Shown one piece after another: positions 1 to 64,000 of a stretch of DNA of 64,000 nt. The notes under the pieces are model-generated. The model worked only from the letters and a program-made list of their open reading frames with translations, did not search any database and was not told the DNA's origin. Within the stretch, counting starts at the first letter, position 1. Every line of letters begins with the position of its first letter. The DNA comes from Puerhibacterium puerhi (GTDB taxonomy: Bacteria; Actinomycetota; Actinomycetes; Actinomycetales; Cellulomonadaceae): positions 62,001 to 126,000 of the forward strand of contig NZ_WUWN01000005.1 in NCBI RefSeq assembly GCF_009846865.1, in the 5' to 3' direction. The position numbers and the translations under genes are program-made.

Positions 1-1
1 C

Positions 2-769
2 CGGGCACGCGGCTACCGCGTGCTCATCGACGAGACCGGCGGCGAGCGGGCCACCGAGATGACCGTGGCGCGCGGCTACGACGAGCGGCTCATCGACGGA
101 ATCCTCTTCTCCCCGCTCGAGCTGAGCCTGTCGGAGGCGGACGCGCTGCGCGGCCGCACGCCGATGGTGCTGCTGGGGGAGCGCGCGGTGGGCGCCGGGC
201 ACGCGCAGGTGCGCACCGAGCACGTGAGCATCGACAACGTGCGCGCCGCGCGGGAGGCGGTGCGCCACCTCGTGAGCACGGGCCGGCGGCGGATCGCCTT
301 CGTCGGCGTCGAGCCGGACGCGCCGGAGCGCTCGGGCGTGCTGCGGCTGCGCGGCTACCGCGAGGAGCTGCGCGCGCAGGGCCTCGTGGCGGACCCGGCC
401 TGGGAGCTGCCGGTCGCGGCGTACACCCGCTCCGAGGGCGCGCGGGTGGTGGAGTCGGTGCTGGCCCGCGTGGACGGCGTCGACGGGCTGCTGTGCGCCA
501 ACGACCAGCTCGCGCTCGGGGCGATGCACGCCCTGCGGCGCAACGGCGTCCGGGTGCCGGGCGACGTCGGCGTCGTGGGCTGGGACAACATCGAGGACGG
601 GCGCTACGCCAACCCCACCCTGACCACCGTGGCCCCGGACGTCGACGGCCTCGCCGCGCGGGCGGTGGCCAGCCTGGTCGACCAGGTCGAGGGCCGCGCC
701 GGGGAGCCCGCCGACGTCGTCGTGCCCCACCGCCTGCTGGTGCGGGAGAGCACCGCCGTCGAGCGCTGA
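2..769 (+). CDS. LacI-family transcriptional regulator, C-terminal part (cut by left edge)
   Basis: The reading frame is open from the first bases, so the DNA-binding N-terminus lies outside the window. What remains is the periplasmic-binding-protein-like ligand domain: it starts with GYRVLIDETGG, continues with DGILFSPLELS, and ends with the typical segment GDVGVVGWDNIEDGRY followed by NPTLTTVAPD. Family members bind a sugar and control adjacent carbohydrate genes. The next gene on the same strand is a GH2 glycosidase, and a LacI-like palindrome lies between them, so local repression of that gene is likely. A GTG at 20 is only an internal codon, not the real start. Confidence 0.9.
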   Translation, partial: RARGYRVLIDETGGERATEMTVARGYDERLIDGILFSPLELSLSEADALRGRTPMVLLGERAVGAGHAQVRTEHVSIDNVRAAREAVRHLVSTGRRRIAFVGVEPDAPERSGVLRLRGYREELRAQGLVADPAWELPVAAYTRSEGARVVESVLARVDGVDGLLCANDQLALGAMHALRRNGVRVPGDVGVVGWDNIEDGRYANPTLTTVAPDVDGLAARAVASLVDQVEGRAGEPADVVVPHRLLVRESTAVER

Positions 770-818
770 CCGCCGTGGCGCCCGGGCGGCGCGCCCGCGC
801 GTGCCGCGGTGCTCCCGT

Positions 819-835
819 GATTCAACGTTGCAATC
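819..835. promoter_or_regulatory. LacI-type operator candidate
   Basis: The 17-mer GATTCAACGTTGCAATC contains the perfect palindrome CAACGTTG (823-830) and imperfectly matching GATT/AATC flanks. LacI/GalR operators usually have a central CG with AAC/GTT arms. It lies between the regulator stop and the GH2 start, about 105 bases before the GH2 ATG. The assignment to the upstream regulator is inference. Confidence 0.5.
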
Positions 836-938
836 TGTCGCCGGGGGTGTTTCGATCGAGGAGCCACACGACCGCCGGACGACGCCGCGGCCGCCTCCGG
901 GCGCCCTGGCGACGCGACGAAGCAACGGAGCCGCACCC

Positions 939-2915
939 ATGACTCGACTGGACCTGCTCGACCCGCCGAGCGCCCCGACGCCCACCTCCGTCCCCCGCCC
1001 CGAGTACCCCCGCCCGCAGATGGTGCGCGAGCGCTGGCTCAACCTCAACGGCACCTGGCAGTTCGAGCTCGACCAGGGCGACTCGGGCCTGGAGCGCGGG
1101 CTGGTGGAGCGGCCGCTGAGCGGCGAGATCACCGTGCCGTTCGCACCGGAGTCCGAGCTGTCGGGGATCGGCAACACCGACTTCCTCGAGGCCGTCTGGT
1201 ACCGCCGCGAGGTCACCGTGCCGGCCGACTGGGCGGCGGTCGGCGACGACGTGCACGTGCTGCTGCACCTGGGCGCGGTCGACCACGACGCGACCGTGTG
1301 GGTCGACGGCGTCGAGGTGACCCGCCACCGCGGCGGGTTCACGCCGTTCACCGCCGACCTGCACGGGCTGGCCGCCCCCGGCGACACCGTGACCGTCGTC
1401 GTGCGGGCGCGCGACCCGCGCGAGGCCCTGCAGGCCCGCGGCAAGCAGGCGACCTGGTACGCCAACACGCACTGCAACTACACCCGCACCACCGGCATCT
1501 GGCAGACCGTGTGGCTCGAGCCGGTGCCGGCCGTGCACCTGCGCCGCCCGCAGATCACCCCGCAGCTGGCCGCCGGCGCGCTCGACGTCGTCGTGCCGCT
1601 GTCCGCCAACCGGCCCGGCTGGACGGTGCGCGCCGTGGTGAGCGACGACGACGGCGAGGTCGCCGTCGCGCAGGCGCGCGCCGACCTGGACCTCGCGCCG
1701 TCGCTGCGCGTCGTGCTGCCCGCCGAGCGGCAGCGCACCTGGTCGCCCGCCGACCCGTTCCTCTACGACGTCGTGGTCGAGCTGCGCGACGCCGACGGCG
1801 CCGTCGTCGACGCCGTGCGGTCGTACGCCGGCCTGCGCTCGGTCGCGATCGACGGCACGTCGTTCCTGCTCAACGGCGAGCCGGTGTTCCAGCGCCTCGT
1901 GCTGGACCAGGGCTACTGGCCCGAGTCGCTGATGACGGCGCCCGACGACGCGGCGCTGGTGCGGGACATCGAGCTGGGCCTGGCCGCCGGGTTCAACGGT
2001 GCGCGCCTGCACCAGAAGGTGTTCGAGGAGCGCTACCTGTTCCACGCCGACCGGCTCGGCTACCTCGTCTGGGGCGAGTTCGGCGACTGGGGCGTCAGCG
2101 GACAGGGCGGCCCCGGGCACAACCAGAAGCCGACGGCGTCGTTCGTCACGCAGTGGCTCGAGGTGCTCGAGCGCGACCGGTCGCACCCGTCGATCGTCGG
2201 CTGGTGCCCCCTCAACGAGACTCACCAGGACTGGCACGACCGGATCACTGTGCTCGACGACGTCACGCGCGGGATGTTCCTGGCCACCAAGCAGGCCGAC
2301 CCGTCGCGCCCGGTGATCGACGCGAGCGGCTACTCCCACCGCGTCGACGAGACCGACGTGTGGGACTCGCACCTGTACGAGCAGGACCCGCAGGTCTTCG
2401 CCCTGATGGTCGGCGGCCTGGCCGACGGACACCCGTACGAGAACACCCGGGAGGACGGCACGCGCATGTCCCTGCCGTACCGCGGCCAGCCGTACTTCGT
2501 CAGCGAGTACGGCGGCATCTGGTGGAACCCGGAGGCCGCCGCGCAGGCCGCTGGCGACGACGAGGCGGAGTCGTGGGGCTACGGGCAGCGCGTGGCCGAC
2601 GAGGAGGAGTTCCACGAGCGCTTCGCCGGGCTGACCGACGTGCTGCTCGACGACCCGCTGATGTTCGGCTACTGCTACACCCAGCTCACCGACGTGTTCC
2701 AGGAGCAGAACGGCATCTACCGGTTCGACCGCTCCGAGAAGCTCGACGTCGCCCGGGTGCGCGCCGTGCAGGAGCGGGCCGCCGCGTTCGAGAAGGCCGG
2801 CCGCGTGGCCGGCGCCGGCCCGCGCCCGAGCGCGCCGGGCACGACGCCGGACGCCGCCGAGGAAGCCGCCACCGGCAGGGGCGGGACGGCTGCCGCGTCG
2901 GCCTCGGCCTCCTGA
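939..2915 (+). CDS. Glycoside hydrolase family 2 protein (beta-galactosidase/beta-glucuronidase type)
   Basis: A 658-aa GH2 enzyme with the usual order: N-terminal sugar-binding jelly roll opening with RERWLNLNGTWQFELD, immunoglobulin-like middle domain, then a TIM barrel. The acid/base Glu sits in WCPLNETHQDW (about E427) and the nucleophile Glu in YFVSEYGGIWW (about E523). There is no signal peptide, so it is probably cytoplasmic and acts on imported oligosaccharides. The ATG at 939 is chosen because the GH2 domain starts about 30 residues later and GGAG lies about 8 bases upstream; a longer in-frame start at 801 would run through the operator. The last 40 residues are an Ala/Gly-rich tail. 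The exact substrate cannot be read from sequence. Confidence 0.88.
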   Translation: MTRLDLLDPPSAPTPTSVPRPEYPRPQMVRERWLNLNGTWQFELDQGDSGLERGLVERPLSGEITVPFAPESELSGIGNTDFLEAVWYRREVTVPADWAAVGDDVHVLLHLGAVDHDATVWVDGVEVTRHRGGFTPFTADLHGLAAPGDTVTVVVRARDPREALQARGKQATWYANTHCNYTRTTGIWQTVWLEPVPAVHLRRPQITPQLAAGALDVVVPLSANRPGWTVRAVVSDDDGEVAVAQARADLDLAPSLRVVLPAERQRTWSPADPFLYDVVVELRDADGAVVDAVRSYAGLRSVAIDGTSFLLNGEPVFQRLVLDQGYWPESLMTAPDDAALVRDIELGLAAGFNGARLHQKVFEERYLFHADRLGYLVWGEFGDWGVSGQGGPGHNQKPTASFVTQWLEVLERDRSHPSIVGWCPLNETHQDWHDRITVLDDVTRGMFLATKQADPSRPVIDASGYSHRVDETDVWDSHLYEQDPQVFALMVGGLADGHPYENTREDGTRMSLPYRGQPYFVSEYGGIWWNPEAAAQAAGDDEAESWGYGQRVADEEEFHERFAGLTDVLLDDPLMFGYCYTQLTDVFQEQNGIYRFDRSEKLDVARVRAVQERAAAFEKAGRVAGAGPRPSAPGTTPDAAEEAATGRGGTAAASASAS

Positions 2916-3047
2916 CGGCACCCGGCGCGGCCGTCGGGCCGAGGATCACCGGAATCGGACCTGGCCGGGGTGGCGCCCCGGACGCATCCTCACCGTGGGA
3001 CTCCGGCTACCGAGGTGGCGGCCGGAGCCCCGCGGAGGGAGTGCGTC

Positions 3048-4061
3048 ATGGCGCTGACCTGGCGGGTGCGCGCCCTGGGCGCGGTGGTGGACAGGGCGGT
3101 GGGCCCGTTCGCCACGATGTCGGACGCGAAGCGGCGGCGGCTGCGCTCGCGCGCCGGCCCGCGGTGGCTGGGCGAGGTGCTCAGCGGCCGCCCCGAGCGG
3201 ACGGTGGGCGTCGACGAGATCGCCGTGCCCGGGCCGGCGGGCGCGATCCCTGCGCGGAGGTACCGGCCCTCGGGGTGGCACGCCGGGGAACGCCTGCCGC
3301 TCCTCGTCACGCTGCCCGGTGGCGGGTTCGTCTTCGGCGACGCCGTCACGACGGCGTGGCTCTCCAGCCACCTGGCGGCGCGCCTGCGCGCGGTCGTCGT
3401 CTCCCCCGGCTACCGGCTGGCCCCGGAGCACCCGGCGCCTGCCGCGGGGGAGGACTGCTACGCCGTCGTGGCCTGGGTCGCGTCCCATGCGGCGGAGCTC
3501 GGGGGCGACGCGGGGCGCCTCGCCGTCGTCGGGGAGAGCGCCGGGGCGAACCTCGCGGCCACGGTCACCCTCATGGCGCGCGAGCGGGGTGGTCCGCGCA
3601 TCCGCGCCCAGGGCCTGCTCCAGGGCGCGTTCGACCTGCGCCCCGAGGCCCCGATGATGCACCCGTCGGCGCGCTGGCCCTTCGGACGGTCCGCCGACGC
3701 CCCCGACATGGTCGCGGCGTACCTCGGCGAGCACGGCGACCCCACCGACCCGCTGGTCTCGCCGCAGCTGGCTCCCGACCACGCCGGGCTGCCGCCCGCC
3801 TTCGTGCTCACCGCCGACCACGACTACCTGCGCGAGGACGGCGAGCGCTACGCCGCGGCGCTGCGGGCGGCCGGGGTGCACGTGGAGCACGCGCACTACG
3901 TCGACAGTCCGCACGGCATCATGGCGTTCCCGGGATGGTGCGCCGCCTCCGGGCCGGCGCTCGACCGGCTGACGGCCTTCCTGAGCCTCGCGCTGACGCC
4001 TCTGCCAGGGCCGTCGGTGCCGGGCACCGCGAGCGCGGCGGGACGTCCGGTGGGCTCCTGA
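3048..4061 (+). CDS. Alpha/beta hydrolase, HSL-type esterase/lipase
   Basis: A 337-aa hydrolase of the hormone-sensitive-lipase family. The oxyanion motif appears as LPGGGFVFGD rather than the usual HGGG, then YRLAPEHPAPAA, the nucleophile elbow GESAGANLA, the acid in TADHDYLREDGERY and the catalytic His in DSPHGIMAF. Members hydrolyse short-chain acyl esters. No signal peptide is visible. GGAGGGA lies about 8 bases before the ATG, and an in-frame codon at 2970 has no such support. The gene follows the GH2 gene by 132 bases on the same strand, so de-acetylation of sugars is conceivable but unproven. Confidence 0.85.
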   Translation: MALTWRVRALGAVVDRAVGPFATMSDAKRRRLRSRAGPRWLGEVLSGRPERTVGVDEIAVPGPAGAIPARRYRPSGWHAGERLPLLVTLPGGGFVFGDAVTTAWLSSHLAARLRAVVVSPGYRLAPEHPAPAAGEDCYAVVAWVASHAAELGGDAGRLAVVGESAGANLAATVTLMARERGGPRIRAQGLLQGAFDLRPEAPMMHPSARWPFGRSADAPDMVAAYLGEHGDPTDPLVSPQLAPDHAGLPPAFVLTADHDYLREDGERYAAALRAAGVHVEHAHYVDSPHGIMAFPGWCAASGPALDRLTAFLSLALTPLPGPSVPGTASAAGRPVGS

Positions 4062-4106
4062 GGCGGGGCGCTGACCGGCGACGACGTACCGCGCTGAGGT
4101 CGGGCG

Positions 4107-4769
4107 GTGCACAATGGCCCGGTGACCTACCGTCTTCTCCGCCTGGTGCTGTCGCTCGTGGCGTACGTGCTGCTGCGGCCGCAGGTGACCGGACTGCACA
4201 ACGTCCCGCGCCGCGGACCGGTGATCCTGGCGAGCAACCACCTGTCGTTCATCGACTCGGTGATCATCCCGCTGGTGGTGCCCCGGCAGGTCACGTTCAT
4301 CGCCAAGGCGGAGTACTTCACGGGCAAGGGCATCAAGGGCCGCATCTCGCGCTGGTTCTTCACCACGATGGGCCACGTGCCGGTGGACCGGGAGGACCCG
4401 CGCGCCGGGCAGCGCTCCCTCGAGGACGCCCTGGTGGTGCTGCGCCGTGGCGGGGCGTTCGGGATCTATCCGGAGGGCACCCGCTCCCGCGACGGCAAGC
4501 TGCACCAGGGGCACACCGGCGTGGCCTGGCTGGCGCTGGCCGGCCAGGCGCCCGTGGTGCCGGTGGCCCTGCGCGGCACCGACAAGGTGCAGCCGGTGGG
4601 CAAGCGGCTGCCCCGGCCGTACCGCGGGGTGCAGGTGCACTTCGGCGCGCCGATCGACCCGTCGCGCCAGCTCACCACGGGGGCCCGGCCGGCGCAGGTG
4701 CGCCGCGAGCTCACCGACCAGGTCATGGCCTCGATCCACCGCATGAGCGGCCAGGAGCTCTCGTCCTGA
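4107..4769 (+). CDS. 1-acyl-sn-glycerol-3-phosphate acyltransferase family protein (PlsC-like)
   Basis: A 220-aa acyltransferase of phospholipid synthesis, probably membrane associated. The catalytic HX4D motif is in SNHLSFIDSVIIP, and the substrate-binding motif is PEGTRSRDG. A hydrophobic N-terminal stretch (LVLSLVAYVLL) fits membrane anchoring. GTG 4107 has GAGGT six bases upstream; GTG 4122 is an alternative that removes five residues. The gene lies 45 bases after the esterase on the same strand. Substrate specificity (lyso-PA or another glycerolipid) is not visible. Confidence 0.85.
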   Translation: MHNGPVTYRLLRLVLSLVAYVLLRPQVTGLHNVPRRGPVILASNHLSFIDSVIIPLVVPRQVTFIAKAEYFTGKGIKGRISRWFFTTMGHVPVDREDPRAGQRSLEDALVVLRRGGAFGIYPEGTRSRDGKLHQGHTGVAWLALAGQAPVVPVALRGTDKVQPVGKRLPRPYRGVQVHFGAPIDPSRQLTTGARPAQVRRELTDQVMASIHRMSGQELSS

Positions 4770-4799
4770 CCGTCCGCACCTTCCCCCTCCCTCCCTCCG

Positions 4800-4917
4800 C
4801 GGGTTGTCAGTACGAGGGTGCGCTATAGCCTGCGCTGCTTCTGACAACACGGTCGGTGTTCGGGTTGTCAGTACGAGGGTGCGCTATAGCCTGCGCTGCT
4901 TCTGACAACGCGGTCGG
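4800..4917. repeat. Tandem pair of 57-bp repeats, each with an inverted repeat
   Basis: The 57 bases at 4800-4856 recur at 4861-4917 with a single mismatch (a 61-bp period). Each copy has 8-bp terminal inverted repeats, GTTGTCAG (4803, 4864) and CTGACAAC (4841, 4902), around a 30-base middle containing the palindrome GCTATAGC. TTGTCA with TAGCCT 16 bases further on resembles a promoter, so two tandem promoters or operators for the gene at 4966 are possible. It could also be a short extragenic palindromic element. Confidence 0.8.
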
Positions 4918-4965
4918 GGGGTGCGTGGCGGGGTGCGGCGCCGTGGCGGCTCGTACGCTGACCGC

Positions 4966-5598
4966 ATGAGCACCCGACGCAGCACCGAGGCGGTCGGCGA
5001 GGACAGCGTCGTCGCGGCGACCGGACGTCCCCGGCCCGAGTGGTTCACGCTCCTCGACGACGCCGGCGCCGTCGCCTGGCAGCACAAGCAGATCGCCGCG
5101 TGGCTCGTGGACGCCCACGGTGTCGACGGGTGGTGGGCGCAGTCCGTCACCGTGGCCTACGAGCAGGAGCGCGGCCTGCGCGCCCCGGGTCAGCGGCGCG
5201 GCGGCGCGTTCGAGGCCGCGCCGTCCAAGACGCTGCCCGGCACCGTGGCGGACTGGTACCCGCTGCTCGCCGACGCCGGCGCGCGGGCGCGCTGGCTGGA
5301 CCCGGCGCTGCCGGAGGTGTCGGCGGGGGAGCGGGTCGAGGTGGTCGGCGGTGTCGACGGCCGCTCGGTGCGGATCGCGTGGCCGGTCGGCGCCGTCGGG
5401 GCGCCCGCCGACAAGCCGGGCAGCGTGGTCTTCGACTTCTACCAGCCGCGCGACGCCGAGGGGGCGCCCACCGGCCGGCTGCGGATGTCCGCCACGCACC
5501 GCGGCATCCCGACGGCGGAGGAGGCCGCGACGCTCAAGCAGTTCTGGCGCGCGCGGCTGGCGGACCTGGCCGCGCTCGGCACCGCCCCGCAGGACTGA
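4966..5598 (+). CDS. DUF4287 domain protein with SRPBCC-like C-terminus
   Basis: A 210-aa cytoplasmic protein. Residues of about 25-75 (EWFTLLDDAGAVAWQHKQI through WWAQSVTVAYEQERG) match the DUF4287 signature. The C-terminal 120 residues resemble a START/SRPBCC hydrophobic-ligand fold (GERVEVVGGVDGRSVRIAWP, then FDFYQPRD). No enzyme function is known. The ATG at 4966 lies seven bases after TACGCT, suggesting a leaderless transcript; an in-frame codon at 4921 is less likely. The 61-bp repeat pair lies immediately upstream. Confidence 0.75.
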   Translation: MSTRRSTEAVGEDSVVAATGRPRPEWFTLLDDAGAVAWQHKQIAAWLVDAHGVDGWWAQSVTVAYEQERGLRAPGQRRGGAFEAAPSKTLPGTVADWYPLLADAGARARWLDPALPEVSAGERVEVVGGVDGRSVRIAWPVGAVGAPADKPGSVVFDFYQPRDAEGAPTGRLRMSATHRGIPTAEEAATLKQFWRARLADLAALGTAPQD

Positions 5599-5617
5599 CG
5601 CCCGCGGGGCCCGCCGG

Positions 5618-6082
5618 TCAGGCGGCGATCTGCACGCTGTCCTGGATGTCGCGGATGGCCGCGAGGGTCTTCGCCGCCTGCGGCCCGCCACAGGTGCCGG
5701 TGATCTGCACCAGGTCGGCGACGCCGTCGTGCTCGACGACGGCGAGGTGCACCGCCTGCGTCACGGCCCCGGCCCGCGGGTCGGTCCACGAGGCCTCGAT
5801 CCGCTGGCCCAGCAGCCCGGACACCTTGACCTCGGTACGCTCGAGCGTCGCCCCGGGCAGCGCGCTGAACCGGGAGATCGACTCGTCGGTGGCGCCCTCG
5901 AGCGACTGGCCGGGCAGGAGGCGGGAGATCACGACCACCACGTTGGCCACGAGGCCCCCGGTGGGTCGCGCGACGGCGAGCTGTGCGCCCGGCACGGGCT
6001 GCGGCACCCAGCCCTGCGGGCACTCGAGCGTGACGCCGGGGAACGCGGGGAAGGTGTCGCTGGGGTAGCTGAAGGTGCTCAT
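5618..6082 (-). CDS. Hypothetical protein, LpqN/DUF1795-like fold
   Basis: A 154-aa protein without signal peptide or membrane segment. GVTLECPQGWVPQPVPGAQ and the alternating beta-strand pattern resemble the PsbP-like LpqN/DUF1795 group. The family role is unknown. It ends 20 bases from the convergent DUF4287 gene and starts seven bases from the stop of the App1-like gene, so it is probably cotranscribed with that gene. Confidence 0.6.
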   Translation of the reverse strand: MSTFSYPSDTFPAFPGVTLECPQGWVPQPVPGAQLAVARPTGGLVANVVVVISRLLPGQSLEGATDESISRFSALPGATLERTEVKVSGLLGQRIEASWTDPRAGAVTQAVHLAVVEHDGVADLVQITGTCGGPQAAKTLAAIRDIQDSVQIAA

Positions 6083-6088
6083 CGCCGC

Positions 6089-7231
6089 TCATTCTCCCCG
6101 AGACTTCTCACCGAGACGGCCCTGGGGCGGTGCGGTGAGCACGCCGGGCACCTCGGCGAGGCGGCGGGCGAGGGCCATCCCGTCGGGCGCGACCACCGTG
6201 GGCACGCCGTCGGCCGCGCGCGGCAGGTGCTCCGGCGGTGCGGTCGTGCGGCTGCCGGCCGGACCGGCGCCGACGGCGAGCACCCGCTGGGCCTGCGACA
6301 GCGTGCGGATCGCCACGGCGGCGACCCGCCCCGGCCAGCGCTCGGCGGCCCGGGCGTAGATGTCGGGGTCGTGCTGCCCGTCGTCCCCGACCAGCAGCCA
6401 CGTGACCTGCGGGAACGTGGCCATGAGCCGGTCGATCTCGGCGTCCTTGTGCTCGGGCCCGCTGCGGAACCAGCCCGTCTGGGTCGGACCGAAGTCGGTG
6501 AGCAGCAGCGGGCCGGGCGGGAAGCCGTGGCGGGCGAGGAACCGGCGCAACGTGCGCGCTGTGTTCCACGCGCCGGTGGAGACGTAGACGAACGGGGCGT
6601 CGGGGTGCGCCGCGGCGACGCGGGCGTACAGGTGCGCCATGCCGTGCACGGGCGTGCGCGCGGCCGCCGGGCGGACCAGCGAGTTCCACGCCGCGAGCAG
6701 CAGCCGCGGCACCATCGTCACCATCGTGGTGTCGTCGATGTCGCTGATCACGCCCAGCGTCGGCTCGTCGTCCACGACCCGCAGCGCCGCCGTCGTCACG
6801 GGGCCCGCCGGCCGGCCGGCCGGGGCGTCGGCCGCGGGGGCGAGCTCCGCCCGCTGCCAGCCGGCCGGCAGCGGGCGACCGGGCGGCAGGTCCACCTCGA
6901 CGTCCACGTACCCGGCGCGGTCGGCGACGACGTCGACGCGCACGCCCTCGACGGTCACGACGATCCGCTCCTGCGGGGCCGGCACGGCGAGGTAGGCGCG
7001 GAACCCCCGGCGGTCCGGCTCCGGCGGGGCGAGCGGCCCGCGCCGCGGCGCGAGCACGACGCGGGCGAGCACCCGCACGCGCTCCGGCGTCCCGTAGCCG
7101 GTGTACGCCTCCACCTGCGGGACCCAGCCGAAGGTGCGGCGCAGGAACGGGCCGAGGACGCGCAGGACGGCGTCCTCGACGACGGCGGTCAGGTGCGGCC
7201 GCTGAGTCTCGCGGCGCGTGGTGCGAGCCAT
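6089..7231 (-). CDS. App1-family phosphatase domain protein (DUF2183)
   Basis: A 380-aa protein. The C-terminal half carries the HAD-type motif SDIDDTTMVT, then VYVSTGAWNTARTLRRFL, KDAEIDRLM and LLVGDDGQHDPDIYA, which is the phosphatidate phosphatase App1 catalytic domain. The N-terminal 190 residues form a beta-rich region common to bacterial DUF2183 proteins. The likely activity is dephosphorylation of a lipid phosphate, but the bacterial substrate is not established. It lies seven bases upstream of the LpqN-like gene, so the two probably form a transcription unit. Confidence 0.8.
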   Translation of the reverse strand: MARTTRRETQRPHLTAVVEDAVLRVLGPFLRRTFGWVPQVEAYTGYGTPERVRVLARVVLAPRRGPLAPPEPDRRGFRAYLAVPAPQERIVVTVEGVRVDVVADRAGYVDVEVDLPPGRPLPAGWQRAELAPAADAPAGRPAGPVTTAALRVVDDEPTLGVISDIDDTTMVTMVPRLLLAAWNSLVRPAAARTPVHGMAHLYARVAAAHPDAPFVYVSTGAWNTARTLRRFLARHGFPPGPLLLTDFGPTQTGWFRSGPEHKDAEIDRLMATFPQVTWLLVGDDGQHDPDIYARAAERWPGRVAAVAIRTLSQAQRVLAVGAGPAGSRTTAPPEHLPRAADGVPTVVAPDGMALARRLAEVPGVLTAPPQGRLGEKSRGE

Positions 7232-7301
7232 GGGACCACCCTCGCACCGAGTGGCCGTCGTCGCTGGTCAGGCGTGCACGACTGCCCCGCCGCCCCGCCG
7301 C

Positions 7302-7970
7302 TCAGGCCCGTTCGAGGACCACGGGGCACGTCGCCAGGTGGTCGTCCACGAGGCCGCAGGCCTGCATCGCCGCGTACGCCGTCGTCGGGCCGAAGAACCG
7401 GAAGCCGCGCTTCTTCAGCGCCTTGGCCATCGCCACGGACTCCGGCGTCGTGGCCGGCACCTCGCCCGGGGCGGGGTTCGCCGCGCGGGGCGGCGGGGCG
7501 AAGGACCAGAACAGCTCGTCGAGAGTCGTGCCGTCCTCGTGCAGCGCCACGACGGCGCGGGCGTTCGCGATCGTCGCCTCGATCTTGGCGCGGTTGCGGA
7601 TGATCCGGGCGTCGCCCATCAGCTGCTCGACGTCCGCCTCCGTCATGGCTGCGACCCGCTCGGGCTCGAAGCCGTGGAACAGCTCCCGGAACGCGGGACG
7701 CTTGCGAAGCACCGTGATCCAGGCGAGCCCCGACTGGAAGCCCTCGAGGGCGATCCGCTCCAGCAGCGCCGCCTCGCCGTGCACCGGCCGGCCCCACTCG
7801 GTGTCGTGGTAGGCCTCGTAGAGCGGGTCGCCGTCGCCGAAGCACCGGGCCGGCGCGCCGGCGAGGACGCCCGCGCGAGCCTCCGCGGGCTCCGGCATGT
7901 CCGCGGCCGCGCCCTCGGGCGTCGCGTCGTCGGGCGCCGTGCGGTGGGGCGCCGCGTCGTTCGTCGTCAT
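7302..7970 (-). CDS. tag: DNA-3-methyladenine glycosylase I
   Basis: A 222-aa base-excision glycosylase that removes 3-methyladenine from alkylated DNA. The zinc-snap ligands are visible as Cys in RCFGDGDPLYEAYHDTEW with its His, and as His and Cys in DDHLATCPV. The catalytic pocket is in LEGFQSGLAWITVLRKR. The chosen ATG (7970) leaves an Ala/Pro-rich 35-40 residue N-terminal extension compared with about 190 aa for typical Tag. A longer in-frame start at 8105 adds only low-complexity residues. Confidence 0.93.
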   Translation of the reverse strand: MTTNDAAPHRTAPDDATPEGAAADMPEPAEARAGVLAGAPARCFGDGDPLYEAYHDTEWGRPVHGEAALLERIALEGFQSGLAWITVLRKRPAFRELFHGFEPERVAAMTEADVEQLMGDARIIRNRAKIEATIANARAVVALHEDGTTLDELFWSFAPPPRAANPAPGEVPATTPESVAMAKALKKRGFRFFGPTTAYAAMQACGLVDDHLATCPVVLERA

Positions 7971-8160
7971 GCCCCCAGCCTGCCGCCGACCGCCCACACC
8001 CGGCACGTGCCGCGGGGCGCCTGTGGACGGCGGTGGGGCCGCCACCGTCGGAGGTACGGCCCGAGCCGCAGCGCGCTCGCGCGGCGGCCGGCCCGACCGC
8101 GCCACCCGGGGTGGTCCGCCCGCTCCACGCGGCCGATCCGCCCGCGCCGTCCGGCCGAGG

Positions 8161-8994
8161 TCAGGCCGTGCCGGCCCCGCGCCGGGCCACCCACGCCTCG
8201 ATGCCGTCGAGGACCACGCCGACGCCGAAGGCGATCTCGTCGTCGCTGCTGGGCTCGCCGCCCGGCGAGGGCTCCCAGGAGGCCAGCGCCCCGGCGAGGT
8301 ACGGGTACTCCTCGGGCGAGGCCAGGCGGGTGAGGATCAGCTCGAAGTCGGCGTACGGGTGCGCCGCCGCCAGGGCTTCGGGGTCGAGCTCCGAGTCCGG
8401 CACGTCGTCGCCGAGCCCTGCCGCCCGGCGGACCCGCTGCACCGCCGTGCGCCGGCTCTCCACCTGCACCCGCGTCTCGCCGAGCACGTGCTGGGCGAGC
8501 AGCCCGGCGATCGCCATCTTCTCGTCGGCGGGCAGGGCGAGGTCGCGCATCGCGTAGAAGGCGGCCTCGAGCCAGGCCGCGCGCTGGGGGCCGGGCGTCA
8601 CGCTGCTCAGCGGCAGGTCGAGGTACCACGGCCGCGTCATCGCCAGCTCGATCTGCGAGCGGGTCCACAGCTCCAGCGCGTCGCGCCAGCCGAGGTCGGC
8701 GGGGATGGGCGGCGGCGGGCCGGGCACGGCGTCGGCCATGAGCGCCAGCAGCTCGTCCTTGCCGGAGACGTGGCGGTACAGCGCCATCGGCGTGAAGCCG
8801 AGGGCGTCGGCGACGCGGGCCATGGAGACGGCCGCGAGGCCTTCGGCGTCGGCGATCTCCACTGCCGTCTGCACGATCCGGTCCACGCTCAGCGCCGGCC
8901 TGGGGCCGCGGCGCCCGGCGGGCTGCCGGCGCCACAGCCGCTGCAGCTCGGGCGGGACGACGGCGTCGGTTCCGGCTTCGCTCATGACGCCCAT
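8161..8994 (-). CDS. TetR-family transcriptional regulator
   Basis: A 277-aa regulator. The helix-turn-helix is at about residues 36-82 (IVQTAVEIADAEGLAAVSMA, then LGFTPMALYRHVSGKDELL), followed by a TetR_C_1-type ligand domain with the conserved aromatic TRPWYLDLPL. GGGGAG lies about eight bases upstream of the ATG at 8994; an ATG at 8985 is an alternative. It is divergent from a DrrAB exporter, and two TAAACAGT-type sites lie in between, so it very probably represses that exporter and itself, released by an exported drug or metabolite. Confidence 0.88.
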   Translation of the reverse strand: MGVMSEAGTDAVVPPELQRLWRRQPAGRRGPRPALSVDRIVQTAVEIADAEGLAAVSMARVADALGFTPMALYRHVSGKDELLALMADAVPGPPPPIPADLGWRDALELWTRSQIELAMTRPWYLDLPLSSVTPGPQRAAWLEAAFYAMRDLALPADEKMAIAGLLAQHVLGETRVQVESRRTAVQRVRRAAGLGDDVPDSELDPEALAAAHPYADFELILTRLASPEEYPYLAGALASWEPSPGGEPSSDDEIAFGVGVVLDGIEAWVARRGAGTA

Positions 8995-9052
8995 CCTGCC
9001 CGCTCCCCGCCGGCGCCCCGACCGCCCAGCCGACCGCGGCACCCCGGGCGGC

Positions 9053-9106
9053 GCCCGGAGACCCTGCCCGGAGACCCTTGCCCGGAACCCTTGCCCGGAG
9101 ACCCTT
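9053..9106. repeat. Four-copy 13-14-bp tandem repeat
   Basis: The unit GCCCGGAGACCCTT occurs four times in a row, two copies lacking one base, between tetR and the exporter genes. The last copy runs into the -35 hexamer of the exporter promoter (9105). Copy-number change could alter spacing to upstream regulators, but no binding role is visible. Confidence 0.85.
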
Positions 9107-9165
9107 GACGCCGCCGCAAAACCGTCTCTACCGTAAACAGTGTAGACGGCATAAACAGTTTAGAC
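9105..9165 (+). promoter_or_regulatory. Exporter promoter with two TetR operator sites
   Basis: TTGACG (9105-9110) and TACCGT (9129-9134), 18 bases apart, fit a housekeeping promoter. Directly downstream are two direct copies, TAAACAGTGTAGAC (9134-9147) and TAAACAGTTTAGAC (9152-9165), 18 bases apart. The second contains the perfect palindrome TAAACAGTTTA. Position over -10 and the start point suggests repression by the divergent TetR protein. Confidence 0.7.
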
Positions 9166-9194
9166 CCGAGACATCCATCGACCCGGGAGCCACC

Positions 9195-10199
9195 ATGACC
9201 GACGCGCTCGTCCTGGCGGAGGGGCTGCGCAAGGACTTCGGTCCGCCGCGCCGCCGCGTCCGCGTGCTCGACGGCGTAGACCTCGCGCTGCACCGCGGCG
9301 AGGTCCTCGCCCTCCTCGGCCCCAACGGGGCCGGCAAGACCACCACCGTCCGGATCCTCACCACGCTGCTGCGCCCCGACGGCGGGCGGGCCACCGTGGC
9401 CGGCCACGACGTCGTCCGCGACGCCGCCCGCGTGCGCCCGCTCATCAGCCTCACCGGGCAGCAGGTCGCGCTCGACCTCAAGCAGAGCGTCCGGGAGAAC
9501 CTCACGATGATGGGCCGCCTCGCGCACCTGCCCCGGCGGGCCGTGCGCGGCCGGGTCGACGAGCTGCTCGCCGCGTTCGACCTCGCCGGCGTGGCCGACC
9601 GCCGGGCCGCCACCTGCTCCGGCGGCACCCGACGCCGGCTCGACCTCGCCGCCGGGCTCCTCACCCGGCCGCAGGTGCTGTTCCTCGACGAGCCCACCAC
9701 CGGGCTCGACCCGCGCTCGCGCCAGGCCGTCTGGGAGGTGGTGCGCGACGTCGTCGCCGCGGGCACCAGCCTGTTCCTCACCACGCAGTACCTCGAGGAG
9801 GCGGACCGCCTCGCCGACCGGGTCGCGCTCGTCGACGGCGGCCGGGTGGCCGCCGAGGGCACGCCGGCGGCGCTCAAGCGGCAGGTGGGGGAGGCGAGCG
9901 TCGAGCTCGACCTCGCCACGGCCGCCGACGCCGACCGCGTGCGCGGCGCGCTCGGGCTGCCTGCGGCCGAGGGCGCGCGGGTCCTGGCGCCCACCGACGG
10001 CTCGCTCGCCCACGCCCGCGCGGTGCTCGACGCCGCCGCGGCCACCGGCGTCGTCCCCACGGCGTGGACCGTGCGCCAGCCCACGCTCGACGACGCGTTC
10101 CTGGCCCTGACCGGCCACCGCACCGGCGCCGCCGGCCGGCCCGCCGGCCAGTCCGCCGGCCAGTCCGCCGACCTCACGGCGAAGGAGGTGGCGGCATGA
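9195..10199 (+). CDS. ABC exporter ATP-binding protein, DrrA type
   Basis: A 334-aa ATPase: Walker A GPNGAGKTTTVRIL, signature CSGGTRRRLDLAAGL, Walker B VLFLDEPTTGLDPRSR, and a C-terminal extension typical of DrrA (daunorubicin/antibiotic export) proteins. It pairs with the permease that overlaps its stop by four bases (ATGA). The ATG at 9195 has GGGAG five bases upstream. The last residues contain the repeat GQSAGQSADL. The pump probably exports a hydrophobic drug or metabolite under control of the divergent TetR regulator; its substrate is unknown. Confidence 0.92.
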   Translation: MTDALVLAEGLRKDFGPPRRRVRVLDGVDLALHRGEVLALLGPNGAGKTTTVRILTTLLRPDGGRATVAGHDVVRDAARVRPLISLTGQQVALDLKQSVRENLTMMGRLAHLPRRAVRGRVDELLAAFDLAGVADRRAATCSGGTRRRLDLAAGLLTRPQVLFLDEPTTGLDPRSRQAVWEVVRDVVAAGTSLFLTTQYLEEADRLADRVALVDGGRVAAEGTPAALKRQVGEASVELDLATAADADRVRGALGLPAAEGARVLAPTDGSLAHARAVLDAAAATGVVPTAWTVRQPTLDDAFLALTGHRTGAAGRPAGQSAGQSADLTAKEVAA

Positions 10200-11047
10200 C
10201 CGCCCTCGCCCCGTCCCCCGCGTCGCCGCCGACGTCCCGGGCCGGCGTGCGCGCGAACGCCCCGGCGTCGGCCCTGGGCCGGGCCGGCGACGCGCTCGCC
10301 GACGTCGTCACCATGTCGGGCCGCGCGCTGCGGCTCGCGCGCCGCGACCTGGACTCGGTCATCACGGCCGCCGTGCTGCCCGTGGCGATCCTGCTGCTGT
10401 TCACCTACGTGTTCGGCGGGGCCATGGACGTGGGCGGCGCGTACGTCACCTACGCCACGCCGGGCATCATCCTGCTGTGCGCCGGGTTCGGCGCCGCCAG
10501 CACCGCGATGGCCGTCGAGCACGACATGTCCGGCGGCATGGTCGACCGGCTGCGGTCGATGCCGATGGCGCCGTGGACGATGCTCACCGGCCACGTCGCG
10601 GCCAGCCTCGTGAAGAACCTCCTCACGACCGCCATCGTCTTCGGTGTCGCGGTGGCGATCGGGTTCCGGCCCGACGCCTCGCTGCTCGACTGGCTCGGCG
10701 CGGTGGGGCTCCTGCTGCTGTTCGTCCACGCGATCAGCTGGTCGGCCGCGTTCGTCGGCGTGCTGGTGCGGTCCCCGGACGCCGCGAACGGCTTCACGTT
10801 CTTCGTGATGTTCCTGCCGTACGTCTCCAGCGCCTTCGTGCCGGTGGACACCATGCCCACGTGGCTGCGCGGGTTCGCCGAGCACCAGCCGGTCACGCCC
10901 GTCATCGAGGCGGTGCGCTCGCTGCTGGTCGGCGCGGCGCCGGGGACCGACGTCGGCGCGACGGCGCTGCTGGCCGTGGCCTGGTGCGTGGGGCTCGCGC
11001 TGGTGTTCGCCGTGGCCGCCGCGTGGGGGTTCCGCCGGCGGCGGTGA
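10196..11047 (+). CDS. ABC-2 type exporter permease, DrrB type
   Basis: A 283-aa integral membrane protein with about six hydrophobic segments, beginning with TAAVLPVAILLLFTYVFGG, and the ABC-2 permease pattern PIMAPWTMLTG-like loop (MPMAPWTMLTGHV) and SAFVPVDTMPTWLRGFAEHQP. The start ATG overlaps the ATPase stop codon, and GAAGGAGG precedes it, so the two proteins are translationally coupled and form the pump. A 15-bp stem terminator follows. Confidence 0.92.
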   Translation: MTALAPSPASPPTSRAGVRANAPASALGRAGDALADVVTMSGRALRLARRDLDSVITAAVLPVAILLLFTYVFGGAMDVGGAYVTYATPGIILLCAGFGAASTAMAVEHDMSGGMVDRLRSMPMAPWTMLTGHVAASLVKNLLTTAIVFGVAVAIGFRPDASLLDWLGAVGLLLLFVHAISWSAAFVGVLVRSPDAANGFTFFVMFLPYVSSAFVPVDTMPTWLRGFAEHQPVTPVIEAVRSLLVGAAPGTDVGATALLAVAWCVGLALVFAVAAAWGFRRRR

Positions 11048-11058
11048 GACACCGGCCC

Positions 11059-11093
11059 GCCTCCGCGCCCGGCCCGCCGCCGGGCGCGGAGGC
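11059..11093. terminator. Bidirectional terminator hairpin
   Basis: A perfect 15-bp stem (GCCTCCGCGCCCGGC with its complement) and a 5-base loop lie between the convergent exporter permease and TPP-enzyme genes. There is no long T run, as is usual in this GC range. Confidence 0.8.
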
Positions 11094-11109
11094 CGCCGGA
11101 CGGTGCGGC

Positions 11110-12939
11110 TCAGCCCTCGCCGGCCACCTCTTCGGCCCCCTCGTGCCCCCGCTGCTCGCGCAGCAGGCCCGTGGCCGCGGCGCCGTCGGCCTCCTGCGCC
11201 AGGCCGTGGACCATCTGGTCCACCTTCGACCCCGGCATCCGCGGCGCCAGCAGCGGCGTGTCCCGGTCGACCACCGCCTCGACCACCACCGGCCGGTCGG
11301 CCGCGAGCGCCTCGCGCCAGGCGTCCGCCACCTGTTCCGGCCGCTCCACCCGGATCCCGCGCAGGCCCAGGAGCTCGGCGTACCCGGCGTAGGGGAAGTC
11401 GGGCACGTGCTGCGAGGTGGGGAAGCGGGGGTCGCCCTCCATCTCCCGCTGCTCCCAGGAGACCTCGGCCAGGTCGCGGTTGTTGAGCACGAGCACCACG
11501 AACCGCGGGTCGGCCCAGTCGCGCCACCGGGCTGCCACCGTGACGAGCTCGTTGATGCCGTTCATCTGCATCGCGCCGTCGCCCGCGAGCGCCACGACCG
11601 GCCGGTCGGGGTGCAGCAGCTTGGCGGCCAGCCCGTACGGCATGGCCGAGCCCATCGAGGCCAGCGTGCTGCACAGGTGGGCGGGCACCCCGGCCGGGAG
11701 CCGCAGGAACCGGCCGTACCAGTAGGTCACCGAGCCGACGTCGACGGCCACCTGCGCGTCGGCGGGCAGGTGCGCGGACAGCTCGTGCACCACCAGCTGC
11801 GGGTTGAGCGCCGCGGTGCGCTGCTCGACCCGCTGCCGGGCGACGTCCTGCCAGCCGCGCACGAAGCCCTCGACCTGCTCGCGCCAGCCGGCCTGCTCCG
11901 GCAGCAGCGGCAGCAGCGCCTCGAGCGTCTCGGCGGCGTCACCGACCAGCGGCGCCTCGACCGGGTACTTGGCGCCGACGTTGCGGCCGGTGAGGTCGAC
12001 CTGCACGGCCCGGGCCTGGCCGGGCGCGGGGTAGAACTCGGTCCACGGGTCGTTGCTGCCGACGATCAGCAGGGTGTCGCACCCGGCCATGAGATCGGCC
12101 GACGCGGTGGTGCCCAGGTGCCCCATGACCCCGCAGTGGTACGGCAGCGACTCGTCCAGCAGCGGCTTGCCCAGCAGCGACGTCGTCAGGCCGGCCCCGA
12201 GGCGCTCGACGACGGCGCGCACGTGCTCGGTCGCCCCGCGGGCGCCCTGGCCCACGAGCACGGCGACACGCTCGCCGGCGGCGAGCACGTCCGCGGCACG
12301 GCGCAGGTCGGCGTCGTGCGGCACGGACCGCGGCCGGGAGATCGCGGTGGAGGACACGACGACGCCGTGCTCCTGGCCGAGCTCGGGCAGGTCGGCCTTC
12401 TGCACGTCGTGCGGCACGATGACGCACACCGGGCTGGAGGTGGCCAGCGCGGTGCGGAAGGCGTCGTCGAGCACGTGGGGCAGCTGCTCGGGCGTCATGA
12501 CGGTCTGCACGTACTGCGCGCACACGTCCTTGAACAGCGTGGACAGGTCCACCTCCTGCAGGTAGCCCGACCCGAGCGCCGTCGTCACCACCTGCCCGAC
12601 GATCGCCACGACCGGCTGGCGGTCCAGCTTGGCGTCGTACAGGCCGTTGAGCAGGTGGATCGCACCCGGTCCCTGCGTCGAGAGGCAGACGCCGACCTGG
12701 CCGGAGTACTTGGCGTGGCCCGTGGCCATGAACGCCGCCATCTCCTCGTGGCGGGCGGTGACCAGCTCGAGGTCGTCCTCGCGCCGGCGCAGCGCCGCCA
12801 GCAACGGGTCGATGCCGTCGCCCGCGTACCCGAACACCCGCTCCACGCCCCAGTCGACGAGCCGCCCGACGATCCCGTCGGCGACCGTGCCCGCCGACCG
12901 GGTGCCGGCCGTCTCGGTGGTCTCCTGCGTGCTGCTCAT
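11110..12939 (-). CDS. Thiamine pyrophosphate enzyme, pyruvate oxidase/dehydrogenase (quinone)-like
   Basis: A 609-aa three-domain TPP enzyme: the N-terminal PYR domain with the catalytic Glu in TARHEEMAAFM (about E65), a central FAD/transhydrogenase-like domain, and a C-terminal PP domain with GDGAMQMNGINEL through VLVLNN. Overall architecture matches PoxB-type pyruvate oxidases, which decarboxylate pyruvate to acetate and pass electrons to quinone, but acetolactate-synthase-like or other 2-oxoacid activity cannot be excluded. GGAGGG lies just before the ATG. It is divergent from the APC permease pair across 186 bases. Confidence 0.8.
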   Translation of the reverse strand: MSSTQETTETAGTRSAGTVADGIVGRLVDWGVERVFGYAGDGIDPLLAALRRREDDLELVTARHEEMAAFMATGHAKYSGQVGVCLSTQGPGAIHLLNGLYDAKLDRQPVVAIVGQVVTTALGSGYLQEVDLSTLFKDVCAQYVQTVMTPEQLPHVLDDAFRTALATSSPVCVIVPHDVQKADLPELGQEHGVVVSSTAISRPRSVPHDADLRRAADVLAAGERVAVLVGQGARGATEHVRAVVERLGAGLTTSLLGKPLLDESLPYHCGVMGHLGTTASADLMAGCDTLLIVGSNDPWTEFYPAPGQARAVQVDLTGRNVGAKYPVEAPLVGDAAETLEALLPLLPEQAGWREQVEGFVRGWQDVARQRVEQRTAALNPQLVVHELSAHLPADAQVAVDVGSVTYWYGRFLRLPAGVPAHLCSTLASMGSAMPYGLAAKLLHPDRPVVALAGDGAMQMNGINELVTVAARWRDWADPRFVVLVLNNRDLAEVSWEQREMEGDPRFPTSQHVPDFPYAGYAELLGLRGIRVERPEQVADAWREALAADRPVVVEAVVDRDTPLLAPRMPGSKVDQMVHGLAQEADGAAATGLLREQRGHEGAEEVAGEG

Positions 12940-13125
12940 GGCCCTCCCTCGGTCGGTCCGTCCCCGGCCATGCTGCGAGGAGCCCGTCCCGCAGGCACCC
13001 TGGGCGCTCCGCGTGCCGTGCGTCACCCACCGTGAGACATTCGCAGCGAGGGGGAGGCGCGAGGCGGCACAGGGCAGTGCGGCACGCAGCGGTGCCGTGC
13101 GGGGACGGGCAGGAGGCGGTGACCG

Positions 13126-14491
13126 ATGAGCCAGGTCGCGGAGAACGAGAGGGCCGAGGCGTCCGAGGGCGGCCTGCGGCGGGTCATGGGGCCGAAGCTG
13201 CTCCTGCTGTTCATCGTCGGGGACATCCTCGGCACCGGCGTCTACGCGCTGACCGGCCAGGTGGCCGGCGAGGTCGGGGGCGCCGCGTGGGCGCCGTTCC
13301 TGCTCGCGTTCGTGGTAGCCACCATCACCGCGCTGAGCTACCTCGAGCTGGTCACCAAGTACCCGCAGGCCGCGGGCGCCGCGCTGTACACGCACAAGGC
13401 GTTCGGCATCCACGTGATCACGTTCGTCGTGGCGTTCATGGTGATGTCGTCGGGCATCACCTCGGCCTCGACGGCGGCGAACGCGTTCGCCGGGTTCCTC
13501 TCGGACGGGTTCTCGCTCGGGCTCGAGCCCGGCGGCCCCGGCCTGATGGCGATCGCGCTGGGGTTCATGGCCCTGGTCGCGCTGGTGAACCTGCGCGGGG
13601 TCGGGGAGAGCGTCAAGGCCAACGTGGTGCTCACGCTCGTCGAGCTGTCCGGCCTGCTGCTGGTGATCTTCGTGGGCCTGTGGGCGGTGACGCAGGGCCG
13701 CGCCGACTTCTCCCGGGTGGTCGTCTTCGAGTCGTCGGACGACAAGAGCGTCTTCCTGGCCGTCACCGCCGCCACCACGCTGGCGTTCTTCGCGATGGTC
13801 GGCTTCGAGGACTCGGTGAACATGGCCGAGGAGTGCCACGACCCGGTGCGCGACTTCCCGCGGATGATGCTCGCCGGCCTCACCCGGGCTGCCGTTCGAC
13901 ACGATCTTCCCGTTCATCGGCATGTTCGCCGTGGCCAACTCGGCCCTCATCAACATGCTCATGGCCTCGCGGCTGCTCTACGGCCTGGCGAACCAGGGTG
14001 TGCTGCCGAGCGCCTTCGGCGCCGTGCACCGCACCCGCCGCACCCCGTGGGTGTCGATCCTCGTCACCACGGCCATCGCGTTCGGCCTGATCTTGTGGGT
14101 CGTGCGGGAGTCCGGCACCGAGACCGGCGCCAGCGCCGTCGCGCTGCTCGGCGGCACGACGTCGCTGCTGCTGCTCGTGGTGTTCGCCGTCGTCAACGTG
14201 GCGCTGCTGGTGCTGCGGCGCGACCACGTCGGGCACGCGCACTTCCGCACCTGGACGCCGTTGGCCGTGCTCGGCGCGCTCACCTGCGCGTTCCTGACCG
14301 GGCCGTGGGCGCGCAGCGAGGAGCAGCAGCCGCAGTACCTGATCGCCGGCGCGCTGCTCGCCGTCGGGCTGCTGCTGTCCGGCCTGACCTGGGTGTACAA
14401 CCGCACCGTGCGGCACCGGAAGCTGCAGTTCGAGGACGTCTCGACGCTCGACGAGCACCGCCCCGAGGGCCCGACGCCGCGGCGCCGGTGA
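13126..14491 (+). pseudogene. APC-family amino acid permease, copy 1, frameshifted by internal deletion
   Basis: The N-terminal 250 residues (from LLLLFIVGDILGTGVYALTG to RDFPRMMLAGL) align closely with the permease at 14791. After AGL the frame shifts by one: PGLPFDTIFPF and the rest continue in the next frame from about 13883 to 14491. Compared with copy 2, 119 of 120 bases are missing, equal to 40 codons covering a membrane helix and loop. As written, translation would continue into an unrelated Arg-rich tail to 14514. The product should be non-functional unless this is an assembly error; the near-identical neighbour makes mis-assembly possible. Confidence 0.82.
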
Positions 14492-14521
14492 GGGCGCGGC
14501 GGCGCCGGCCCTGACCGGCGG

Positions 14522-14549
14522 CGTCGGACGACGACGTCGGACGACGACG
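14522..14549. repeat. Short CGTCGGACGACGA direct repeats
   Basis: GCGTCGGACGACGA and CGTCGGACGACGA follow one another directly after the damaged permease. No function is visible. Confidence 0.6.
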
Positions 14550-14671
14550 CTGCGGCGGTGGTGCGGCGTCGTGGCATCGGGTGCTGCGGCGTCGTGCCTG
14601 GTCGCCGCCGTCCTGCCGCCCACGATTCGACAGACCTGCCCGCCAGCAGGTTCCATACCTGCATTCCATAC

Positions 14672-14702
14672 CTGACGGCGCGCCCAGCGGGCGCGCCGTC
14701 AG
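14672..14702. terminator. Terminator hairpin between the permease copies
   Basis: A perfect 14-bp stem (CTGACGGCGCGCCC with its complement) around AGC. Just upstream TTCCATACCTG occurs twice. It separates the broken permease from the intact copy, so the latter probably has its own promoter in the 88 bases that follow. Confidence 0.75.
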
Positions 14703-14790
14703 CGTGCCGACGCACGGTGCGCGGCGCGACCCTGTCGCGTCGCGACGACCGCTGCCCCGCGCCCCGTGCGCCGCTCGTGAGGAGGGACCC

Positions 14791-16245
14791 ATGACTCAGG
14801 CGGTCGAGCAGACGCCGACCACGCAGCCCCCGCTCAAGCGGGTGATGGGCCGCAAGCTCCTGCTGCTGTTCGTCGTCGGCGACATCCTCGGCACGGGCGT
14901 GTACGCGCTCACGGGCCAGGTGGCCGGCGAGGTCGGCGGCGCGGCGTGGGCCCCGTTCCTCGTGGCCTTCGCCGTCGCCGGCATCACGGCGTTCTCCTAC
15001 CTGGAGCTCGTCACCAAGTACCCGAGCGCGGCCGGCGCCGCCCTGTACGCGCACAAGGCGTTCGGCATCCACGTCGTGACGTTCCTCGTGGCGTTCATGG
15101 TGATGTGCTCCGGCATCACCTCGGCGTCGACGGCGTCCAACGCGGTGGCCGGGTTCGTCAGCGACGCGTTCGGGCTGGGGATCGCCGACGGCAGCGCCGC
15201 GCAGCTGTGGATGGCGCTCGGCTTCATGGCGCTCGTCGCGCTGGTGAACCTGCGCGGCGTGGCCGAGAGCGTCAAGGCCAACGTGGTGCTCACCTGCGTG
15301 GAGCTGTCCGGCCTGCTGCTGGTGATCGTCGTGGGCCTGTGGGGCGTGCTGCAGGGGCGCGCCGACTTCTCGCGCGTGGTCGTGTTCGAGTCGGCCGACG
15401 ACAAGGGCGTGTTCATGGCCGTCACCGCCGCGACCACGCTGGCGTTCTTCGCGATGGTCGGCTTCGAGGACGCGGTCAACATGGCCGAGGAGACCAAGGA
15501 CCCGGTGCGCGACTTCCCGCGCGTGATGATCGCCGGCCTGTCCGTCACCGGCGTCATCTACGTGCTCGTGGCCGTCACCGCCGTCGCCCTCGTGCCGGTG
15601 GGCGACCTCACCGACCCGAGCAAGCCGTCCGCGCTGACCCAGGTCGTGGCCGCGGGCGCGCCGGGCCTGCCGTTCGACACGATCTTCCCGTTCATCGCCA
15701 TCTTCGCCGTCGCGAACACCGCGCTGATCAACATGCTCATGGCCTCGCGCCTGCTGTACGGCATGGCCCACCAGCGCGTGCTGCCGCCGGTCTTCGGCAA
15801 GGTCCACCGGGCGCGCCGCACGCCGTGGGTCGCGATCGTCGTCACCACGCTGCTCGCGTTCGGCCTCATCACCTGGGTGGTGCGCGAGTCCGGGACCGCC
15901 GACGGCGCCAGCGCCGTGAGCCTGCTCGGCGGCACGACGTCGCTGCTGCTGCTCGTGGTGTTCGCCGTCGTCAACGTGGCGCTGATCGTGCTGCGGCGCA
16001 GGAGCGTGGAGCACCGTCACTTCCGCACCTGGTTGCCGCTGGCCGTGCTCGGGGCGATCACCTGCGCGTTCCTGGCCGGGCCGTGGGCCCGCAGCGAGGC
16101 GCAGCAGCAGCAGTACACGATCGCCGGCGCGCTGCTCGCCGTCGGCGTCGTGCTCGCGGTCGCGACCTGGGCGTACAACCGGTTCGTGCGGCACGAGGCC
16201 ACGCGGTTCGAGGACGTCGAGCGTCTGGAGGACGTCGACGCCTGA
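14791..16245 (+). CDS. APC-superfamily amino acid permease, intact copy 2
   Basis: A 484-aa protein with about 12 membrane segments and the APC N-terminal signature GDILGTGVYALTGQVAGEVG, then SYLELVTKYPSAAGAALY and the FAMVGFEDAVNMAEE segment. It imports or exchanges amino acids or amines; the substrate is unknown. It is a close paralogue of the frameshifted gene upstream, about four of five residues identical in the N-terminal half, so the pair is a tandem duplication. GAGGAGGGA lies before the ATG. A 68-bp palindrome follows the gene. Confidence 0.9.
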   Translation: MTQAVEQTPTTQPPLKRVMGRKLLLLFVVGDILGTGVYALTGQVAGEVGGAAWAPFLVAFAVAGITAFSYLELVTKYPSAAGAALYAHKAFGIHVVTFLVAFMVMCSGITSASTASNAVAGFVSDAFGLGIADGSAAQLWMALGFMALVALVNLRGVAESVKANVVLTCVELSGLLLVIVVGLWGVLQGRADFSRVVVFESADDKGVFMAVTAATTLAFFAMVGFEDAVNMAEETKDPVRDFPRVMIAGLSVTGVIYVLVAVTAVALVPVGDLTDPSKPSALTQVVAAGAPGLPFDTIFPFIAIFAVANTALINMLMASRLLYGMAHQRVLPPVFGKVHRARRTPWVAIVVTTLLAFGLITWVVRESGTADGASAVSLLGGTTSLLLLVVFAVVNVALIVLRRRSVEHRHFRTWLPLAVLGAITCAFLAGPWARSEAQQQQYTIAGALLAVGVVLAVATWAYNRFVRHEATRFEDVERLEDVDA

Positions 16246-16314
16246 CGGCCGGGGGAGCGGGCCGGCACGGAGCGGGGCGGCGTGGAGCCGGACCGGCGCG
16301 GAGCAGGGCCGGCG

Positions 16315-16382
16315 TCTGTTCGGTGATTCGTTGGCTGTTCGGTGATCCGGATCGCCGAACAGCCAACGAATCACCGAACAGA
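16315..16382. repeat. 68-bp near-perfect palindrome
   Basis: Arms 16315-16346 and 16351-16382 are reverse complements over 32 bases with one mismatch, which is a G-U pair in RNA, around CCGG. Within each arm CTGTTCGGTGAT occurs twice, separated by TCGTTGG. It sits between convergent genes and could act as a terminator in both directions, but its length and internal repeats are unusual; a small mobile or REP-like element is the alternative. Confidence 0.85.
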
Positions 16383-16420
16383 CCTCGCGTGCGCGCGACA
16401 GCGCCCGACAGGGGGGCGGC

Positions 16421-16975
16421 TCAGCTCGCCAGGGCGGCGTCGAACGCCTCGAGCAGGCGCGCGCTGAACAGCACGAACCGCACGTGCTCGACGTCGCCCG
16501 GCGCGCCGTCCAGGTCGGCCGGGGCGCCGTCGGACCGCGGCGGCGCCCAGCCGCGCACCGACTCCACGGCGATGGTGGCGACGTCCTGCGGTTCCCACCC
16601 GTAGACGCCGGCGCTGACGGCGGGGAACGCGACCGACCGGGCGCCCAGGCCCGCCGCGACGTCGAGCGACCGGGCGAAGCAGGACCCGAGGAGCGCGGGG
16701 TCGGTCTGCCCGGCGTGCCGGTTCGGGCCCACGGTGTGGATCACCCAGCGCGCCGGCAGCGCGAACCCCGGGGTCGCGACGGCGTCGCCCACCGGCAGCC
16801 CGCCCGGCAGCCGGGTGCGGCGCAGCTCCTGGCACGCCTCGAGGAGCCCGGGACCCGCGGCGGCGTGGATGGCGCCGTCCACCCCGCCCCCGCCGAGCAG
16901 CGACGAGTTCGCCGCGTTGACGATGGCGTCCGCCTCGACCTGGGTGATGTCCCCGAGCTCCGTGGTGATGCGCAC
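16421..16975 (-). CDS. Macrodomain protein (ADP-ribose/O-acetyl-ADP-ribose hydrolase type)
   Basis: A 184-aa stand-alone macrodomain: [45 protein letters not shown], and [14 protein letters not shown] are the ADP-ribose binding loops of the YmdB/MacroD class. It likely removes ADP-ribose from O-acetyl-ADP-ribose or protein acidic residues. The start GTG (16975) directly precedes the domain and no long upstream frame is needed. No ADP-ribosyltransferase partner lies nearby, so a toxin-antitoxin pair is not supported. Confidence 0.9.
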
Positions 16976-17025
16976 CGGTCCAGTGTGTCGCCGGGGCCGC
17001 GCGCCGGCACGGGCTCGGGGGCGGC

Positions 17026-17406
17026 TCACGCCGCCGGCGGCGTCGGCGACGGGCCGGGCGACGGCGCGGGGTACGGCCCGGTGTAGCCGGCCTGCTGGGC
17101 GGCGCGGGCAGCGGCCTTGTGCTCGTCGGGCACGAGCACCCACAGCACGACGTAGGCCAGCAGCTGCGGGCCGGGCAGCAGCAGCGACGCGACGGTCAGC
17201 AGCCGGACGACGGTGCGGTCCCAGCCGAAGTAGTCGGCGATGCCGGCGCACACGCCGCCGAGCATCCGCCCGCGGGCGGGCCGGTAGAAGGTGCGGCGCC
17301 CGGCCGGCTGCTGCGGCGGGTACGGCTGGCCGGCGTGGGGAGGGCCGGGGTACGGGGCTCCGGAGGGGCCCGGGCCGGGGGTGGGGTACGGGTCGGTGGA
17401 GTTCAT
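17026..17406 (-). CDS. PspC domain membrane protein
   Basis: A 126-aa protein: Pro/Gly/Tyr-rich N-terminal 40 residues, then the PspC domain with [20 protein letters not shown] and one hydrophobic hairpin ([19 protein letters not shown]), then a Pro/Ala tail. PspC proteins are envelope-stress associated. No pspA or pspB gene is adjacent. It ends 50 bases before the macrodomain start, possibly the same transcript. Confidence 0.85.
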
Positions 17407-17477
17407 GTCTCGAGCCTGCCCCGGCGGGCACGCGCTCGGTATCGGGTGCCGCCCGGAGGCGACCCTGACCTTCGTCC

Positions 17478-17510
17478 GGTGGCCTCCGGGTGGCCTCCGG
17501 GTGGCCGCCG
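17478..17510. repeat. Three 11-bp tandem repeats
   Basis: GGTGGCCTCCG twice and GGTGGCCGCCG once lie in the divergent region between pspC and the sortase gene. An 11-bp period puts the copies on one helix face, so a protein-binding array is conceivable, without further support. Confidence 0.7.
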
Positions 17511-17617
17511 GGGTGAACAGTCGGTGCGCGGGGTCCCGGCCGGCCGGCGCGTCCGGGTGAGGGTCCTAGGGTGTGCCATGTCGGCGCGAGGTGCGCCGCC
17601 ACGAGAAGGGGGTCAGG

Positions 17618-18415
17618 GTGGCCGGGACGACGACCGTGCCTCAGGCGGGCCAGGGGGCTCGCCACACCCGCGGTGGTCGCGGGTCCCGCGCGAGCCGGGT
17701 GGCGCTGGGCGGCGTCGGCGTCCTCGGCGAGCTGCTCATCACCGCCGGCCTGGTGCTCGCGCTCTTCGTCGTGTGGCAGCTGTGGTGGACCAGCGTGCAG
17801 GCCCGGGGCGAGGCCGAGGGCCTCATGTCCGACTTCCAGCAGACGCTGCCGGAGGCGCCGCGCGTCGCGGCCGAGCTGCGCACCGACGAGCCGCCGGTCC
17901 CCGAGGCGGTCGCGCCCGGGGAGATGTTCGGCGTCCTGATCGTGCCGAGGTGGTACGGGCGCACGGACAACGCGATGCCGATCCTGGAGGGCACCACCAA
18001 GTCGGTGCTCGACAAGGCCGCCGCCGGCCACTACACCGAGTCCCAGCAGGTCGGCGAGGTCGGCAACTTCGCCCTCGCAGGGCACCGCCGCAGCCACGGC
18101 AACTCGTTCCGCTACGTCAACGAGCTCGAGCCGGGCGACCAGGTGGTCGTGGAGACCCGCAGCACCTGGTACGTCTACGAGGTGACCAGCCACGAGGTGG
18201 TGCTGCCCACCCAGGTGGAGGTGGTGGCGCCCGTGCCGAACCAGCCGGGTGTCGCGCCCACCGAGCGCCTGCTCACGCTGACCACGTGCCACTCGCCCAC
18301 CCTCGGCGAGTACGGCAACTCCCACCGCTGGATCACCTACGCCAACTTCGTGGGGTGGATGGACCGCGCCGACGGCATGCCCGAGAGCGTGCTCGCCGAC
18401 CCCGCGGTCCTGTGA
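17618..18415 (+). CDS. Class E sortase
   Basis: A 265-aa transpeptidase. An N-terminal membrane anchor ([19 protein letters not shown]) is followed by the sortase barrel with catalytic His in [12 protein letters not shown] (about H156), Cys in [10 protein letters not shown] (about C224) and Arg in GNSHRW (about R237). Class E enzymes of actinobacteria attach proteins with LAXTG-type signals to the cell wall. The GTG at 17618 is preferred because GAAGGGGG precedes it and TAGGGT at 17567 looks like the -10 element. A small membrane protein follows 58 bases later. Confidence 0.92.
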
Positions 18416-18473
18416 GCCCCGGTCCCGTGATCCCCGGTCCTGTGACGCGCCCGCCGACGCCTGGAGCCCTCTG

Positions 18474-18629
18474 ATGTACGCCTGGATCTTCCGCCACCTG
18501 CCCGGCAACCTCTTCTGGCGCCTGCTGCAGACGCTGGTGCTGCTCGCCGCCGTCGTCGCGGTCCTGTTCCTGTGGGTGTTCCCGTGGGTGGCCGACCGCT
18601 TCGACGTCCTCGACCCGAGCCTGGGCTGA
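18474..18629 (+). CDS. Small membrane protein downstream of sortase E (51 aa)
   Basis: A 51-residue protein beginning [18 protein letters not shown], with one membrane helix ([19 protein letters not shown]) and a short acidic tail. The same arrangement, a roughly 50-aa MYxWIxRHLPG protein after sortase E, is common in actinobacteria. CTGGAG lies eight bases before the ATG. It may assist the sortase, but no function is known to me. Confidence 0.85.
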
Positions 18630-18648
18630 CGCTCGAGCCCGCGGCGCG

Positions 18649-19587
18649 TCAGGCGGGGTCGGCCAGCACCGCGGCGACCCGGCGCTGCGAGGCCCGCGCG
18701 AACGCCGGCCACCGGTCCCAGTAGTAGGGCAGGGCGATCACGCCCTGCACCAGCACCCACCCGCGCGCCCGCTCCCACGCGGCGTCCGCGTCCGCCAGCC
18801 CCTCGGTCGCGGCCGCTCGGAACTGCCGGCGCGCCGCGCCGTCGAACAGCCACCACGCGGGGGCCAGGTCCGCGGCCGGGTCCCCGACGCCGAGCGCGCC
18901 CCAGTCGACGACGGCGCTCAGGCGCCCGCCGCGGGCCAGCAGGTTGCCGGGCATGAGGTCGCCGTGGATCCAGCCGCGCGCGGACGACGGCGCAGCGGCG
19001 AGCGCACGCTCCCAGGCACGCAGCACGGCCGGGCCGTCGACCCGGTCGCCCGACGCCGCGACTGCCGCGCGCACGTCGGCGTCGAGCCGGGCCAGCGGCA
19101 CCCCGCGCGCGGTGCCCTCCTTGACGGGGCCGCCGGCCGGGTCGGCGGCGCGCAGCGCCCGCACGAACGCCCCGAGCGCCGCGGCGCCGGCGGCGGCGTC
19201 GAACCCGAGCGGCTCCCCGGCGAGCGGGTCGCCGACGGCGCGGCCGGGCAGCCACGGCGCGACCGACCACCGGAACGGGTAGGCGTCGTCGGGGTCGCCG
19301 AGCGCCACGGGTGCGGGCACGTCGAGCGGCAGGTGCGGGGCCAGGACCGGCAGCCAGCGGGCGTCGGACTCGGCCTGGGCCGCCGCCCACGCCACCTTGG
19401 GCATCCGGGCGACGAGGGCGTCACCGAGCCGGAACAGCCGGTGGTCGGTGCCCGACTCGGCGACCGCCGTGACCGGCAGGTGCGCCAGGTGCGGCAGCTG
19501 CGCGGCCAGGAGCCGGCGGACGTCGTCGGCCGTGACGACGACCTCGTCGTCGTGCAGACGGGCGGGCGGGGGAAGGTGCGGTGGCAC
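18649..19587 (-). CDS. Aminoglycoside phosphotransferase (APH)-family kinase
   Basis: A 312-aa APH/choline-kinase fold protein with catalytic loop [13 protein letters not shown] and the metal-binding [18 protein letters not shown]. Such proteins phosphorylate aminoglycosides, macrolides or cellular metabolites; sequence alone does not show resistance. GTG 19587 was chosen, GTG 19596 adds three residues, and neither has a strong ribosome site. It is divergent from the membrane protein at 19711 and convergent with the sortase unit, its stop codon lying in a 7-bp stem shared with the small membrane protein. Confidence 0.82.
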
Positions 19588-19710
19588 GGGCCGCACGCTA
19601 GGCGGCGGGCGGCGGTCGGGCCAGGGATTTGGCGCCGCGGGGTCCGCGCGGACGGCGCGGCGCCGTGGGCGCTGGTTCCCAGGGCGGTTGCCGCAGGGCA
19701 CAATGCCGCC

Positions 19711-21042
19711 GTGACCCCGACGACGGTCCGGACCGCCGCGCCCCGACGCGGCCGGGCGCCGCTGCCGCTCTTCCCGCACGAGGTGCCCCTGCCGGCGACG
19801 TTCGGCGACTGGTACCACCTCGCCGCCGGGAGCCTCGGCCTCGCCGAGCGCCGCGACAGCGGCGTCCTGCGCCTGCTCGCCGGGCTGCTGCTGGTCGCGC
19901 TGTGCTCCTTCGGGCTGGGGGCGGGGGTGGGGCCGGCGCTCGCGGTGCTGGTCGACGGCGGCCGCTGGCAGGGCAGCGACGTCGCGGCGCTCGCGCTCGG
20001 CGTCGTCGTCGTGCTCGCGACGCTGGCGTGGTGGGCCTGGTACCGGCGCGACTGGGTCCGCGCCCGGCGGCTGCGGTGGGCGTGGGCGACGGCGCTGCGC
20101 GACCCGCGCGTGCTCGCCCTCCCGGCCGACCGGCACGCGCCGGGTCACCCCGACCCCGAGACGCAGCACCCGTACCGCCGGCGCGAGGCGCCGGAGGGGC
20201 TGAACCCGTACCCCGGGGTCCGGTCGGTGGGCGGGGTCGCCGGTGCGCTGGACGCCCTGCGCGGCGTGCTGCACCCGCTGGCACTCACCGCGGGGGTCGT
20301 CCTGCTGGCCGGCGCGCTCGGGCAGCCCTCGCCCGGCGCGCGGCTCGCCGTGGGCGCGGCCGCGCTGCCGCTCGTGCTCGCGGCGCTCGGCGGCACGGCG
20401 CGGGCCGGGTACCGCCTCGCGCGCAGCACCGCCGTCGCGGCGCTCCAGCGGGACGACGTCGCCCGGTGGACGGGCTGGCGCGTGCTCCACGGCCTGGCGC
20501 AGCCGCAGGCGCAGCGCCCGCCGTGGCGCCGGGCCGACCTGGCGCTGCTGCCGCTGGCCCTCGTCGGGCTCCTGCTCTACCTGGGCCGGCTGACGTCGGG
20601 CACGATCACGACCGTCCACGTGGTGGTCGGCGTCGGGCTCGTCGCGGTGCCGGTGGCGGTGCTGCTGGGGTCGTTCGGCGTGCGCGTGCTGCGCGCCCGC
20701 TCCGGCGGGCCCGGCGTGGGCGTGCGGCTGCTGCCCGACGACGTGCCGCCGCTCGGGCCGACCGCCGTGCCGCCCGGCCCCGCGCGCCTGGTGCTCGGCG
20801 GCGAGGGACCCGGCGGCACGGGACCTGGCGGCGAGGGACCCCGCGGCGCGGTGCGCGTCGCGCGTGCCGACGGCGGCGAGCAGCGCCTCGCGGCCGTGGC
20901 GCTGGTCAGCGGCGTGCCGCACCTGGTGGCGACGCGCCGGCACTGGTTGGTGCTCGACGACGGGTCGCAGGTGCCGCTGGAGTGCGCCGCGGTGCGGGAC
21001 CTGCGGGGCGCCGCCGTGGCCGCCGGGCTGCGCGTGCTCTGA
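19711..21042 (+). CDS. Unknown multi-pass membrane protein
   Basis: A 443-aa protein I do not recognise. Hydrophobic segments lie at about residues 50-81, 90-110, 180-204, 211-233 and 274-326 (two), giving about six helices. The soluble C-terminal 110 residues begin with a Gly-rich stretch (GGEGPGGTGPGGEGPRG) and end with a small beta-rich module (RHWLVLDDGSQVPLECAAV). The GTG start is close behind CACAAT and probably leaderless. It is divergent from the APH-like kinase and convergent with hrpA. Confidence 0.65.
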   Translation: MTPTTVRTAAPRRGRAPLPLFPHEVPLPATFGDWYHLAAGSLGLAERRDSGVLRLLAGLLLVALCSFGLGAGVGPALAVLVDGGRWQGSDVAALALGVVVVLATLAWWAWYRRDWVRARRLRWAWATALRDPRVLALPADRHAPGHPDPETQHPYRRREAPEGLNPYPGVRSVGGVAGALDALRGVLHPLALTAGVVLLAGALGQPSPGARLAVGAAALPLVLAALGGTARAGYRLARSTAVAALQRDDVARWTGWRVLHGLAQPQAQRPPWRRADLALLPLALVGLLLYLGRLTSGTITTVHVVVGVGLVAVPVAVLLGSFGVRVLRARSGGPGVGVRLLPDDVPPLGPTAVPPGPARLVLGGEGPGGTGPGGEGPRGAVRVARADGGEQRLAAVALVSGVPHLVATRRHWLVLDDGSQVPLECAAVRDLRGAAVAAGLRVL

Positions 21043-21063
21043 GCGCAGGCGCCCCGGCGCGCG

Positions 21064-24000
21064 TCACCAGCCGTTCGGGCTGAGCACCTTGCGGATCCGC
21101 TTCTCGCTGACCGCGCCGTCCGTGCCGAGCTGCTGGGCGAACAGCGACACCCGCAGCTCCTCGACCTGCCAGCGCACCTCTGCCAGCTCCGCGGCCCGCG
21201 CCGGGTCGGCCGGCCCCGCGGCGTAGGCGGCGCGCGCCTTGGCGTAGGCCTCCTCGACGTCGCGCACCCGCCAGGCGAGCTCCGCGTCGCGGGCCGGGTT
21301 GGCCTGGGCCTTCTCCAGCCGGTACGACGCCGCGCGCAGGTAGCGCACCAGGTGCGGCAGCCGGCGGGGCGGGGTGGCGCTGACGAACCCGGGGTGGACC
21401 AGCGTCGCGGCGTGGTCCCGGACGTCGGTGAGCGTGTTGAGCAGGGCCAGCGACGAGGTGCCCCGGACCTCGGCCTCGAGCGTGCGCCAGGCGGCCAGCG
21501 CGGCCACGACGTGCCCGGCGACCCGGTGGACCTCGTCCTCCAGGTGGCGGCGCACGAAGGCCTTCGCCTCGCCGTACAGCTCGGCGGTGCGGATCTGTAC
21601 GGCGTCGGGCCCGGGCGGCGTACCGGGCGCGAGGTCGGTGTCCCCGCTGGTCAGCGCGATGACGGCGGCGAGCTGGAGGTCCGCGACGAGGTCGTCGGTG
21701 TTCCGGTACGGGCTCGCGGCCAGCGTGAGCGCCTGCGTGCCGGTCCACCGCGAGGTGACGCGGCCCGGCTGCAGGGCGGTCTCGGTCAGCAGCAGCCGGC
21801 GCACGCCGCGGGCGTGCGCGCTGTCGCGCTCGGCGGCGTCCGCCAGGACGCGCAGCGCCACCGTGGGCTCGTGCCTCGGCCCGGGCTCCTCGACCAGGGC
21901 GGGGTAGCCGCGCACGACCACCCCGCCGCCGAGGTCGGTGGAGACGGCGTCGGGCAGCGCGCCGTCGGGCAGGCCGGCCGGCCAGGTGGTCAGGCCGGTC
22001 TGCTCGGCGATCGCGGGGCCGGCCGCGGTGGTGGCCCGGCCCGCCGCCCGCACCGGCGCCGCACGCTCGGCGGCGGCGTCGGGCACCGGAGCGTCCGCAG
22101 CGCCCTGCGCGGCGCGCGCCTCCTCGAGCGCCCGGCCCACGGCGCCCTTGACCGCGGCGCGCACCGCGGCCTCGGCCTGCGGGGCCAGGCGCCGCTGCAG
22201 CGACAGCAGGTCCTTGGACTCGTCCAGCGCCACGGGTCCGCGGGCGGCACCCCGCCCGTGTCCGCCCCGGCCGCCCCGGGCGTCGCCGGCGGAACCCGAC
22301 GCGTCCACGACGCGGAAGGTCATGCGCAGGTGTGCCGGCAGCCGCTCGACGCGCTCGGCGTCCCACACCTCGTCCGGCACCACGACGTCGCGCAGCGCCC
22401 GCACGGCGCGGGAGAACGCCGCGTGGAACGGCTCGGCCATGTCGCCGGCGCGGGTCATGTCCTCCCACGACGGGGTGTTCTCGCGCAGCCACGCGGCCAC
22501 GGCCGCGCCGACGTCCGGCGCCGGGACCAGCTGCACGCGCACCGCCTTGGGCAGCGAGCGGATCGTGGCGACGCACAGCTCCTCGAGCAGGCCGGGCACC
22601 ATCCAGTCGAAGCCGGCCGGCGACAGCCGCGGCAGCACGGACAGCGGCACGTGCACGGTGACGCCGTCGGCGTCGGTGCCGGGCTGGAACTGGTAGGTCA
22701 GCGGCAGCGTGAGCTCGCCCTGCGTCCAGGTCTCGGGGAACTCGTGGGGGTCCACGGCCTCGACGTCGACCAGGTCCTCGAGGCGGAACGTCAGCAGGTC
22801 GGGGGTCTCGCGCCGGGCGCGCGACCACCACCGGTCGAAGTGCCGGGCGCTGACCACCGAGGCGGGGACGCGCTCGTCGTAGAAGGCGAACAGGTCGTCC
22901 TCGGACGCCACGAGCCCGCGCCGGCGCGAGCGGGCCTCGACCTGCTCGGCCTCCTCGAGCAGCCGGCGGTTCTCGGCGAAGAACGCGTGGTGGGTGGTCC
23001 ACTCGCCCTGCACCAGGGCGTGGCGCAGGAACATCTCGCGCGCCGCCTCGGGGTCGACCTTGGCGTACAGCACGGGCCGGTCGGCCACGATCGGGATGCC
23101 GTACAGCAGCACCTTCTCGGTGGCGATCGCGGCGCCCTGCTTGGTGGACCAGTGCGGGTCGGAGTAGGTGCGCTTGACCAGCTCGCCGGCCAGCTCCTCG
23201 GCCCACTCCGGCTGGATGCGGGCGACGTCGCGGGCCCACAGCCGGGAGGTCTCCACGAGCTCGCCCGCCATGACCCACGCCGGCGGCTTCTTGCTCAGCG
23301 GCGAGCCGGGGAAGATCGCGAACCGCGCGCCGCGGGCGCCGAGGTACTCGTTGCGCGCCTGCTTGGCGGCCCGGCGCAGCGCGCGCTCGCGGGCCTCGCC
23401 CTTGAGGTGGGCGACGGCGGAGGCCTTGACCTCGCCGGTGTCCTGCATGCCGATCTGGCTGAGCAGGCCCGCCAGCAGCGCACGGTGCACGGTCTCGCCG
23501 TCCCACTCGCGGCGCAGCTCGCCGGCGCGCGGCTGGGCGCCCTCCTCGGCCGGCGCCTCGACCAGCTGTCCAGCGTTCGACCGCGGGCGGTACGACATGT
23601 CGATGCCCAGCGGCTTGCTCATCTCGCGCAGCTGGGCCACGACGTCCTGCCACTCGCGCACGCGCAGGAAGTTGAGGTGCTCGGCCTTGCACAGCCGGCG
23701 GAACGCCGAGCCGGACAGCTCGTGCTGCCGGCCGCGCACGTACTCCCACAGGTTGAGGTAGCTCAGGAAGTCCGACGTCGGGTCGGTGAACCGGGCGTGC
23801 AGCTGGTCGGCCTGCTGGCGCACCTCGGCGGGGCGCTCGCGCGGGTCCTGGATGCTCATGACGGCGGCGATGATTGCCACCTCGCGCGCCACGCCGAGCC
23901 GGGAGCCCTCGATGATCATGCGCGCCAGGCGCGGGTCCATCGGCAGCTGCGCCAGGGTGCGGCCGACGTCGGTCAGCCGGGTGCGGCCCTCGCGGGTCTC

Positions 24001-25752
24001 CAGCGCGCCGAGCTCGCGCAGCAGCTGCACGCCGTCACGCACCGCGCGGGTGTCCGGGGGCTCCACGAACGGGAACCTCGCGACGTCGTCGGGCGCCTTG
24101 ACCACGCCGACGGAGATCATCTGCAGCAGCACGCTCGCGAGCGAGGTGCGCAGGATCTCCGGCTCGGTGTACTCGGGCCGGTTCTCGAAGTCCTCCTGGG
24201 AGTACAGGCGGATCGCGACACCGTTCGCGACGCGGCCGGAGCGGCCGGAGCGCTGGTTGGCCGACGCCTGCGAGATCGGCTCGATCGGCAGGCGCTGCAC
24301 CTTGGTGGCCTTGGAGTAGCGCGAGATGCGCGCCAGGCCGGTGTCGACGACGTAGTGGATGCCCGGCACGGTCAGGGACGTCTCGGCCACGTTCGTGGAC
24401 AGCACGATCCGCCGGCCGGGGTGGGCGGCGAACACGCGGTGCTGCTCGGCGGCGGACAGCCGCGAGTACAGCGGCAGGATCTCCACGTGGTCGGGCCGCT
24501 TCGGGTCGCGGACCCGCTCGCCGAGGTGGCCCTCGAGCCCGTCGAGCGCGTCGTGGATCTCCCGCTCGCCGGACAGGAACACCAGGATGTCGCCGGGGCC
24601 CTCGGCCATCAGCTCGTCGCAGGCCTCGAGGATGCCGGTGACCAGGTCCTTGTCCTCGGCGCCCTTCGGCACGCGGCCCGTCTCCGGGTCGGCGTCCGGG
24701 GTCAGCGGGCGGTAGCGGATCTCGACGGGGTAGGTGCGCCCGGAGACCTCGACGACCGGGGCGGCCTTCGGCAGCACGGCCACGACGTCCTCGGGCGCCC
24801 CGCCGACCTCGGCCAGGTGCGCCGGGGAGAAGTGCTGCGCGAACCGCTCGGAGTCGATCGTCGCGGAGGTGATGATCACCTTGAGGTCGGGGCGCTGCGG
24901 CAGCAGCCGGGACAGGTAGCCGAGCAGGAAGTCGATGTTCAGCGACCGCTCGTGCGCCTCGTCGATGACGATCGTGTCGTAGGCCAGCAGCTGCGGGTCG
25001 CGCTGGATCTGCGCGAGCAGGATGCCGTCGGTCATGACCTTGACCAGCGTCTGCTCGCTGGAGGCGTCGGTGAACCGCACCTGGTAGCCGACGATCTCGC
25101 CGAGCGGCGTGCCCAGCTCCTCGGCGATGCGCTCGGCCACGCTGCGCGCCGCGATCCGGCGCGGCTGGGTGTGCCCGATCTGCCCGGCCCGGCCGCGGCC
25201 CAGGTCCAGCAGGATCTTCGGCAGCTGGGTCGTCTTGCCCGAGCCGGTCTCGCCCGCGACGACGACGACCTGGTTCTCGGCGATGGCGCGCGCGATGTCG
25301 TCGCGGCGCGCGGAGACGGGCAGCTGCTCGGGGTAGGCGATCGGCGGCACGACGACGGCGGCGCGCGCCGCCGCGAGCCGCTCGAGCTGCGCGCGCGAGA
25401 CGCGGCGCGGGCCGCGCTCGCGGGGCTGGTCGGCGCCCCGCTCCGACGGGGCGGCCGTGCCGTTCTCCGGGGCCGCCTGGGCCGCCGGGCCGCGGCCGCC
25501 GCGGGCCGGAGCGGCGCCGCCGGAGCCGGGACGCGGCGTGCTCGTGCGCGACGTGCTCGTGCGCGGCGTGCTCGTGCGCGGCGTGCTCGTGCGCGGCGTG
25601 CTCGTGCGCGGCGTGCTCGTGCGCGGTGTCGCCGCGCGCGGCGAGGAGCCGCGCGCGCCGCCGGAGTTCCCCACGCCCCGATTCTGGGCTGCCGATGGCC
25701 GCCCGGAGCGCGAGGCGCCCGCGCGTGTCGCAGGAGCCTCGCGCCGGGTCAC
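21064..25752 (-). CDS. hrpA: ATP-dependent RNA helicase HrpA (DEAH box)
   Basis: A 1562-aa helicase. Residues 1-125 are low complexity; the core has Walker A GETGSGKTTQLPKIL, IDEAHERSLN (DEAH), STNVAETSLTVPG and QRSGRSGRV, followed by the winged helix/ratchet region and the long HrpA-type C-terminal domain. It resolves stalled or structured RNA and collided ribosomes in other bacteria. The GTG start overlaps the ftsL stop (GTGA), implying translational coupling to the dcw genes, which is odd because ftsI normally stands here. Residues of about 40-75 are repeats of TPRTS encoded by a 15-bp tandem repeat. Confidence 0.93.
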   Translation of the reverse strand: MTRREAPATRAGASRSGRPSAAQNRGVGNSGGARGSSPRAATPRTSTPRTSTPRTSTPRTSTPRTSTSRTSTPRPGSGGAAPARGGRGPAAQAAPENGTAAPSERGADQPRERGPRRVSRAQLERLAAARAAVVVPPIAYPEQLPVSARRDDIARAIAENQVVVVAGETGSGKTTQLPKILLDLGRGRAGQIGHTQPRRIAARSVAERIAEELGTPLGEIVGYQVRFTDASSEQTLVKVMTDGILLAQIQRDPQLLAYDTIVIDEAHERSLNIDFLLGYLSRLLPQRPDLKVIITSATIDSERFAQHFSPAHLAEVGGAPEDVVAVLPKAAPVVEVSGRTYPVEIRYRPLTPDADPETGRVPKGAEDKDLVTGILEACDELMAEGPGDILVFLSGEREIHDALDGLEGHLGERVRDPKRPDHVEILPLYSRLSAAEQHRVFAAHPGRRIVLSTNVAETSLTVPGIHYVVDTGLARISRYSKATKVQRLPIEPISQASANQRSGRSGRVANGVAIRLYSQEDFENRPEYTEPEILRTSLASVLLQMISVGVVKAPDDVARFPFVEPPDTRAVRDGVQLLRELGALETREGRTRLTDVGRTLAQLPMDPRLARMIIEGSRLGVAREVAIIAAVMSIQDPRERPAEVRQQADQLHARFTDPTSDFLSYLNLWEYVRGRQHELSGSAFRRLCKAEHLNFLRVREWQDVVAQLREMSKPLGIDMSYRPRSNAGQLVEAPAEEGAQPRAGELRREWDGETVHRALLAGLLSQIGMQDTGEVKASAVAHLKGEARERALRRAAKQARNEYLGARGARFAIFPGSPLSKKPPAWVMAGELVETSRLWARDVARIQPEWAEELAGELVKRTYSDPHWSTKQGAAIATEKVLLYGIPIVADRPVLYAKVDPEAAREMFLRHALVQGEWTTHHAFFAENRRLLEEAEQVEARSRRRGLVASEDDLFAFYDERVPASVVSARHFDRWWSRARRETPDLLTFRLEDLVDVEAVDPHEFPETWTQGELTLPLTYQFQPGTDADGVTVHVPLSVLPRLSPAGFDWMVPGLLEELCVATIRSLPKAVRVQLVPAPDVGAAVAAWLRENTPSWEDMTRAGDMAEPFHAAFSRAVRALRDVVVPDEVWDAERVERLPAHLRMTFRVVDASGSAGDARGGRGGHGRGAARGPVALDESKDLLSLQRRLAPQAEAAVRAAVKGAVGRALEEARAAQGAADAPVPDAAAERAAPVRAAGRATTAAGPAIAEQTGLTTWPAGLPDGALPDAVSTDLGGGVVVRGYPALVEEPGPRHEPTVALRVLADAAERDSAHARGVRRLLLTETALQPGRVTSRWTGTQALTLAASPYRNTDDLVADLQLAAVIALTSGDTDLAPGTPPGPDAVQIRTAELYGEAKAFVRRHLEDEVHRVAGHVVAALAAWRTLEAEVRGTSSLALLNTLTDVRDHAATLVHPGFVSATPPRRLPHLVRYLRAASYRLEKAQANPARDAELAWRVRDVEEAYAKARAAYAAGPADPARAAELAEVRWQVEELRVSLFAQQLGTDGAVSEKRIRKVLSPNGW
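25531..25635. repeat. 15-bp coding tandem repeat in the hrpA N-terminus
   Basis: Six consecutive units of GCGCGGCGTGCTCGT (the first two with one change each) run from 25531 to 25620, followed by a degenerate seventh. On the minus strand each encodes TPRTS. Length variation would change the protein tail without shifting the frame. Confidence 0.9.
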
Positions 25753-26174
25753 GGCTGCGCCGGCGCGCCGCCGACCACCTGGCCGGTGGCCGCGCTGATG
25801 ATCGTCGGGTCCTCGGCGGGCACCATCCCGAGGTCGCGCGCCCGGTCGGGCAGCGACGCCTCGGCGGCCCGCAGCTCGGCCTGCTTGGACTGCACGTCCT
25901 GCGCGACGCGGGCGACCTCGCGGCGCAGCCCGGCCTGCTCGTACGAGCCGCGCGCCATGGTGGTGTTGAGCATCAGCGCCAGGAGCAGGGCGACGACGAG
26001 CAGCGCCCCGCAGATGGCGAGGAACGGCATGCTCGACCGCGCCTGCAGCGGGGCGCGGACGGCCTCGAGCCGCCGGTGCTGCCGGCCGCCGGGCAGGGCG
26101 GTCAGCGGCGCGCGGCGGGGCGCGGGGGCGACGCGGCGGGACGGGACGGCTGCCGGGGCTCGCAGTGCGCTCAT
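25749..26174 (-). CDS. ftsL: FtsL-like cell division protein
   Basis: A 141-aa bitopic membrane protein: basic N-terminal 48 residues, one helix ([19 protein letters not shown]), then a short periplasmic coiled coil ([19 protein letters not shown]). Size, topology and position directly after rsmH identify FtsL of the divisome, which recruits FtsQ/FtsB and activates FtsWI. Its ATG overlaps the rsmH stop (ATGA) and its stop overlaps the hrpA GTG. Primary sequence of FtsL is poorly conserved, so the call rests on context. Confidence 0.82.
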
Positions 26175-27253
26175 CGACGCTCCTCGGAGTTCGTGCTCGG
26201 GTTCGTGCGGGTGCTCGGGTTCGTGCGGGTGCTCGGGCGGGCGGCGCGGCCGCGCCGCCCGAGGCTCGCGGGCTGGCGCAGGTGGTCGGGCGTCGGCCGC
26301 AGGCGCGCCGCCGCGCGAAGCCGGACGGAGGCGGCGCGCGGGTTGCGCTCCAGCTCCGCGGCGTCGGCCTCCTCCGCGCCCCGCGTCAGGGGCTCGAGGT
26401 ACGGGCGGTGGGTCTCCGGCTCCACGGGCAGCCCCGGCGGCGCCGACGACGTCGTGCCGCGCTGGATGGCGCGCTTGACGATCCGGTCCTCCAGCGAGTG
26501 GTACGACTCGACGACGATCCGGCCGCCCACCGCGAGCGCCTCGATCGCGGCGGGCACGGCGCGCTCGAGCACCTCGAGCTCGCCGTTGACCTCGATCCGC
26601 AGGCCCTGGAACGTGCGCTTGGACGGGTTGCCGCCGGTCTTGCGGGTCGCCGCCGGGATGGAGGCGCGCACGAGCTCGGCCAGCTCGCCCGTGCGCTCCC
26701 AGGGCCGCTGCTCGCGGCGCCGCACGATCGCCCGGGCGATGCGCGCGGCGAACCGCTCCTCGCCGTACTCGCGCAGCACGCGGGCGATCTCGCGCTCGTC
26801 GTAGGTGTTGAGCACGTCGGCCGCCGTGAGGCCGGTCGTCTGGTCCATCCGCATGTCGAGCGGGGCGTCCTGGGCGTAGGCGAACCCGCGCTCGGCCTCG
26901 TCGAGCTGCAGCGAGCTGACGCCGAGGTCCATGAGCACGCCCTGGACGCCGTCGAGCCCGGCGTCGGCGACGACGTCGCCGATCTCGTCGTAGACGGCGT
27001 GCACGGGCGTGAACCGCTCGCCGAAGCGAGCCAGCCGCGCCGAGGCCAGGCGCAGGGCCTGCGGGTCGCGGTCGATGCCGATCACCCGGGCGGTGGGCAC
27101 CTGCTCGAGCACCGCCTCGGTGTGGCCGCCCATGCCCAGGGTGCAGTCGACGAGGACGCTGCCGGGCTCCGCCAGCGCAGGCGCGAGGAGGTCCAGGCAG
27201 CGCTGGAGCAGCACGGGCAGGTGCCGGTCGGCGGCGGCGGCGTCGTCGGCCAC
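26171..27253 (-). CDS. rsmH: 16S rRNA (cytosine(1402)-N(4))-methyltransferase
   Basis: A 360-aa SAM-dependent methyltransferase (MraW) that modifies C1402 in the ribosomal P site. Motifs: [60 protein letters not shown] and [15 protein letters not shown] start with AAGGAG six bases upstream. The last 45 residues are an Arg-rich tail ending in [16 protein letters not shown], encoded by 18-bp repeats. A 267-base gap separates it from mraZ, longer than usual for this gene pair. Confidence 0.95.
26189..26236. repeat. 18-bp coding repeat at the rsmH C-terminus
   Basis: GTTCGTGCGGGTGCTCGG occurs at 26201 and 26219, preceded by a shortened 12-base copy at 26189. It encodes the NPSTRT repeats at the protein end, close to the stop codon and to the ftsL start. 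Confidence 0.85.
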
Positions 27254-27520
27254 GTGCGCTCCTTCCTCGGTGCTGCGGGTCTTCGGGGCTTCGGGTCTTC
27301 GGGCTTCCTGCGGGTGCGGCCGCCGGTGCGGCTGCGTCGAGGCCCCGTCCGGCCAGGTCTCCCTCCGCGTCCTTCTGGCGTCGGGGAAGTACGCCAGACC
27401 TCTCGCGGGAGGAGGCCTCGCGGGGCGGGGCCTCGGGGTCGTGCGATGTTCAGCTGTGTGGCACCGCCGTGCGGCACCTGCCGCCCGAGACGCCGTCGGA
27501 CCGTCGGTCCGCCGGACGTC
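27254..27520. other. Intergenic region between mraZ and rsmH
   Basis: No gene is supported in these 267 bases. Near the rsmH end a 15-16 base direct repeat, GGGTCTTCGGGGCTTC then GGGTCTTCGGGCTTC, starts at about 27277. I see no clear terminator, so mraZ, rsmH and ftsL may still share a transcript. Confidence 0.6.
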
Positions 27521-27970
27521 TCAGAACTGCAGGTCCGGGAAGATCTGCTCCGCCGTCTCGGAGTACGCGGACTCCTGCTCGGCGAGGTAGCCCTCCCAGG
27601 CCGTCTTGTCCCAGACCTCGACGCGGGTGCCGGCGCCGATCACGGCGACGTCCCGGTCGAGACCGGCGTACGCGCGCAGGGCCGGCGGGATGGAGACCCG
27701 GCCCTGCTTGTCCGGCACCTCGTCGCTCGCGCCCGACAGGAACACGCGCAGGTAGTCGCGCGCCTGACGGGAGGTCACGGGAGCCTGCCGGACCTGCTCG
27801 TACATGCGGGAGAACTCGTCCATCGGCAGCAGGAACAGGCACCTCTCCTGCCCTCGCGTCATGACGAGACCGTCGGCGAGCCGGGACCGGAACTTCGCGG
27901 GGAGGATCAGCCGGCCCTTCTCGTCGAGCTTGGGGGTGTACGTGCCCAGCAGAAGACCCGTGCCCAGCAT
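27521..27970 (-). CDS. mraZ: Transcriptional regulator MraZ
   Basis: A 149-aa protein with two AbrB-like modules: [21 protein letters not shown] and [20 protein letters not shown] with [11 protein letters not shown]. MraZ forms ring oligomers and binds direct repeats in front of its own gene, controlling the division and cell wall (dcw) cluster. ATG 27970 has GGGAG eight bases upstream; GTG 27988, behind GGGGAGG, is an equally possible start adding six residues. Three GTGGAG repeats with a 10-bp period lie about 50 bases upstream. Confidence 0.95.
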
Positions 27971-28018
27971 CGGCTCGGCTCCCGCCACGGCTCGCACCTC
28001 CCCTCGCGCTCCCGCTCG

Positions 28019-28044
28019 CTCCACCGTACTCCACTTCCCTCCAC
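28019..28044 (-). promoter_or_regulatory. MraZ box in front of mraZ
   Basis: On the minus strand GTGGAG occurs three times at exact 10-bp spacing (plus-strand CTCCAC at 28019, 28029 and 28039). MraZ is known to bind three short direct repeats with 10-bp period upstream of mraZ; the placement here is as expected for autoregulation. A fourth CTCCAC stands at 28071. Confidence 0.8.
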
Positions 28045-28123
28045 CAGGCCTGGGAAAACACGGCGTGGCGCTCCACCGGGCGGGTGAAGATCCGCGGCGG
28101 AGCAGGTCATCGGCCCGGCGCCG

Positions 28124-28225
28124 GGGTGGAGGGCGGTGGAGGGCGAGTGGCAGCACGGCGGCGAGGACGCGGGGTGGAGGGCGGTGGCGGCCCGGCGGCG
28201 CGGTCGGCCGGGTGGAGGGCGGTGG
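28124..28225 (+). repeat. Three direct repeats resembling MraZ-box pairs
   Basis: The 16-mer GGGTGGAGGGCGGTGG occurs at 28124, 28172 and 28210. Each contains two GTGG cores exactly 10 bases apart (GTGGAG then GTGGAG or GTGGCG), the spacing of the MraZ box near mraZ but in the opposite orientation, facing moxR. Copies two and three share a further 13 bases. Confidence 0.75.
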
Positions 28226-28404
28226 CGGCCCGGCGGCGAGGGCGCGCGCTGCCGGGCCTGGTGCAGGTGCGCCGGCGGGCCGCGCGCGCCGTCCAGATCA
28301 CCCACCCCGACCACGCCCGGCCGGCGACCCGTGCGAGGCCCCGGGCCAGTAGGCTGCCGACACCGACGGTCGCGACGACGCGGACCGCCGGCAGCACCTG
28401 ACGC

Positions 28405-28475
28405 AGCACCGAGCAGTCGCACCCGAGCAGTCAGCAGCACCGAGTCAGCAAGCACCGAGTCAGCAGAAGCCGAGC
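28405..28475. repeat. Short CACCGAGTCAGCA repeats before moxR
   Basis: GCACCGAGTCAGCA is present twice in tandem, flanked by shorter variants (GCACCGAGCAGTC, CACCCGAGCAGTC, AAGCCGAGCTG). The array ends about 25 bases before the moxR start, in the probable 5' untranslated region. Confidence 0.7.
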
Positions 28476-28501
28476 TGGGCCAGTGGTCCTCGGAGGTCGC
28501 C

Positions 28502-29539
<1,038 letters not shown>

Positions 29540-29541
29540 CG

Positions 29542-30846
29542 ATGCCGCGCCGCGCCGTCGCGCCGCTGCGCCGCCTGGCCCGGGCACGCCTGACGCGCCG
29601 CGGGGCCACCCTCCTGGTCGTGGGCGCGCTGCTGGCGGTGGCGGGCGCGCTGCTCGCGCTGCCCGACGTCGTGGCGCTCGGCGCCGCGGCGCTGCTCGCC
29701 GTGGCGGTCGCGGTGGGCACGCTCGCCGCGCGGGGCCTCGAGTCGGGCCGTGGCGCGCTGACCGTCGACCGGCGGGTGCAGCCGCACCCGGTGGTGCGCG
29801 GGCAGCGCGGCGACACCCACCTGGTCGTCGCCGCGCGGTCGGCGAGCCCGGCCGCGTACGAGCGGCTGGCGCGGCTGCGCCTGTCCGAGCAGGCCGCTCA
29901 CGAGCTGGTGGGGCCCGAGGGCGTCCGTGCCCGCGTCTCGGCGCGGGCCGACCGCGTCGAGGTGCGCTACGGCCTGCACCCGCGCCGCCGCGGCCGCTGG
30001 ACGCTCGGCCCGCTGCTGACCACCCGCACCGACGTCTTCGGCCTGGTGCGCACCACCGAGCCGCTCGGTGCGGCCACCACCGTGGCCGTGTGGCCGTGGA
30101 CGACCGAGCTGCCGCTGCGCTCGGCGCTGCTGGGCGACGTCGAGCACGCCGCCGCCGGCAGCCGGCTCTCCTCCCCCGACGACTCCGTGGTCCGCGAGTA
30201 CGTCGCGGGCGACGACCCGCGCCGGGTGCACTGGCCCAGCGCCGCCCGCCGCGGACGGCTCATGGTGCGCAGCGACGAGGCGGCCGGCGTGCGCCCGGTG
30301 AGCGTCCTGCTCGACCGGGCGCTGCTGCCGGCCCCCGGCGCGCTGCGCTCGGTCGCCGGGCTGACCGAGCACGACGGCGAGTGGGCGGTCGAGCTCACCG
30401 CCTCCGTCGCGCTGGCGTTCCTGGCCGCGGGCCACCCGGTGCGGCTCGTCGGCACGGCCACGACCCCGCCGGCCGCGGTGCCGTTCGTCACCGGCACCGC
30501 CACGGGCCGCGGGGCGCTGCTCGACGCGACGGTGGACCTGACCGGCACCGGGAACGCCGAGGAGGCCCGCCGCGGTCTCGTGACGACCGTCCGGGCGCTG
30601 CGCGCGATCCGCACCGGCGGCGAGGCCCTGCTGGCCGTGCTGCCCGCGCTGCCCCCCGCCACCACCCTGGACCTCGCCGGCCTGGCGGGCGAGGGCGGCT
30701 GCCACGCGCTCGTCGTGGCCGCGCACGCCGCCGACGGCGACGAGACCGTCACCGCGCTGCGCGCCGCCGGCTGGCGCGCCGTCGCGGCGCGACCGGGCGA
30801 GCCCGCCGAGCAGGCGTGGGCCGACCTGACGGAGGCACGCCGATGA
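29542..30846 (+). CDS. DUF58 domain membrane protein
   Basis: A 434-aa protein with two N-terminal hydrophobic segments (TLLVVGALLAVAGALLALPD and VALGAAALLAVAVAVGTLA), a beta-rich middle, and the DUF58 signature DDSVVREYVAGDDPRRVHW followed by SAARRGRLMVR, which continues into a von Willebrand-like fold. It starts two bases after the moxR stop and its own stop overlaps the next start, so the three genes form one operon. Confidence 0.9.
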   Translation: MPRRAVAPLRRLARARLTRRGATLLVVGALLAVAGALLALPDVVALGAAALLAVAVAVGTLAARGLESGRGALTVDRRVQPHPVVRGQRGDTHLVVAARSASPAAYERLARLRLSEQAAHELVGPEGVRARVSARADRVEVRYGLHPRRRGRWTLGPLLTTRTDVFGLVRTTEPLGAATTVAVWPWTTELPLRSALLGDVEHAAAGSRLSSPDDSVVREYVAGDDPRRVHWPSAARRGRLMVRSDEAAGVRPVSVLLDRALLPAPGALRSVAGLTEHDGEWAVELTASVALAFLAAGHPVRLVGTATTPPAAVPFVTGTATGRGALLDATVDLTGTGNAEEARRGLVTTVRALRAIRTGGEALLAVLPALPPATTLDLAGLAGEGGCHALVVAAHAADGDETVTALRAAGWRAVAARPGEPAEQAWADLTEARR

Positions 30847-33110
30847 CCGCCTCGCGCCGCACCCCGCACCTGCTGGCCGCCACTGGCCTGGTCACCCTGG
30901 CGACCGGCGCGTCGCTGCTCGGCCTCACCGCCGTCGTCCTGCCCGGGCCGTGGGTCGGCGCCGGCCTGGTCGGGATCGTGCTCGTCGCGGCGGCGGCGGC
31001 CGGCACCCGGGCGGCCATCGGCGCGCGCCGCGCCGGACGGTCCGGCGCTGCCGACGACGGCGGCGTGGGCTCCGTGCTGCCGACGCTGGCCGCCGCGCTC
31101 GTCGGCGCCTGGTACCTCCTGGCCCGGTACGGCGCCCCGGGCGAGGGGCCGCGCTGGGTCCCCGGCCCCGACGCCGTCGGCAGGGTGGTGGACCGGCTCG
31201 GCCAGGCCGGCGAGATCATGCGCGGCGAGGTCGCTCCGGTGGTCGGCAGCGCGCCGATCGCGATGCTCTGCGTCGGCGGCGCGGTGGTCGTGCTGCTCGT
31301 CGCCGACGCGCTGGCCTCGGGGCTGCGCCACCCGCTGCTGGGCGGGGTCCCGGTCCTGGTGCTCTGGTTCCCGCCCCTGGTGCTGGTGGGCCGGGTGCCG
31401 TGGGGCGTGTTCGTCGTCACGGTCGCAGCGTTGCTGCTGACGCTCGCCCTGGACGGCGCGCCGGCGCCGGGACGCCGCAGCACCTCCTCGGCGGCGGCCT
31501 CGGCCGTGCGCCGCGCCGGCCGCCGGCGCACGGCGTCCACGACCGCCACCGCGGCCGTCGTCGCCGTCGCGGCGCTGCTCGCCGGCACGGGTGCCGGCGT
31601 GCTGCCCGGCGGCTCGGGGTCGTGGACCGACGCCTTCACCACCACGGCGCGCACCGTGCGCCTCTCCGAGGACCTCGACATGTACCGCAGCCTCACCGCC
31701 CGGTCGGACGAGGTGGTCCTGCGGTACACGAGCTCCACCGGCGACGACGTCGGGCCGCTGCGGATCATGACGCTCTCGGCGTTCGACGGCCGGGACTGGG
31801 GCCGCGGCCCGCAGCGCGAGGGCGACCCGTTCGGACCCGACGACGTGCTCGCCCCGACCGACGCCCCCCTGACCGGTGACCGGGTGGAGCTCGACGTGAC
31901 CGTCGGCACGCTCCGCGAGGACCAGCTGCCCGTGTCCATCGAGCCGCGGGACGTCGTGAGCCCCGCCGACGGGTGGCGCTACGACCCCGCGCGCGACGAG
32001 CTGGTCGGTGGCCCGCGGACGCAGCAGGGCGACCGCTACGAGATCGGCGTGCGACCCCGGGTGCTGACGCCGGAGCGGCTGCGCGGGGCGCCCGCGGCCG
32101 ACGACGTCGACGACGCGTTCCTCGCGGTGCCGGAGTCCGCGCACGCGGCCGACGTGGCGGCCACGGCCGCCGAGGTCGCCGGCGCCGAGCCCACGCGCTA
32201 CGACCAGGCCGTGGCGCTGCAGACCTTCCTGCGCGACACCACCCGGTTCACCTACGACACGGAGGTGCCGCGCGGCCGCACGGGCGACGCGGTGTGGGAC
32301 TTCCTGCAGCAGCGCACGGGCTACTGCGTGCAGTTCGCGACGACCATGGTCGTGATGGCCCGCGCGCTGGGCATCCCGGCGCGCCTGGCGGTCGGCTTCC
32401 TGCCCGGGCGCACCGACGACGACGGCGTGTGGGAGGTCACCGGGCAGGACTCGCACGCCTGGCCCGAGCTGTGGTTCGAGGACACGGGCTGGGTGCGGTT
32501 CGAGCCCACCCCCGCCGTGCAGACGGGCGCCGCCCCCCGGTACGCCGACCCGTCGCTGGCCACGGGCACGCCGCCCCAGCAGCCGTCGCTGGAGCAGGAG
32601 CGCCCGCGCGGTCCGGCCGCCTCGGCCGCCGCGCCGCTGCCGACGCTCTCGCCGTCCACGGCGCCCTCCCCCGGGGTCACCGCCGAGCGGGGCACCCCGT
32701 GGGGCGCCTGGGCCGGCGCCGTCGGGGTGCTGCTGGCGGCCGCCGGGGCGGTGTGGCTCTGGCTGCGGCGACGGGAGGGGGCCGACCGGCGGCTCGACCC
32801 GGAGCGCGCCTGGGACCGGGTGCTGGTGGCGCTGGCGCGCCAGGGCGTGACGCTGCCGCCGGCGACGACGCCGCGCGCCGCGCCCGAGGCGGTCGCCGCC
32901 GGGCTGGAGTCCCGGACCGGCCGCACCCTCGGCTCCGAGGCGCAGGCCGCGCTGCACCGGCTCGCGCGCGCGGTGGAGGACTCGCGCTACGCGCGCCGTG
33001 CGCCCGACCTCGCCCCCGAGGAGCTCGAGGCCCTCGTCGCCACGGTGACCGCGGCAGTCGCGGGGACGGAGCGGCCGGCGCGCGAGCGCGCGGCGGCAGG
33101 GGCCGGCTGA
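30843..33110 (+). CDS. Transglutaminase-like membrane protein (TgpA/DUF3488-DUF4129 type)
   Basis: A 755-aa protein. Residues 1-270 contain six to seven membrane helices; an extracytoplasmic transglutaminase core follows with Cys in RTGYCVQFATTMVVMARA (about C495) and His in GQDSHAWPELWFE (about H538); a Pro/Ser linker, one more helix (GAWAGAVGVLLAAAGAVWLW) and a DUF4129-like C-terminus end it. The start ATG overlaps the DUF58 stop. It probably crosslinks or cleaves an envelope protein with help of MoxR; the substrate is unknown. Confidence 0.92.
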   Translation: MTASRRTPHLLAATGLVTLATGASLLGLTAVVLPGPWVGAGLVGIVLVAAAAAGTRAAIGARRAGRSGAADDGGVGSVLPTLAAALVGAWYLLARYGAPGEGPRWVPGPDAVGRVVDRLGQAGEIMRGEVAPVVGSAPIAMLCVGGAVVVLLVADALASGLRHPLLGGVPVLVLWFPPLVLVGRVPWGVFVVTVAALLLTLALDGAPAPGRRSTSSAAASAVRRAGRRRTASTTATAAVVAVAALLAGTGAGVLPGGSGSWTDAFTTTARTVRLSEDLDMYRSLTARSDEVVLRYTSSTGDDVGPLRIMTLSAFDGRDWGRGPQREGDPFGPDDVLAPTDAPLTGDRVELDVTVGTLREDQLPVSIEPRDVVSPADGWRYDPARDELVGGPRTQQGDRYEIGVRPRVLTPERLRGAPAADDVDDAFLAVPESAHAADVAATAAEVAGAEPTRYDQAVALQTFLRDTTRFTYDTEVPRGRTGDAVWDFLQQRTGYCVQFATTMVVMARALGIPARLAVGFLPGRTDDDGVWEVTGQDSHAWPELWFEDTGWVRFEPTPAVQTGAAPRYADPSLATGTPPQQPSLEQERPRGPAASAAAPLPTLSPSTAPSPGVTAERGTPWGAWAGAVGVLLAAAGAVWLWLRRREGADRRLDPERAWDRVLVALARQGVTLPPATTPRAAPEAVAAGLESRTGRTLGSEAQAALHRLARAVEDSRYARRAPDLAPEELEALVATVTAAVAGTERPARERAAAGAG

Positions 33111-33118
33111 GGGCTCAC

Positions 33119-33150
33119 CGCCCGACGCCCGGGACCGGGGGCGTCGGGCG
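33119..33150 (+). terminator. Terminator of the moxR operon
   Basis: A perfect 12-bp stem (CGCCCGACGCCC with its complement) and an 8-base loop start eight bases after the operon's last stop codon. Confidence 0.82.
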
Positions 33151-33517
33151 GGGGCCCCGGGCTGCCGCCCCGCTCGGCGGCCGAGCCCGAGCGTCCCGCT
33201 GCGTCGCCGACCGCGTCGCCGACCGCGGGGCCGGAAGGCGACGCGCCGGGACGCTCGACACCCACCCCCGGCGGGCCCGCCCGCCACCGTCCCGGTATGT
33301 CGCCCACCGCGGGCCGGAAGGCGACGCGCCGGGACGCTCGACGGCCCGCACGGCGCCAGGCCAGCGGCAGGGTCGGCGCCAGGACATCAGCCGGGTCAGG
33401 GCCGACGCCCGGTAGGTGAGCAAGGCGCGTCCGCGCCCACGCCGGCGCAGAGCGCAAGCGCCCCGCGCCCCTGGCGGGACGCGGGGACGGCTACGTGGAG
33501 CGTGCGGTCGCGCAGGC
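33151..33517. other. Non-coding stretch with direct repeats
   Basis: No gene is supported between the operon terminator and the DUF3040 gene. The stretch contains a 12-bp tandem CGTCGCCGACCG (33202-33225) and the 31-bp exact repeat listed separately. Long open frames crossing it are GC-driven shadows. Confidence 0.6.
33229..33342. repeat. 31-bp exact direct repeat, 83 bp apart
   Basis: The same 31 bases occur at 33229-33259 and 33312-33342, containing GGAAGGCGACGCGCCGGGAC. The surrounding bases are also partly similar (ACCGCGG before each copy). The pair may be the trace of a local duplication or a deletion hot spot. Confidence 0.85.
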
Positions 33518-33943
33518 TCAGCGCTGGTTGCGCCGGCGCTCCCAGCGTTCCTCGAGCCGGGCGATGAACCCGTCCTTGCTGGCCGTGGTGGTGCGGTGCG
33601 GACCCCGGCCGCCGCCCTTCTTGCCCTGCGGACGGCGGTCGACGCCGCCGTCGGCGCGGACCGTCCCCTGCGGGCCCTTCGAGCGGGGCGCTGCGGCGAA
33701 GGCCCAGGCGACTGCGGCGAACATCACGACGAAGCCGATCACGCCGACGACCGTGTGACCGGTCGCCGCACCCAGGACGAGCACGAGCAGACCGATCGCG
33801 AGGCCGACGCCTGCAACGACGTAGCGCACGACGGGACGGCGACGACCCGTCTGCTGGAAGGTTGTGGCGAGCCGGGGATCGTCGCTGGTCAGCGCGCGCT
33901 CCATCTGTTCCAGCACGCGCTGCTCGTACTCGGAAAGAGGCAT
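33518..33943 (-). CDS. DUF3040 domain membrane protein
   Basis: A 141-aa protein: MPLSEYEQRVLEQMERAL is the conserved DUF3040 opening, followed by two helices (YVVAGVGLAIGLLVLVLGA and VVGVIGFVVMFAAVAWAFA) and a basic tail. It is typical for actinobacteria in the neighbourhood of mraZ and dinB. Function is unknown. It starts 27 bases after the dinB stop and may be read through from dinB. Confidence 0.9.
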   Translation of the reverse strand: MPLSEYEQRVLEQMERALTSDDPRLATTFQQTGRRRPVVRYVVAGVGLAIGLLVLVLGAATGHTVVGVIGFVVMFAAVAWAFAAAPRSKGPQGTVRADGGVDRRPQGKKGGGRGPHRTTTASKDGFIARLEERWERRRNQR

Positions 33944-33970
33944 CGAGACCCCCGGTCGGTGGGTGGAGTA

Positions 33971-35242
33971 CTACCGAGTCCAGGATAGGCCCGCCGCGTC
34001 AGGCTCGGTAGTCGGGCGGGGTTCGGCTCGCGCGCCGAGGCTGATCGAGCTGCTGCCGAAGCGCTGACGCACCGCGTCCAGCGCGAGCTCCGCCTCGCGA
34101 CGAGCCTCACCACGGGGTGAGGCCGCCTCCTCGAGCGTCGGCTGCTCGGCCAGGCCCGCGCGGGCCGAGAGGTTCTCCATCCGCACGCCGACGAGGCGCA
34201 CCGGCAGGCCGCGCAGGTCGGCGGCGGCCAGCAGCTCGCGGGACACGAGGTAGATCTCCCTGCCGACGTCCGTGGGACCGTTCAGGGTGCGCGAGCGCGT
34301 CAGCGTGCGGAAGTCGCTGGTGCGGACCTTGACCGCCACCGTGCGCCCCACGAGGCCCTGCCCGCGCAGCCGTGCTGCCACCTTGTCCGCCAGCGCGAGG
34401 ACGTGCTTCTCCACCGCGCGCAGGTCCCACAGGTCCTGCGCGAAGGTCGTCTCGGCGCCGATGCTGCGCTCGTCGCGGCCCGGGACGACGGGACGCGGGT
34501 CGCGCCCCCAGGCGAGGTCGTGCAGGTGCGCGCCGGCGACCTTGCCCACCGCCGCCTGCAGCGTGGCGACGTCGGTGTCCGCGAGCTGCGCGACGGACGT
34601 GATCCCCCACCGGCCGAGGGCCTGCTCCGTCTTCTCCCCCACCCCCCACAGCGCGCCGACCGGCAGCGTGCGCAGGAACGCGACCGTCGCGTCCGCGGGC
34701 ACCAGCAGCATCCCGTCGGGCTTGGCGTGGGTGGACGCGAGCTTCGCCACGAACTTGTTCTGCGCGATCCCCACGGAGCACGTGACGCCGTGCCGGGCGT
34801 GCACCAGCTCGCGCAGCCGCGCCCCGATGACCGTGGGCGGGCCCAGGCGCCGCCGCGCCCCGCTGACGTCGAGGAAGGCCTCGTCCACGCTCACCTGCTC
34901 CACCAGCGCGGTGATCTGGCCGAGCAGCTCCATGATCGAGCGCGACACGTCCTGGTAGAGCCGGTGGTCCGGCGGCACCACCACGGCCTGCGGGCACAGC
35001 CGCAGCGCGGAGGCCATCGACATCGCCGACCGCACGCCGAAGGCTCGCGCCTCGTAGGTCGCGGCGAGGACCACGCCGCGCTCCCGGCCGCCGACGATGA
35101 CGGGCAGCCCGCGCAGCTCCGGCCGCCGCGCGAGCTCGCACGAGGCGAAGAAGGCGTCCATGTCGACGTGCATGATCGACGTGCCGCTCTCGTCGGCGCC
35201 CCAGTCGCGCTTCGCGGTCGCCGACCGCGGGGCTCTGCTCAC
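33971..35242 (-). CDS. dinB: DNA polymerase IV
   Basis: A 423-aa Y-family lesion-bypass polymerase. Catalytic carboxylates lie in MHVDMDAFFASCE and VSVDEAFLDVSG; the thumb HhH region (LWGVGEKTEQALGRWGI) and the little-finger domain (RTVAVKVRTSDFRTL) follow. The GTG at 35242 overlaps the stop of the preceding gene (GTGA), so it is translationally coupled. The C-terminus lacks an obvious clamp-binding QLxLF motif in the last residues. Transcription should start at the SOS-controlled promoter near 35769-35794. Confidence 0.95.
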   Translation of the reverse strand: MSRAPRSATAKRDWGADESGTSIMHVDMDAFFASCELARRPELRGLPVIVGGRERGVVLAATYEARAFGVRSAMSMASALRLCPQAVVVPPDHRLYQDVSRSIMELLGQITALVEQVSVDEAFLDVSGARRRLGPPTVIGARLRELVHARHGVTCSVGIAQNKFVAKLASTHAKPDGMLLVPADATVAFLRTLPVGALWGVGEKTEQALGRWGITSVAQLADTDVATLQAAVGKVAGAHLHDLAWGRDPRPVVPGRDERSIGAETTFAQDLWDLRAVEKHVLALADKVAARLRGQGLVGRTVAVKVRTSDFRTLTRSRTLNGPTDVGREIYLVSRELLAAADLRGLPVRLVGVRMENLSARAGLAEQPTLEEAASPRGEARREAELALDAVRQRFGSSSISLGARAEPRPTTEPDAAGLSWTR

Positions 35243-35727
35243 GAGGCCGCCGACGTCAGGCGCAGCGGGCGCGAGAACCCGGCGTCGGGGTCGACCACCA
35301 TCGCGACCTCGTCGCGGAAGTCCTCGGCGCACGCCGCCAGCTCGTCGGCCCGCTGCGGCGCCACCTGCTCGCCGTGGCCGGCGTCGACCGCGGCGCGCAG
35401 GCGTGCCCCCGAGGCGAAGTAGACGGACCACGCCGCGAGCTGCGGCTCCACCAGCGCGAGCATCTCCCAGACGGTCTTCGCCCCGGAGCGCGGACCGGGG
35501 CGGCCCCGGAGCGCCACGACGGCCGCCGCGCTGCGCAGCGCGGCCAGGTGCGCGTGCAGGAACCGGTCGGCCGGGTCCGACGCCTCCGCCGCCTCGGCGA
35601 GCTCCGCGTCGGCGACGCTCAGCAGACGGGTCACCTCGGCGGGCACGGCCCGCGGCCCCGCCCCCGTCCGTGCGGCCGTCTCCGACCCGCCCGCCGCCGT
35701 GCGGCGTGCCGTGTGCTCCAGGGTCAT
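35239..35727 (-). CDS. SAV_6107-type HEPN-like protein
   Basis: A 162-aa all-helical protein (VTRLLSVADAELAEAAEA, RFLHAHLAALRSAAAVVAL, SVYFASGARLRAAVDAG). Proteins of this type are commonly found next to dinB in actinobacteria and are described as HEPN-domain proteins. The RX4-6H ribonuclease motif of toxic HEPN proteins is not clearly present. As first gene behind the SOS box and overlapping dinB, it belongs to the damage response; its molecular role is unknown. Confidence 0.78.
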   Translation of the reverse strand: MTLEHTARRTAAGGSETAARTGAGPRAVPAEVTRLLSVADAELAEAAEASDPADRFLHAHLAALRSAAAVVALRGRPGPRSGAKTVWEMLALVEPQLAAWSVYFASGARLRAAVDAGHGEQVAPQRADELAACAEDFRDEVAMVVDPDAGFSRPLRLTSAAS

Positions 35728-35768
35728 CGCAGACCTCCCGTCTGAGCGCTCCCCGCGCCCCTCCAGTG

Positions 35769-35794
35769 TCGAACACGTGTTCGAAGCCTGTCAA
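35769..35794 (-). promoter_or_regulatory. SOS (LexA) box and promoter of the HEPN-dinB operon
   Basis: TCGAACACGTGTTCGA (35769-35784) is a perfect 16-bp palindrome matching the actinobacterial LexA site. On the minus strand a consensus TTGACA (35794-35789) precedes it, so LexA would sit between -35 and -10. The divergent gene starts 62 bases away and could also be affected. Confidence 0.9.
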
Positions 35795-35845
35795 TCCGTG
35801 GCGCGCACGCCCGCCGGGACGGCTCCCGTCGGTGAGACTGGACCC

Positions 35846-36871
35846 ATGGCCCGCCGCAGCACGCGCTCCTCGCGACGCAGCCCATCGTCCTCCGAGCCAC
35901 CGACACTGCCGCACGGCCCCGTGCCGATCGACACGGGCACCGCCGAGGTGGAGGCCGACCCCGACCACGCCGCCCGCATGACGCTGCTCGTCAACGGGGT
36001 CCCCAGCTCGTTCCTCGACCTGGACGACCCCGGGTTCCTCGCGTTCGAGTACATGCAGCAGATGGACGCCGTCAGCGAGCTGCTCCCGGCGGGCGGCGTG
36101 CGCGCGCTGCACCTCGGCGCCGCGGGCTGCGCGCTCGCCCGCCGCTGGGACGCCGAGCGGCCGGGCTCGCGCCAGCTCGGCGTGGACGTCGACGCCCGCC
36201 TGCTCGAGCTGGTGCGCCGGTGGTTCGACCTGCCGCGCTCCCCGCGGCTGCGGCTGCGCGCCGACGACGCAGGGCACGCGGTGACCACGCTGGCCGACGC
36301 GTCCTTCGACGTCGTCGTGCGCGACGTCTTCGCCGGCGACACCACGCCCGCCCACCTCGTCGGCCCCGGCTTCGCCCGCGAGGTCGCCCGGGTGCTGCGG
36401 CCCGGCGGCCTCTACCTCGCCAACTGCGTCGACCGCCCGCCCCTGGTCACCGCCCGTCGCGAGCTGGCGACGCTCGCGGCCGCGTTCGCCGGGCCCGCCG
36501 GCAGCCCGGACCACGACACCGTGGCCGCCGGCCGCCTCGCCGCCGTCACCGAGCCGGCGATCTTCAAGGGCCGCCGCTACGGCAACGTGGTGCTCGCGGC
36601 CGTGCGCCCCTCCGGCGACGGCTTGCCCGTGCCGGACCTCACGCTGCCGGCGCTGGCCCGCGCGCTGCGCAGCCTGCCCGTGCCCGCCCAGGTGCTCGCC
36701 GGCGACGAGCTCGCCGGCTTCGTCCGAGGGTTCGCCCCGTTCGAGGACGAGGACCCGTTCGAGGACGAGGACCCGGCCGAGGGCGACACCCCGGCCGGCG
36801 ATCCGGTCCACGGCCGGGCCGACGACCCTGCCGACGGGGACCGGGAGGGCGCGCCGCAGACCGCGGGCTGA
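35846..36871 (+). CDS. Spermidine synthase-like methyltransferase-fold protein
   Basis: A 341-aa protein with a Rossmann SAM fold: VRALHLGAAGCALARRW (motif I), LGVDVDARLLELVRRWF, FDVVVRDVFAGDTTPAHL and REVARVLRPGGLYLANCVD. It resembles the spermidine-synthase-like proteins of actinobacteria, which lack clear polyamine-enzyme proof. The C-terminus is acidic with the repeat FEDEDPFEDEDP (about residue 299). The ATG at 35846 is preferred; an in-frame codon at 35699 would overlap the SOS box region. Confidence 0.8.
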   Translation: MARRSTRSSRRSPSSSEPPTLPHGPVPIDTGTAEVEADPDHAARMTLLVNGVPSSFLDLDDPGFLAFEYMQQMDAVSELLPAGGVRALHLGAAGCALARRWDAERPGSRQLGVDVDARLLELVRRWFDLPRSPRLRLRADDAGHAVTTLADASFDVVVRDVFAGDTTPAHLVGPGFAREVARVLRPGGLYLANCVDRPPLVTARRELATLAAAFAGPAGSPDHDTVAAGRLAAVTEPAIFKGRRYGNVVLAAVRPSGDGLPVPDLTLPALARALRSLPVPAQVLAGDELAGFVRGFAPFEDEDPFEDEDPAEGDTPAGDPVHGRADDPADGDREGAPQTAG

Positions 36872-36998
36872 CGCCGTCGGGCCCCGGGCCGCCGGCCCCC
36901 ACAGGTCGCCCGCCCGGGCCACCCGGCCCGAGCCGGCGGCACCCGCGAACGCCCGGGGCCTCCCCGGCAACCCCCGGACACACCCCCTGGAGACGCAG

Positions 36999-37030
36999 CG
37001 AGGGCCGCGACCCCGTGGTCGCGGCCCTCG
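36999..37030. terminator. Bidirectional terminator hairpin
   Basis: A perfect 14-bp stem (CGAGGGCCGCGACC with its complement) and CCGT loop between the convergent spermidine-synthase-like and cold shock genes, 18 bases after the cold shock stop. Confidence 0.85.
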
Positions 37031-37048
37031 CCGGCGTCGTGCGGCCCG

Positions 37049-37252
37049 TCAGAGCGGGACGACCTGCTCCGCCTGCGGCCCCTTCGGCCCCTGCGTGATC
37101 TCGAACTCGACCCGCTGCGCCTCCTCGAGGCTGCGGTATCCCTGCGTCTGGATCGCGGAGTAGTGCACGAAGACGTCGGCACCGCCGTCGTCCTGCGCGA
37201 TGAAGCCGTAGCCCTTCTCCGCGTTGAACCACTTCACAGAACCCTGCGCCAT
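37049..37252 (-). CDS. Cold shock protein, CspA family
   Basis: A 67-aa single-strand nucleic acid binding protein with RNP1 KGYGFIAQ and RNP2 DVFVHYSAI and the typical start [16 protein letters not shown]. It acts as an RNA chaperone. GAAGGA lies six bases before the ATG. The 265 bases upstream to the PAC2 gene hold no other gene and probably contain a long 5' leader, a common feature of csp genes, though no defined thermosensor can be drawn. Confidence 0.96.
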
Positions 37253-37517
37253 GCTGATCCTTCTTCTCAGTCCACGAGCGGACCGGGCGGCCCCGCTCGT
37301 CGCTGCACTGCCGCCGACGCCGATCCGTGCTGGTCACGCGAAACTGCGAGGTTCGTCACTGCAACGGCGCCAGTGTGGCACGGACCACGTTCGAGCGCCA
37401 TGGTCCGTCCCCAGGTCGTCACGACGAGGTTCGACGGCACGCGGCGCGGCCCCGACGCTGGTCAGCGCTGCGCGCCGCCCCCGCCCGCCCGGGCGCTGTG
37501 CGCCCCGGGCCGCCGCC

Positions 37518-38471
37518 TCAGTCCTCGCCGTCGTGCTGGGCGAGGAAGCGCTCGAACTCCGCGCCGAGCTCGTCCGCCGTCGGCAGCGGCGCCGCCTCGG
37601 CCAGGAGCGAGGGGCGGCCGAGCGAGCGGGAGAAGCGGTCGTACTGCTCCTCCAGGGCCGTCACGACGGCGCGGACCTCCGGGGACTCCTCCAGCTGCTT
37701 CTCGACCTCGATGGTCGCGTCCGCGGCCGCGGCGGCCAGGCGCCCGGTGGCCAGGTCCAGGCCGGTCGCGCGCTCCACGTGCTGCAGCGCGACGACGGCC
37801 GCCGGCGTGTAGCGCGACTGCGCCAGGTAGTGCGGCACGTGGACGACGTAGCCGAGGGCGTCGTGCCCCGCCTGGCCCAGGCGGTACTCGAGGAGGGCCG
37901 CCATCGAGCCCGGGACCTTCACCGTGCCGAAGAAGGACGTGTAGTCCTCCGTGAGGCCGTCACGGGTGCCGTGCGCGGTGAGCGTGAGCGGCCGCGTGTG
38001 CGGCACGCCCATCGGGATGCCGTGGAAGCCGACGGTCAGGGACACGTCGAACCGCTCGACCAGGCCCTTGACCGCCGCGACGACGCGCTCCCACTGCAGG
38101 TCGGGCTCGGCGCCGTGCAGCAGCAGGAACCCCGTGCCCTCGGCGTCGCGCACGTGGTCCAGCGCCAGGAACGGCTCCTCGTAGTCCGTCCAGCGGTCGG
38201 CGTCGAACGTCATCACCGCCCGCTTGGAGCGGTAGTCGAGCAGCTGGTCGACGTCGAAGGTCGCCAGCCGCGTCGTCTCCAGCTCGTCCACCAGGTGGGC
38301 CGCGGCGATCTCGCCGGTCGCCCCCGCGTCGACGAACCCGCGCAGGGCGTGCAGCATCACCGGGCCCGTGGGGCGCCCCGACGCGGCGTGCGCCGGCGAC
38401 GCTCCGGTGCCGGCTTCGAGGGCCGCCACGGCCGCCTCGTCCACCTGCACGATGCTCTGCGGGTCCAGCAC
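37518..38471 (-). CDS. PAC2 family protein
   Basis: A 317-aa protein with the PAC2 (proteasome assembly chaperone 2) fold seen in actinobacteria: MLHALRGFVDAGATGEIAA, HLVDELETTRLATFDVDQLLDYR, FLLLHGAEPDLQWERVV and GFHGIPMGVPHTRP. GTG 38471 with GGAGGGA upstream is chosen over a longer frame from 38579 that adds a basic, unrelated stretch. The bacterial role is unproven. It is divergent from the HelD-like gene. Confidence 0.9.
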   Translation of the reverse strand: MLDPQSIVQVDEAAVAALEAGTGASPAHAASGRPTGPVMLHALRGFVDAGATGEIAAAHLVDELETTRLATFDVDQLLDYRSKRAVMTFDADRWTDYEEPFLALDHVRDAEGTGFLLLHGAEPDLQWERVVAAVKGLVERFDVSLTVGFHGIPMGVPHTRPLTLTAHGTRDGLTEDYTSFFGTVKVPGSMAALLEYRLGQAGHDALGYVVHVPHYLAQSRYTPAAVVALQHVERATGLDLATGRLAAAAADATIEVEKQLEESPEVRAVVTALEEQYDRFSRSLGRPSLLAEAAPLPTADELGAEFERFLAQHDGED

Positions 38472-38625
38472 GTCTACTCCCTCCGTCGACGAGCAGCCTG
38501 CGCCGCTCGGTGACCACCCCGCGCCCCGCCGGTCCGGCGACCCACCGAGTGGCCTCTCGTGGTGACTCTGTCGTGACAACCTCGCGGGACCGGAGAACCT
38601 TCCCGGTGCCCGCTGGACGGGACGG

Positions 38626-38667
38626 CTGACCGCGACCCGTCGCGTCCGACATAATGGTCGGCCGACC
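38626..38667 (+). promoter_or_regulatory. Promoter and operator-like palindrome of the HelD-like gene
   Basis: CTGACC (38626) and CATAAT (38650-38655) with an 18-base spacer fit a housekeeping promoter. GGTCGGCCGACC (38656-38667) is a perfect 12-bp palindrome at the expected start point, about 33 bases before the GTG, and is a candidate repressor site. Confidence 0.5.
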
Positions 38668-38700
38668 GACGCGACGGTCGCACGAGCGTGGGGAGGTCAC

Positions 38701-40989
38701 GTGGCGGGCAGGCAGGACGAGCTGGCGCACGAGCAGGACGTGGTCGACACGCTCTACGGCCGGCTGGACGAGCTGCGGCGCAGGGCGCGGCGGCGCCTGG
38801 GCGACGTGCGACGCGCGGGACCCTCCGGGTCGCCGCAGAACCGGTCGGAGCGCGACGCGTTCGCCACGCTCTACGAGGACCGGGCCGCCCAGCTCGACGC
38901 CGTCGAGGACCGGCTCGCGTTCGGCCGCCTCGACCTCGAGGACGGCACCGCGCGGTACGTCGGGCGCATCGGGCTGGCCGACGACGAGCAGCGCTCGCTG
39001 CTCACCGACTGGCGGGCCCCGGCCGCCGAGGCGTTCTACCGGGCCACCGCGCTCGCGCCCGCCGGCGTCCGGCGCCGACGGCACCTGGTCACCGCCGGCC
39101 GGCGGGTGGTGGGCCTGGAGGACGAGCTGCTCGACCTCGACCACGTCGACCCCGACGGCGCCGCGGCCCTGTCCGGCGAGGGCGCCCTGCTGGCCGCGCT
39201 CGCCACCCGCCGCACCGGGCGCATGGGCGACATCGTCGCCACCATCCAGGCCGAGCAGGACCGCATCATCCGCTCCGACCTCACGGGGGCCCTGGTCGTC
39301 CAGGGCGGCCCCGGCACGGGAAAGACGGCGGTCGCGCTGCACCGCGCCGCCTACCTGCTGTACGCCCACCGCCGCGTGCTGGAGCGCTCCGGCGTGCTGC
39401 TGGTGGGGCCGTCGCGCTCGTTCCTGCGCTACATCGACCAGGTGCTGCCCTCGCTCGGCGAGACCGGCGTCGTCTCGACGACCGTGGCCGAGCTGCTGCC
39501 CGGGATCCGCGCGACGGCCGTCGACGAGGGACCCGTGGCCGAGATCAAGGGCCGGCTGCTGTGGGCGGAGGCGATCCGCCGCGCCGTGCGGGCGCGCGAG
39601 CGCATCCCGGCGCGGGACGTCCGGTTCCGCCTCGACGGACGCGACCTCGTGGTCCGCCGGCGCGACGTGCGCGAGGCGATCGCGCGGGCCCGGCGCACCC
39701 ACAAGCCGCACAACGAGGCCCGTGCCACCTTCGTGCGGGACATGCTGGCCCGGCTCGCCGACCAGTACGCCCGCCTCGAGGGCGGCGAGCTCACGCCCGA
39801 GGACCGCGCGGTGGTGCTCGAGGACCTGCGCGCCCACCGCGACGTGCGGGTCGCCCTCAACCTCGCGTGGTTCCCCATCACGCCCGAGAAGCTCGTGGCC
39901 GACCTCTTCGCCAAGCCGCACCGGCTCGCCGAGGCGGCGCCGGAGCTCACGGAGGACGAGCGCGCCCTGCTGCGCCGCGACCCCGGCGCGCCGTGGACCG
40001 AGTCGGACGTGCCGCTGCTGGACGAGGCCGCCGAGCTGCTGGGCGAGGACGACAGCCTGGCCAAGGCCGAGGCCCGCGCCCGCGCCGCCGAGCGCGCCGC
40101 GGAGCTCGAGTACGCCCGGTCAGTGCTCGAGTCCACCGGCGCGGGCGGCGGCCTCGTCGACGCCGAGACCCTGGCCTCGCGCTTCGAGTCCGGCGGCCCG
40201 GTGCTCACCACCGCCGAGCGCGCCGCCGCCGACCGCACCTGGACCTACGGCCACGTCGTGGTCGACGAGGCGCAGGAGCTGTCGCTGATGGCCTGGCGCA
40301 TGCTCGTGCGCCGCGTGCCGACGCGGTCGCTGACGATCGTCGGCGACGTCGCGCAGACCTCCTCCGCCGCCGGCGCCCGCTCGTGGTCGGCAGCCCTGAC
40401 CCCCGTGCTGCGCGACGGCTGGCGCCTCGAGGAGCTCACCGTCAGCTACCGCACGCCCGCGGAGGTGGCCGACACCGCCCAGCGCGTCGCCAAGGCGGCG
40501 GGCCTGCCGGTGTCGCCGCTCACCGCCGCGCGCGAGGTGCCGGACGCGCTGGTCACCGTGCCGGTGCGCAGCGCCGATGACGCCGGCACCGCCGCCGCGA
40601 CCGGGGCGATCGCGTCCGCGGTCATCGCCGAGGTCGCTGCGCTCGCCCGCGAGTTCGTCGGCACCGACGGCGCCGGCCGCGTCGCCGTCGTGGCCGCCGA
40701 CCGCCGCGCGGGCGGCCTGCGCGACGCCGTCGCTCGGGCCCTGCCGGGCGCGCTCGGCGACGCGGAGGCCGCGCGGCTAGCCGCGCAGCGCCCCGAGGAC
40801 GCCCAGGTGCCCGTGCTGACGCCGCGCGAGACGAAGGGCCTGGAGTTCGACGCCGTCGTGCTGGTCGAGCCAGCGGAGGTCGCCGAGGGCGCCGGTGGGT
40901 GGTCGGACCTGTACGTCGCCATGACCCGACCCACCCAGCGCCTGGTGGCGGTGCACGCCCGGCCCCTGCCCGACGGCTTCGCGGGCTGA
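38701..40989 (+). CDS. HelD/HelR-like RNA polymerase-associated ATPase (UvrD/Rep superfamily)
   Basis: A 762-aa SF1 protein. N-terminal coiled arm (ELAHEQDVVDTLYGRLDELR), Walker A VQGGPGTGKTAVALHRAAYL (K208), an insertion rich in Arg/Glu, Walker B HVVVDEAQELSLMAWRM, motif III IVGDVAQTSSAAG, and C-terminal ETKGLEFDAVVLVEP with YVAMTRPTQRLVAVH. This is the layout of actinobacterial HelD proteins, which free stalled RNA polymerase; HelR members also give rifamycin tolerance. No nuclease domain is present, arguing against UvrD or AdnAB. GGGGAGG precedes the GTG. Confidence 0.88.
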   Translation: MAGRQDELAHEQDVVDTLYGRLDELRRRARRRLGDVRRAGPSGSPQNRSERDAFATLYEDRAAQLDAVEDRLAFGRLDLEDGTARYVGRIGLADDEQRSLLTDWRAPAAEAFYRATALAPAGVRRRRHLVTAGRRVVGLEDELLDLDHVDPDGAAALSGEGALLAALATRRTGRMGDIVATIQAEQDRIIRSDLTGALVVQGGPGTGKTAVALHRAAYLLYAHRRVLERSGVLLVGPSRSFLRYIDQVLPSLGETGVVSTTVAELLPGIRATAVDEGPVAEIKGRLLWAEAIRRAVRARERIPARDVRFRLDGRDLVVRRRDVREAIARARRTHKPHNEARATFVRDMLARLADQYARLEGGELTPEDRAVVLEDLRAHRDVRVALNLAWFPITPEKLVADLFAKPHRLAEAAPELTEDERALLRRDPGAPWTESDVPLLDEAAELLGEDDSLAKAEARARAAERAAELEYARSVLESTGAGGGLVDAETLASRFESGGPVLTTAERAAADRTWTYGHVVVDEAQELSLMAWRMLVRRVPTRSLTIVGDVAQTSSAAGARSWSAALTPVLRDGWRLEELTVSYRTPAEVADTAQRVAKAAGLPVSPLTAAREVPDALVTVPVRSADDAGTAAATGAIASAVIAEVAALAREFVGTDGAGRVAVVAADRRAGGLRDAVARALPGALGDAEAARLAAQRPEDAQVPVLTPRETKGLEFDAVVLVEPAEVAEGAGGWSDLYVAMTRPTQRLVAVHARPLPDGFAG

Positions 40990-41032
40990 GACGGGTTTGT
41001 CGCCCGGCGGGCCGAGGGCGCACCATGAGGGC

Positions 41033-42274
41033 GTGCTGCGTGCCCTTCTGCTGGAGAACGTCCACCCTGTCGCCACCGAGATCCTGCGCGCCTCGGGCTT
41101 CGAGGTCGAGACCCGACCCGGGGCCCTCGACGAGGCCGAGCTGATCGCGGCGCTCGACGGCGTCCACGTCCTCGGGATTCGCTCGAAGACCACGGTGACC
41201 CGCAAGGTCCTGGAGAGCTCTCCGGGCCTGCTCGCCGTCGGCACGTTCTCCATCGGCACCAACCAGATCGACCTGGCGGCCGCGTCGTCCTACGGCGTCG
41301 GCGTCTTCAACGCCCCCTACTCGAACACCCGGTCGGTGGTGGAGCTCGCGCTCGCCGAGGTCATCGCCCTGACGCGCCGCCTCACCGTCCGCGACAAGGC
41401 GCTGCACGACGGCGTCTGGGACAAGACGGCGGAGGGCGCCCACGAGGTGCGCGGGCGCACGCTCGGCATCATCGGCTACGGCAACATCGGCTCGCAGCTG
41501 TCGGTGCTGGCCGAGAACCTCGGCATGCGCGTGCTGTTCTACGACGTCTCCGAGAAGCTCGCGCTCGGCAACGCCCAGCGCGTCGCCACGCTCGAGGAGC
41601 TGCTCGAGCGGTCCGACGCCGTGACGATCCACGTCGACGGGCGCGCCGGGAACGCCGGGCTGTTCGGCGCCGAGGAGTTCGCCCGCATGAAGCCGGGCGC
41701 GGTCTTCCTCAACCTCTCGCGCGGCTTCGTCGTCGACGTCGAGGCGCTGCGGGAGAACATCCTGTCCGGCCACCTCGGCGGCGCCGCGGTCGACGTGTTC
41801 CCCAGCGAGCCCAAGAAGCGCGGCGACAGCTTCGACTCCGAGCTGCGGGGCCTGCCGAACGTCATCCTCACGCCGCACGTCGGCGGCTCGACCGAGGAGG
41901 CGCAGGAGGCGATCGGCGAGTTCGTCGCCGGCAAGCTGCGCGACTACCTGCAGACCGGCTCGACCATGCTCAGCGTCAACCTGCCGAACCTGCAGCTGGG
42001 GCGCACCGGCGTGGGTCGCATCGCGCACCTGCACCGCAACGTCCCGGGCGTGCTGGCCGCGGTCAACCAGGTCTTCGCGGAGCACGGCGCCAACATCGAG
42101 GGCCAGATGCTCGCCACCCGCGGCGAGATCGGCTACGTGGTCACGGACATCGCGGACGTCACCGAGCGCGGCGCGTCGGTGAAGCTGGCGGCGATGGAGA
42201 GCACGATCCGCCTGCGGGTGCTCGACGAGCTGCCGCGCGAGGAGTACGTCCCCGGGCCGGCCGCCGGCCTCTGA
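41033..42274 (+). CDS. serA: D-3-phosphoglycerate dehydrogenase, ACT-domain form
   Basis: A 413-aa enzyme oxidising 3-phosphoglycerate in the first step of serine synthesis. NAD-binding IIGYGNIGSQLSVLAENLG, catalytic region NLSRGFVVDVEAL and LTPHVGGSTEEAQEAI (His), and a C-terminal ACT domain (HRNVPGVLAAVNQVFAEHGA) for serine feedback. The length matches the E. coli type (about 410 aa) rather than the 530-aa actinobacterial type. GTG 41033 fits the N-terminus; an out-of-frame ATG at 41025 is not the start. Confidence 0.93.
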   Translation: MLRALLLENVHPVATEILRASGFEVETRPGALDEAELIAALDGVHVLGIRSKTTVTRKVLESSPGLLAVGTFSIGTNQIDLAAASSYGVGVFNAPYSNTRSVVELALAEVIALTRRLTVRDKALHDGVWDKTAEGAHEVRGRTLGIIGYGNIGSQLSVLAENLGMRVLFYDVSEKLALGNAQRVATLEELLERSDAVTIHVDGRAGNAGLFGAEEFARMKPGAVFLNLSRGFVVDVEALRENILSGHLGGAAVDVFPSEPKKRGDSFDSELRGLPNVILTPHVGGSTEEAQEAIGEFVAGKLRDYLQTGSTMLSVNLPNLQLGRTGVGRIAHLHRNVPGVLAAVNQVFAEHGANIEGQMLATRGEIGYVVTDIADVTERGASVKLAAMESTIRLRVLDELPREEYVPGPAAGL

Positions 42275-42335
42275 GGCCGCGAGAGGCTGCCCCGGACGGC
42301 CGGCCACCCCGCACAGCGGCGTCACCGCGCACGAC

Positions 42336-42368
42336 AGAGCCCGGCCGGGCTGCACCCGGCCGGGCTCT
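42336..42368. terminator. Bidirectional terminator between serA and nrdR
   Basis: A perfect 14-bp stem (AGAGCCCGGCCGGG with its complement) and CTGCA loop lie between the two convergent genes. Confidence 0.88.
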
Positions 42369-42417
42369 TCCGCGTCCGTGGGAACCCGGGCGACGCCTCG
42401 CCGGGCCCGCGCCGGTT

Positions 42418-42969
42418 TCAGCCGCGCGCCTCGGCCTCGCGCAGCCCCTCGGCGGCGTCGCCGGCCGCGCCGTCGGCGGCGGCCGGCGCGTCCCCGTCGG
42501 CCGCCTGCGCGCGCTCGCGCTCGGCGCGCTCCGCCCGCAGCGACGTGATCGCGCTCTCGAAGTCCTCGAGCGACTCGAACGCCTGGTAGACGCTGGCGAA
42601 CCGGAGGTACGCCACCTCGTCCAGCTCGCGCAGCGGCCCGAGGATCGCGAGCCCGATCTCGTAGGCGTCGATCTCGGCGCTGCCGGCCTGGCGCAGCGTC
42701 TCCTCGACCTTCTGGGCCAGCAGCGCGAGGTCGTCCTCGCTCACCGGCCGTCCCTGGCAGGCCTTGCGGACCCCGGAGACGATCTTGTCGCGGCTGAACG
42801 GCTCGGTCGCGCCCGACCGCTTGACGACCGACAGGCTGGCGGTCTCGATCGTGGTGAAGCGGCGCCCGCAGTTCGGGCACTGGCGACGGCGACGGATGGA
42901 GGCGCCGTCGTCGGCCGTGCGCGAGTCGACCACGCGCGAGTCGGGGTGGCGGCAGAACGGGCAGTGCAT
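42418..42969 (-). CDS. nrdR: Transcriptional repressor NrdR
   Basis: A 183-aa repressor of ribonucleotide reductase genes: zinc ribbon [17 protein letters not shown] with CPNCGRRF, then an ATP-cone ([19 protein letters not shown]). The C-terminal 35 residues are an Ala/Glu-rich extension beyond the usual length of about 150 aa. No nrd gene is in the window, although in many actinobacteria nrdJ is adjacent. It lies 34 bases downstream of the LysM gene on the same strand. Confidence 0.96.
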
Positions 42970-43003
42970 CCCGGCAGACTACCGGAGCGCCGCCCGCCAG
43001 GAC

Positions 43004-43390
43004 TCAGTCGACCGGCACCAGGATCGTCTGCCCGACCTGCAGCGCCGCGCTGCCCAGCTCGTTGAGCTCGCGCAGGTGCGCCACGACGTCGCGCACGTCC
43101 TCGCGCGGCCCGGCGATCTCCTGGGCGAAGCCCCACAGGGTCTCCCCCGGCGCGACCGTGTGCACGCGGACCTCGACCGGGACGCCCGGGCTGCTCGCGA
43201 AGGCCTGCGCCCCGAACCCGACGAGCGGCGCGCACGCCAGCGCCGCGAGGAGCGCCACCACGACCCGCCCGCGGGCGGTGAGGCGCAGGCCGCCGAGACC
43301 GAGCAGGCCGCGGGGCGCGGCGGACGCCCGCACGGCGGCGGACCGGGAGCGCACGGGACGGGCGGCAGGGGCGGCGATCGTGGCGGCCAC
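43004..43390 (-). CDS. LysM membrane protein, DivS/Rv2719c-like
   Basis: A 128-aa protein: basic N-terminus, one helix (VVVALLAALACAPLVGFGAQ) and an extracytoplasmic LysM domain (VRVHTVAPGETLWGFAQEI through LQVGQTILVPVD). The position between nrdR and a divergent lexA and the architecture match Rv2719c and the SOS division suppressor DivS/YneA group, which halt septation during DNA damage. GTG 43390 is preferred because GGAGG lies six bases upstream; the longer frame to 43501 runs through the SOS boxes. Confidence 0.85.
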   Translation of the reverse strand: MAATIAAPAARPVRSRSAAVRASAAPRGLLGLGGLRLTARGRVVVALLAALACAPLVGFGAQAFASSPGVPVEVRVHTVAPGETLWGFAQEIAGPREDVRDVVAHLRELNELGSAALQVGQTILVPVD

Positions 43391-43447
43391 GGTGACCTCC
43401 GGGAGTCGTAGGACTGAGCTGACGGTCGGAGCGGGCGCGCGACCTGG

Positions 43448-43495
43448 TCGAACGCCCGTTCGTTCGAACAACCGTTCGTTCGAACGCCTGTAGCA
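43448..43495 (-). promoter_or_regulatory. Tandem SOS boxes in front of the LysM gene
   Basis: Two complete LexA-type sites follow each other without gap, TCGAACGCCCGTTCGT (43448-43463) and TCGAACAACCGTTCGT (43464-43479), and a third, half-conserved unit TCGAACGCCTGTAGCA continues to 43495. The period is exactly 16 bases. They are about 60-90 bases upstream of the LysM gene start. Confidence 0.88.
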
Positions 43496-43528
43496 TCGCA
43501 CGACCCACCGACATTGTCGAGACTCGCC

Positions 43529-43569
43529 TCGAACACGTGTTTGATCCGAGGCCTGCGCTGGCCTAGAGT
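43529..43569 (+). promoter_or_regulatory. lexA promoter with SOS box
   Basis: TCGAACACGTGTTTGA (43529-43544) matches the LexA site with one change from a perfect palindrome. It overlaps the -35 hexamer TTGATC (43541-43546), and TAGAGT (43564-43569) follows after a 17-base spacer. LexA binding here would give autorepression. Confidence 0.9.
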
Positions 43570-43682
43570 GGGCGTACGACCAGCACGAACGGTCGGGTCA
43601 GCACGAGCGCGCCACCAGGGCCGTACGGCACCAGCGGGCGGGCGCGCGGCCACGCGGGCCGGCCACGACGACGGGAGAGGTC

Positions 43683-44468
43683 ATGACGGGTCGCACGACC
43701 GGCACGGGCGGCGACGCCGCCCCCGCCATCGCGACGGTGAGCGAGCTGCCCGCGGCGGGCGCCGCCGACCGCCTCACGCCGCGCCAGCGCCGCGTCCTCG
43801 AGACGATCCGCACGTCCGTCGAGACGCGCGGCTACCCCCCGACGATGCGCGAGATCGGCGAGGCGGTCGGCCTGGCCAGCCCGTCGTCCGTCAAGCACCA
43901 GCTCACGACTCTCGAGCGCAAGGGCTACCTGCGCCGCGACCCGAACCGGCCGCGCGCCATCGAGGTCGTCGACCCCGCCGACCAGGAGCACGGCGCCGCC
44001 GAGGCCGGCGGCGAGGCTCGCCCCGCCGCCCCCGCGCCGACGGTCACGCCGCTGGTCGCGCAGCTGCCCGGCGCCGACGACGAGCTCGTCTCCGCGCCCT
44101 CGTACGTCCCCGTCGTGGGCCGGATCGCCGCCGGCGGCCCGATCCTCGCCGAGCAGCTCGTCGAGGACGTGTTCCCGCTGCCTCGCCAGCTCGTGGGCGA
44201 CGGCGAGCTGTTCCTGCTCAAGGTCCAGGGCGACTCGATGGTCGACGCCGCGATCTGCGACGGCGACTGGGTGGTGGTGCGCCGCCAGCCGGTGGCGGAG
44301 AACGGCGAGGTCGTGGCAGCCATGCTCGACGGCGAGGCGACGGTCAAGACCTTCAAGCGCGAGCGCGGCCACCTGTGGCTGCTGCCGCAGAACCCGGCCT
44401 ACGCCCCGATCCCCGGCGACGAGGCCCAGGTGCTCGGCCGCGTCGTGGCGGTGCTGCGCAGCCTCTGA
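43683..44468 (+). CDS. lexA: SOS repressor LexA
   Basis: A 261-aa repressor-protease. Winged helix at about residues 31-96 ([38 protein letters not shown]), an Ala/Pro linker longer than in E. coli, autocleavage site [10 protein letters not shown] (between A150 and G151), catalytic Ser in [11 protein letters not shown] (S185) and Lys in [10 protein letters not shown] (K222). RecA on single-stranded DNA triggers cleavage. Probable regulon members in the window are its own gene, the LysM gene, HEPN-dinB and recA-recX, all with matching boxes. Confidence 0.97.
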
Positions 44469-44546
44469 CGGGCACGCCCCCGCTGGGCGCGCCGCCGCGA
44501 GCCGGCGTCGAGGTCAGCGGCGGGCCGGCCGCCGGGCGGCGGCAGG

Positions 44547-45548
44547 TCAGAGGCCGAGCCGTCGCTGCACGGCCCGCATGCTCTCGGCGCTGGCCCGCAG
44601 CCCGGCGACCTCGGCGTCCGACAGCGGGACGTCGAGGATCTGCGCCACGCCGCCCCGCCCGACCACCGACGGCAGGGAGAGGCACACGCCGTCGATGCCG
44701 TGGTGCCCGTCGAGCCGCGACGACACGGTCAGCACGCGCTGCTCGTCCTTGAGCACCGCCTCGATGATGCGGGTGGCGGCGAGCCCGACGGCATAGTTGG
44801 TCGCTCCCTTGCCCGCGATGATCCGGTACGCCGACTGCACGACGTCCTGGGCGATCCGCTCGCGCGTCTCGGCGTCGAGCGGTGCGCGTCCCGGCAGGGG
44901 CTGCCAGTCCAGCAGCGGCACGCCGCCGATGGTCGCCGAGCTCCACAGCGCGATCTCCGAGTCCCCGTGCTCACCCGCCACGTACGCGTGCACGTTGCCG
45001 ACCGCCACCCCGCAGTGCGTCGCCAGGGCCGCACGCAGGCGCGAGGAGTCCAGCACCGTGCCCGAGCCGAAGACCCGCCCCGCGGGCAGGTCCGAGATCC
45101 GCTGAGCCGCGTAGGTGACGACGTCGACCGGGTTGGTGACCATGATGTAGACGGCGTCCGGGGCCACCTCGAGCAGACCCGGCAGGATGCCGCGGACGAG
45201 CCCGACCGTGGCCTCCGCGAGGTCGGTGCGGGTCTGCCCGGGCTTCTGCCGCGCGCCGGCGGTGACGACCACGACGTCCGCGCCCCGGCACACCTCGACG
45301 TCGTCGGAGCCGTCGATCTGGGCCGGCGGGATGAACATCGCCCCGTGCCGCAGGTCGAGCACCTCGGCCTCGACCTTCTGCCGGTTGACGTCCAGCAGGG
45401 CCACGGAGCGCGCGGTGCCGCGCATGAGCGCCGCGTACGCGAGCGTGGAGCCCACCGCGCCCGCGCCCACGACGGCGAGCTTGGTGGCGCTGCGGCCGGG
45501 CACGGTCTCGGGCAGGAGCCCGGGCGTGATGTCGTCGGGCAGGGTCAC
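44547..45548 (-). CDS. ldh: L-lactate dehydrogenase
   Basis: A 333-aa NAD-dependent dehydrogenase converting pyruvate and lactate: nucleotide loop AVVGAGAVGSTLAYAALM, ADVVVVTAGARQKPGQTR (substrate Arg), TNPVDVVTYAAQ, and catalytic His in VAGEHGDSEIALW. The Gln in the RQKPGQTR loop and the GARQKPG motif favour lactate rather than malate as product. GTG 45548 with GGAGG upstream; 44 bases downstream of dinG on the same strand. Confidence 0.94.
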   Translation of the reverse strand: MTLPDDITPGLLPETVPGRSATKLAVVGAGAVGSTLAYAALMRGTARSVALLDVNRQKVEAEVLDLRHGAMFIPPAQIDGSDDVEVCRGADVVVVTAGARQKPGQTRTDLAEATVGLVRGILPGLLEVAPDAVYIMVTNPVDVVTYAAQRISDLPAGRVFGSGTVLDSSRLRAALATHCGVAVGNVHAYVAGEHGDSEIALWSSATIGGVPLLDWQPLPGRAPLDAETRERIAQDVVQSAYRIIAGKGATNYAVGLAATRIIEAVLKDEQRVLTVSSRLDGHHGIDGVCLSLPSVVGRGGVAQILDVPLSDAEVAGLRASAESMRAVQRRLGL

Positions 45549-45592
45549 GTCGTCCTCCTCGCCGCGCCGGCGGTCCCGGCGCCGCCCCCAGG

Positions 45593-47671
45593 CTAGGTGT
45601 CGAGCCTGCGCAGCGCAGCGCGGACGACGGCCGGGTCGGTGGTCGGCCAGAAGTCGGGCATCGAGCGCGCGAGGAAGGTGCCGTACCGCGCGGTGGCCAG
45701 GCGTGGGTCGAGCACGGCCACCACGCCGCGGTCCGCGGCGCTGCGCACCAGGCGCCCCGCGCCCTGGGCCAGCAGCAGCGCCGCGTGCGTCGCGGACACC
45801 TGCATGAAGCCGTTGCCGCCAGCCTGCTCCACGGCCCGGGCCCGGGCGGACCTCACGGGGTCGTCGGGCCGCGGGAACGGGATGCGGTCGATGAGGACCA
45901 GCTGGCAGCTCGGACCGGGCACGTCGACGCCCTGCCACAGGGACAGGGTGCCGAACAGGCAGGTGCGCGGGTTCTCGGCGAACCGGCGCACGAGGCTCGG
46001 GAGCTGGTCGTCGCCCTGGACGAGCACGGGCACGTCGAGCCGCTCGCGCATCGCCTCGGCCGCGGCCACGGCGGCCCGCCGGGAGGAGAACAGGCCGAGC
46101 GTGCGGCCGCCCGCCGCCTCGATCAGCCCGGCGATCTCGTCGAGCTGGGCGTCGGTCGTCGGCTCACGGCCCGGGGCGGGCAGGTGGCGCGCGACGTACA
46201 GGATGCCCTGGCGCGGGTAGTCGAACGGGCTGCCGACGTCGACGCCGGCCCAGTCGACGGCGCCGTCGTCGCCCGCCCCGCGCCCCAGGCCCAGCGAGCC
46301 GGCCACCGCGTCGAACCGGCCGCCCAGGGTGAGCGTGGCCGAGGTGAACACCCCGGTGGCCTCGCCGAGCAGCCCGGTGCGGATGAGGCCCGCGACGCCG
46401 AGCGGGGCGGCGTGCAGCCGCGAGACCCCGTCGCCCCACGGCGCCGAGTCGTCGGGCCGCGAGCACCACAGCACGTCGGCGCTGGTGTCCTCGGCGGCCA
46501 TCCGCTCGGCGACCTCGAACAGCTGCAGCACGGCCGACTGCGCCATCTTCAGTCCCGGGTCGGGCTGGGCCTGGTTCTGCGCGCCGCCCTCGGGCTTGAG
46601 CCTGCTGAGCAGCTCGCGCGCCGCGTCGCGCACCGCCCCGACCGCCGCGCGCAGGTCGTCGGGCAGGCCCTGCGGGAACCGCTCCGCCGGCACCGTGGCC
46701 AGCAGCGACCCGAGCGCCTGCGCGGCGGCGTCCAGGCCGGTCGTCTCCGTGCCGCCGTGCCGGCGCGCCAGCCGCGCGGCGTGCTCGACGGTCGTCAGGG
46801 ACAGGTCGACGGTCGCGGCCGCGGTCACGCGGTCGGCGAGCTCGTGCGCCTCGTCCACGACGACGACGTCGTGCTCCGGCAGCACGTTGGGGTTGCCGGA
46901 CACGGCGATGCCGAGCATCGCGTGGTTCGTCACGACGACGTCGGCGTCGCGGGCCGCCGCACGGGCCCGCTCGGGGAAGCACTGCTCGAGCATCGGGCAG
47001 CGCTGGCCCAGGCACTCCAGCGCGGTGACGGACACCTGCCGCCAGGCCCGGTCGGGCACGCCCGGCACGAGGTCGTCCCGGTCGCCGGTGTCGGTCTCCT
47101 GCGCCCAGGCGTGCAGCCGGCGCACGTGGTCGGCCAGGGTGGCGGGGCCCTCACCGCGCCCGGGCGCGGCGGACGACGCCGCGGGGTGGTCGGTGGCGCC
47201 CGCGGCCTCGCCGGGCAGGTCGAACAGCGCCTGCTCCTCGACGGGGTAGCCGCCGCCGACCTTGTGCAGGCACAGGTAGTTGTGCCAGCCCTTGAGGAGC
47301 GCCACCTTCGGGGGCCGCGGCAGGCGCGGGGCGACGGCCTCGGCGACGAGCGGCAGGTCGCGGGTGATCACCTGCCGCTGCAGCGCCAGGGTGGCCGTGG
47401 AGACCACGACGCGCTCGCCCTCGACGACGGCGTGCCGCACCGCGGGGACGAGGTAGCCGAGCGACTTGCCGGTGCCCGTGCCGGCCTGGACCAGCAGGTG
47501 CTTGCCGGAGCCGATCGACGCCTCGACCTCGAGGGCCATGCGGTGCTGGCCGTCGCGCCGCCCGCCGCCGAGCCGGCCGACCGCCAGGTCGAGCAGCTCC
47601 TCGACGTCCGGCACCGGTGCGTCGCCTGCCGGTGCGTCCTCGACCTCGGCCCCGCGCGCGCTCGTGCTCAC
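45593..47671 (-). CDS. dinG: DinG-family ATP-dependent DNA helicase
   Basis: A 692-aa XPD-like helicase. Walker A LVQAGTGTGKSLGYLVPAV, four-Cys iron-sulfur region between about residues 125 and 235 including CLGQRCPMLEQCFPE, DEAH box VVVDEAHELADRV, and C-terminal VSATHAALLLAQGAGRLVRS with TARYGTFLARSMP. Such enzymes unwind R-loops and G-rich DNA. Despite the neighbourhood no SOS box is visible in front of this gene. Without experimental distinction it could equally be called YoaA-like. Confidence 0.9.
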   Translation of the reverse strand: MSTSARGAEVEDAPAGDAPVPDVEELLDLAVGRLGGGRRDGQHRMALEVEASIGSGKHLLVQAGTGTGKSLGYLVPAVRHAVVEGERVVVSTATLALQRQVITRDLPLVAEAVAPRLPRPPKVALLKGWHNYLCLHKVGGGYPVEEQALFDLPGEAAGATDHPAASSAAPGRGEGPATLADHVRRLHAWAQETDTGDRDDLVPGVPDRAWRQVSVTALECLGQRCPMLEQCFPERARAAARDADVVVTNHAMLGIAVSGNPNVLPEHDVVVVDEAHELADRVTAAATVDLSLTTVEHAARLARRHGGTETTGLDAAAQALGSLLATVPAERFPQGLPDDLRAAVGAVRDAARELLSRLKPEGGAQNQAQPDPGLKMAQSAVLQLFEVAERMAAEDTSADVLWCSRPDDSAPWGDGVSRLHAAPLGVAGLIRTGLLGEATGVFTSATLTLGGRFDAVAGSLGLGRGAGDDGAVDWAGVDVGSPFDYPRQGILYVARHLPAPGREPTTDAQLDEIAGLIEAAGGRTLGLFSSRRAAVAAAEAMRERLDVPVLVQGDDQLPSLVRRFAENPRTCLFGTLSLWQGVDVPGPSCQLVLIDRIPFPRPDDPVRSARARAVEQAGGNGFMQVSATHAALLLAQGAGRLVRSAADRGVVAVLDPRLATARYGTFLARSMPDFWPTTDPAVVRAALRRLDT

Positions 47672-47751
47672 CGGTCGATCCTACGGGGGCGGTCCCACCC
47701 GCCGGGCGCGCCTGTGGACGCCGCGGTCCCGACGGACGCCCGACGGACGCA

Positions 47752-47795
47752 CGACGGCCCCCGCACCCGGTGCGGACCGGGTGCGGGGGCCGTCG
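47752..47795 (-). terminator. hflX terminator
   Basis: A 19-bp perfect stem (CGACGGCCCCCGCACCCGG with its complement) and TGCGGA loop, 46 bases after the hflX stop and 81 bases before the dinG start. Confidence 0.88.
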
Positions 47796-47840
47796 CAGGT
47801 CGTACCGGCCACCGCGACGGGCGACCGGGCGGCGACCAGG

Positions 47841-49385
47841 TCAGGAGGCCGCGACCGCCACCCGCCGCAGCTCGGCCGCGAGCGCCTCGTCCACGCGGCC
47901 CCGCAGCAGCGTGCCGGCCTCGAGGTGCTCCTCGTGGTCGATCTCACCGCCCTGGTGCACGCGGTGCACCAGGTCACCGCGCGAGTACGGGACCACGAGG
48001 TCGATCTCGACGTCGGGCCGCGGCAGGGCGTCGGCGATCAGCTCGCGGAGCTCGGCCATCCCCTCGCCGGTGTGCGCCGAGACGACCACCGTGTGCTTCT
48101 CGCGGCGCTGGATGCGCCCGACGACCTCGGGGTCGGCCACGTCGGCCTTGTTGAGCACGACGACCTCGGGCACGTCGTGGACGCCGGGGATCTCCGAGAG
48201 CACCTCGCGCACCGCAGCGATCTGCCCCTCGGGGTCCGGGTGCGCGGCGTCGACCACGTGCAGCAGCAGGTCGGCCTCGCCGACCTCCTCCAGCGTGGAG
48301 CGGAACGCCTCGACCAGCTGGTGCGGCAGGTGCCGCACGAACCCGACGGTGTCGGCGAGCGTGTAGACGCGGCCGTCGTCGGTGCGGGCCCGGCGGACGG
48401 TCGGGTCGAGCGTGGCGAACAGGGCGTTCTCCACGAGCACGCCGGCGTCGGTGAGCGCGTTGAGCAGCGACGACTTGCCCGCGTTGGTGTACCCGGCGAT
48501 CGCCACCGACGGGACGGCGTTGCGGTGCCGCTCGAGCCGCTTGGTCTCGCGCGCCGGCTTCATCGCTGCGATCTCGCGGCGAAGCTTCGCCATGCGGTTG
48601 CGGATGCGACGACGGTCCAGCTCGATCTTCGTCTCACCGGGGCCGCGCGAGCCCATGCCGGCGCCCGCGCCGCCCACCTGGCCACCGGCCTGGCGGGACA
48701 TCGACTCGCCCCAGCCGCGCAGGCGCGGCAGGAGGTACTCGAGCTGCGCCAGCTCCACCTGCGCCTTGCCCTCACGGGACTTGGCGTGCTGGGCGAAGAT
48801 GTCGAGGATCAGCGCGGTCCGGTCGATGACCTTGACCTTGACGATGTCCTCGAGCGCGCGGCGCTGAGAGGGCGCCAGCTCGGCGTCGGCCACGACGGTG
48901 TCCGCGCCCTCCGCGGCCACGACGTCGGCCAGCTCGGCGGCCTTGCCGGAGCCCAGGTACGTGCCGGGGTCCGGCTTCTGACGCCGCTGCAGCACGCCGT
49001 CGAGCACCTGCGAGCCGGCCGTCTCGGCGAGGGCCGCGAGCTCGCGGAGCGAGACCTCGGCCTCGGCGGCCTCGCGCTCGCCGCCGGAGTAGACGCCGAC
49101 GAGGACGACGCGCTCCAGGCGCAGCTGGCGGTACTCGACCTCGGTGACGTCCTGCAGCTCGGTCGACAGGCCGCCGACGCGCCGCAGGGCGGTGCGCTCC
49201 TCGAGGTCGAGCTGGTCGCCGTCGTGCACGGTGTGGACCGTGCCGCCCTCGGCGCGCGCGGTCCCCGCCCGGGCGAGGACCCGCGCCACGACGTCGTTCG
49301 CGATCGCCTGGGCATCGGCGGTGGCGGCGCGGGTGTCGGGCTGCTCCGTGGTCGGAGCCTGGGGGTCCTGCGGGGTGTAGGTCAA
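47841..49385 (-). CDS. hflX: GTPase HflX
   Basis: A 514-aa ribosome-associated GTPase that splits stalled ribosomes. N-terminal HflX domain (LVGVYSGG, PDPGTYLGSGKAAEL, RRLRGWG-like LLPRLRGWGESMSRQ and GMGSRGPGETKIE), then the G domain with VAIAGYTNAGKSSLLNAL, DTVGFVRHLP and VVLNKADV. The start is unusual: TTG at 49385 with GAGAGG seven bases upstream; no ATG or GTG before the first conserved block has better support. The first 100 residues are an acidic, Ala-rich extension. Confidence 0.94.
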   Translation of the reverse strand: MTYTPQDPQAPTTEQPDTRAATADAQAIANDVVARVLARAGTARAEGGTVHTVHDGDQLDLEERTALRRVGGLSTELQDVTEVEYRQLRLERVVLVGVYSGGEREAAEAEVSLRELAALAETAGSQVLDGVLQRRQKPDPGTYLGSGKAAELADVVAAEGADTVVADAELAPSQRRALEDIVKVKVIDRTALILDIFAQHAKSREGKAQVELAQLEYLLPRLRGWGESMSRQAGGQVGGAGAGMGSRGPGETKIELDRRRIRNRMAKLRREIAAMKPARETKRLERHRNAVPSVAIAGYTNAGKSSLLNALTDAGVLVENALFATLDPTVRRARTDDGRVYTLADTVGFVRHLPHQLVEAFRSTLEEVGEADLLLHVVDAAHPDPEGQIAAVREVLSEIPGVHDVPEVVVLNKADVADPEVVGRIQRREKHTVVVSAHTGEGMAELRELIADALPRPDVEIDLVVPYSRGDLVHRVHQGGEIDHEEHLEAGTLLRGRVDEALAAELRRVAVAAS

Positions 49386-49514
49386 GAATGTGCCTCTCGA
49401 TAGGGTGCGCCGCTTCGGTGGGCGCGATCGGTACAACGCGCGGTGCCTCCCCAGGATTCCACGCCGGGCCGCCCGAGGCCCGCGAAAATCGCTGGCGCAC
49501 GTAGGATCGCGCCC

Positions 49515-50162
49515 GTGAACCAGCCCGACGCCCCCGAGCCCGACCACTACTTCACCGCCCGCCCGGCCTCGGCCGAGGAGCGGCGCACGGTGGCGGTGCG
49601 GCTGGCCGGGCGCGACGTCGAGGTGGAGGTCGCCTCGGGCGTGTTCTCCCCCGGGCGGGTCGACCTGGGCACCCAGGTGCTGCTGCGAGAGGCACCGCAG
49701 CCGCCCGCCACGGGCGACCTGCTGGACCTCGGCTGCGGCTGGGGCCCGCTGGCGCTGACGATGGCGCTGGAGTCGCCGGACGCCACCGTCTGGGCCGTGG
49801 ACGTCAACGAGCGGGCGCTCGGCCTCGTGCGGCGCAACGCCGCGCGGCTCGGCCTGGGCAACGTGCGCGCGTGCCTGCCCGACGAGGTCCCGGCGGACGT
49901 CACCTTCGCCGCCGTGTGGTCCAACCCGCCGATCCGGGTGGGCAAGGAGGTGCTGCACGGCATGCTGCGCACCTGGCTGGCCCGGCTCGCGCCGGCGGCG
50001 GACGACGACGCCGCGGGCGGCGCGTGGCTCGTGGTGCAGCGCAACCTGGGGGCCGACTCGCTCGCCCGCTGGGTGGACGCCGAGCTCGGCGCGCCCCTCG
50101 GCGTCACCGTCGCGCGGGCCGCGAGCGCCAAGGGCTACCGGGTCCTGCGCGTCACCCGCTGA
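49515..50162 (+). CDS. Class I SAM methyltransferase, RsmC-like
   Basis: A 215-aa single-domain methyltransferase: LLDLGCGWGPLALTMAL (motif I), WAVDVNERALGLVRRNA, and SNPPIRVGKEVLH, the NPP motif of N-methylases of the RsmC/RsmD class. RsmC methylates G1207 of 16S rRNA, but this short form lacks its N-terminal duplicate domain, so the target is uncertain. The GTG at 49515 follows TAGGAT (49502) by seven bases, indicating a leaderless mRNA. It is divergent from hflX. Confidence 0.85.
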   Translation: MNQPDAPEPDHYFTARPASAEERRTVAVRLAGRDVEVEVASGVFSPGRVDLGTQVLLREAPQPPATGDLLDLGCGWGPLALTMALESPDATVWAVDVNERALGLVRRNAARLGLGNVRACLPDEVPADVTFAAVWSNPPIRVGKEVLHGMLRTWLARLAPAADDDAAGGAWLVVQRNLGADSLARWVDAELGAPLGVTVARAASAKGYRVLRVTR

Positions 50163-50191
50163 GGCGCCCTCGGACCACCTTCGGGGCACCG

Positions 50192-51151
50192 TCAGGCGAG
50201 CGTCACCTCGCCGGTGAACACGAGCTCGGCCGGTCCCGCCAGCTCGACGTGCCCGTCCGGCAGGGCACGCACCCGCAGCAGGCCGCCGGGCACCTCCACG
50301 AACCAGGTGTCCACGGCCGGCGTGCCGCCGGCAGCGGCCCAGGTGCGCACCGCGAGCGCCGCCGCGCACGCCCCCGTGCCGCACGACCGGGTCTCCCCCA
50401 CGCCGCGCTCGTGCACGCGCATGCGCGCCCGGCCCACGACCTCGCCGGCGGCGGTGCGCTCCTCGCCGAGCGGCACGACCAGCTCGACGTTGGTGCCCCG
50501 CGGCGGCACGGGCGCCACGTCGGGGGCGACGGTCAGGTCGAGCCGCTCGAGCTCGTCCGCCTCGGCCAGGGCCACGACCGTGTGCGGGTTGCCGAGGTCG
50601 ACCGACAGCGCGGGGCGGGGCGCGTCCCAGCCGCGCACGGCCACGGCGGCGTCGGCGCCGGTCGCGGCGGCCTCCTGGCCGCCCGGCAGGAACCACGGGC
50701 CCATGTCGACGGCGTACCAGGTGCCGGACCCGTCGGGCGCGGCGACCCGGCGCACGCGCTTGACGCCGGCGCGGGTGCCGAGCGCGAAGCCGTCGGCGTC
50801 GTCCAGGTCGGCCAGCCCCAGGGACTCGGCGAACGCCGTGAACACCCGCACGCCGTTGCCGCACATCTCCGCGATCGAGCCGTCGGCGTTGCGGTAGTCC
50901 ATGAACCAGATGGCGCGGGGCTCCTCGGCCAGCACGTCGTCGGCCACCGTCTCCCCGGCACGGGCGATCGCCGCCGTGGGGGCGAGGCGGATGACGCCGT
51001 CGCCGCCGACGCCCGCGCGGCGGTCCGCCAGGCGGCGCACCTGCTCGGGGGTCAGGTCGAGGTCGCCGCGGGTGTCCGCGACGAGGACGAAGTCGTTCTG
51101 GGTGCCGTGCCCCTTGGTGAACCGGATGCCGGTCGGTGCGCCGTGGGTCAT
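50192..51151 (-). CDS. dapF: Diaminopimelate epimerase
   Basis: A 319-aa PLP-independent racemase converting LL- to meso-diaminopimelate for lysine and peptidoglycan. N-terminal KGHGTQNDFVLV, first catalytic Cys in AEMCGNGVRVF and second in RSCGTGACAAALA. It starts nine bases after the miaA stop, as in mycobacteria and streptomycetes, so the two genes are cotranscribed. Confidence 0.96.
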   Translation of the reverse strand: MTHGAPTGIRFTKGHGTQNDFVLVADTRGDLDLTPEQVRRLADRRAGVGGDGVIRLAPTAAIARAGETVADDVLAEEPRAIWFMDYRNADGSIAEMCGNGVRVFTAFAESLGLADLDDADGFALGTRAGVKRVRRVAAPDGSGTWYAVDMGPWFLPGGQEAAATGADAAVAVRGWDAPRPALSVDLGNPHTVVALAEADELERLDLTVAPDVAPVPPRGTNVELVVPLGEERTAAGEVVGRARMRVHERGVGETRSCGTGACAAALAVRTWAAAGGTPAVDTWFVEVPGGLLRVRALPDGHVELAGPAELVFTGEVTLA

Positions 51152-51160
51152 GGCATCACC

Positions 51161-52228
51161 CTACGTGCCCGCGCCGCCCGAGCCCGCGCGCCCGGTCGCG
51201 GTCACGCCCAGCGACCGGCGGGTGACGCCCGTCGTGGTCTCGGGCAGCGTCCCGGCGTCCGCCGCCGCCACCACGGCGAGCGCGTCCTCGAGGAGGGTCG
51301 GCGACGCGGCGTCGAGCCACTGCACCCGCGGGTCGCGGCCGAACCAGCCCATCTGCTTGCGCGCGAGCCGCCGGGTGTTCGCGACCACCGCCGCCCGCGC
51401 CTCGTCCTCGGTCGTCTCGCCGCGCAGGAACGCGAGCACCTCGGCGTAGCCGACGGCGCGGGCCGCCGTCGTGCCGAGCCCGGCGCCGTCGCCGCCCTGC
51501 TCCGGGCTCGCCAGGGCGCGCACCTCGGCCACCAGGCCGGCGTCCCACATGCGCTCGACCCGGCCGGCGACCCGCGCGTCCAGCGTGGCCCGGTCGCAGT
51601 CCAGGCCGATCTGCACCGCCGGGCGCACGTACTCCTGGCGCGGGAGGTTGGCGGTGTACGGCCGGCCGGTCAGGGCGATGACCTCGAGGGCCCGCACGAT
51701 GCGGCGCGTGTTGTGCGGGCCGATGCTGGCGGCGGCGGCCGGGTCGCGCCGCTCCAGCTCGGCGTGCAGCGCCCGGCGCCCCTCGCGCTCGGCGCGGGCC
51801 TCGAGCTCGGCGCGCAGCCGCGGGTCGGTGCCCGGGAAGTCCATGTGGTCCAGCAGCGCCCGCACGTACAGGCCCGAGCCGCCGACGACGACGGCGCGCC
51901 CACCGCGGCCGGCGATCGCGTCGAGATCGGCACGCGCGGCCTGCTGGTACCGGGCCACGGAGGCGTCCTCGTGCGGGTCGAGCACGTCGACCTGGTGGTG
52001 GACGACGCCGCGCCGCTCGTGGGGCAGCACCTTGGCGGTGCCGACGTCCATGCCTCGGTAGAGCTGGTAGGCGTCGGCGTTGACGATCTCGGCGGCGGCG
52101 CGCGCCGTGCCCGGCTGCACCCCGCCGGGCGACAGGGCCGCGGCCAGGTCGAGGGCGAGGTCCGACTTGCCGGTCGCGGTGGGCCCGACCACGGCCACGA
52201 CCACACCCGGCCCCTGTGCTGCGCTCAC
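51161..52228 (-). CDS. miaA: tRNA dimethylallyltransferase
   Basis: A 355-aa enzyme adding a dimethylallyl group to A37 of tRNAs reading U-starting codons. P-loop VVGPTATGKSDLALDLA, EIVNADAYQLYRGMDVGTAK, and PHNTRRIVRALEVI; the C-terminal ARKQMGWFGRDPRVQWLDA is typical. Its product is the substrate of MiaB, encoded 3.5 kb away. GTG start; nine bases separate it from the preceding Rv2728c-like gene. Confidence 0.96.
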   Translation of the reverse strand: MSAAQGPGVVVAVVGPTATGKSDLALDLAAALSPGGVQPGTARAAAEIVNADAYQLYRGMDVGTAKVLPHERRGVVHHQVDVLDPHEDASVARYQQAARADLDAIAGRGGRAVVVGGSGLYVRALLDHMDFPGTDPRLRAELEARAEREGRRALHAELERRDPAAAASIGPHNTRRIVRALEVIALTGRPYTANLPRQEYVRPAVQIGLDCDRATLDARVAGRVERMWDAGLVAEVRALASPEQGGDGAGLGTTAARAVGYAEVLAFLRGETTEDEARAAVVANTRRLARKQMGWFGRDPRVQWLDAASPTLLEDALAVVAAADAGTLPETTTGVTRRSLGVTATGRAGSGGAGT

Positions 52229-52237
52229 CCGACGACC

Positions 52238-52909
52238 CTAGTGGGCGCCGGCCCGGTAGACCGTCACGTGGTAGGCGGTGGGCAGGTGCTCGTGGTGCGC
52301 CGGCACGACGGCGGTCTCGGCCTGCCAGGCGCCCGCCGCGGCAAGCGATGCGAGCACCGCGGCCACGCCGGGCGCGAGCGCGTCCGGCCCCCCGTCCGCT
52401 CCGCCCGGCACTCCCCCGCCGGCCACGACGACGGGGCCGGCCCCCAGCGCCCCGGCGGCCGCCGCGACGTCGTCCGCCCCGGCGTCGGCCGGCACCTCGA
52501 CGGTCACGCCGGCGGCGAGCCCCGCGTCGGCGAGCGCGAGCAGCGCCACCGACGCCGCGACGCCGGCCGTGCCGTCCGCACCGCCGGCCGGTCCGGTCGC
52601 CGCGCCGGGGCGCTCCGCGAGCAGCGGGACCCACCGGTCCGCCACGCCGGCGGCAGCGAGCGACGGCCGCAGGCTGCCGGCGCGTGCCACCGCCCCGTGC
52701 GCCAGGACCGCGGGCGTCGCCCCGCCCGCGGCGAGCTCGCGCAGGGCGCGGCGCACCGCCGCGCGGACGGCCACGAGCACGTCGGCCTCGCCCGCGGCGC
52801 CGGCGACGAGCAGCGGCGTGGCGGGCACGACGACGGCGCGGGCGGGGGCCGGGGCGGGGGCGCCGGCTGCGGCGGCGGGTGTGGCGGCGGCTGCGGCGGG
52901 CTCGGGCAC
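52238..52909 (-). CDS. Ala-rich protein, Rv2728c-like (extradiol dioxygenase-like fold)
   Basis: A 223-aa Ala/Gly-rich protein. VVVPATPLLVAGAAGEADVL, then LAHGAVARAGSLRP, VADRWVPLLAE and a C-terminal ETAVVPAHHEHLPTAYHV resemble the alanine-rich proteins found next to miaA in mycobacteria (Rv2728c) and described as class III extradiol-dioxygenase-like. The metal-binding residues of active dioxygenases are not evident. GTG 52909 was chosen; the frame continues open upstream only through low-complexity residues. Function unknown. Confidence 0.65.
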   Translation of the reverse strand: MPEPAAAAATPAAAAGAPAPAPARAVVVPATPLLVAGAAGEADVLVAVRAAVRRALRELAAGGATPAVLAHGAVARAGSLRPSLAAAGVADRWVPLLAERPGAATGPAGGADGTAGVAASVALLALADAGLAAGVTVEVPADAGADDVAAAAGALGAGPVVVAGGGVPGGADGGPDALAPGVAAVLASLAAAGAWQAETAVVPAHHEHLPTAYHVTVYRAGAH

Positions 52910-52976
52910 GGCGCCGACCCTAGCCGCCCACGGGCACGGTGGGCGGGCCGTCGGCGGCGGCAGGTAGTGTGGCCGG

Positions 52977-53597
52977 GTGAGGTTCTTCGGGTCACGCCGG
53001 TCTGACGGGCCGCGGGGCGCACGCCCCGGCGCGGCCGGCCACAGGGAACCGACCGGCGAGGGTGTCGACGACGACGAGCTGCGGGACCGGGTCGAGGGCC
53101 TGCTCCTGCGGGTGGTCGGCTCACCTCGCACGGCTCCGGGCCCTCAGCACCTGGATCCCGCCGAGGTCCCCGCTCCCCTGTCGCGCGACCGCATCGAGCG
53201 CTGGCTTCAGGAGGCGGGCTTCGCCTACTTCGTCGACTCGGACGGCGACGTGGGCGGGCTGTGGCACGGCTGGCTGTTCTACTTCCTCGTGCTCGGCCAG
53301 GACGACGAGGTGCTCCAGGTGCGCGGCCAGTGGCACCGGGAGCTCAGCATCGAGCGCCTCGAGGAGGTGCTCGACATCTGCAACACCTGGAACGCCGAGC
53401 GCATCTGGCCCAAGACGTACGTGCGGGTCCGCGACAACGGCTCCGTCGTCGTCTGCGCCGACGTGACCGTCGACGTCGAGCACGGCGCCACGGACGACCA
53501 GCTCGACCAGCTGCTGCAGTGCGGGCTGACCACGGGGACGATGTTCTTCGAGCACCTCGACGCCCGGTACCCCGACCCGCTGCGGGAGGCGCCGTGA
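52977..53597 (+). CDS. YbjN domain protein 1
   Basis: A 206-aa protein; residues of about 70-200 form a YbjN/type III secretion chaperone-like fold with DRIERWLQEAGFAYFVDSDG, FYFLVLGQDDEVLQVRGQW, NTWNAERIWPKTYVRV and VEHGATDDQLDQLLQCGL. GTG 52977 lies seven bases after TAGTGT (52965), suggesting a leaderless start. It overlaps the next gene, a paralogue, by four bases (GTGA). Function unknown. Confidence 0.85.
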   Translation: MRFFGSRRSDGPRGARPGAAGHREPTGEGVDDDELRDRVEGLLLRVVGSPRTAPGPQHLDPAEVPAPLSRDRIERWLQEAGFAYFVDSDGDVGGLWHGWLFYFLVLGQDDEVLQVRGQWHRELSIERLEEVLDICNTWNAERIWPKTYVRVRDNGSVVVCADVTVDVEHGATDDQLDQLLQCGLTTGTMFFEHLDARYPDPLREAP

Positions 53598-54145
53598 GCG
53601 CACGCACCCCGTGGCGCACGCGTCTGCGCGCCCTCGGGCTGCGCGGACGTGCCGCGCGGCCGGTCGGCGAGCCCGTCGTCGTGCAGCGGCCGCGGCCGCT
53701 GTCGACGGAGCGCGTGGGCGACGACCTCGCCCGGCGCGGCTACCGGTTCCGCATCGACTCCGACGGCGACGTCACCGGCACCTGGGACGGCAACCGGTTC
53801 TGGTTCCTGCTCCTCGGCGACCACCGCGAGATCCTCCAGGTCCGCGGCCGCTGGGCGGGCCTCGTCCCCCCGAGCGCGCGGCTGGCCGTGCTGCAGGCCG
53901 CCAACGACTGGAACCGCGAGCGCATCTGGCCCAAGGTCTACGCGCGCGAGGAGGGCGGCGGCATGGCGCTGTACGCCGAGGTCTCGGTGGACTTCGAGCA
54001 CGGCGCGACCGACGACCAGCTCGCCGCGACCGTCTCGTGCGGGCTGGTGACCGCCAGCCAGTTCTTCGCGACCGTGGCGGCCCTGACGCCCGGCGCCGGG
54101 CTCGACGGGCCCGACCTGGACGACCTCGACGACGCCGGGGAGTGA
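53594..54145 (+). CDS. YbjN domain protein 2
   Basis: A 183-aa paralogue of the preceding protein, sharing YRFRIDSDGDVTGTWDGN, FWFLLLGDHREILQVRGRW, NDWNRERIWPKVYAR and FEHGATDDQLAATVSCGL. Its N-terminal 45 residues are basic, unlike the first copy. The GTG start overlaps the stop of copy 1. The two probably arose by tandem duplication and may form a heterodimer. An acidic tail (DLDDLDDAGE) ends it. Confidence 0.85.
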   Translation: MSARTPWRTRLRALGLRGRAARPVGEPVVVQRPRPLSTERVGDDLARRGYRFRIDSDGDVTGTWDGNRFWFLLLGDHREILQVRGRWAGLVPPSARLAVLQAANDWNRERIWPKVYAREEGGGMALYAEVSVDFEHGATDDQLAATVSCGLVTASQFFATVAALTPGAGLDGPDLDDLDDAGE

Positions 54146-54153
54146 TCCCCCGC

Positions 54154-54197
54154 ACACGACGCGGCCCGCACCCCGAGGGGTGCGGGCCGCGTCGTGT
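54154..54197. terminator. Bidirectional terminator between ybjN2 and miaB
   Basis: A 21-bp perfect inverted repeat (starting ACACGACGCGGCCCGCACC) around GA, between convergent genes. Confidence 0.88.
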
Positions 54198-54213
54198 CCG
54201 GTCGTGCGCCGGG

Positions 54214-55815
54214 TCAGCGCCGCAGCGAGGGCATGCCGAGCACGACAGGGCCGGACGGCGCCGCGCCGTGGCCGTGGCCGTGCTCGTCCTCGCCGCCACC
54301 GAGGCGCGCCACCTCCCGCGCCGCCCACGCGTCGCCCGACCGCGTACGGCGCACGCGGAACGTGCCGCCGCCGAGCGCCGAGTCGGCCAGAAGGTGGTGC
54401 GGCGCGGCGTGCGTGACCTCGACCGTCACCATGTCGCCCGGCCGGGGCAGACGGGGGTCGAGGTCGGCGGCCGGGCCGAGGCGCGGGTCGGCCAGCGACT
54501 CGGGCGCCTCGGCGACCCCGTGCGGCAGCGTGCCGGCGGGCAGGGCGAAGTGCACCAGGCGGTTGTCGGGCGCACGGCCCGACAGGCGGCGCGTCTCGTC
54601 GTCCTTCTTGCCGGAGCCCTCGGCCACGAGCACCTCGACGGTGCGGCCGACCTGCGCGTGCGCCTCCTCCGCGGAGATGCGCTCCTGGAGGGCCAGCAGG
54701 CGCTCGAACCGCTCCTGGACGACCTCCTTGGGCAGCTGGCCCTCCATGGTCGCGGCGGGCGTGCCGGGGCGCGGCGAGTACTGGAACATGAACGCCGAGC
54801 TGAACCGCGAGGCCTCGACCACGCGCATCGTCTCGAGGAAGTCCTCCTCGGTCTCGCCCGGGAAGCCCACGATGATGTCGGTGGTGATCGCGGCGTCGGG
54901 GATCGCCTCGCGCACCCGCTCGAGGATGCCGAGGAACTTGGCCGACCGGTACGAGCGGCGCATCGCGCGCAGGACGCGGTCCGAGCCCGACTGCAGCGGC
55001 ATGTGCAGCTGGGGCATGACGTTCGGCGTCTCGGCCATCGCCGCGATCACGTCGTCGGTGAACGCCGCGGGGTGCGGGCTGGTGAAGCGCACCCGCTCCA
55101 GGCCCTCGATCCGCCCGCACGCGCGCAGCAGCTTGGCGAACGCGCCGCGGTCGCCGAACTCGACGCCGTAGCTGTTGACGTTCTGCCCCAGCAGGGTCAC
55201 CTCGACGGCGCCGGCGGCGACGAGCGCCTCGACCTCGGCGAGGATCTCCCCGGGTCGCCGGTCGCGCTCCTTGCCGCGCAGGTGCGGCACGATGCAGAAC
55301 GTGCAGGTGTTGTTGCAGCCCACCGAGATGGACACCCACCCGGCGTAGACGCTCTCGCGCCGGGTCGGCAGCGTCGACGGGAACACCTGCAGCGACTCCG
55401 CGATCTCCACCTGCGCCTCGGCGTTGTGCCGCGCCCGCTCCAGCAGCACGGGCAGCGCGTCGAGGTTGTGGGTGCCGAACACGACGTCGACCCAGGGCGC
55501 CTTGCCGACGATCTCGCCGCGGTCCTTCTGCGCGAGGCAGCCGCCGACGGCGATCTGCATGCCGGGCCGCTCGGCCTTGATCGAGGCGAGCTGGCCGAGG
55601 TTGCCGTACAGCCGTGTGGCGGCGTTCTCGCGCACGGCGCAGGTGTTGATGACCACGACGTCGGCGCGGCTCGCCGCCTCGTCCTCCTTGGTGGCGCGGA
55701 CATAGCCGGCCTGCTCGAGCAGACCGGCCATGTGCTCGGAGTCGTGCACGTTCATCTGGCACCCGAGGGTGCGCACGACGTACGTCAGGGGCTGGGATGC
55801 GGTGGGCGTGGACAT
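54214..55815 (-). CDS. miaB: tRNA-2-methylthio-N6-dimethylallyladenosine synthase
   Basis: A 533-aa radical-SAM methylthiotransferase acting on i6A37 made by MiaA. N-terminal cluster Cys in [22 protein letters not shown] and VGGCLAQKD; radical-SAM CX3CX2C in [17 protein letters not shown]-terminal TRAM domain ([17 protein letters not shown]). The last 75 residues extend beyond TRAM as Ala/Gly/His-rich tail, making it longer than the usual 450-500 aa. Confidence 0.96.
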
Positions 55816-55997
55816 CGTTCCTAGGGTACGTTCCCGGGCTCAGCGGTACGGACGGCCGAGGGCCGGCGCCTGTGGCTGTGACCCAGGGCATATCGTTACC
55901 GGAACGATGCCAACCGCGTCACGCCAGGTGCCCTTTCGCGAAACATGATGAGGGCATCATGGCCCGCGGCCGATCACCGACTGATGAGGTTGAACGT

Positions 55998-56747
55998 ATG
56001 GAAACCGGCGCGCCCGCCCTCGTGGAGCTCAAGGGCGTCAACAAGCACTTCGGCGACCTGCACGTGCTGCGCGACATCGACCTGACGGTGCGCAAGGGCG
56101 AGGTGCTGGTCGTCATCGGCCCGTCGGGCTCGGGCAAGTCGACGCTCTGCCGCGCCATCAACCGCCTGGAGACGATCGACGCCGGCGAGATCCGGGTCGA
56201 CGGCAAGCCGCTGCCCGCCGAGGGCAAGGAGCTGGCCCGGCTGCGCGCCGAGGTCGGCATGGTCTTCCAGTCGTTCAACCTCTTCGCGCACAAGACCGTG
56301 CTCGACAACGTCACGCTCGGCCCGCGCAAGGTCCGCGGCACGGCGAAGGCGGCGGCCGAGCAGGAGGCGCTCGACCTGCTCGACCGGGTGGGCGTGAAGA
56401 ACCAGGCCCGCAAGATGCCGGCGCAGCTCTCGGGCGGCCAGCAGCAGCGCGTCGCGATCGCGCGCGCCCTGGCGATGCACCCGAAGGTCATGCTGTTCGA
56501 CGAGCCGACCTCCGCCCTCGACCCGGAGATGGTCAACGAGGTGCTCGACGCGATGGTGGCCCTCGCCCGCGAGGGCATGACGATGATCGTGGTCACCCAC
56601 GAGATGGGCTTCGCCCGCAAGGCCGCGGACCGCGTCGTCTTCATGGCCGACGGCCAGATCGTCGAGGAGGCCGACCCCGACACGTTCTTCACCGCGCCGC
56701 GCAGCGACCGCGCGAAGGACTTCCTGTCGAAGATCCTCGTCCACTGA
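55998..56747 (+). CDS. gluA: Glutamate ABC transporter ATP-binding protein
   Basis: A 249-aa importer ATPase: Walker [21 protein letters not shown]-loop [10 protein letters not shown], signature [16 protein letters not shown], Walker [15 protein letters not shown] and H-loop [12 protein letters not shown]. First gene of gluABCD, the actinobacterial glutamate importer. ATG 55998 with GAGG upstream is chosen; ATG 55959 with GAGGG is an alternative adding 13 residues. The upstream region contains ATATCGTTACCGGAACGAT (imperfect palindrome near 55892) that may be regulatory. Confidence 0.92.
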
Positions 56748-56771
56748 CCTCGGGCAGCGCCCGCGACGGCG

Positions 56772-56785
56772 GGGTCCCCCGACCC
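56772..56785 (+). terminator. Weak hairpin between gluA and gluB
   Basis: GGGTC-CCCC-GACCC followed after a few bases by a short T run (TGTTTT). It may be a partial attenuator adjusting the ratio of ATPase to binding protein. Confidence 0.35.
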
Positions 56786-56832
56786 TGCCCCACCTGTTTT
56801 CCCGCACCATGACAGCTCGAAGGGGACCCATC

Positions 56833-57693
56833 ATGCGAAAGCGCACCACGGGCCTGCTGGCCCTCGCGGCCACGGCCGCTCTGACCCTGTCCGCCTGTTC
56901 CGGCGCCGAGGTCGGCGGCTCCGGCGGCGGCGACGCCTCGGCGTCGGGCTCGGCCGGCGGCGACACCATCCGCATCGGCATCAAGTTCGACCAGCCGGGC
57001 CTGGGCTACCAGGACGGCGACCAGTACACGGGCTTCGACGTCGACGTGGCCACCTACGTCGCCGAGAAGCTCGGCTACTCGGCCGACCAGATCGAGTTCG
57101 TCGAGTCGCCGTCGGCCCAGCGCGAGCAGATGCTGCAGACGGGCCAGGTCGACATGATCTTCGCGACCTACTCCATCACCGACGAGCGCAAGCAGGTCGT
57201 CAACTTCGCCGGGCCGTACTTCGTCGCCGGCCAGGACCTGCTCGTCGCGGCCGACAACACCGACATCACGGGGCCGGAGTCGCTCAACGGCAAGAACCTG
57301 TGCTCCGTCACGGGTTCGACGTCCGCCCAGCGGATCAAGGACGAGTACGCCGAGGGCGTCAACCTGGTCGAGCGGCCGGGCTACTCCGAGTGCGTCACCG
57401 CCCTCACCGGCGGCCAGGTCGACGCCGTCACGACCGACGACATCATCCTGGCCGGCCTCGCGGCCACGCCGGCCAACCAGGGCAAGCTCAAGGTCGTGGG
57501 CAACCCGTTCTCGGAGGAGCGCTACGGCGTCGGCATCCCGAAGGACTCCGACCGGTGCGAGGCCATCAACGAGGCCATCGCCGCGATGATCGAGGACGGC
57601 TCCTGGGAGGAGGCCGTGTCCAAGAACACCGAGGGCACCGGCTACACCCCCAACGCGGAGATGAACCCGCCGTCGCAGGACGCCTGCGCCTGA
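56833..57693 (+). CDS. gluB: Glutamate ABC transporter substrate-binding lipoprotein
   Basis: A 286-aa lipoprotein: signal peptide with lipobox LTLSAC (Cys at about residue 22), a Gly/Ser linker, then the family 3 solute-binding fold (IRIGIKFDQPGLGYQDGD, YTGFDVDVATYVAEKLG, DMIFATYSITDERKQVVNFAGPY region). It captures extracellular glutamate for the GluCD permease. GAAGGGGA precedes the ATG. Two Cys pairs (KNLCSVTG/YSECVTAL) may form a disulfide. A strong hairpin follows before gluC. Confidence 0.93.
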   Translation: MRKRTTGLLALAATAALTLSACSGAEVGGSGGGDASASGSAGGDTIRIGIKFDQPGLGYQDGDQYTGFDVDVATYVAEKLGYSADQIEFVESPSAQREQMLQTGQVDMIFATYSITDERKQVVNFAGPYFVAGQDLLVAADNTDITGPESLNGKNLCSVTGSTSAQRIKDEYAEGVNLVERPGYSECVTALTGGQVDAVTTDDIILAGLAATPANQGKLKVVGNPFSEERYGVGIPKDSDRCEAINEAIAAMIEDGSWEEAVSKNTEGTGYTPNAEMNPPSQDACA

Positions 57694-57700
57694 CGTCGCA

Positions 57701-57736
57701 CCGCGGCGGGCCGCCCCAGCGGGCGTCCCGCCGCGG
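57701..57736 (+). promoter_or_regulatory. Intercistronic hairpin between gluB and gluC
   Basis: CCGCGGCGGG pairs with CCCGCCGCGG and, after one mismatch, CGCCC with GGGCG around a 4-base loop. Its place after the binding-protein gene suggests a 3' stabiliser or partial terminator that raises gluB expression over the permease genes. Confidence 0.6.
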
Positions 57737-57785
57737 CCTGCGTCCCCTCCAGCCCGCCCCCCTCCACCCCGTCGAAAGGTGACCG

Positions 57786-58478
57786 GTGGACGACGACTAC
57801 CTGTCCGGATTCACGGCGCTGCTCGTCCAGTACGACGTGCTCGGCGCCTTCTGGACGAACATCCAGCTGACCTTCTTCGGCGCACTGCTCGCGCTCGTGG
57901 TCGGCACCGTCCTGGCCGTGATGCGCATCTCCCCGCTGCCCTCGCTCGCGTGGGCGGGCGGCGCCTATGTCAACATCGTGCGCAACACGCCGCTGACGGT
58001 CATCATGACGTTCCTCGTGCTCGGGGCGTGGACCCAGCTCGGCCTCAGCCTCTCGACGAACTTCACCTGGAACTTCTTCTGGTTCGGGGTGGTGGGCCTG
58101 GGCTTCTACCACGCGTCGTTCGTCTGCGAGGCGATCCGCGCCGGCGTCAACACCGTCCCCGTGGGCCAGGCCGAGGCGGCGCGCGCGATCGGCCTGCCGT
58201 TCCTGTCGGCCGCGCGCCTGGTGATCCTGCCGCAGGCCTTCCGCGGTGCGATCGCCCCGCTCGGCAACACCCTCATCGCCCTGCTGAAGAACTCGACGGT
58301 CGCGGCCGCGGCGTCGGTCACGTGGGAGACCTCGAGCGTCATGAAGACGATGATCGAGTTCCAGCCGAACTACATCTGGGAGATCTTCCTGACCTTCGCG
58401 ATCGGCTACGTGATCCTCGTGATCCCGATCGGCCTGCTGACCACCTGGATGTCCAACCGTCTGGCGGTGAAGCGATGA
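57786..58478 (+). CDS. gluC: Glutamate ABC transporter permease GluC
   Basis: A 230-aa inner membrane subunit with about five helices and the importer EAA loop ...GQAEAARAIGLPFLSAARLVILPQA-type segment (EAARAIGLPFL followed by ILPQAFRGAIAP). YVNIVRNTPLTVIMTFL is typical of polar amino acid permeases. GTG start with AAAGGTGA upstream; its stop overlaps the gluD ATG by four bases. Confidence 0.93.
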   Translation: MDDDYLSGFTALLVQYDVLGAFWTNIQLTFFGALLALVVGTVLAVMRISPLPSLAWAGGAYVNIVRNTPLTVIMTFLVLGAWTQLGLSLSTNFTWNFFWFGVVGLGFYHASFVCEAIRAGVNTVPVGQAEAARAIGLPFLSAARLVILPQAFRGAIAPLGNTLIALLKNSTVAAAASVTWETSSVMKTMIEFQPNYIWEIFLTFAIGYVILVIPIGLLTTWMSNRLAVKR

Positions 58479-59362
58479 GCTCCTCGGTCCTCTTCGACGC
58501 GCCGGGCCCGCGCGGCCGCCGGCGTCAGACCGTCGGCAACGTCGTCGGTGTCGTGGTGGTGCTCGGCGTCCTGGCCTGGATGCTCGTCGTGCTGAACACC
58601 AAGGGTCAGTTCTCGGCCGACCTGTGGCAGCCCGCGCTCGACGCGCGCGCCTGGCAGTCGTACTACGTGCCCGGCCTCGTCAACACGCTGCGGGCGGCAG
58701 CCTTCGCCACCGTCGGGGCGGTGGTCTTCGGCATCGTCTTCGGCATGGGCAGGCTGTCGCACCTGCGCGCCGTTCGGTGGGTCTCCTCGGTCGCCGTGGA
58801 GTTCTTCCGCGCCGTCCCGGTGCTGATGATGATGATCTTCTTCAACGCCCTGTTCGGTTTCTTCTTCCGCGAGGTCGTGGCCGAGCCGGCGTTCACCGCC
58901 GTGGTGGTGGCGCTGATCCTCTACAACGGGTCGGTCATCGCCGAGCTGGTCCGCTCGGGCGTCAACAACCTGCCCCGGGGCCAGGGCGAGGCGGGCCTGT
59001 CGATCGGGCTGACCCGCGGTCAGACGCTGCGCTCGGTGCAGCTCCCCCAGGCGCTCATCGCCATGCTGCCCGCGGTGGTCTCCCAGCTCGTCGTCGTGCT
59101 CAAGGACTCGGCGCTCGGCCAGCTCATCGCCTACGGCGAGCTGCTGCGCTCCGCCCAGGTGCTGCAGTCGGGATCCGGCAACCCGCTGCAGACGCTGTTC
59201 GTCGCCGCGGTGCTGTTCATCCTGCTCAACGCCCTGCTGTCGTGGGTGGCACACCGCCTGGCGCGGCGCCTGTCGAGCCGCACCTCCGGCCGCACGGACG
59301 AGGGCCCGGGCATCGGCCCCAGCATCGCGATGCGCGCCGGCGGCGGGATCCCTCAGACCTGA
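58475..59362 (+). CDS. gluD: Glutamate ABC transporter permease GluD
   Basis: A 295-aa permease with an N-terminal helix (VVGVVVVLGVLAWMLVVL), extra loop, and the permease core with VEFFRAVPVLMMMIFF and the EAA loop GEAGLSIGLTRGQTLRSVQ followed by LPQALIAMLP. It pairs with GluC. A 17-bp stem terminator ends the operon. Confidence 0.93.
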   Translation: MSSSVLFDAPGPRGRRRQTVGNVVGVVVVLGVLAWMLVVLNTKGQFSADLWQPALDARAWQSYYVPGLVNTLRAAAFATVGAVVFGIVFGMGRLSHLRAVRWVSSVAVEFFRAVPVLMMMIFFNALFGFFFREVVAEPAFTAVVVALILYNGSVIAELVRSGVNNLPRGQGEAGLSIGLTRGQTLRSVQLPQALIAMLPAVVSQLVVVLKDSALGQLIAYGELLRSAQVLQSGSGNPLQTLFVAAVLFILLNALLSWVAHRLARRLSSRTSGRTDEGPGIGPSIAMRAGGGIPQT

Positions 59363-59382
59363 CCGGCCCGGCGGGCAGCGCG

Positions 59383-59421
59383 CCGAGGGCCTCCGACCGC
59401 ACGCCGGTCGGAGGCCCTCGG
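59383..59421. terminator. Terminator of gluABCD
   Basis: A 17-bp perfect stem (CCGAGGGCCTCCGACCG with its complement) and CACGC loop lie between the convergent gluD and recX genes. Confidence 0.88.
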
Positions 59422-59477
59422 ACGTCCGCAGCCCCGCTCACCGGCCGGCGCGGGACCGGGCACGGCGATCGAGCCGA

Positions 59478-60146
59478 TCACTCCAGGTCGGCGAGGTCCT
59501 CGGTGTCCTCGCCCTCGGCCGCCAGCGCCTCGCGCACCGCGGCGAACGCGACGCCCGCGCCGTAGCCCTTGCGGGCGAGCGCGGCCGCGGCGCGGCGCAC
59601 GCGCACGTCGCGGTCCAGCCCGCGGGTGCGTGCGACGAGCCGGCGGGCGAGCGCCTCCGCCGTGACGCGCTCGTCCTCCGGCTCCACCTGCTCGAGCGCC
59701 TCAGCGGCGGTGTCGTCGTCGATGCCGCGCCGGCGCAGCTCGACGGCGATGGCCCGGCGCGCGAGGCCCCGCTCGGCGTGGCGCGTGCGCACGATGAGGT
59801 GCGCGTAGCCCGTGTCGTCCACGAGGCCGACCTCGTCGAACCGGTCCAGCAACGGTCCGACGACCTGCTCGGGGTACCCCTTGCGCGCGAGCGACTGCTC
59901 GAGCTCGTGGCGGCTCTTGGGCGCCGCGGTGAGGATCCGCAGCACCGTCTCGCGGGCAAGCTCCGCCGCCTCGTCAGCGCTGATCTCGCCGGCCTCCAGC
60001 TTCTCGGCGACCGTGCGCCGCGGCGCGCGCGGAGCGCGGTGCCCGCGCTCGTCGTCGCCACGACGACCGGGGCGGCCGCGACGCTTCCCCACGCCGCGAC
60101 CGCCCCGGTCGTCCTGCTCGTCCGGCCCGAAAGGCTCGTCCGTCAT
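59478..60146 (-). CDS. recX: Regulatory protein RecX
   Basis: A 222-aa three-helix-repeat protein that inhibits RecA filament growth: AREIVLRILTAAPKSRHELEQ-type repeat (ETVLRILTAAPKSRHELEQ), GLVDDTGYAHLIVRTRHA, and LARKGYGAGVAFAAV. The N-terminal 45 residues are a charged, Arg/Gly-rich extension. It starts 14 bases after the recA stop and shares its SOS promoter. Confidence 0.94.
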   Translation of the reverse strand: MTDEPFGPDEQDDRGGRGVGKRRGRPGRRGDDERGHRAPRAPRRTVAEKLEAGEISADEAAELARETVLRILTAAPKSRHELEQSLARKGYPEQVVGPLLDRFDEVGLVDDTGYAHLIVRTRHAERGLARRAIAVELRRRGIDDDTAAEALEQVEPEDERVTAEALARRLVARTRGLDRDVRVRRAAAALARKGYGAGVAFAAVREALAAEGEDTEDLADLE

Positions 60147-60160
60147 GTCGCGCCCGTCCG

Positions 60161-61273
60161 TCAGAACGGCGCCTTCTTGCCCTTGCCGGCACCAGCGCCG
60201 ACCGGCACGGGCGCGGCCGCAGCGTCGGCGGGCGCCGGGGCGCCGGCCGCGACCTCGTCGGCGGGCGCGTCGACCCGCGCGCCGACGCCGAGCTTCTCCT
60301 TGATGCGCTTCTCGATCTCGTTGGCGAGGTCGGGGTTGTCGCGCAGGAACTTGCGGGCGTTCTCCTTGCCCTGGCCCAGCTGGTCGCCCTCGTAGGTGAA
60401 CCACGATCCGGACTTGCGGACCAGGCCGTGCTCCACGCCCATGTCGATGAGGCCGCCCTCGCGGGAGATGCCGACGCCGTAGAGGATGTCGAACTCCGCC
60501 TGCTTGAACGGCGGGGCCATCTTGTTCTTGACGACCTTGACGCGGGTGCGGTTGCCGACCGCGTCGGTGCCCTCCTTGAGGGTCTCGATGCGGCGGATGT
60601 CCATGCGCACCGAGGCGTAGAACTTCAGCGCCTTGCCACCCGTCGTCGTCTCCGGCGAGCCGAAGAAGACGCCGATCTTCTCGCGCAGCTGGTTGATGAA
60701 GATCGCGGTGGTGCCCGAGGCGTTGAGCGCGCCGGTGATCTTGCGCAGCGCCTGGGACATGAGGCGAGCCTGGAGGCCCACGTGGCTGTCGCCCATCTCG
60801 CCCTCGATCTCGGCCTTGGGCACCAGGGCCGCGACCGAGTCGATGACGATGATGTCGAGCGCGCCCGAGCGGATCAGCATGTCCGCGATCTCGAGCGCCT
60901 GCTCGCCGGTGTCCGGCTGGGAGACCAGCAGCGCGTCGGTGTCCACCCCGAGCTTCTTGGCGTACTCCGGGTCGAGCGCGTGCTCGGCGTCGATGAACGC
61001 CGCGATGCCGCCGGCGCGCTGCGCGCTGGCGACCGCGTGCAGGGCGACCGTCGTCTTGCCGGAGGACTCGGGGCCGTAGACCTCGATGATGCGGCCGCGG
61101 GGCAGGCCGCCGATGCCGAGGGCGACGTCGAGCGCGATGGACCCGGTGGGGATCACCTCGACGGGGGCGCGGGTCTCGTCGCCGAGCCGCATGACCGAGC
61201 CCTTGCCGAAGCTGCGGTCGATCTGGGCGAGCGCGGCCTCGAGGGCCTTGTCGCGGTCTGCCGGTGCGGGCAT
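60161..61273 (-). CDS. recA: Recombinase RecA
   Basis: A 370-aa recombinase. Walker [36 protein letters not shown] (Walker B), L1/L2 loops [18 protein letters not shown] and [20 protein letters not shown], and an Ala/Pro-rich C-terminus. It is intact with no intein, unlike some mycobacterial RecA. ATG 61273 is chosen for AAAGGTGAG just upstream and because known RecA proteins start at this point; an in-frame ATG at 61336 lacks a ribosome site. Confidence 0.97.
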
Positions 61274-61426
61274 GTCACTCACCTTTGCGTTCGGGGCGCG
61301 GCGGGTCCGCGCCGGCTTCTGTGTCTGCGAGCTCATCGGTTCAGGACCGTACGCGCAGCCACCGACACGAGCGCCTGCTCCGGCCCCCGCCTGTCGACGA
61401 GGTTCCAGAACCCGTGCCTGTGCACC

Positions 61427-61449
61427 ACTCTAGCCGAACATCTGTTCGA
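61427..61449 (-). promoter_or_regulatory. SOS box and -10 element of recA
   Basis: On the minus strand TCGAACAGATGTTCGG (61449-61434) matches the LexA site, and TAGAGT (61432-61427) directly follows as -10 hexamer. The same hexamer is used in the lexA promoter. LexA would therefore sit in the spacer and block transcription. The 5' leader to ATG 61273 is about 145 bases. Confidence 0.88.
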
Positions 61450-61625
61450 TCGACAGGGGTCTGCCAGGTGTGTCGTGCCGGACACCGGTGGCGCCACGCG
61501 CGCACTGCGGGCCTGCGACGGGGATGCGACGTGGACCCGGCGAGGTCGGCACGTGGCCACCGCGTCGACGGGGGCCAGGGGCGGCAGGGGGTCGGCACGG
61601 GGCCCGCCGCCGGACGCGGCGGCGG

Positions 61626-61862
61626 TCAGCGGCTGGGCGGCGGCGCCTGCCGCTCGATCCCCCGGCCCCAGCGCTCGGCGTCCGGCACGTCGAGGGCGTC
61701 GCACAGCGCGTGCCAGACGTCGCGGGGCTGCAGGCCCGCCTCGAGCGCCTGCACGGGGGTGCGGTCGCCGAGCCGGGGCAGCACCTGCTCACGCACGAGC
61801 GAGCGCCCGTACGCCGGCCCGAAGACCTCGTCGACCAGCTGCCAGAACTCCCGCTCGCGCAC
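61626..61862 (-). CDS. DUF3046 protein
   Basis: A 78-aa protein; MREREFWQLVDEVFGPAYGRSLVREQVLP and PRDVWHALCDALDVPDAERWG are the family signature. It is found upstream of recA in many actinobacteria. Function unknown; it ends about 180 bases before the recA SOS box and is probably a separate unit. Confidence 0.9.
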   Translation of the reverse strand: MREREFWQLVDEVFGPAYGRSLVREQVLPRLGDRTPVQALEAGLQPRDVWHALCDALDVPDAERWGRGIERQAPPPSR

Positions 61863-61943
61863 GCCCCCAGCCTCGCACGACGGTCAAGGCGGCCCGGCGG
61901 CGCCCACCCCGCGCCTGTCGGTGGCCGGCGGCAGAATGACCGG

Positions 61944-64000
61944 GTGACCACGCCCGACACGCCCGACGCGCCCGACCCGCTCGCCCGGTTCGGCCCCGCC
62001 ACGCGCGAGTGGTTCCGCGGCGCGTTCGAGGGCCCGACGGCGGCCCAGGCCGGCGCGTGGGACGCCGTCGCCGCGGACCGGCACGCCCTGGTCGTGGCGC
62101 CGACCGGCTCGGGCAAGACGCTGGCCGCCTTCCTCTGGGCGATCGACCGGCTGCACCACGAGCCCGTGCCGGAGGACCGCTCGCGCCGGTGCCGGGTGCT
62201 GTACGTCTCCCCGCTCAAGGCGCTGGCCGCCGACGTGCAGCGCAATCTGCGCTCCCCGCTCACGGGGATCCGGCAGGCCGCCGCCCGCCTCGGGCTCGAG
62301 ACGCCCGAGATCACCGTCGGCATGCGCACGGGCGACACCCCGACCGCCGAGCGCCGGTCCTTCGCCACGCGCCCGCCGGACGTGCTGGTCACCACCCCCG
62401 AGTCGCTCTTCCTGGTGCTGACCTCGCAGGCGCGCGCCGGCCTGCTCGGGGTCGAGACCGTGATCGTCGACGAGATCCACGCCGTGGCCGGCACCAAGCG
62501 CGGCGCGCACCTGGCCCTGACGCTCGAGCGGCTCGACGCCCTGCTGGACCGGCCCGCCCAGCGCGTCGGGCTCTCGGCGACGGTCCGCCCCGTCGAGGCG
62601 GTCGCGTCCTTCCTGGGCGGCCACCGCAGCGCGGCCGACGGGGGCCGGGAGGTCGTCGTCGTGCAGCCGCCGGCCGAGAAGCGCTGGGACATCGACGTCG
62701 TCGTGCCCGTCCCCGACCTCGCCGACCTCGACGCCGCCGTCGCGCGCAGCGGCCCCGACGACGGCGGCGGCGCGTCCGACCCGGCCGGCGTGCCGGGCGT
62801 GCCCGACCTCACCGGCGACGCGACGTCCCCGCTGCGCCGCGCGTCGGTCTGGCCGCACGTCGAGGAGCGCGTGGTCGACCTCGTCGCGGCGCACCGCTCC
62901 ACCCTCGTCTTCGCCAACTCCCGCCGCAGCGCCGAGCGGCTCACCGCGCGGATGAACGAGACGTGGGCGCAGCGGCTCGGCCTCGCGGTCGACGACCCGG
63001 GCGGGGTGTGGGCCGCGCACGCGCCGGGCCAGTCGGGCACCGCCGCGGCCCTCCCCACGGCGCTCCCGGTGCCCGCGAGCGCCCGCGGTGCTGACGTCGT
63101 CCCCGGGGCCGACGGCGCCCCAGGCCCCGCCGGCACCGGGTCGCCGACCGACGTCACCACGGACGGCTCCCCCGCCGACAGCACCCTCGTGCTGGCCCGC
63201 GCCCACCACGGGTCGATGAGCCGCGCCCAGCGCACCCGCACCGAGACCGAGCTCAAGGAGGGGCGCCTGCCCGCCGTCGTGGCGACCAGCTCCCTGGAGC
63301 TGGGCATCGACATGGGCGCGGTCGACCTCGTCGTCCAGGTGGGCGCTCCCCCGTCGGTCGCGAGCGGTCTGCAGCGCATCGGGCGGGCCGGCCACCAGGT
63401 GGGTGCCGTCTCGCACGGCGTCGTGTTCCCCACGTTCCGCGGCGACCTCGTGCCGGCCACCGTGGTGACCCGGCGCATGCGCGAGGGGCAGATCGAGTCG
63501 CTGCACGTGCCGACCAACCCGCTGGACGTGCTGGCCCAGCAGGTCGTCGCGGCGCTCGCCACCGACGACTGGGACGCCGACGAGCTGCTGGCCCTGTTCC
63601 GCCGCGCGCACCCGTACGCGGGGCTCGGCGACGCCACGTGGCGGGCGGTCCTCGACATGCTGGCCGGGCGCTACCCCAGCGAGGACTTCGGCGAGCTGCG
63701 CGCCCGCATCGTGTGGTACCGCGCCACCGGCCGGCTGTCCGCCCGGCCCGGTGCGCTGCGCCTGGCCGCCACCAGCGGCGGCACCATCCCCGACCGCGGC
63801 CTGTACGGTGTCTACCTCGTGGGCGCCGACGGCGAGGGACAGCGCGGCGGCAAGCGCGTCGGCGAGCTCGACGAGGAGATGGTCTACGAGTCCCGGGTGG
63901 GCGACACGTTCACCCTCGGCTCCTCCACCTGGCGGATCGAGGAGATCACCCCGGACCGGGTGCTCGTCTCCCCCGCACCGGGCCTGCCCGGGCGGCTGCC
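61944..64000 (+). CDS. lhr: Lhr-type DEAD/DEAH-box helicase (cut by right edge)
   Basis: The first 685 residues of a long SF2 helicase, open to the window end. Walker A VAPTGSGKTLAAFLW, RVLYVSPLKALAADVQRNL, Ia/Ib TVGMRTGDTPTAERR, TTPESLFLVLTSQAR, DEIH VIVDEIHAVAGTKRGAHL, SAT motif RVGLSATVRPVEAV, and motif VI LQRIGRAGHQVG. Actinobacterial Lhr is a DNA-repair helicase of about 1500 aa. GTG 61944 follows CAGAAT by six bases and is probably leaderless. A Pro/Ala-rich insertion (about residues 350-410) separates motifs III and IV. Confidence 0.9.
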   Translation, partial: MTTPDTPDAPDPLARFGPATREWFRGAFEGPTAAQAGAWDAVAADRHALVVAPTGSGKTLAAFLWAIDRLHHEPVPEDRSRRCRVLYVSPLKALAADVQRNLRSPLTGIRQAAARLGLETPEITVGMRTGDTPTAERRSFATRPPDVLVTTPESLFLVLTSQARAGLLGVETVIVDEIHAVAGTKRGAHLALTLERLDALLDRPAQRVGLSATVRPVEAVASFLGGHRSAADGGREVVVVQPPAEKRWDIDVVVPVPDLADLDAAVARSGPDDGGGASDPAGVPGVPDLTGDATSPLRRASVWPHVEERVVDLVAAHRSTLVFANSRRSAERLTARMNETWAQRLGLAVDDPGGVWAAHAPGQSGTAAALPTALPVPASARGADVVPGADGAPGPAGTGSPTDVTTDGSPADSTLVLARAHHGSMSRAQRTRTETELKEGRLPAVVATSSLELGIDMGAVDLVVQVGAPPSVASGLQRIGRAGHQVGAVSHGVVFPTFRGDLVPATVVTRRMREGQIESLHVPTNPLDVLAQQVVAALATDDWDADELLALFRRAHPYAGLGDATWRAVLDMLAGRYPSEDFGELRARIVWYRATGRLSARPGALRLAATSGGTIPDRGLYGVYLVGADGEGQRGGKRVGELDEEMVYESRVGDTFTLGSSTWRIEEITPDRVLVSPAPGLPGRL

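Follow-up and report, generated by a model that had tools for sequence, protein, structure and literature searches.

Upstream of mraZ, in the window (the whole 64-kb stretch of DNA analysed here) and in many families, short arrays of GTGG repeats point away from the gene. These outward arrays are probably auxiliary MraZ operators, which would act in cis on the mraZ (dcw) promoter by bridging, on the same face of the helix, to the MraZ box located there. They have a consensus nearly identical to that of the inward arrays at the mraZ promoter, lie in inverted orientation, keep a helical spacing to the mraZ box, are retained in loci without moxR, and are absent from a genus that lacks mraZ. MraZ itself is the presumed binder of both sets.

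In the window, mraZ, rsmH and ftsL are encoded on the minus strand, and moxR, a DUF58 gene and a TgpA-type transglutaminase gene are divergent from them on the plus strand. The start codons of mraZ and moxR are separated by a gap of 513 bases, which holds both sets of repeats. The features are the following.

25749 to 26174, minus strand: ftsL (NF053549 FtsL_Actino, 71.8 bits, cut-off 55).
26171 to 27253, minus strand: rsmH (mraW), the next dcw gene.
27521 to 27988, minus strand: mraZ, 155 aa, GTG start, with GGGAGGTG judged by eye to be the ribosome-binding site.
28019 to 28044, minus strand: inward array, the putative main MraZ box, three GTGGAG units with a 10-bp period.
28023 to 28028, minus strand: likely mraZ -10, TACGGT, in the inward array between its second and third units.
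28103 to 28109, minus strand: conserved TGACCTG element, between the arrays and beside the proximal outward array, visible in relatives.
28126 to 28141, plus strand: outward array 1, GTGGAGGGCGGTGGAG, in helical phase with the inward array at a distance of 82 bp (between their 5' G letters).
28135 to 28246, no strand assigned: 38-bp tandem repeat, 3.0 copies, carrying outward arrays 2 and 3.
28174 to 28189, plus strand: outward array 2, GTGGAGGGCGGTGGCG, half a turn out of phase with the inward array, at a distance of 130 bp.
28212 to 28227, plus strand: outward array 3, GTGGAGGGCGGTGGCG, 168 bp from the inward array, near phase (0.12 turn off).
28350 to 28355, plus strand: likely moxR -10, TAGGCT.
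28502 to 29539, plus strand: moxR (AAA_3 ATPase), divergent from mraZ.
29542 to 30846, plus strand: DUF58 gene.
30843 to 33110, plus strand: TgpA-type transglutaminase gene.

Matches to AAA_3, DUF58, TgpA_N and the transglutaminase core bear out the gene calls of the divergent operon made in the first-pass annotation. The mraZ product belongs to the MraZ family (Pfam MraZ PF02381, 4.5e-35; TIGR00242, 129.9 bits against a cut-off of 98.35), and the solved chains 1n0e, 9qlg, 9sx6 and 9qlr match it by sequence. MraZ is among the widely conserved bacterial regulators, and was detected in 149 of the 150 family genomes searched; in one genome (G183), two contigs each carry an MraZ match, with similar scores. 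Beyond ftsL, an HrpA-type helicase gene (DUF3418, 21064-25752) takes the place of ftsI. The dcw cluster seems to be split in the window, through rearrangement or assembly, and hrpA was found in none of the mraZ loci of 80 named relatives, which reach at most 5 kb past mraZ. A 15-bp tandem repeat at 25532-25643 (7.5 copies, 92%) lies in the N-terminal part of the hrpA frame and codes for RTSTP-type repeats.

Three GTGGAG units at exact 10-bp spacing had been noticed in front of mraZ and taken for an expected MraZ box, and both points hold. The units occupy 28044-28039, 28034-28029 and 28024-28019 on the minus strand, with a period of exactly 10 bp, and the pattern GTGGNGN4GTGGNGN4GTGG has a single match in the genome, the mraZ box. 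With its tandem GTGG units at a 10-bp period beside the mraZ promoter, the inward array is, judged by its letters, a typical MraZ box. In Escherichia coli K-12, the MraZ box reportedly consists of three GTGG units upstream of mraZ, as work by Eraso in 2014 is said to have described. The geometry upstream of the K-12 gene is indeed the same, with three units at an exact 10-bp period, there 44, 34 and 24 bp before the mraZ start. The two differ, however, in the unit, which is GTGGG in K-12 and GTGGAG in the window, and K-12 has no outward pair in the 600 bp scanned upstream of mraZ.

Across 221 inward arrays, linker 2 starts with TA (frequencies 0.74 and 0.86) and linker 1 does not, which is why a -10 of the form TANNGT is probably situated between units 2 and 3. 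Of 84 genus groups, 39 have GGAGTA on the mraZ strand and 1 has it on the opposite strand. For the likely moxR -10, TAGGCT, the corresponding counts are 20 of 84 on the moxR strand and 1 on the opposite one.

The repeats of opposite orientation described in the first-pass annotation are also present, as three GTGGAGGGCGGTGG pairs with 10-bp spacing, facing moxR, at 28126-28227 on the plus strand. GTGGN6GTGG occurs 12 times in the window, compared with 5.05 expected from shuffling (sd 2.58; one of 100 shuffles reached 12), and five of the 12 are in the mraZ-moxR gap. The 3.9-Mb genome has three exact copies of GTGGAGN4GTGGAG, each of them in this gap. With up to one mismatch allowed, there are 27 genome matches compared with 35 for the reversed control, so that these looser matches are background. 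The linkers of the outward arrays in the window are GGCG, lacking the AA of the consensus found in relatives.

The three outward arrays of the window are not independent of each other, because arrays 2 and 3 sit in the 38-bp tandem repeat, two copies of which (28169-28206 and 28207-28244) are 92% identical. The most similar MraZ among the named loci, 97% identical, is that of L009, a contig titled Isoptericola variabilis JZ7, which has only outward array 1; arrays 2 and 3 and the tandem repeat are absent there. The threefold copy number is thus partly a local duplication without a proven role. Loss of the plus-strand repeats in close relatives would have spoken against the link proposed in the first-pass annotation, and the picture is mixed. 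Array 1 is kept at 82-83 bp in four of the eight named Isoptericola loci, one has an outward array at 240 bp only, and three have none; in none of them do arrays 2 and 3 have a counterpart at matching distances. L009, L010, L011, L015, L016 and L017 carry an array at 82-83 bp, and array 1 is absent from L012, L013 and L018. Xylanimonas and Xylanimicrobium carry an outward array at 83 bp, and the named Promicromonospora have none (0 of 3). In the Isoptericola loci without an array, no degenerate (one-mismatch) array was found at 82 bp.

The recurrence of the arrays was surveyed in 241 mraZ upstream regions, made up of 80 named loci, 80 class or family genomes, 80 family or order genomes, and the window. 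After the duplicates L162, L163, L242 and L251, as well as L265 (<150 bases upstream), were dropped, 236 loci remained. In 152 of these moxR is divergent within 1 kb, in 8 it is further away, 75 have no moxR in the stretch, and one is unclassed. The comparison of 10-bp GTGG pairs on both strands, which the first-pass annotation had proposed, revealed inward pairs in 148 of the 152 moxR-adjacent loci, in all 8 with moxR further away and in 68 of the 75 without moxR. Outward pairs are present in 110 of 152, 1 of 8 (moxR at 1.3-4.9 kb) and 36 of 75, respectively. The other 25 outward spacings (5 to 30) reach only 2-24 of 152, 0-1 of 8 and 0-8 of 75. By genus group, the outward array is found in 50 of 84 moxR-adjacent and 25 of 52 moxR-less groups, and is thus not universal. 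Inward arrays have three units (133), four (47), two (42) or five (2), and outward arrays two (225) or three (4).

Both kinds of array have the consensus GTGGAGnnAAGTGGAG in common. As GTGG was the search word, the agreement beyond it consists of the AG that follows GTGG and the AA before the second GTGG. The stricter GTGGAGNNAAGTGGAG has 53 matches in 47 of 61 family genomes, all upstream of mraZ (44 in the same direction, 9 in the opposite one), and the reversed control has one match. Further strict sites are therefore ruled out in these 61 genomes, and a regulon beyond the mraZ locus, considered with this strict pattern only, was rejected. In Corynebacterium glutamicum, work on MraZ reportedly lies outside the dcw cluster. 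Among the surveyed loci, L069 (Georgenia) and L088 (Citricoccus) have outward arrays within short tandem repeats of 24 and 23 bp, respectively. The mraZ locus of L023, a record titled Sphaerisporangium cinnabarinum ATCC 31213, is Cellulosimicrobium-like, and the record is possibly mislabelled.

The outward arrays are placed on the helix relative to the mraZ box. Distances were measured between the first G letters of the inward and the outward array, omitting 11 loci without an inward array, and were counted by genus groups, which combine named genera and genus codes that may overlap. Proximal arrays fall into classes of 59-64 bp (35 genus groups), 70-75 bp (11), 81-85 bp (7), 92-95 bp (4) and 105 bp (1). 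The steps, at about 61, 72, 82, 93 and 105 bp, are resumed at 140-275 bp. Proximal values outside these classes are 51, 53, 77, 111, 119, 122 and 130 bp, of which 130 bp belongs to array 2 of the window. A period of 10.5 bp fits the distances from 45 to 275 bp best (R=0.55 in 76 genus groups, a value that no trial out of 20,000 with random phase attained), and it is also obtained with the named loci left out (60 groups, R=0.51; none of 10,000 as high). An anchor on the TA-bearing unit, which is independent of the repeat number and omits 17 loci without a unique anchor, gives R=0.55 at 10.5 bp and 0.24 at 10.0 bp (74 groups). An artefact of the 10-bp units was rejected, as the result was the same with this anchor and two-unit outward arrays only.

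For the distal arrays alone (140-275 bp, 57 groups) the period is 10.7 bp (R=0.51). Their phasing holds when weighted by family (p=0.0014) and outside the window's own family (p=0.0022), and is not significant in two subsets, namely within the own family by itself (p=0.08 in 18 groups) and in loci without adjacent moxR (17 groups, p=0.11), in which the proximal arrays are phased (20 groups, p=0.011). Control pairs of GCGG, GGCG, CGGC, CCGG and GCGC at 10 bp, with 13-19 groups each, had R of 0.12-0.33 at 10.5 bp and best-period p >0.15. Some single words are weakly periodic at nominal significance (GGTG 0.24, GTGG without partner 0.21, GCGC 0.21, GCGG 0.18), which makes the phasing p values optimistic. 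Two further controls were unusable because they contain parts of true arrays: GGTG at 10 bp, with R=0.70 in 28 groups, and GTGG at other spacings, with R=0.33 in 75 groups (for each, best period 11.3 and p<2.5e-4). Same-direction upstream pairs (7 groups) and GACG pairs (6) were too few to serve.

The first-pass annotation had read the outward repeats as an MraZ-bound link between the division genes and the moxR operon. The part of this claim that concerns MraZ gains from the recurrence of the arrays and from their nearly unchanged consensus, but the evidence ties them to the mraZ promoter and not to moxR. That the arrays are operators of the moxR-DUF58-transglutaminase operon, with MraZ co-regulating division and an envelope operon, is the strongest of the alternatives, and we consider it unlikely. 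The arrays do face moxR, and they are commoner where moxR is adjacent (110 of 152 loci vs 36 of 75), a difference that is biased because up to 600 bp were scanned in the former and 400 bp in the latter. Yet the ratio of distal to proximal arrays is alike with moxR (78:85 loci) and without it (20:24 loci). In the moxR-adjacent loci the distal arrays keep phase with the mraZ box (R=0.57 in 40 groups; 0 of 4000 trials), but the same arrays are unphased to residue 31 of moxR (R=0.02 at 10.5 bp, best-period p=0.23). In a set of 44 loci, the phasing has p=0.51 when measured against the moxR -10 and p=0.0018 when measured against the mraZ anchor.

Loci without moxR point in the same direction. DUF3040 lies upstream of mraZ on the mraZ strand in 55 loci without moxR. 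It is codirectional with mraZ, and there is therefore no divergent target in these loci; still, 28 of the 55 keep an outward array. A 10-bp pair is present in 30 of the 55, with 0-7 at other spacings. A MoxR search in 28 genomes matched 24, of which 19 had best matches of 54-77% identity (operons L169-L187) and five of 33-50%. In L032 and L167, two of the 28 DUF3040 loci that keep an outward array, the best MoxR match in the genome is less than 50% identical, and the arrays are nevertheless kept, at 60 and 207/216 bp.

Nor do the arrays travel with the moxR promoter. Just one of the 19 moxR-DUF58 operons that are not adjacent to mraZ has a 10-bp GTGG pair within 600 bp, and this pair is off consensus. 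The 11 more distant MoxR matches (L188-L198, nine with DUF58) have no pair in the moxR direction, and the idea that moxR carries its own box elsewhere was rejected. In 12 genomes moxR is separated from mraZ by 1.3-11.5 kb (the eight surveyed and L037, L113, L115 and L151; the shared contig of L037 is deduced from coordinates). Here an outward array is found beside mraZ in four (L113, L115, L151 and L156) and beside moxR in none. A moxR-side pair is likewise missing from all eight loci with moxR at 1.3-4.9 kb, one of which is also among the 19 operons.

In a genus without detectable mraZ, probably Streptomyces, moxR-DUF58 is divergent from rsmH in 12 of the 12 genomes examined (L199-L210). None of the 12 has a GTGG pair, in either direction, across the whole moxR-rsmH gap. 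This also indicates MraZ as the binder, with the control counting as one loss, since it is a single genus. The four tests (phase, moxR-less loci, non-adjacent moxR operons, and the mraZ-less genus) thus favour, as far as sequence comparison can tell, mraZ as the owner of the outward arrays.

The position of the arrays relative to the moxR promoter is in general not constrained. In the window the likely moxR -10 is about 124-224 bp downstream of them, so at least 124 bp away, with the last pair about 124 bp before 28350. An exception is Cellulomonas, in which 8 of the 18 loci with a located -10 have an array 49-51 bp before it. The distal array is 28 bp upstream of the likely moxR -10 in three Oerskovia loci, and 35 bp in Luteimicrobium. 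At these distances of 28-51 bp control of moxR could take place in these genera, and a secondary role of the outward arrays in controlling moxR is possible.

It is improbable that MraZ binds the inward array only and that the outward arrays are bound by another protein, or bend the DNA around the TGACCTG box. An AGGTCA-like element within 20 bp of 71 of the 109 proximal outward arrays would fit this idea, as would the mostly two units of the outward arrays against mostly three or more inward, and the difference at consensus position 8 (A 0.51 inward vs G 0.72-0.76 outward). However, the consensus is otherwise identical inward and outward, distal arrays included, and in the mraZ-less genus inward and outward pairs are missing together. 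TGACCTG itself lies between both MraZ arrays in many relatives, and GGGTGAA further along in several. MtrA binds the mraZ promoter of Dietzia, according to PMC9602371; a link of the TGACCTG element to MtrA is only a guess.

G-quadruplexes, reported for the Staphylococcus aureus mraZ promoter in PMC11796246, are a very doubtful account of the G-rich repeats. Of 251 outward arrays, 172, including the three of the window, fit a two-tetrad pattern, but only 8 fit a three-tetrad one, and the conserved A and AA positions, the 10-bp register and the helical phasing agree better with recognition by a protein. Equally hard to sustain is chance or neutral GC-rich tandem duplication, which the 38-bp repeat around arrays 2 and 3, its absence from L009 and the three of eight Isoptericola loci without an outward array might suggest, but which accounts at most for arrays 2 and 3 of the window and is already disfavoured by the spacing spectrum, with outward pairs standing out at 10 bp only and fixed helical spacings recurring in many families.

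Known systems offer precedents for part of this arrangement. The lac, gal and ara repression loops use helically phased operators, and there, too, the spacing of two operators follows the helical period. In contrast to these, each operator here consists of 10-bp units in an array, for an AbrB-like protein that forms rings. As loops of 60-105 bp would be very tight, wrapping of the DNA around the ring is as likely as looping. The MraZ ring has many subunits, whereas its operator comprises three or four units, a mismatch for which no explanation is known to us. According to the parts of PMC8475190 and PMC7761207 examined, MraZ is a repressor of the cluster it belongs to in both E. coli and Mycoplasma genitalium, and binds its repeats as an octameric ring. 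The same parts of these papers describe the MraZ operators of Mollicutes and Burkholderia cenocepacia as tandem direct repeats at the mraZ promoter, as seen here. For M. genitalium they report a sole chromosomal motif, at mraZ, and complementation in cis only; here the strict motif is likewise restricted to one locus (PMC8475190, PMC7761207). Unlike our loci, those of Mollicutes and B. cenocepacia come with no mention of inverted, helically phased auxiliary arrays in these parts (PMC8475190, PMC7761207). In the literature searched, with subscription papers mostly outside its coverage and including the parts examined of PMC9602371, PMC7761207, PMC8475190, PMC5138195 and PMC11796246, we found neither outward MraZ arrays nor regulation of moxR by MraZ described.

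If the outward arrays are auxiliary operators of mraZ, MraZ on the three-unit inward array around the mraZ -10 would exclude the polymerase and repress. Such repression is suggested by the overlap of the array with the -10 and by the repressor role of MraZ elsewhere. The two-unit outward arrays, which are inverted and share the helix face of the inward array, could be occupied either by the multi-subunit ring on the inward array itself or by another ring in contact with it. They are assigned this role because the ring has more subunits than the three-unit box uses. Rings shared between the arrays, or touching each other, would loop or wrap the promoter DNA and make binding cooperative, and autoregulation could become tighter or more switch-like.

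More tentatively, and at somewhat less than even probability, we propose a nested loop or wrap in many Actinomycetes. In it, an MraZ ring would connect the mraZ promoter's three-unit box to inverted two-unit boxes at a distance of 6-10 helical turns, and frequently to a third at about 15-26 turns, switching the whole dcw cluster and, in loci with an adjacent moxR, also setting the promoter of that gene at the distal end of the complex.

For the reading of such loci, our results advise caution, as an outward-facing motif in a divergent gap need not mean control of the neighbour. The recurrent, inverted and in-phase operators suggest a testable role for the MraZ ring, that of holding two DNA segments, by which the autoregulation of the division cluster would be a looping switch. 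Should the nested loop or wrap hold true, the many-fold symmetry of the MraZ ring would serve a purpose.
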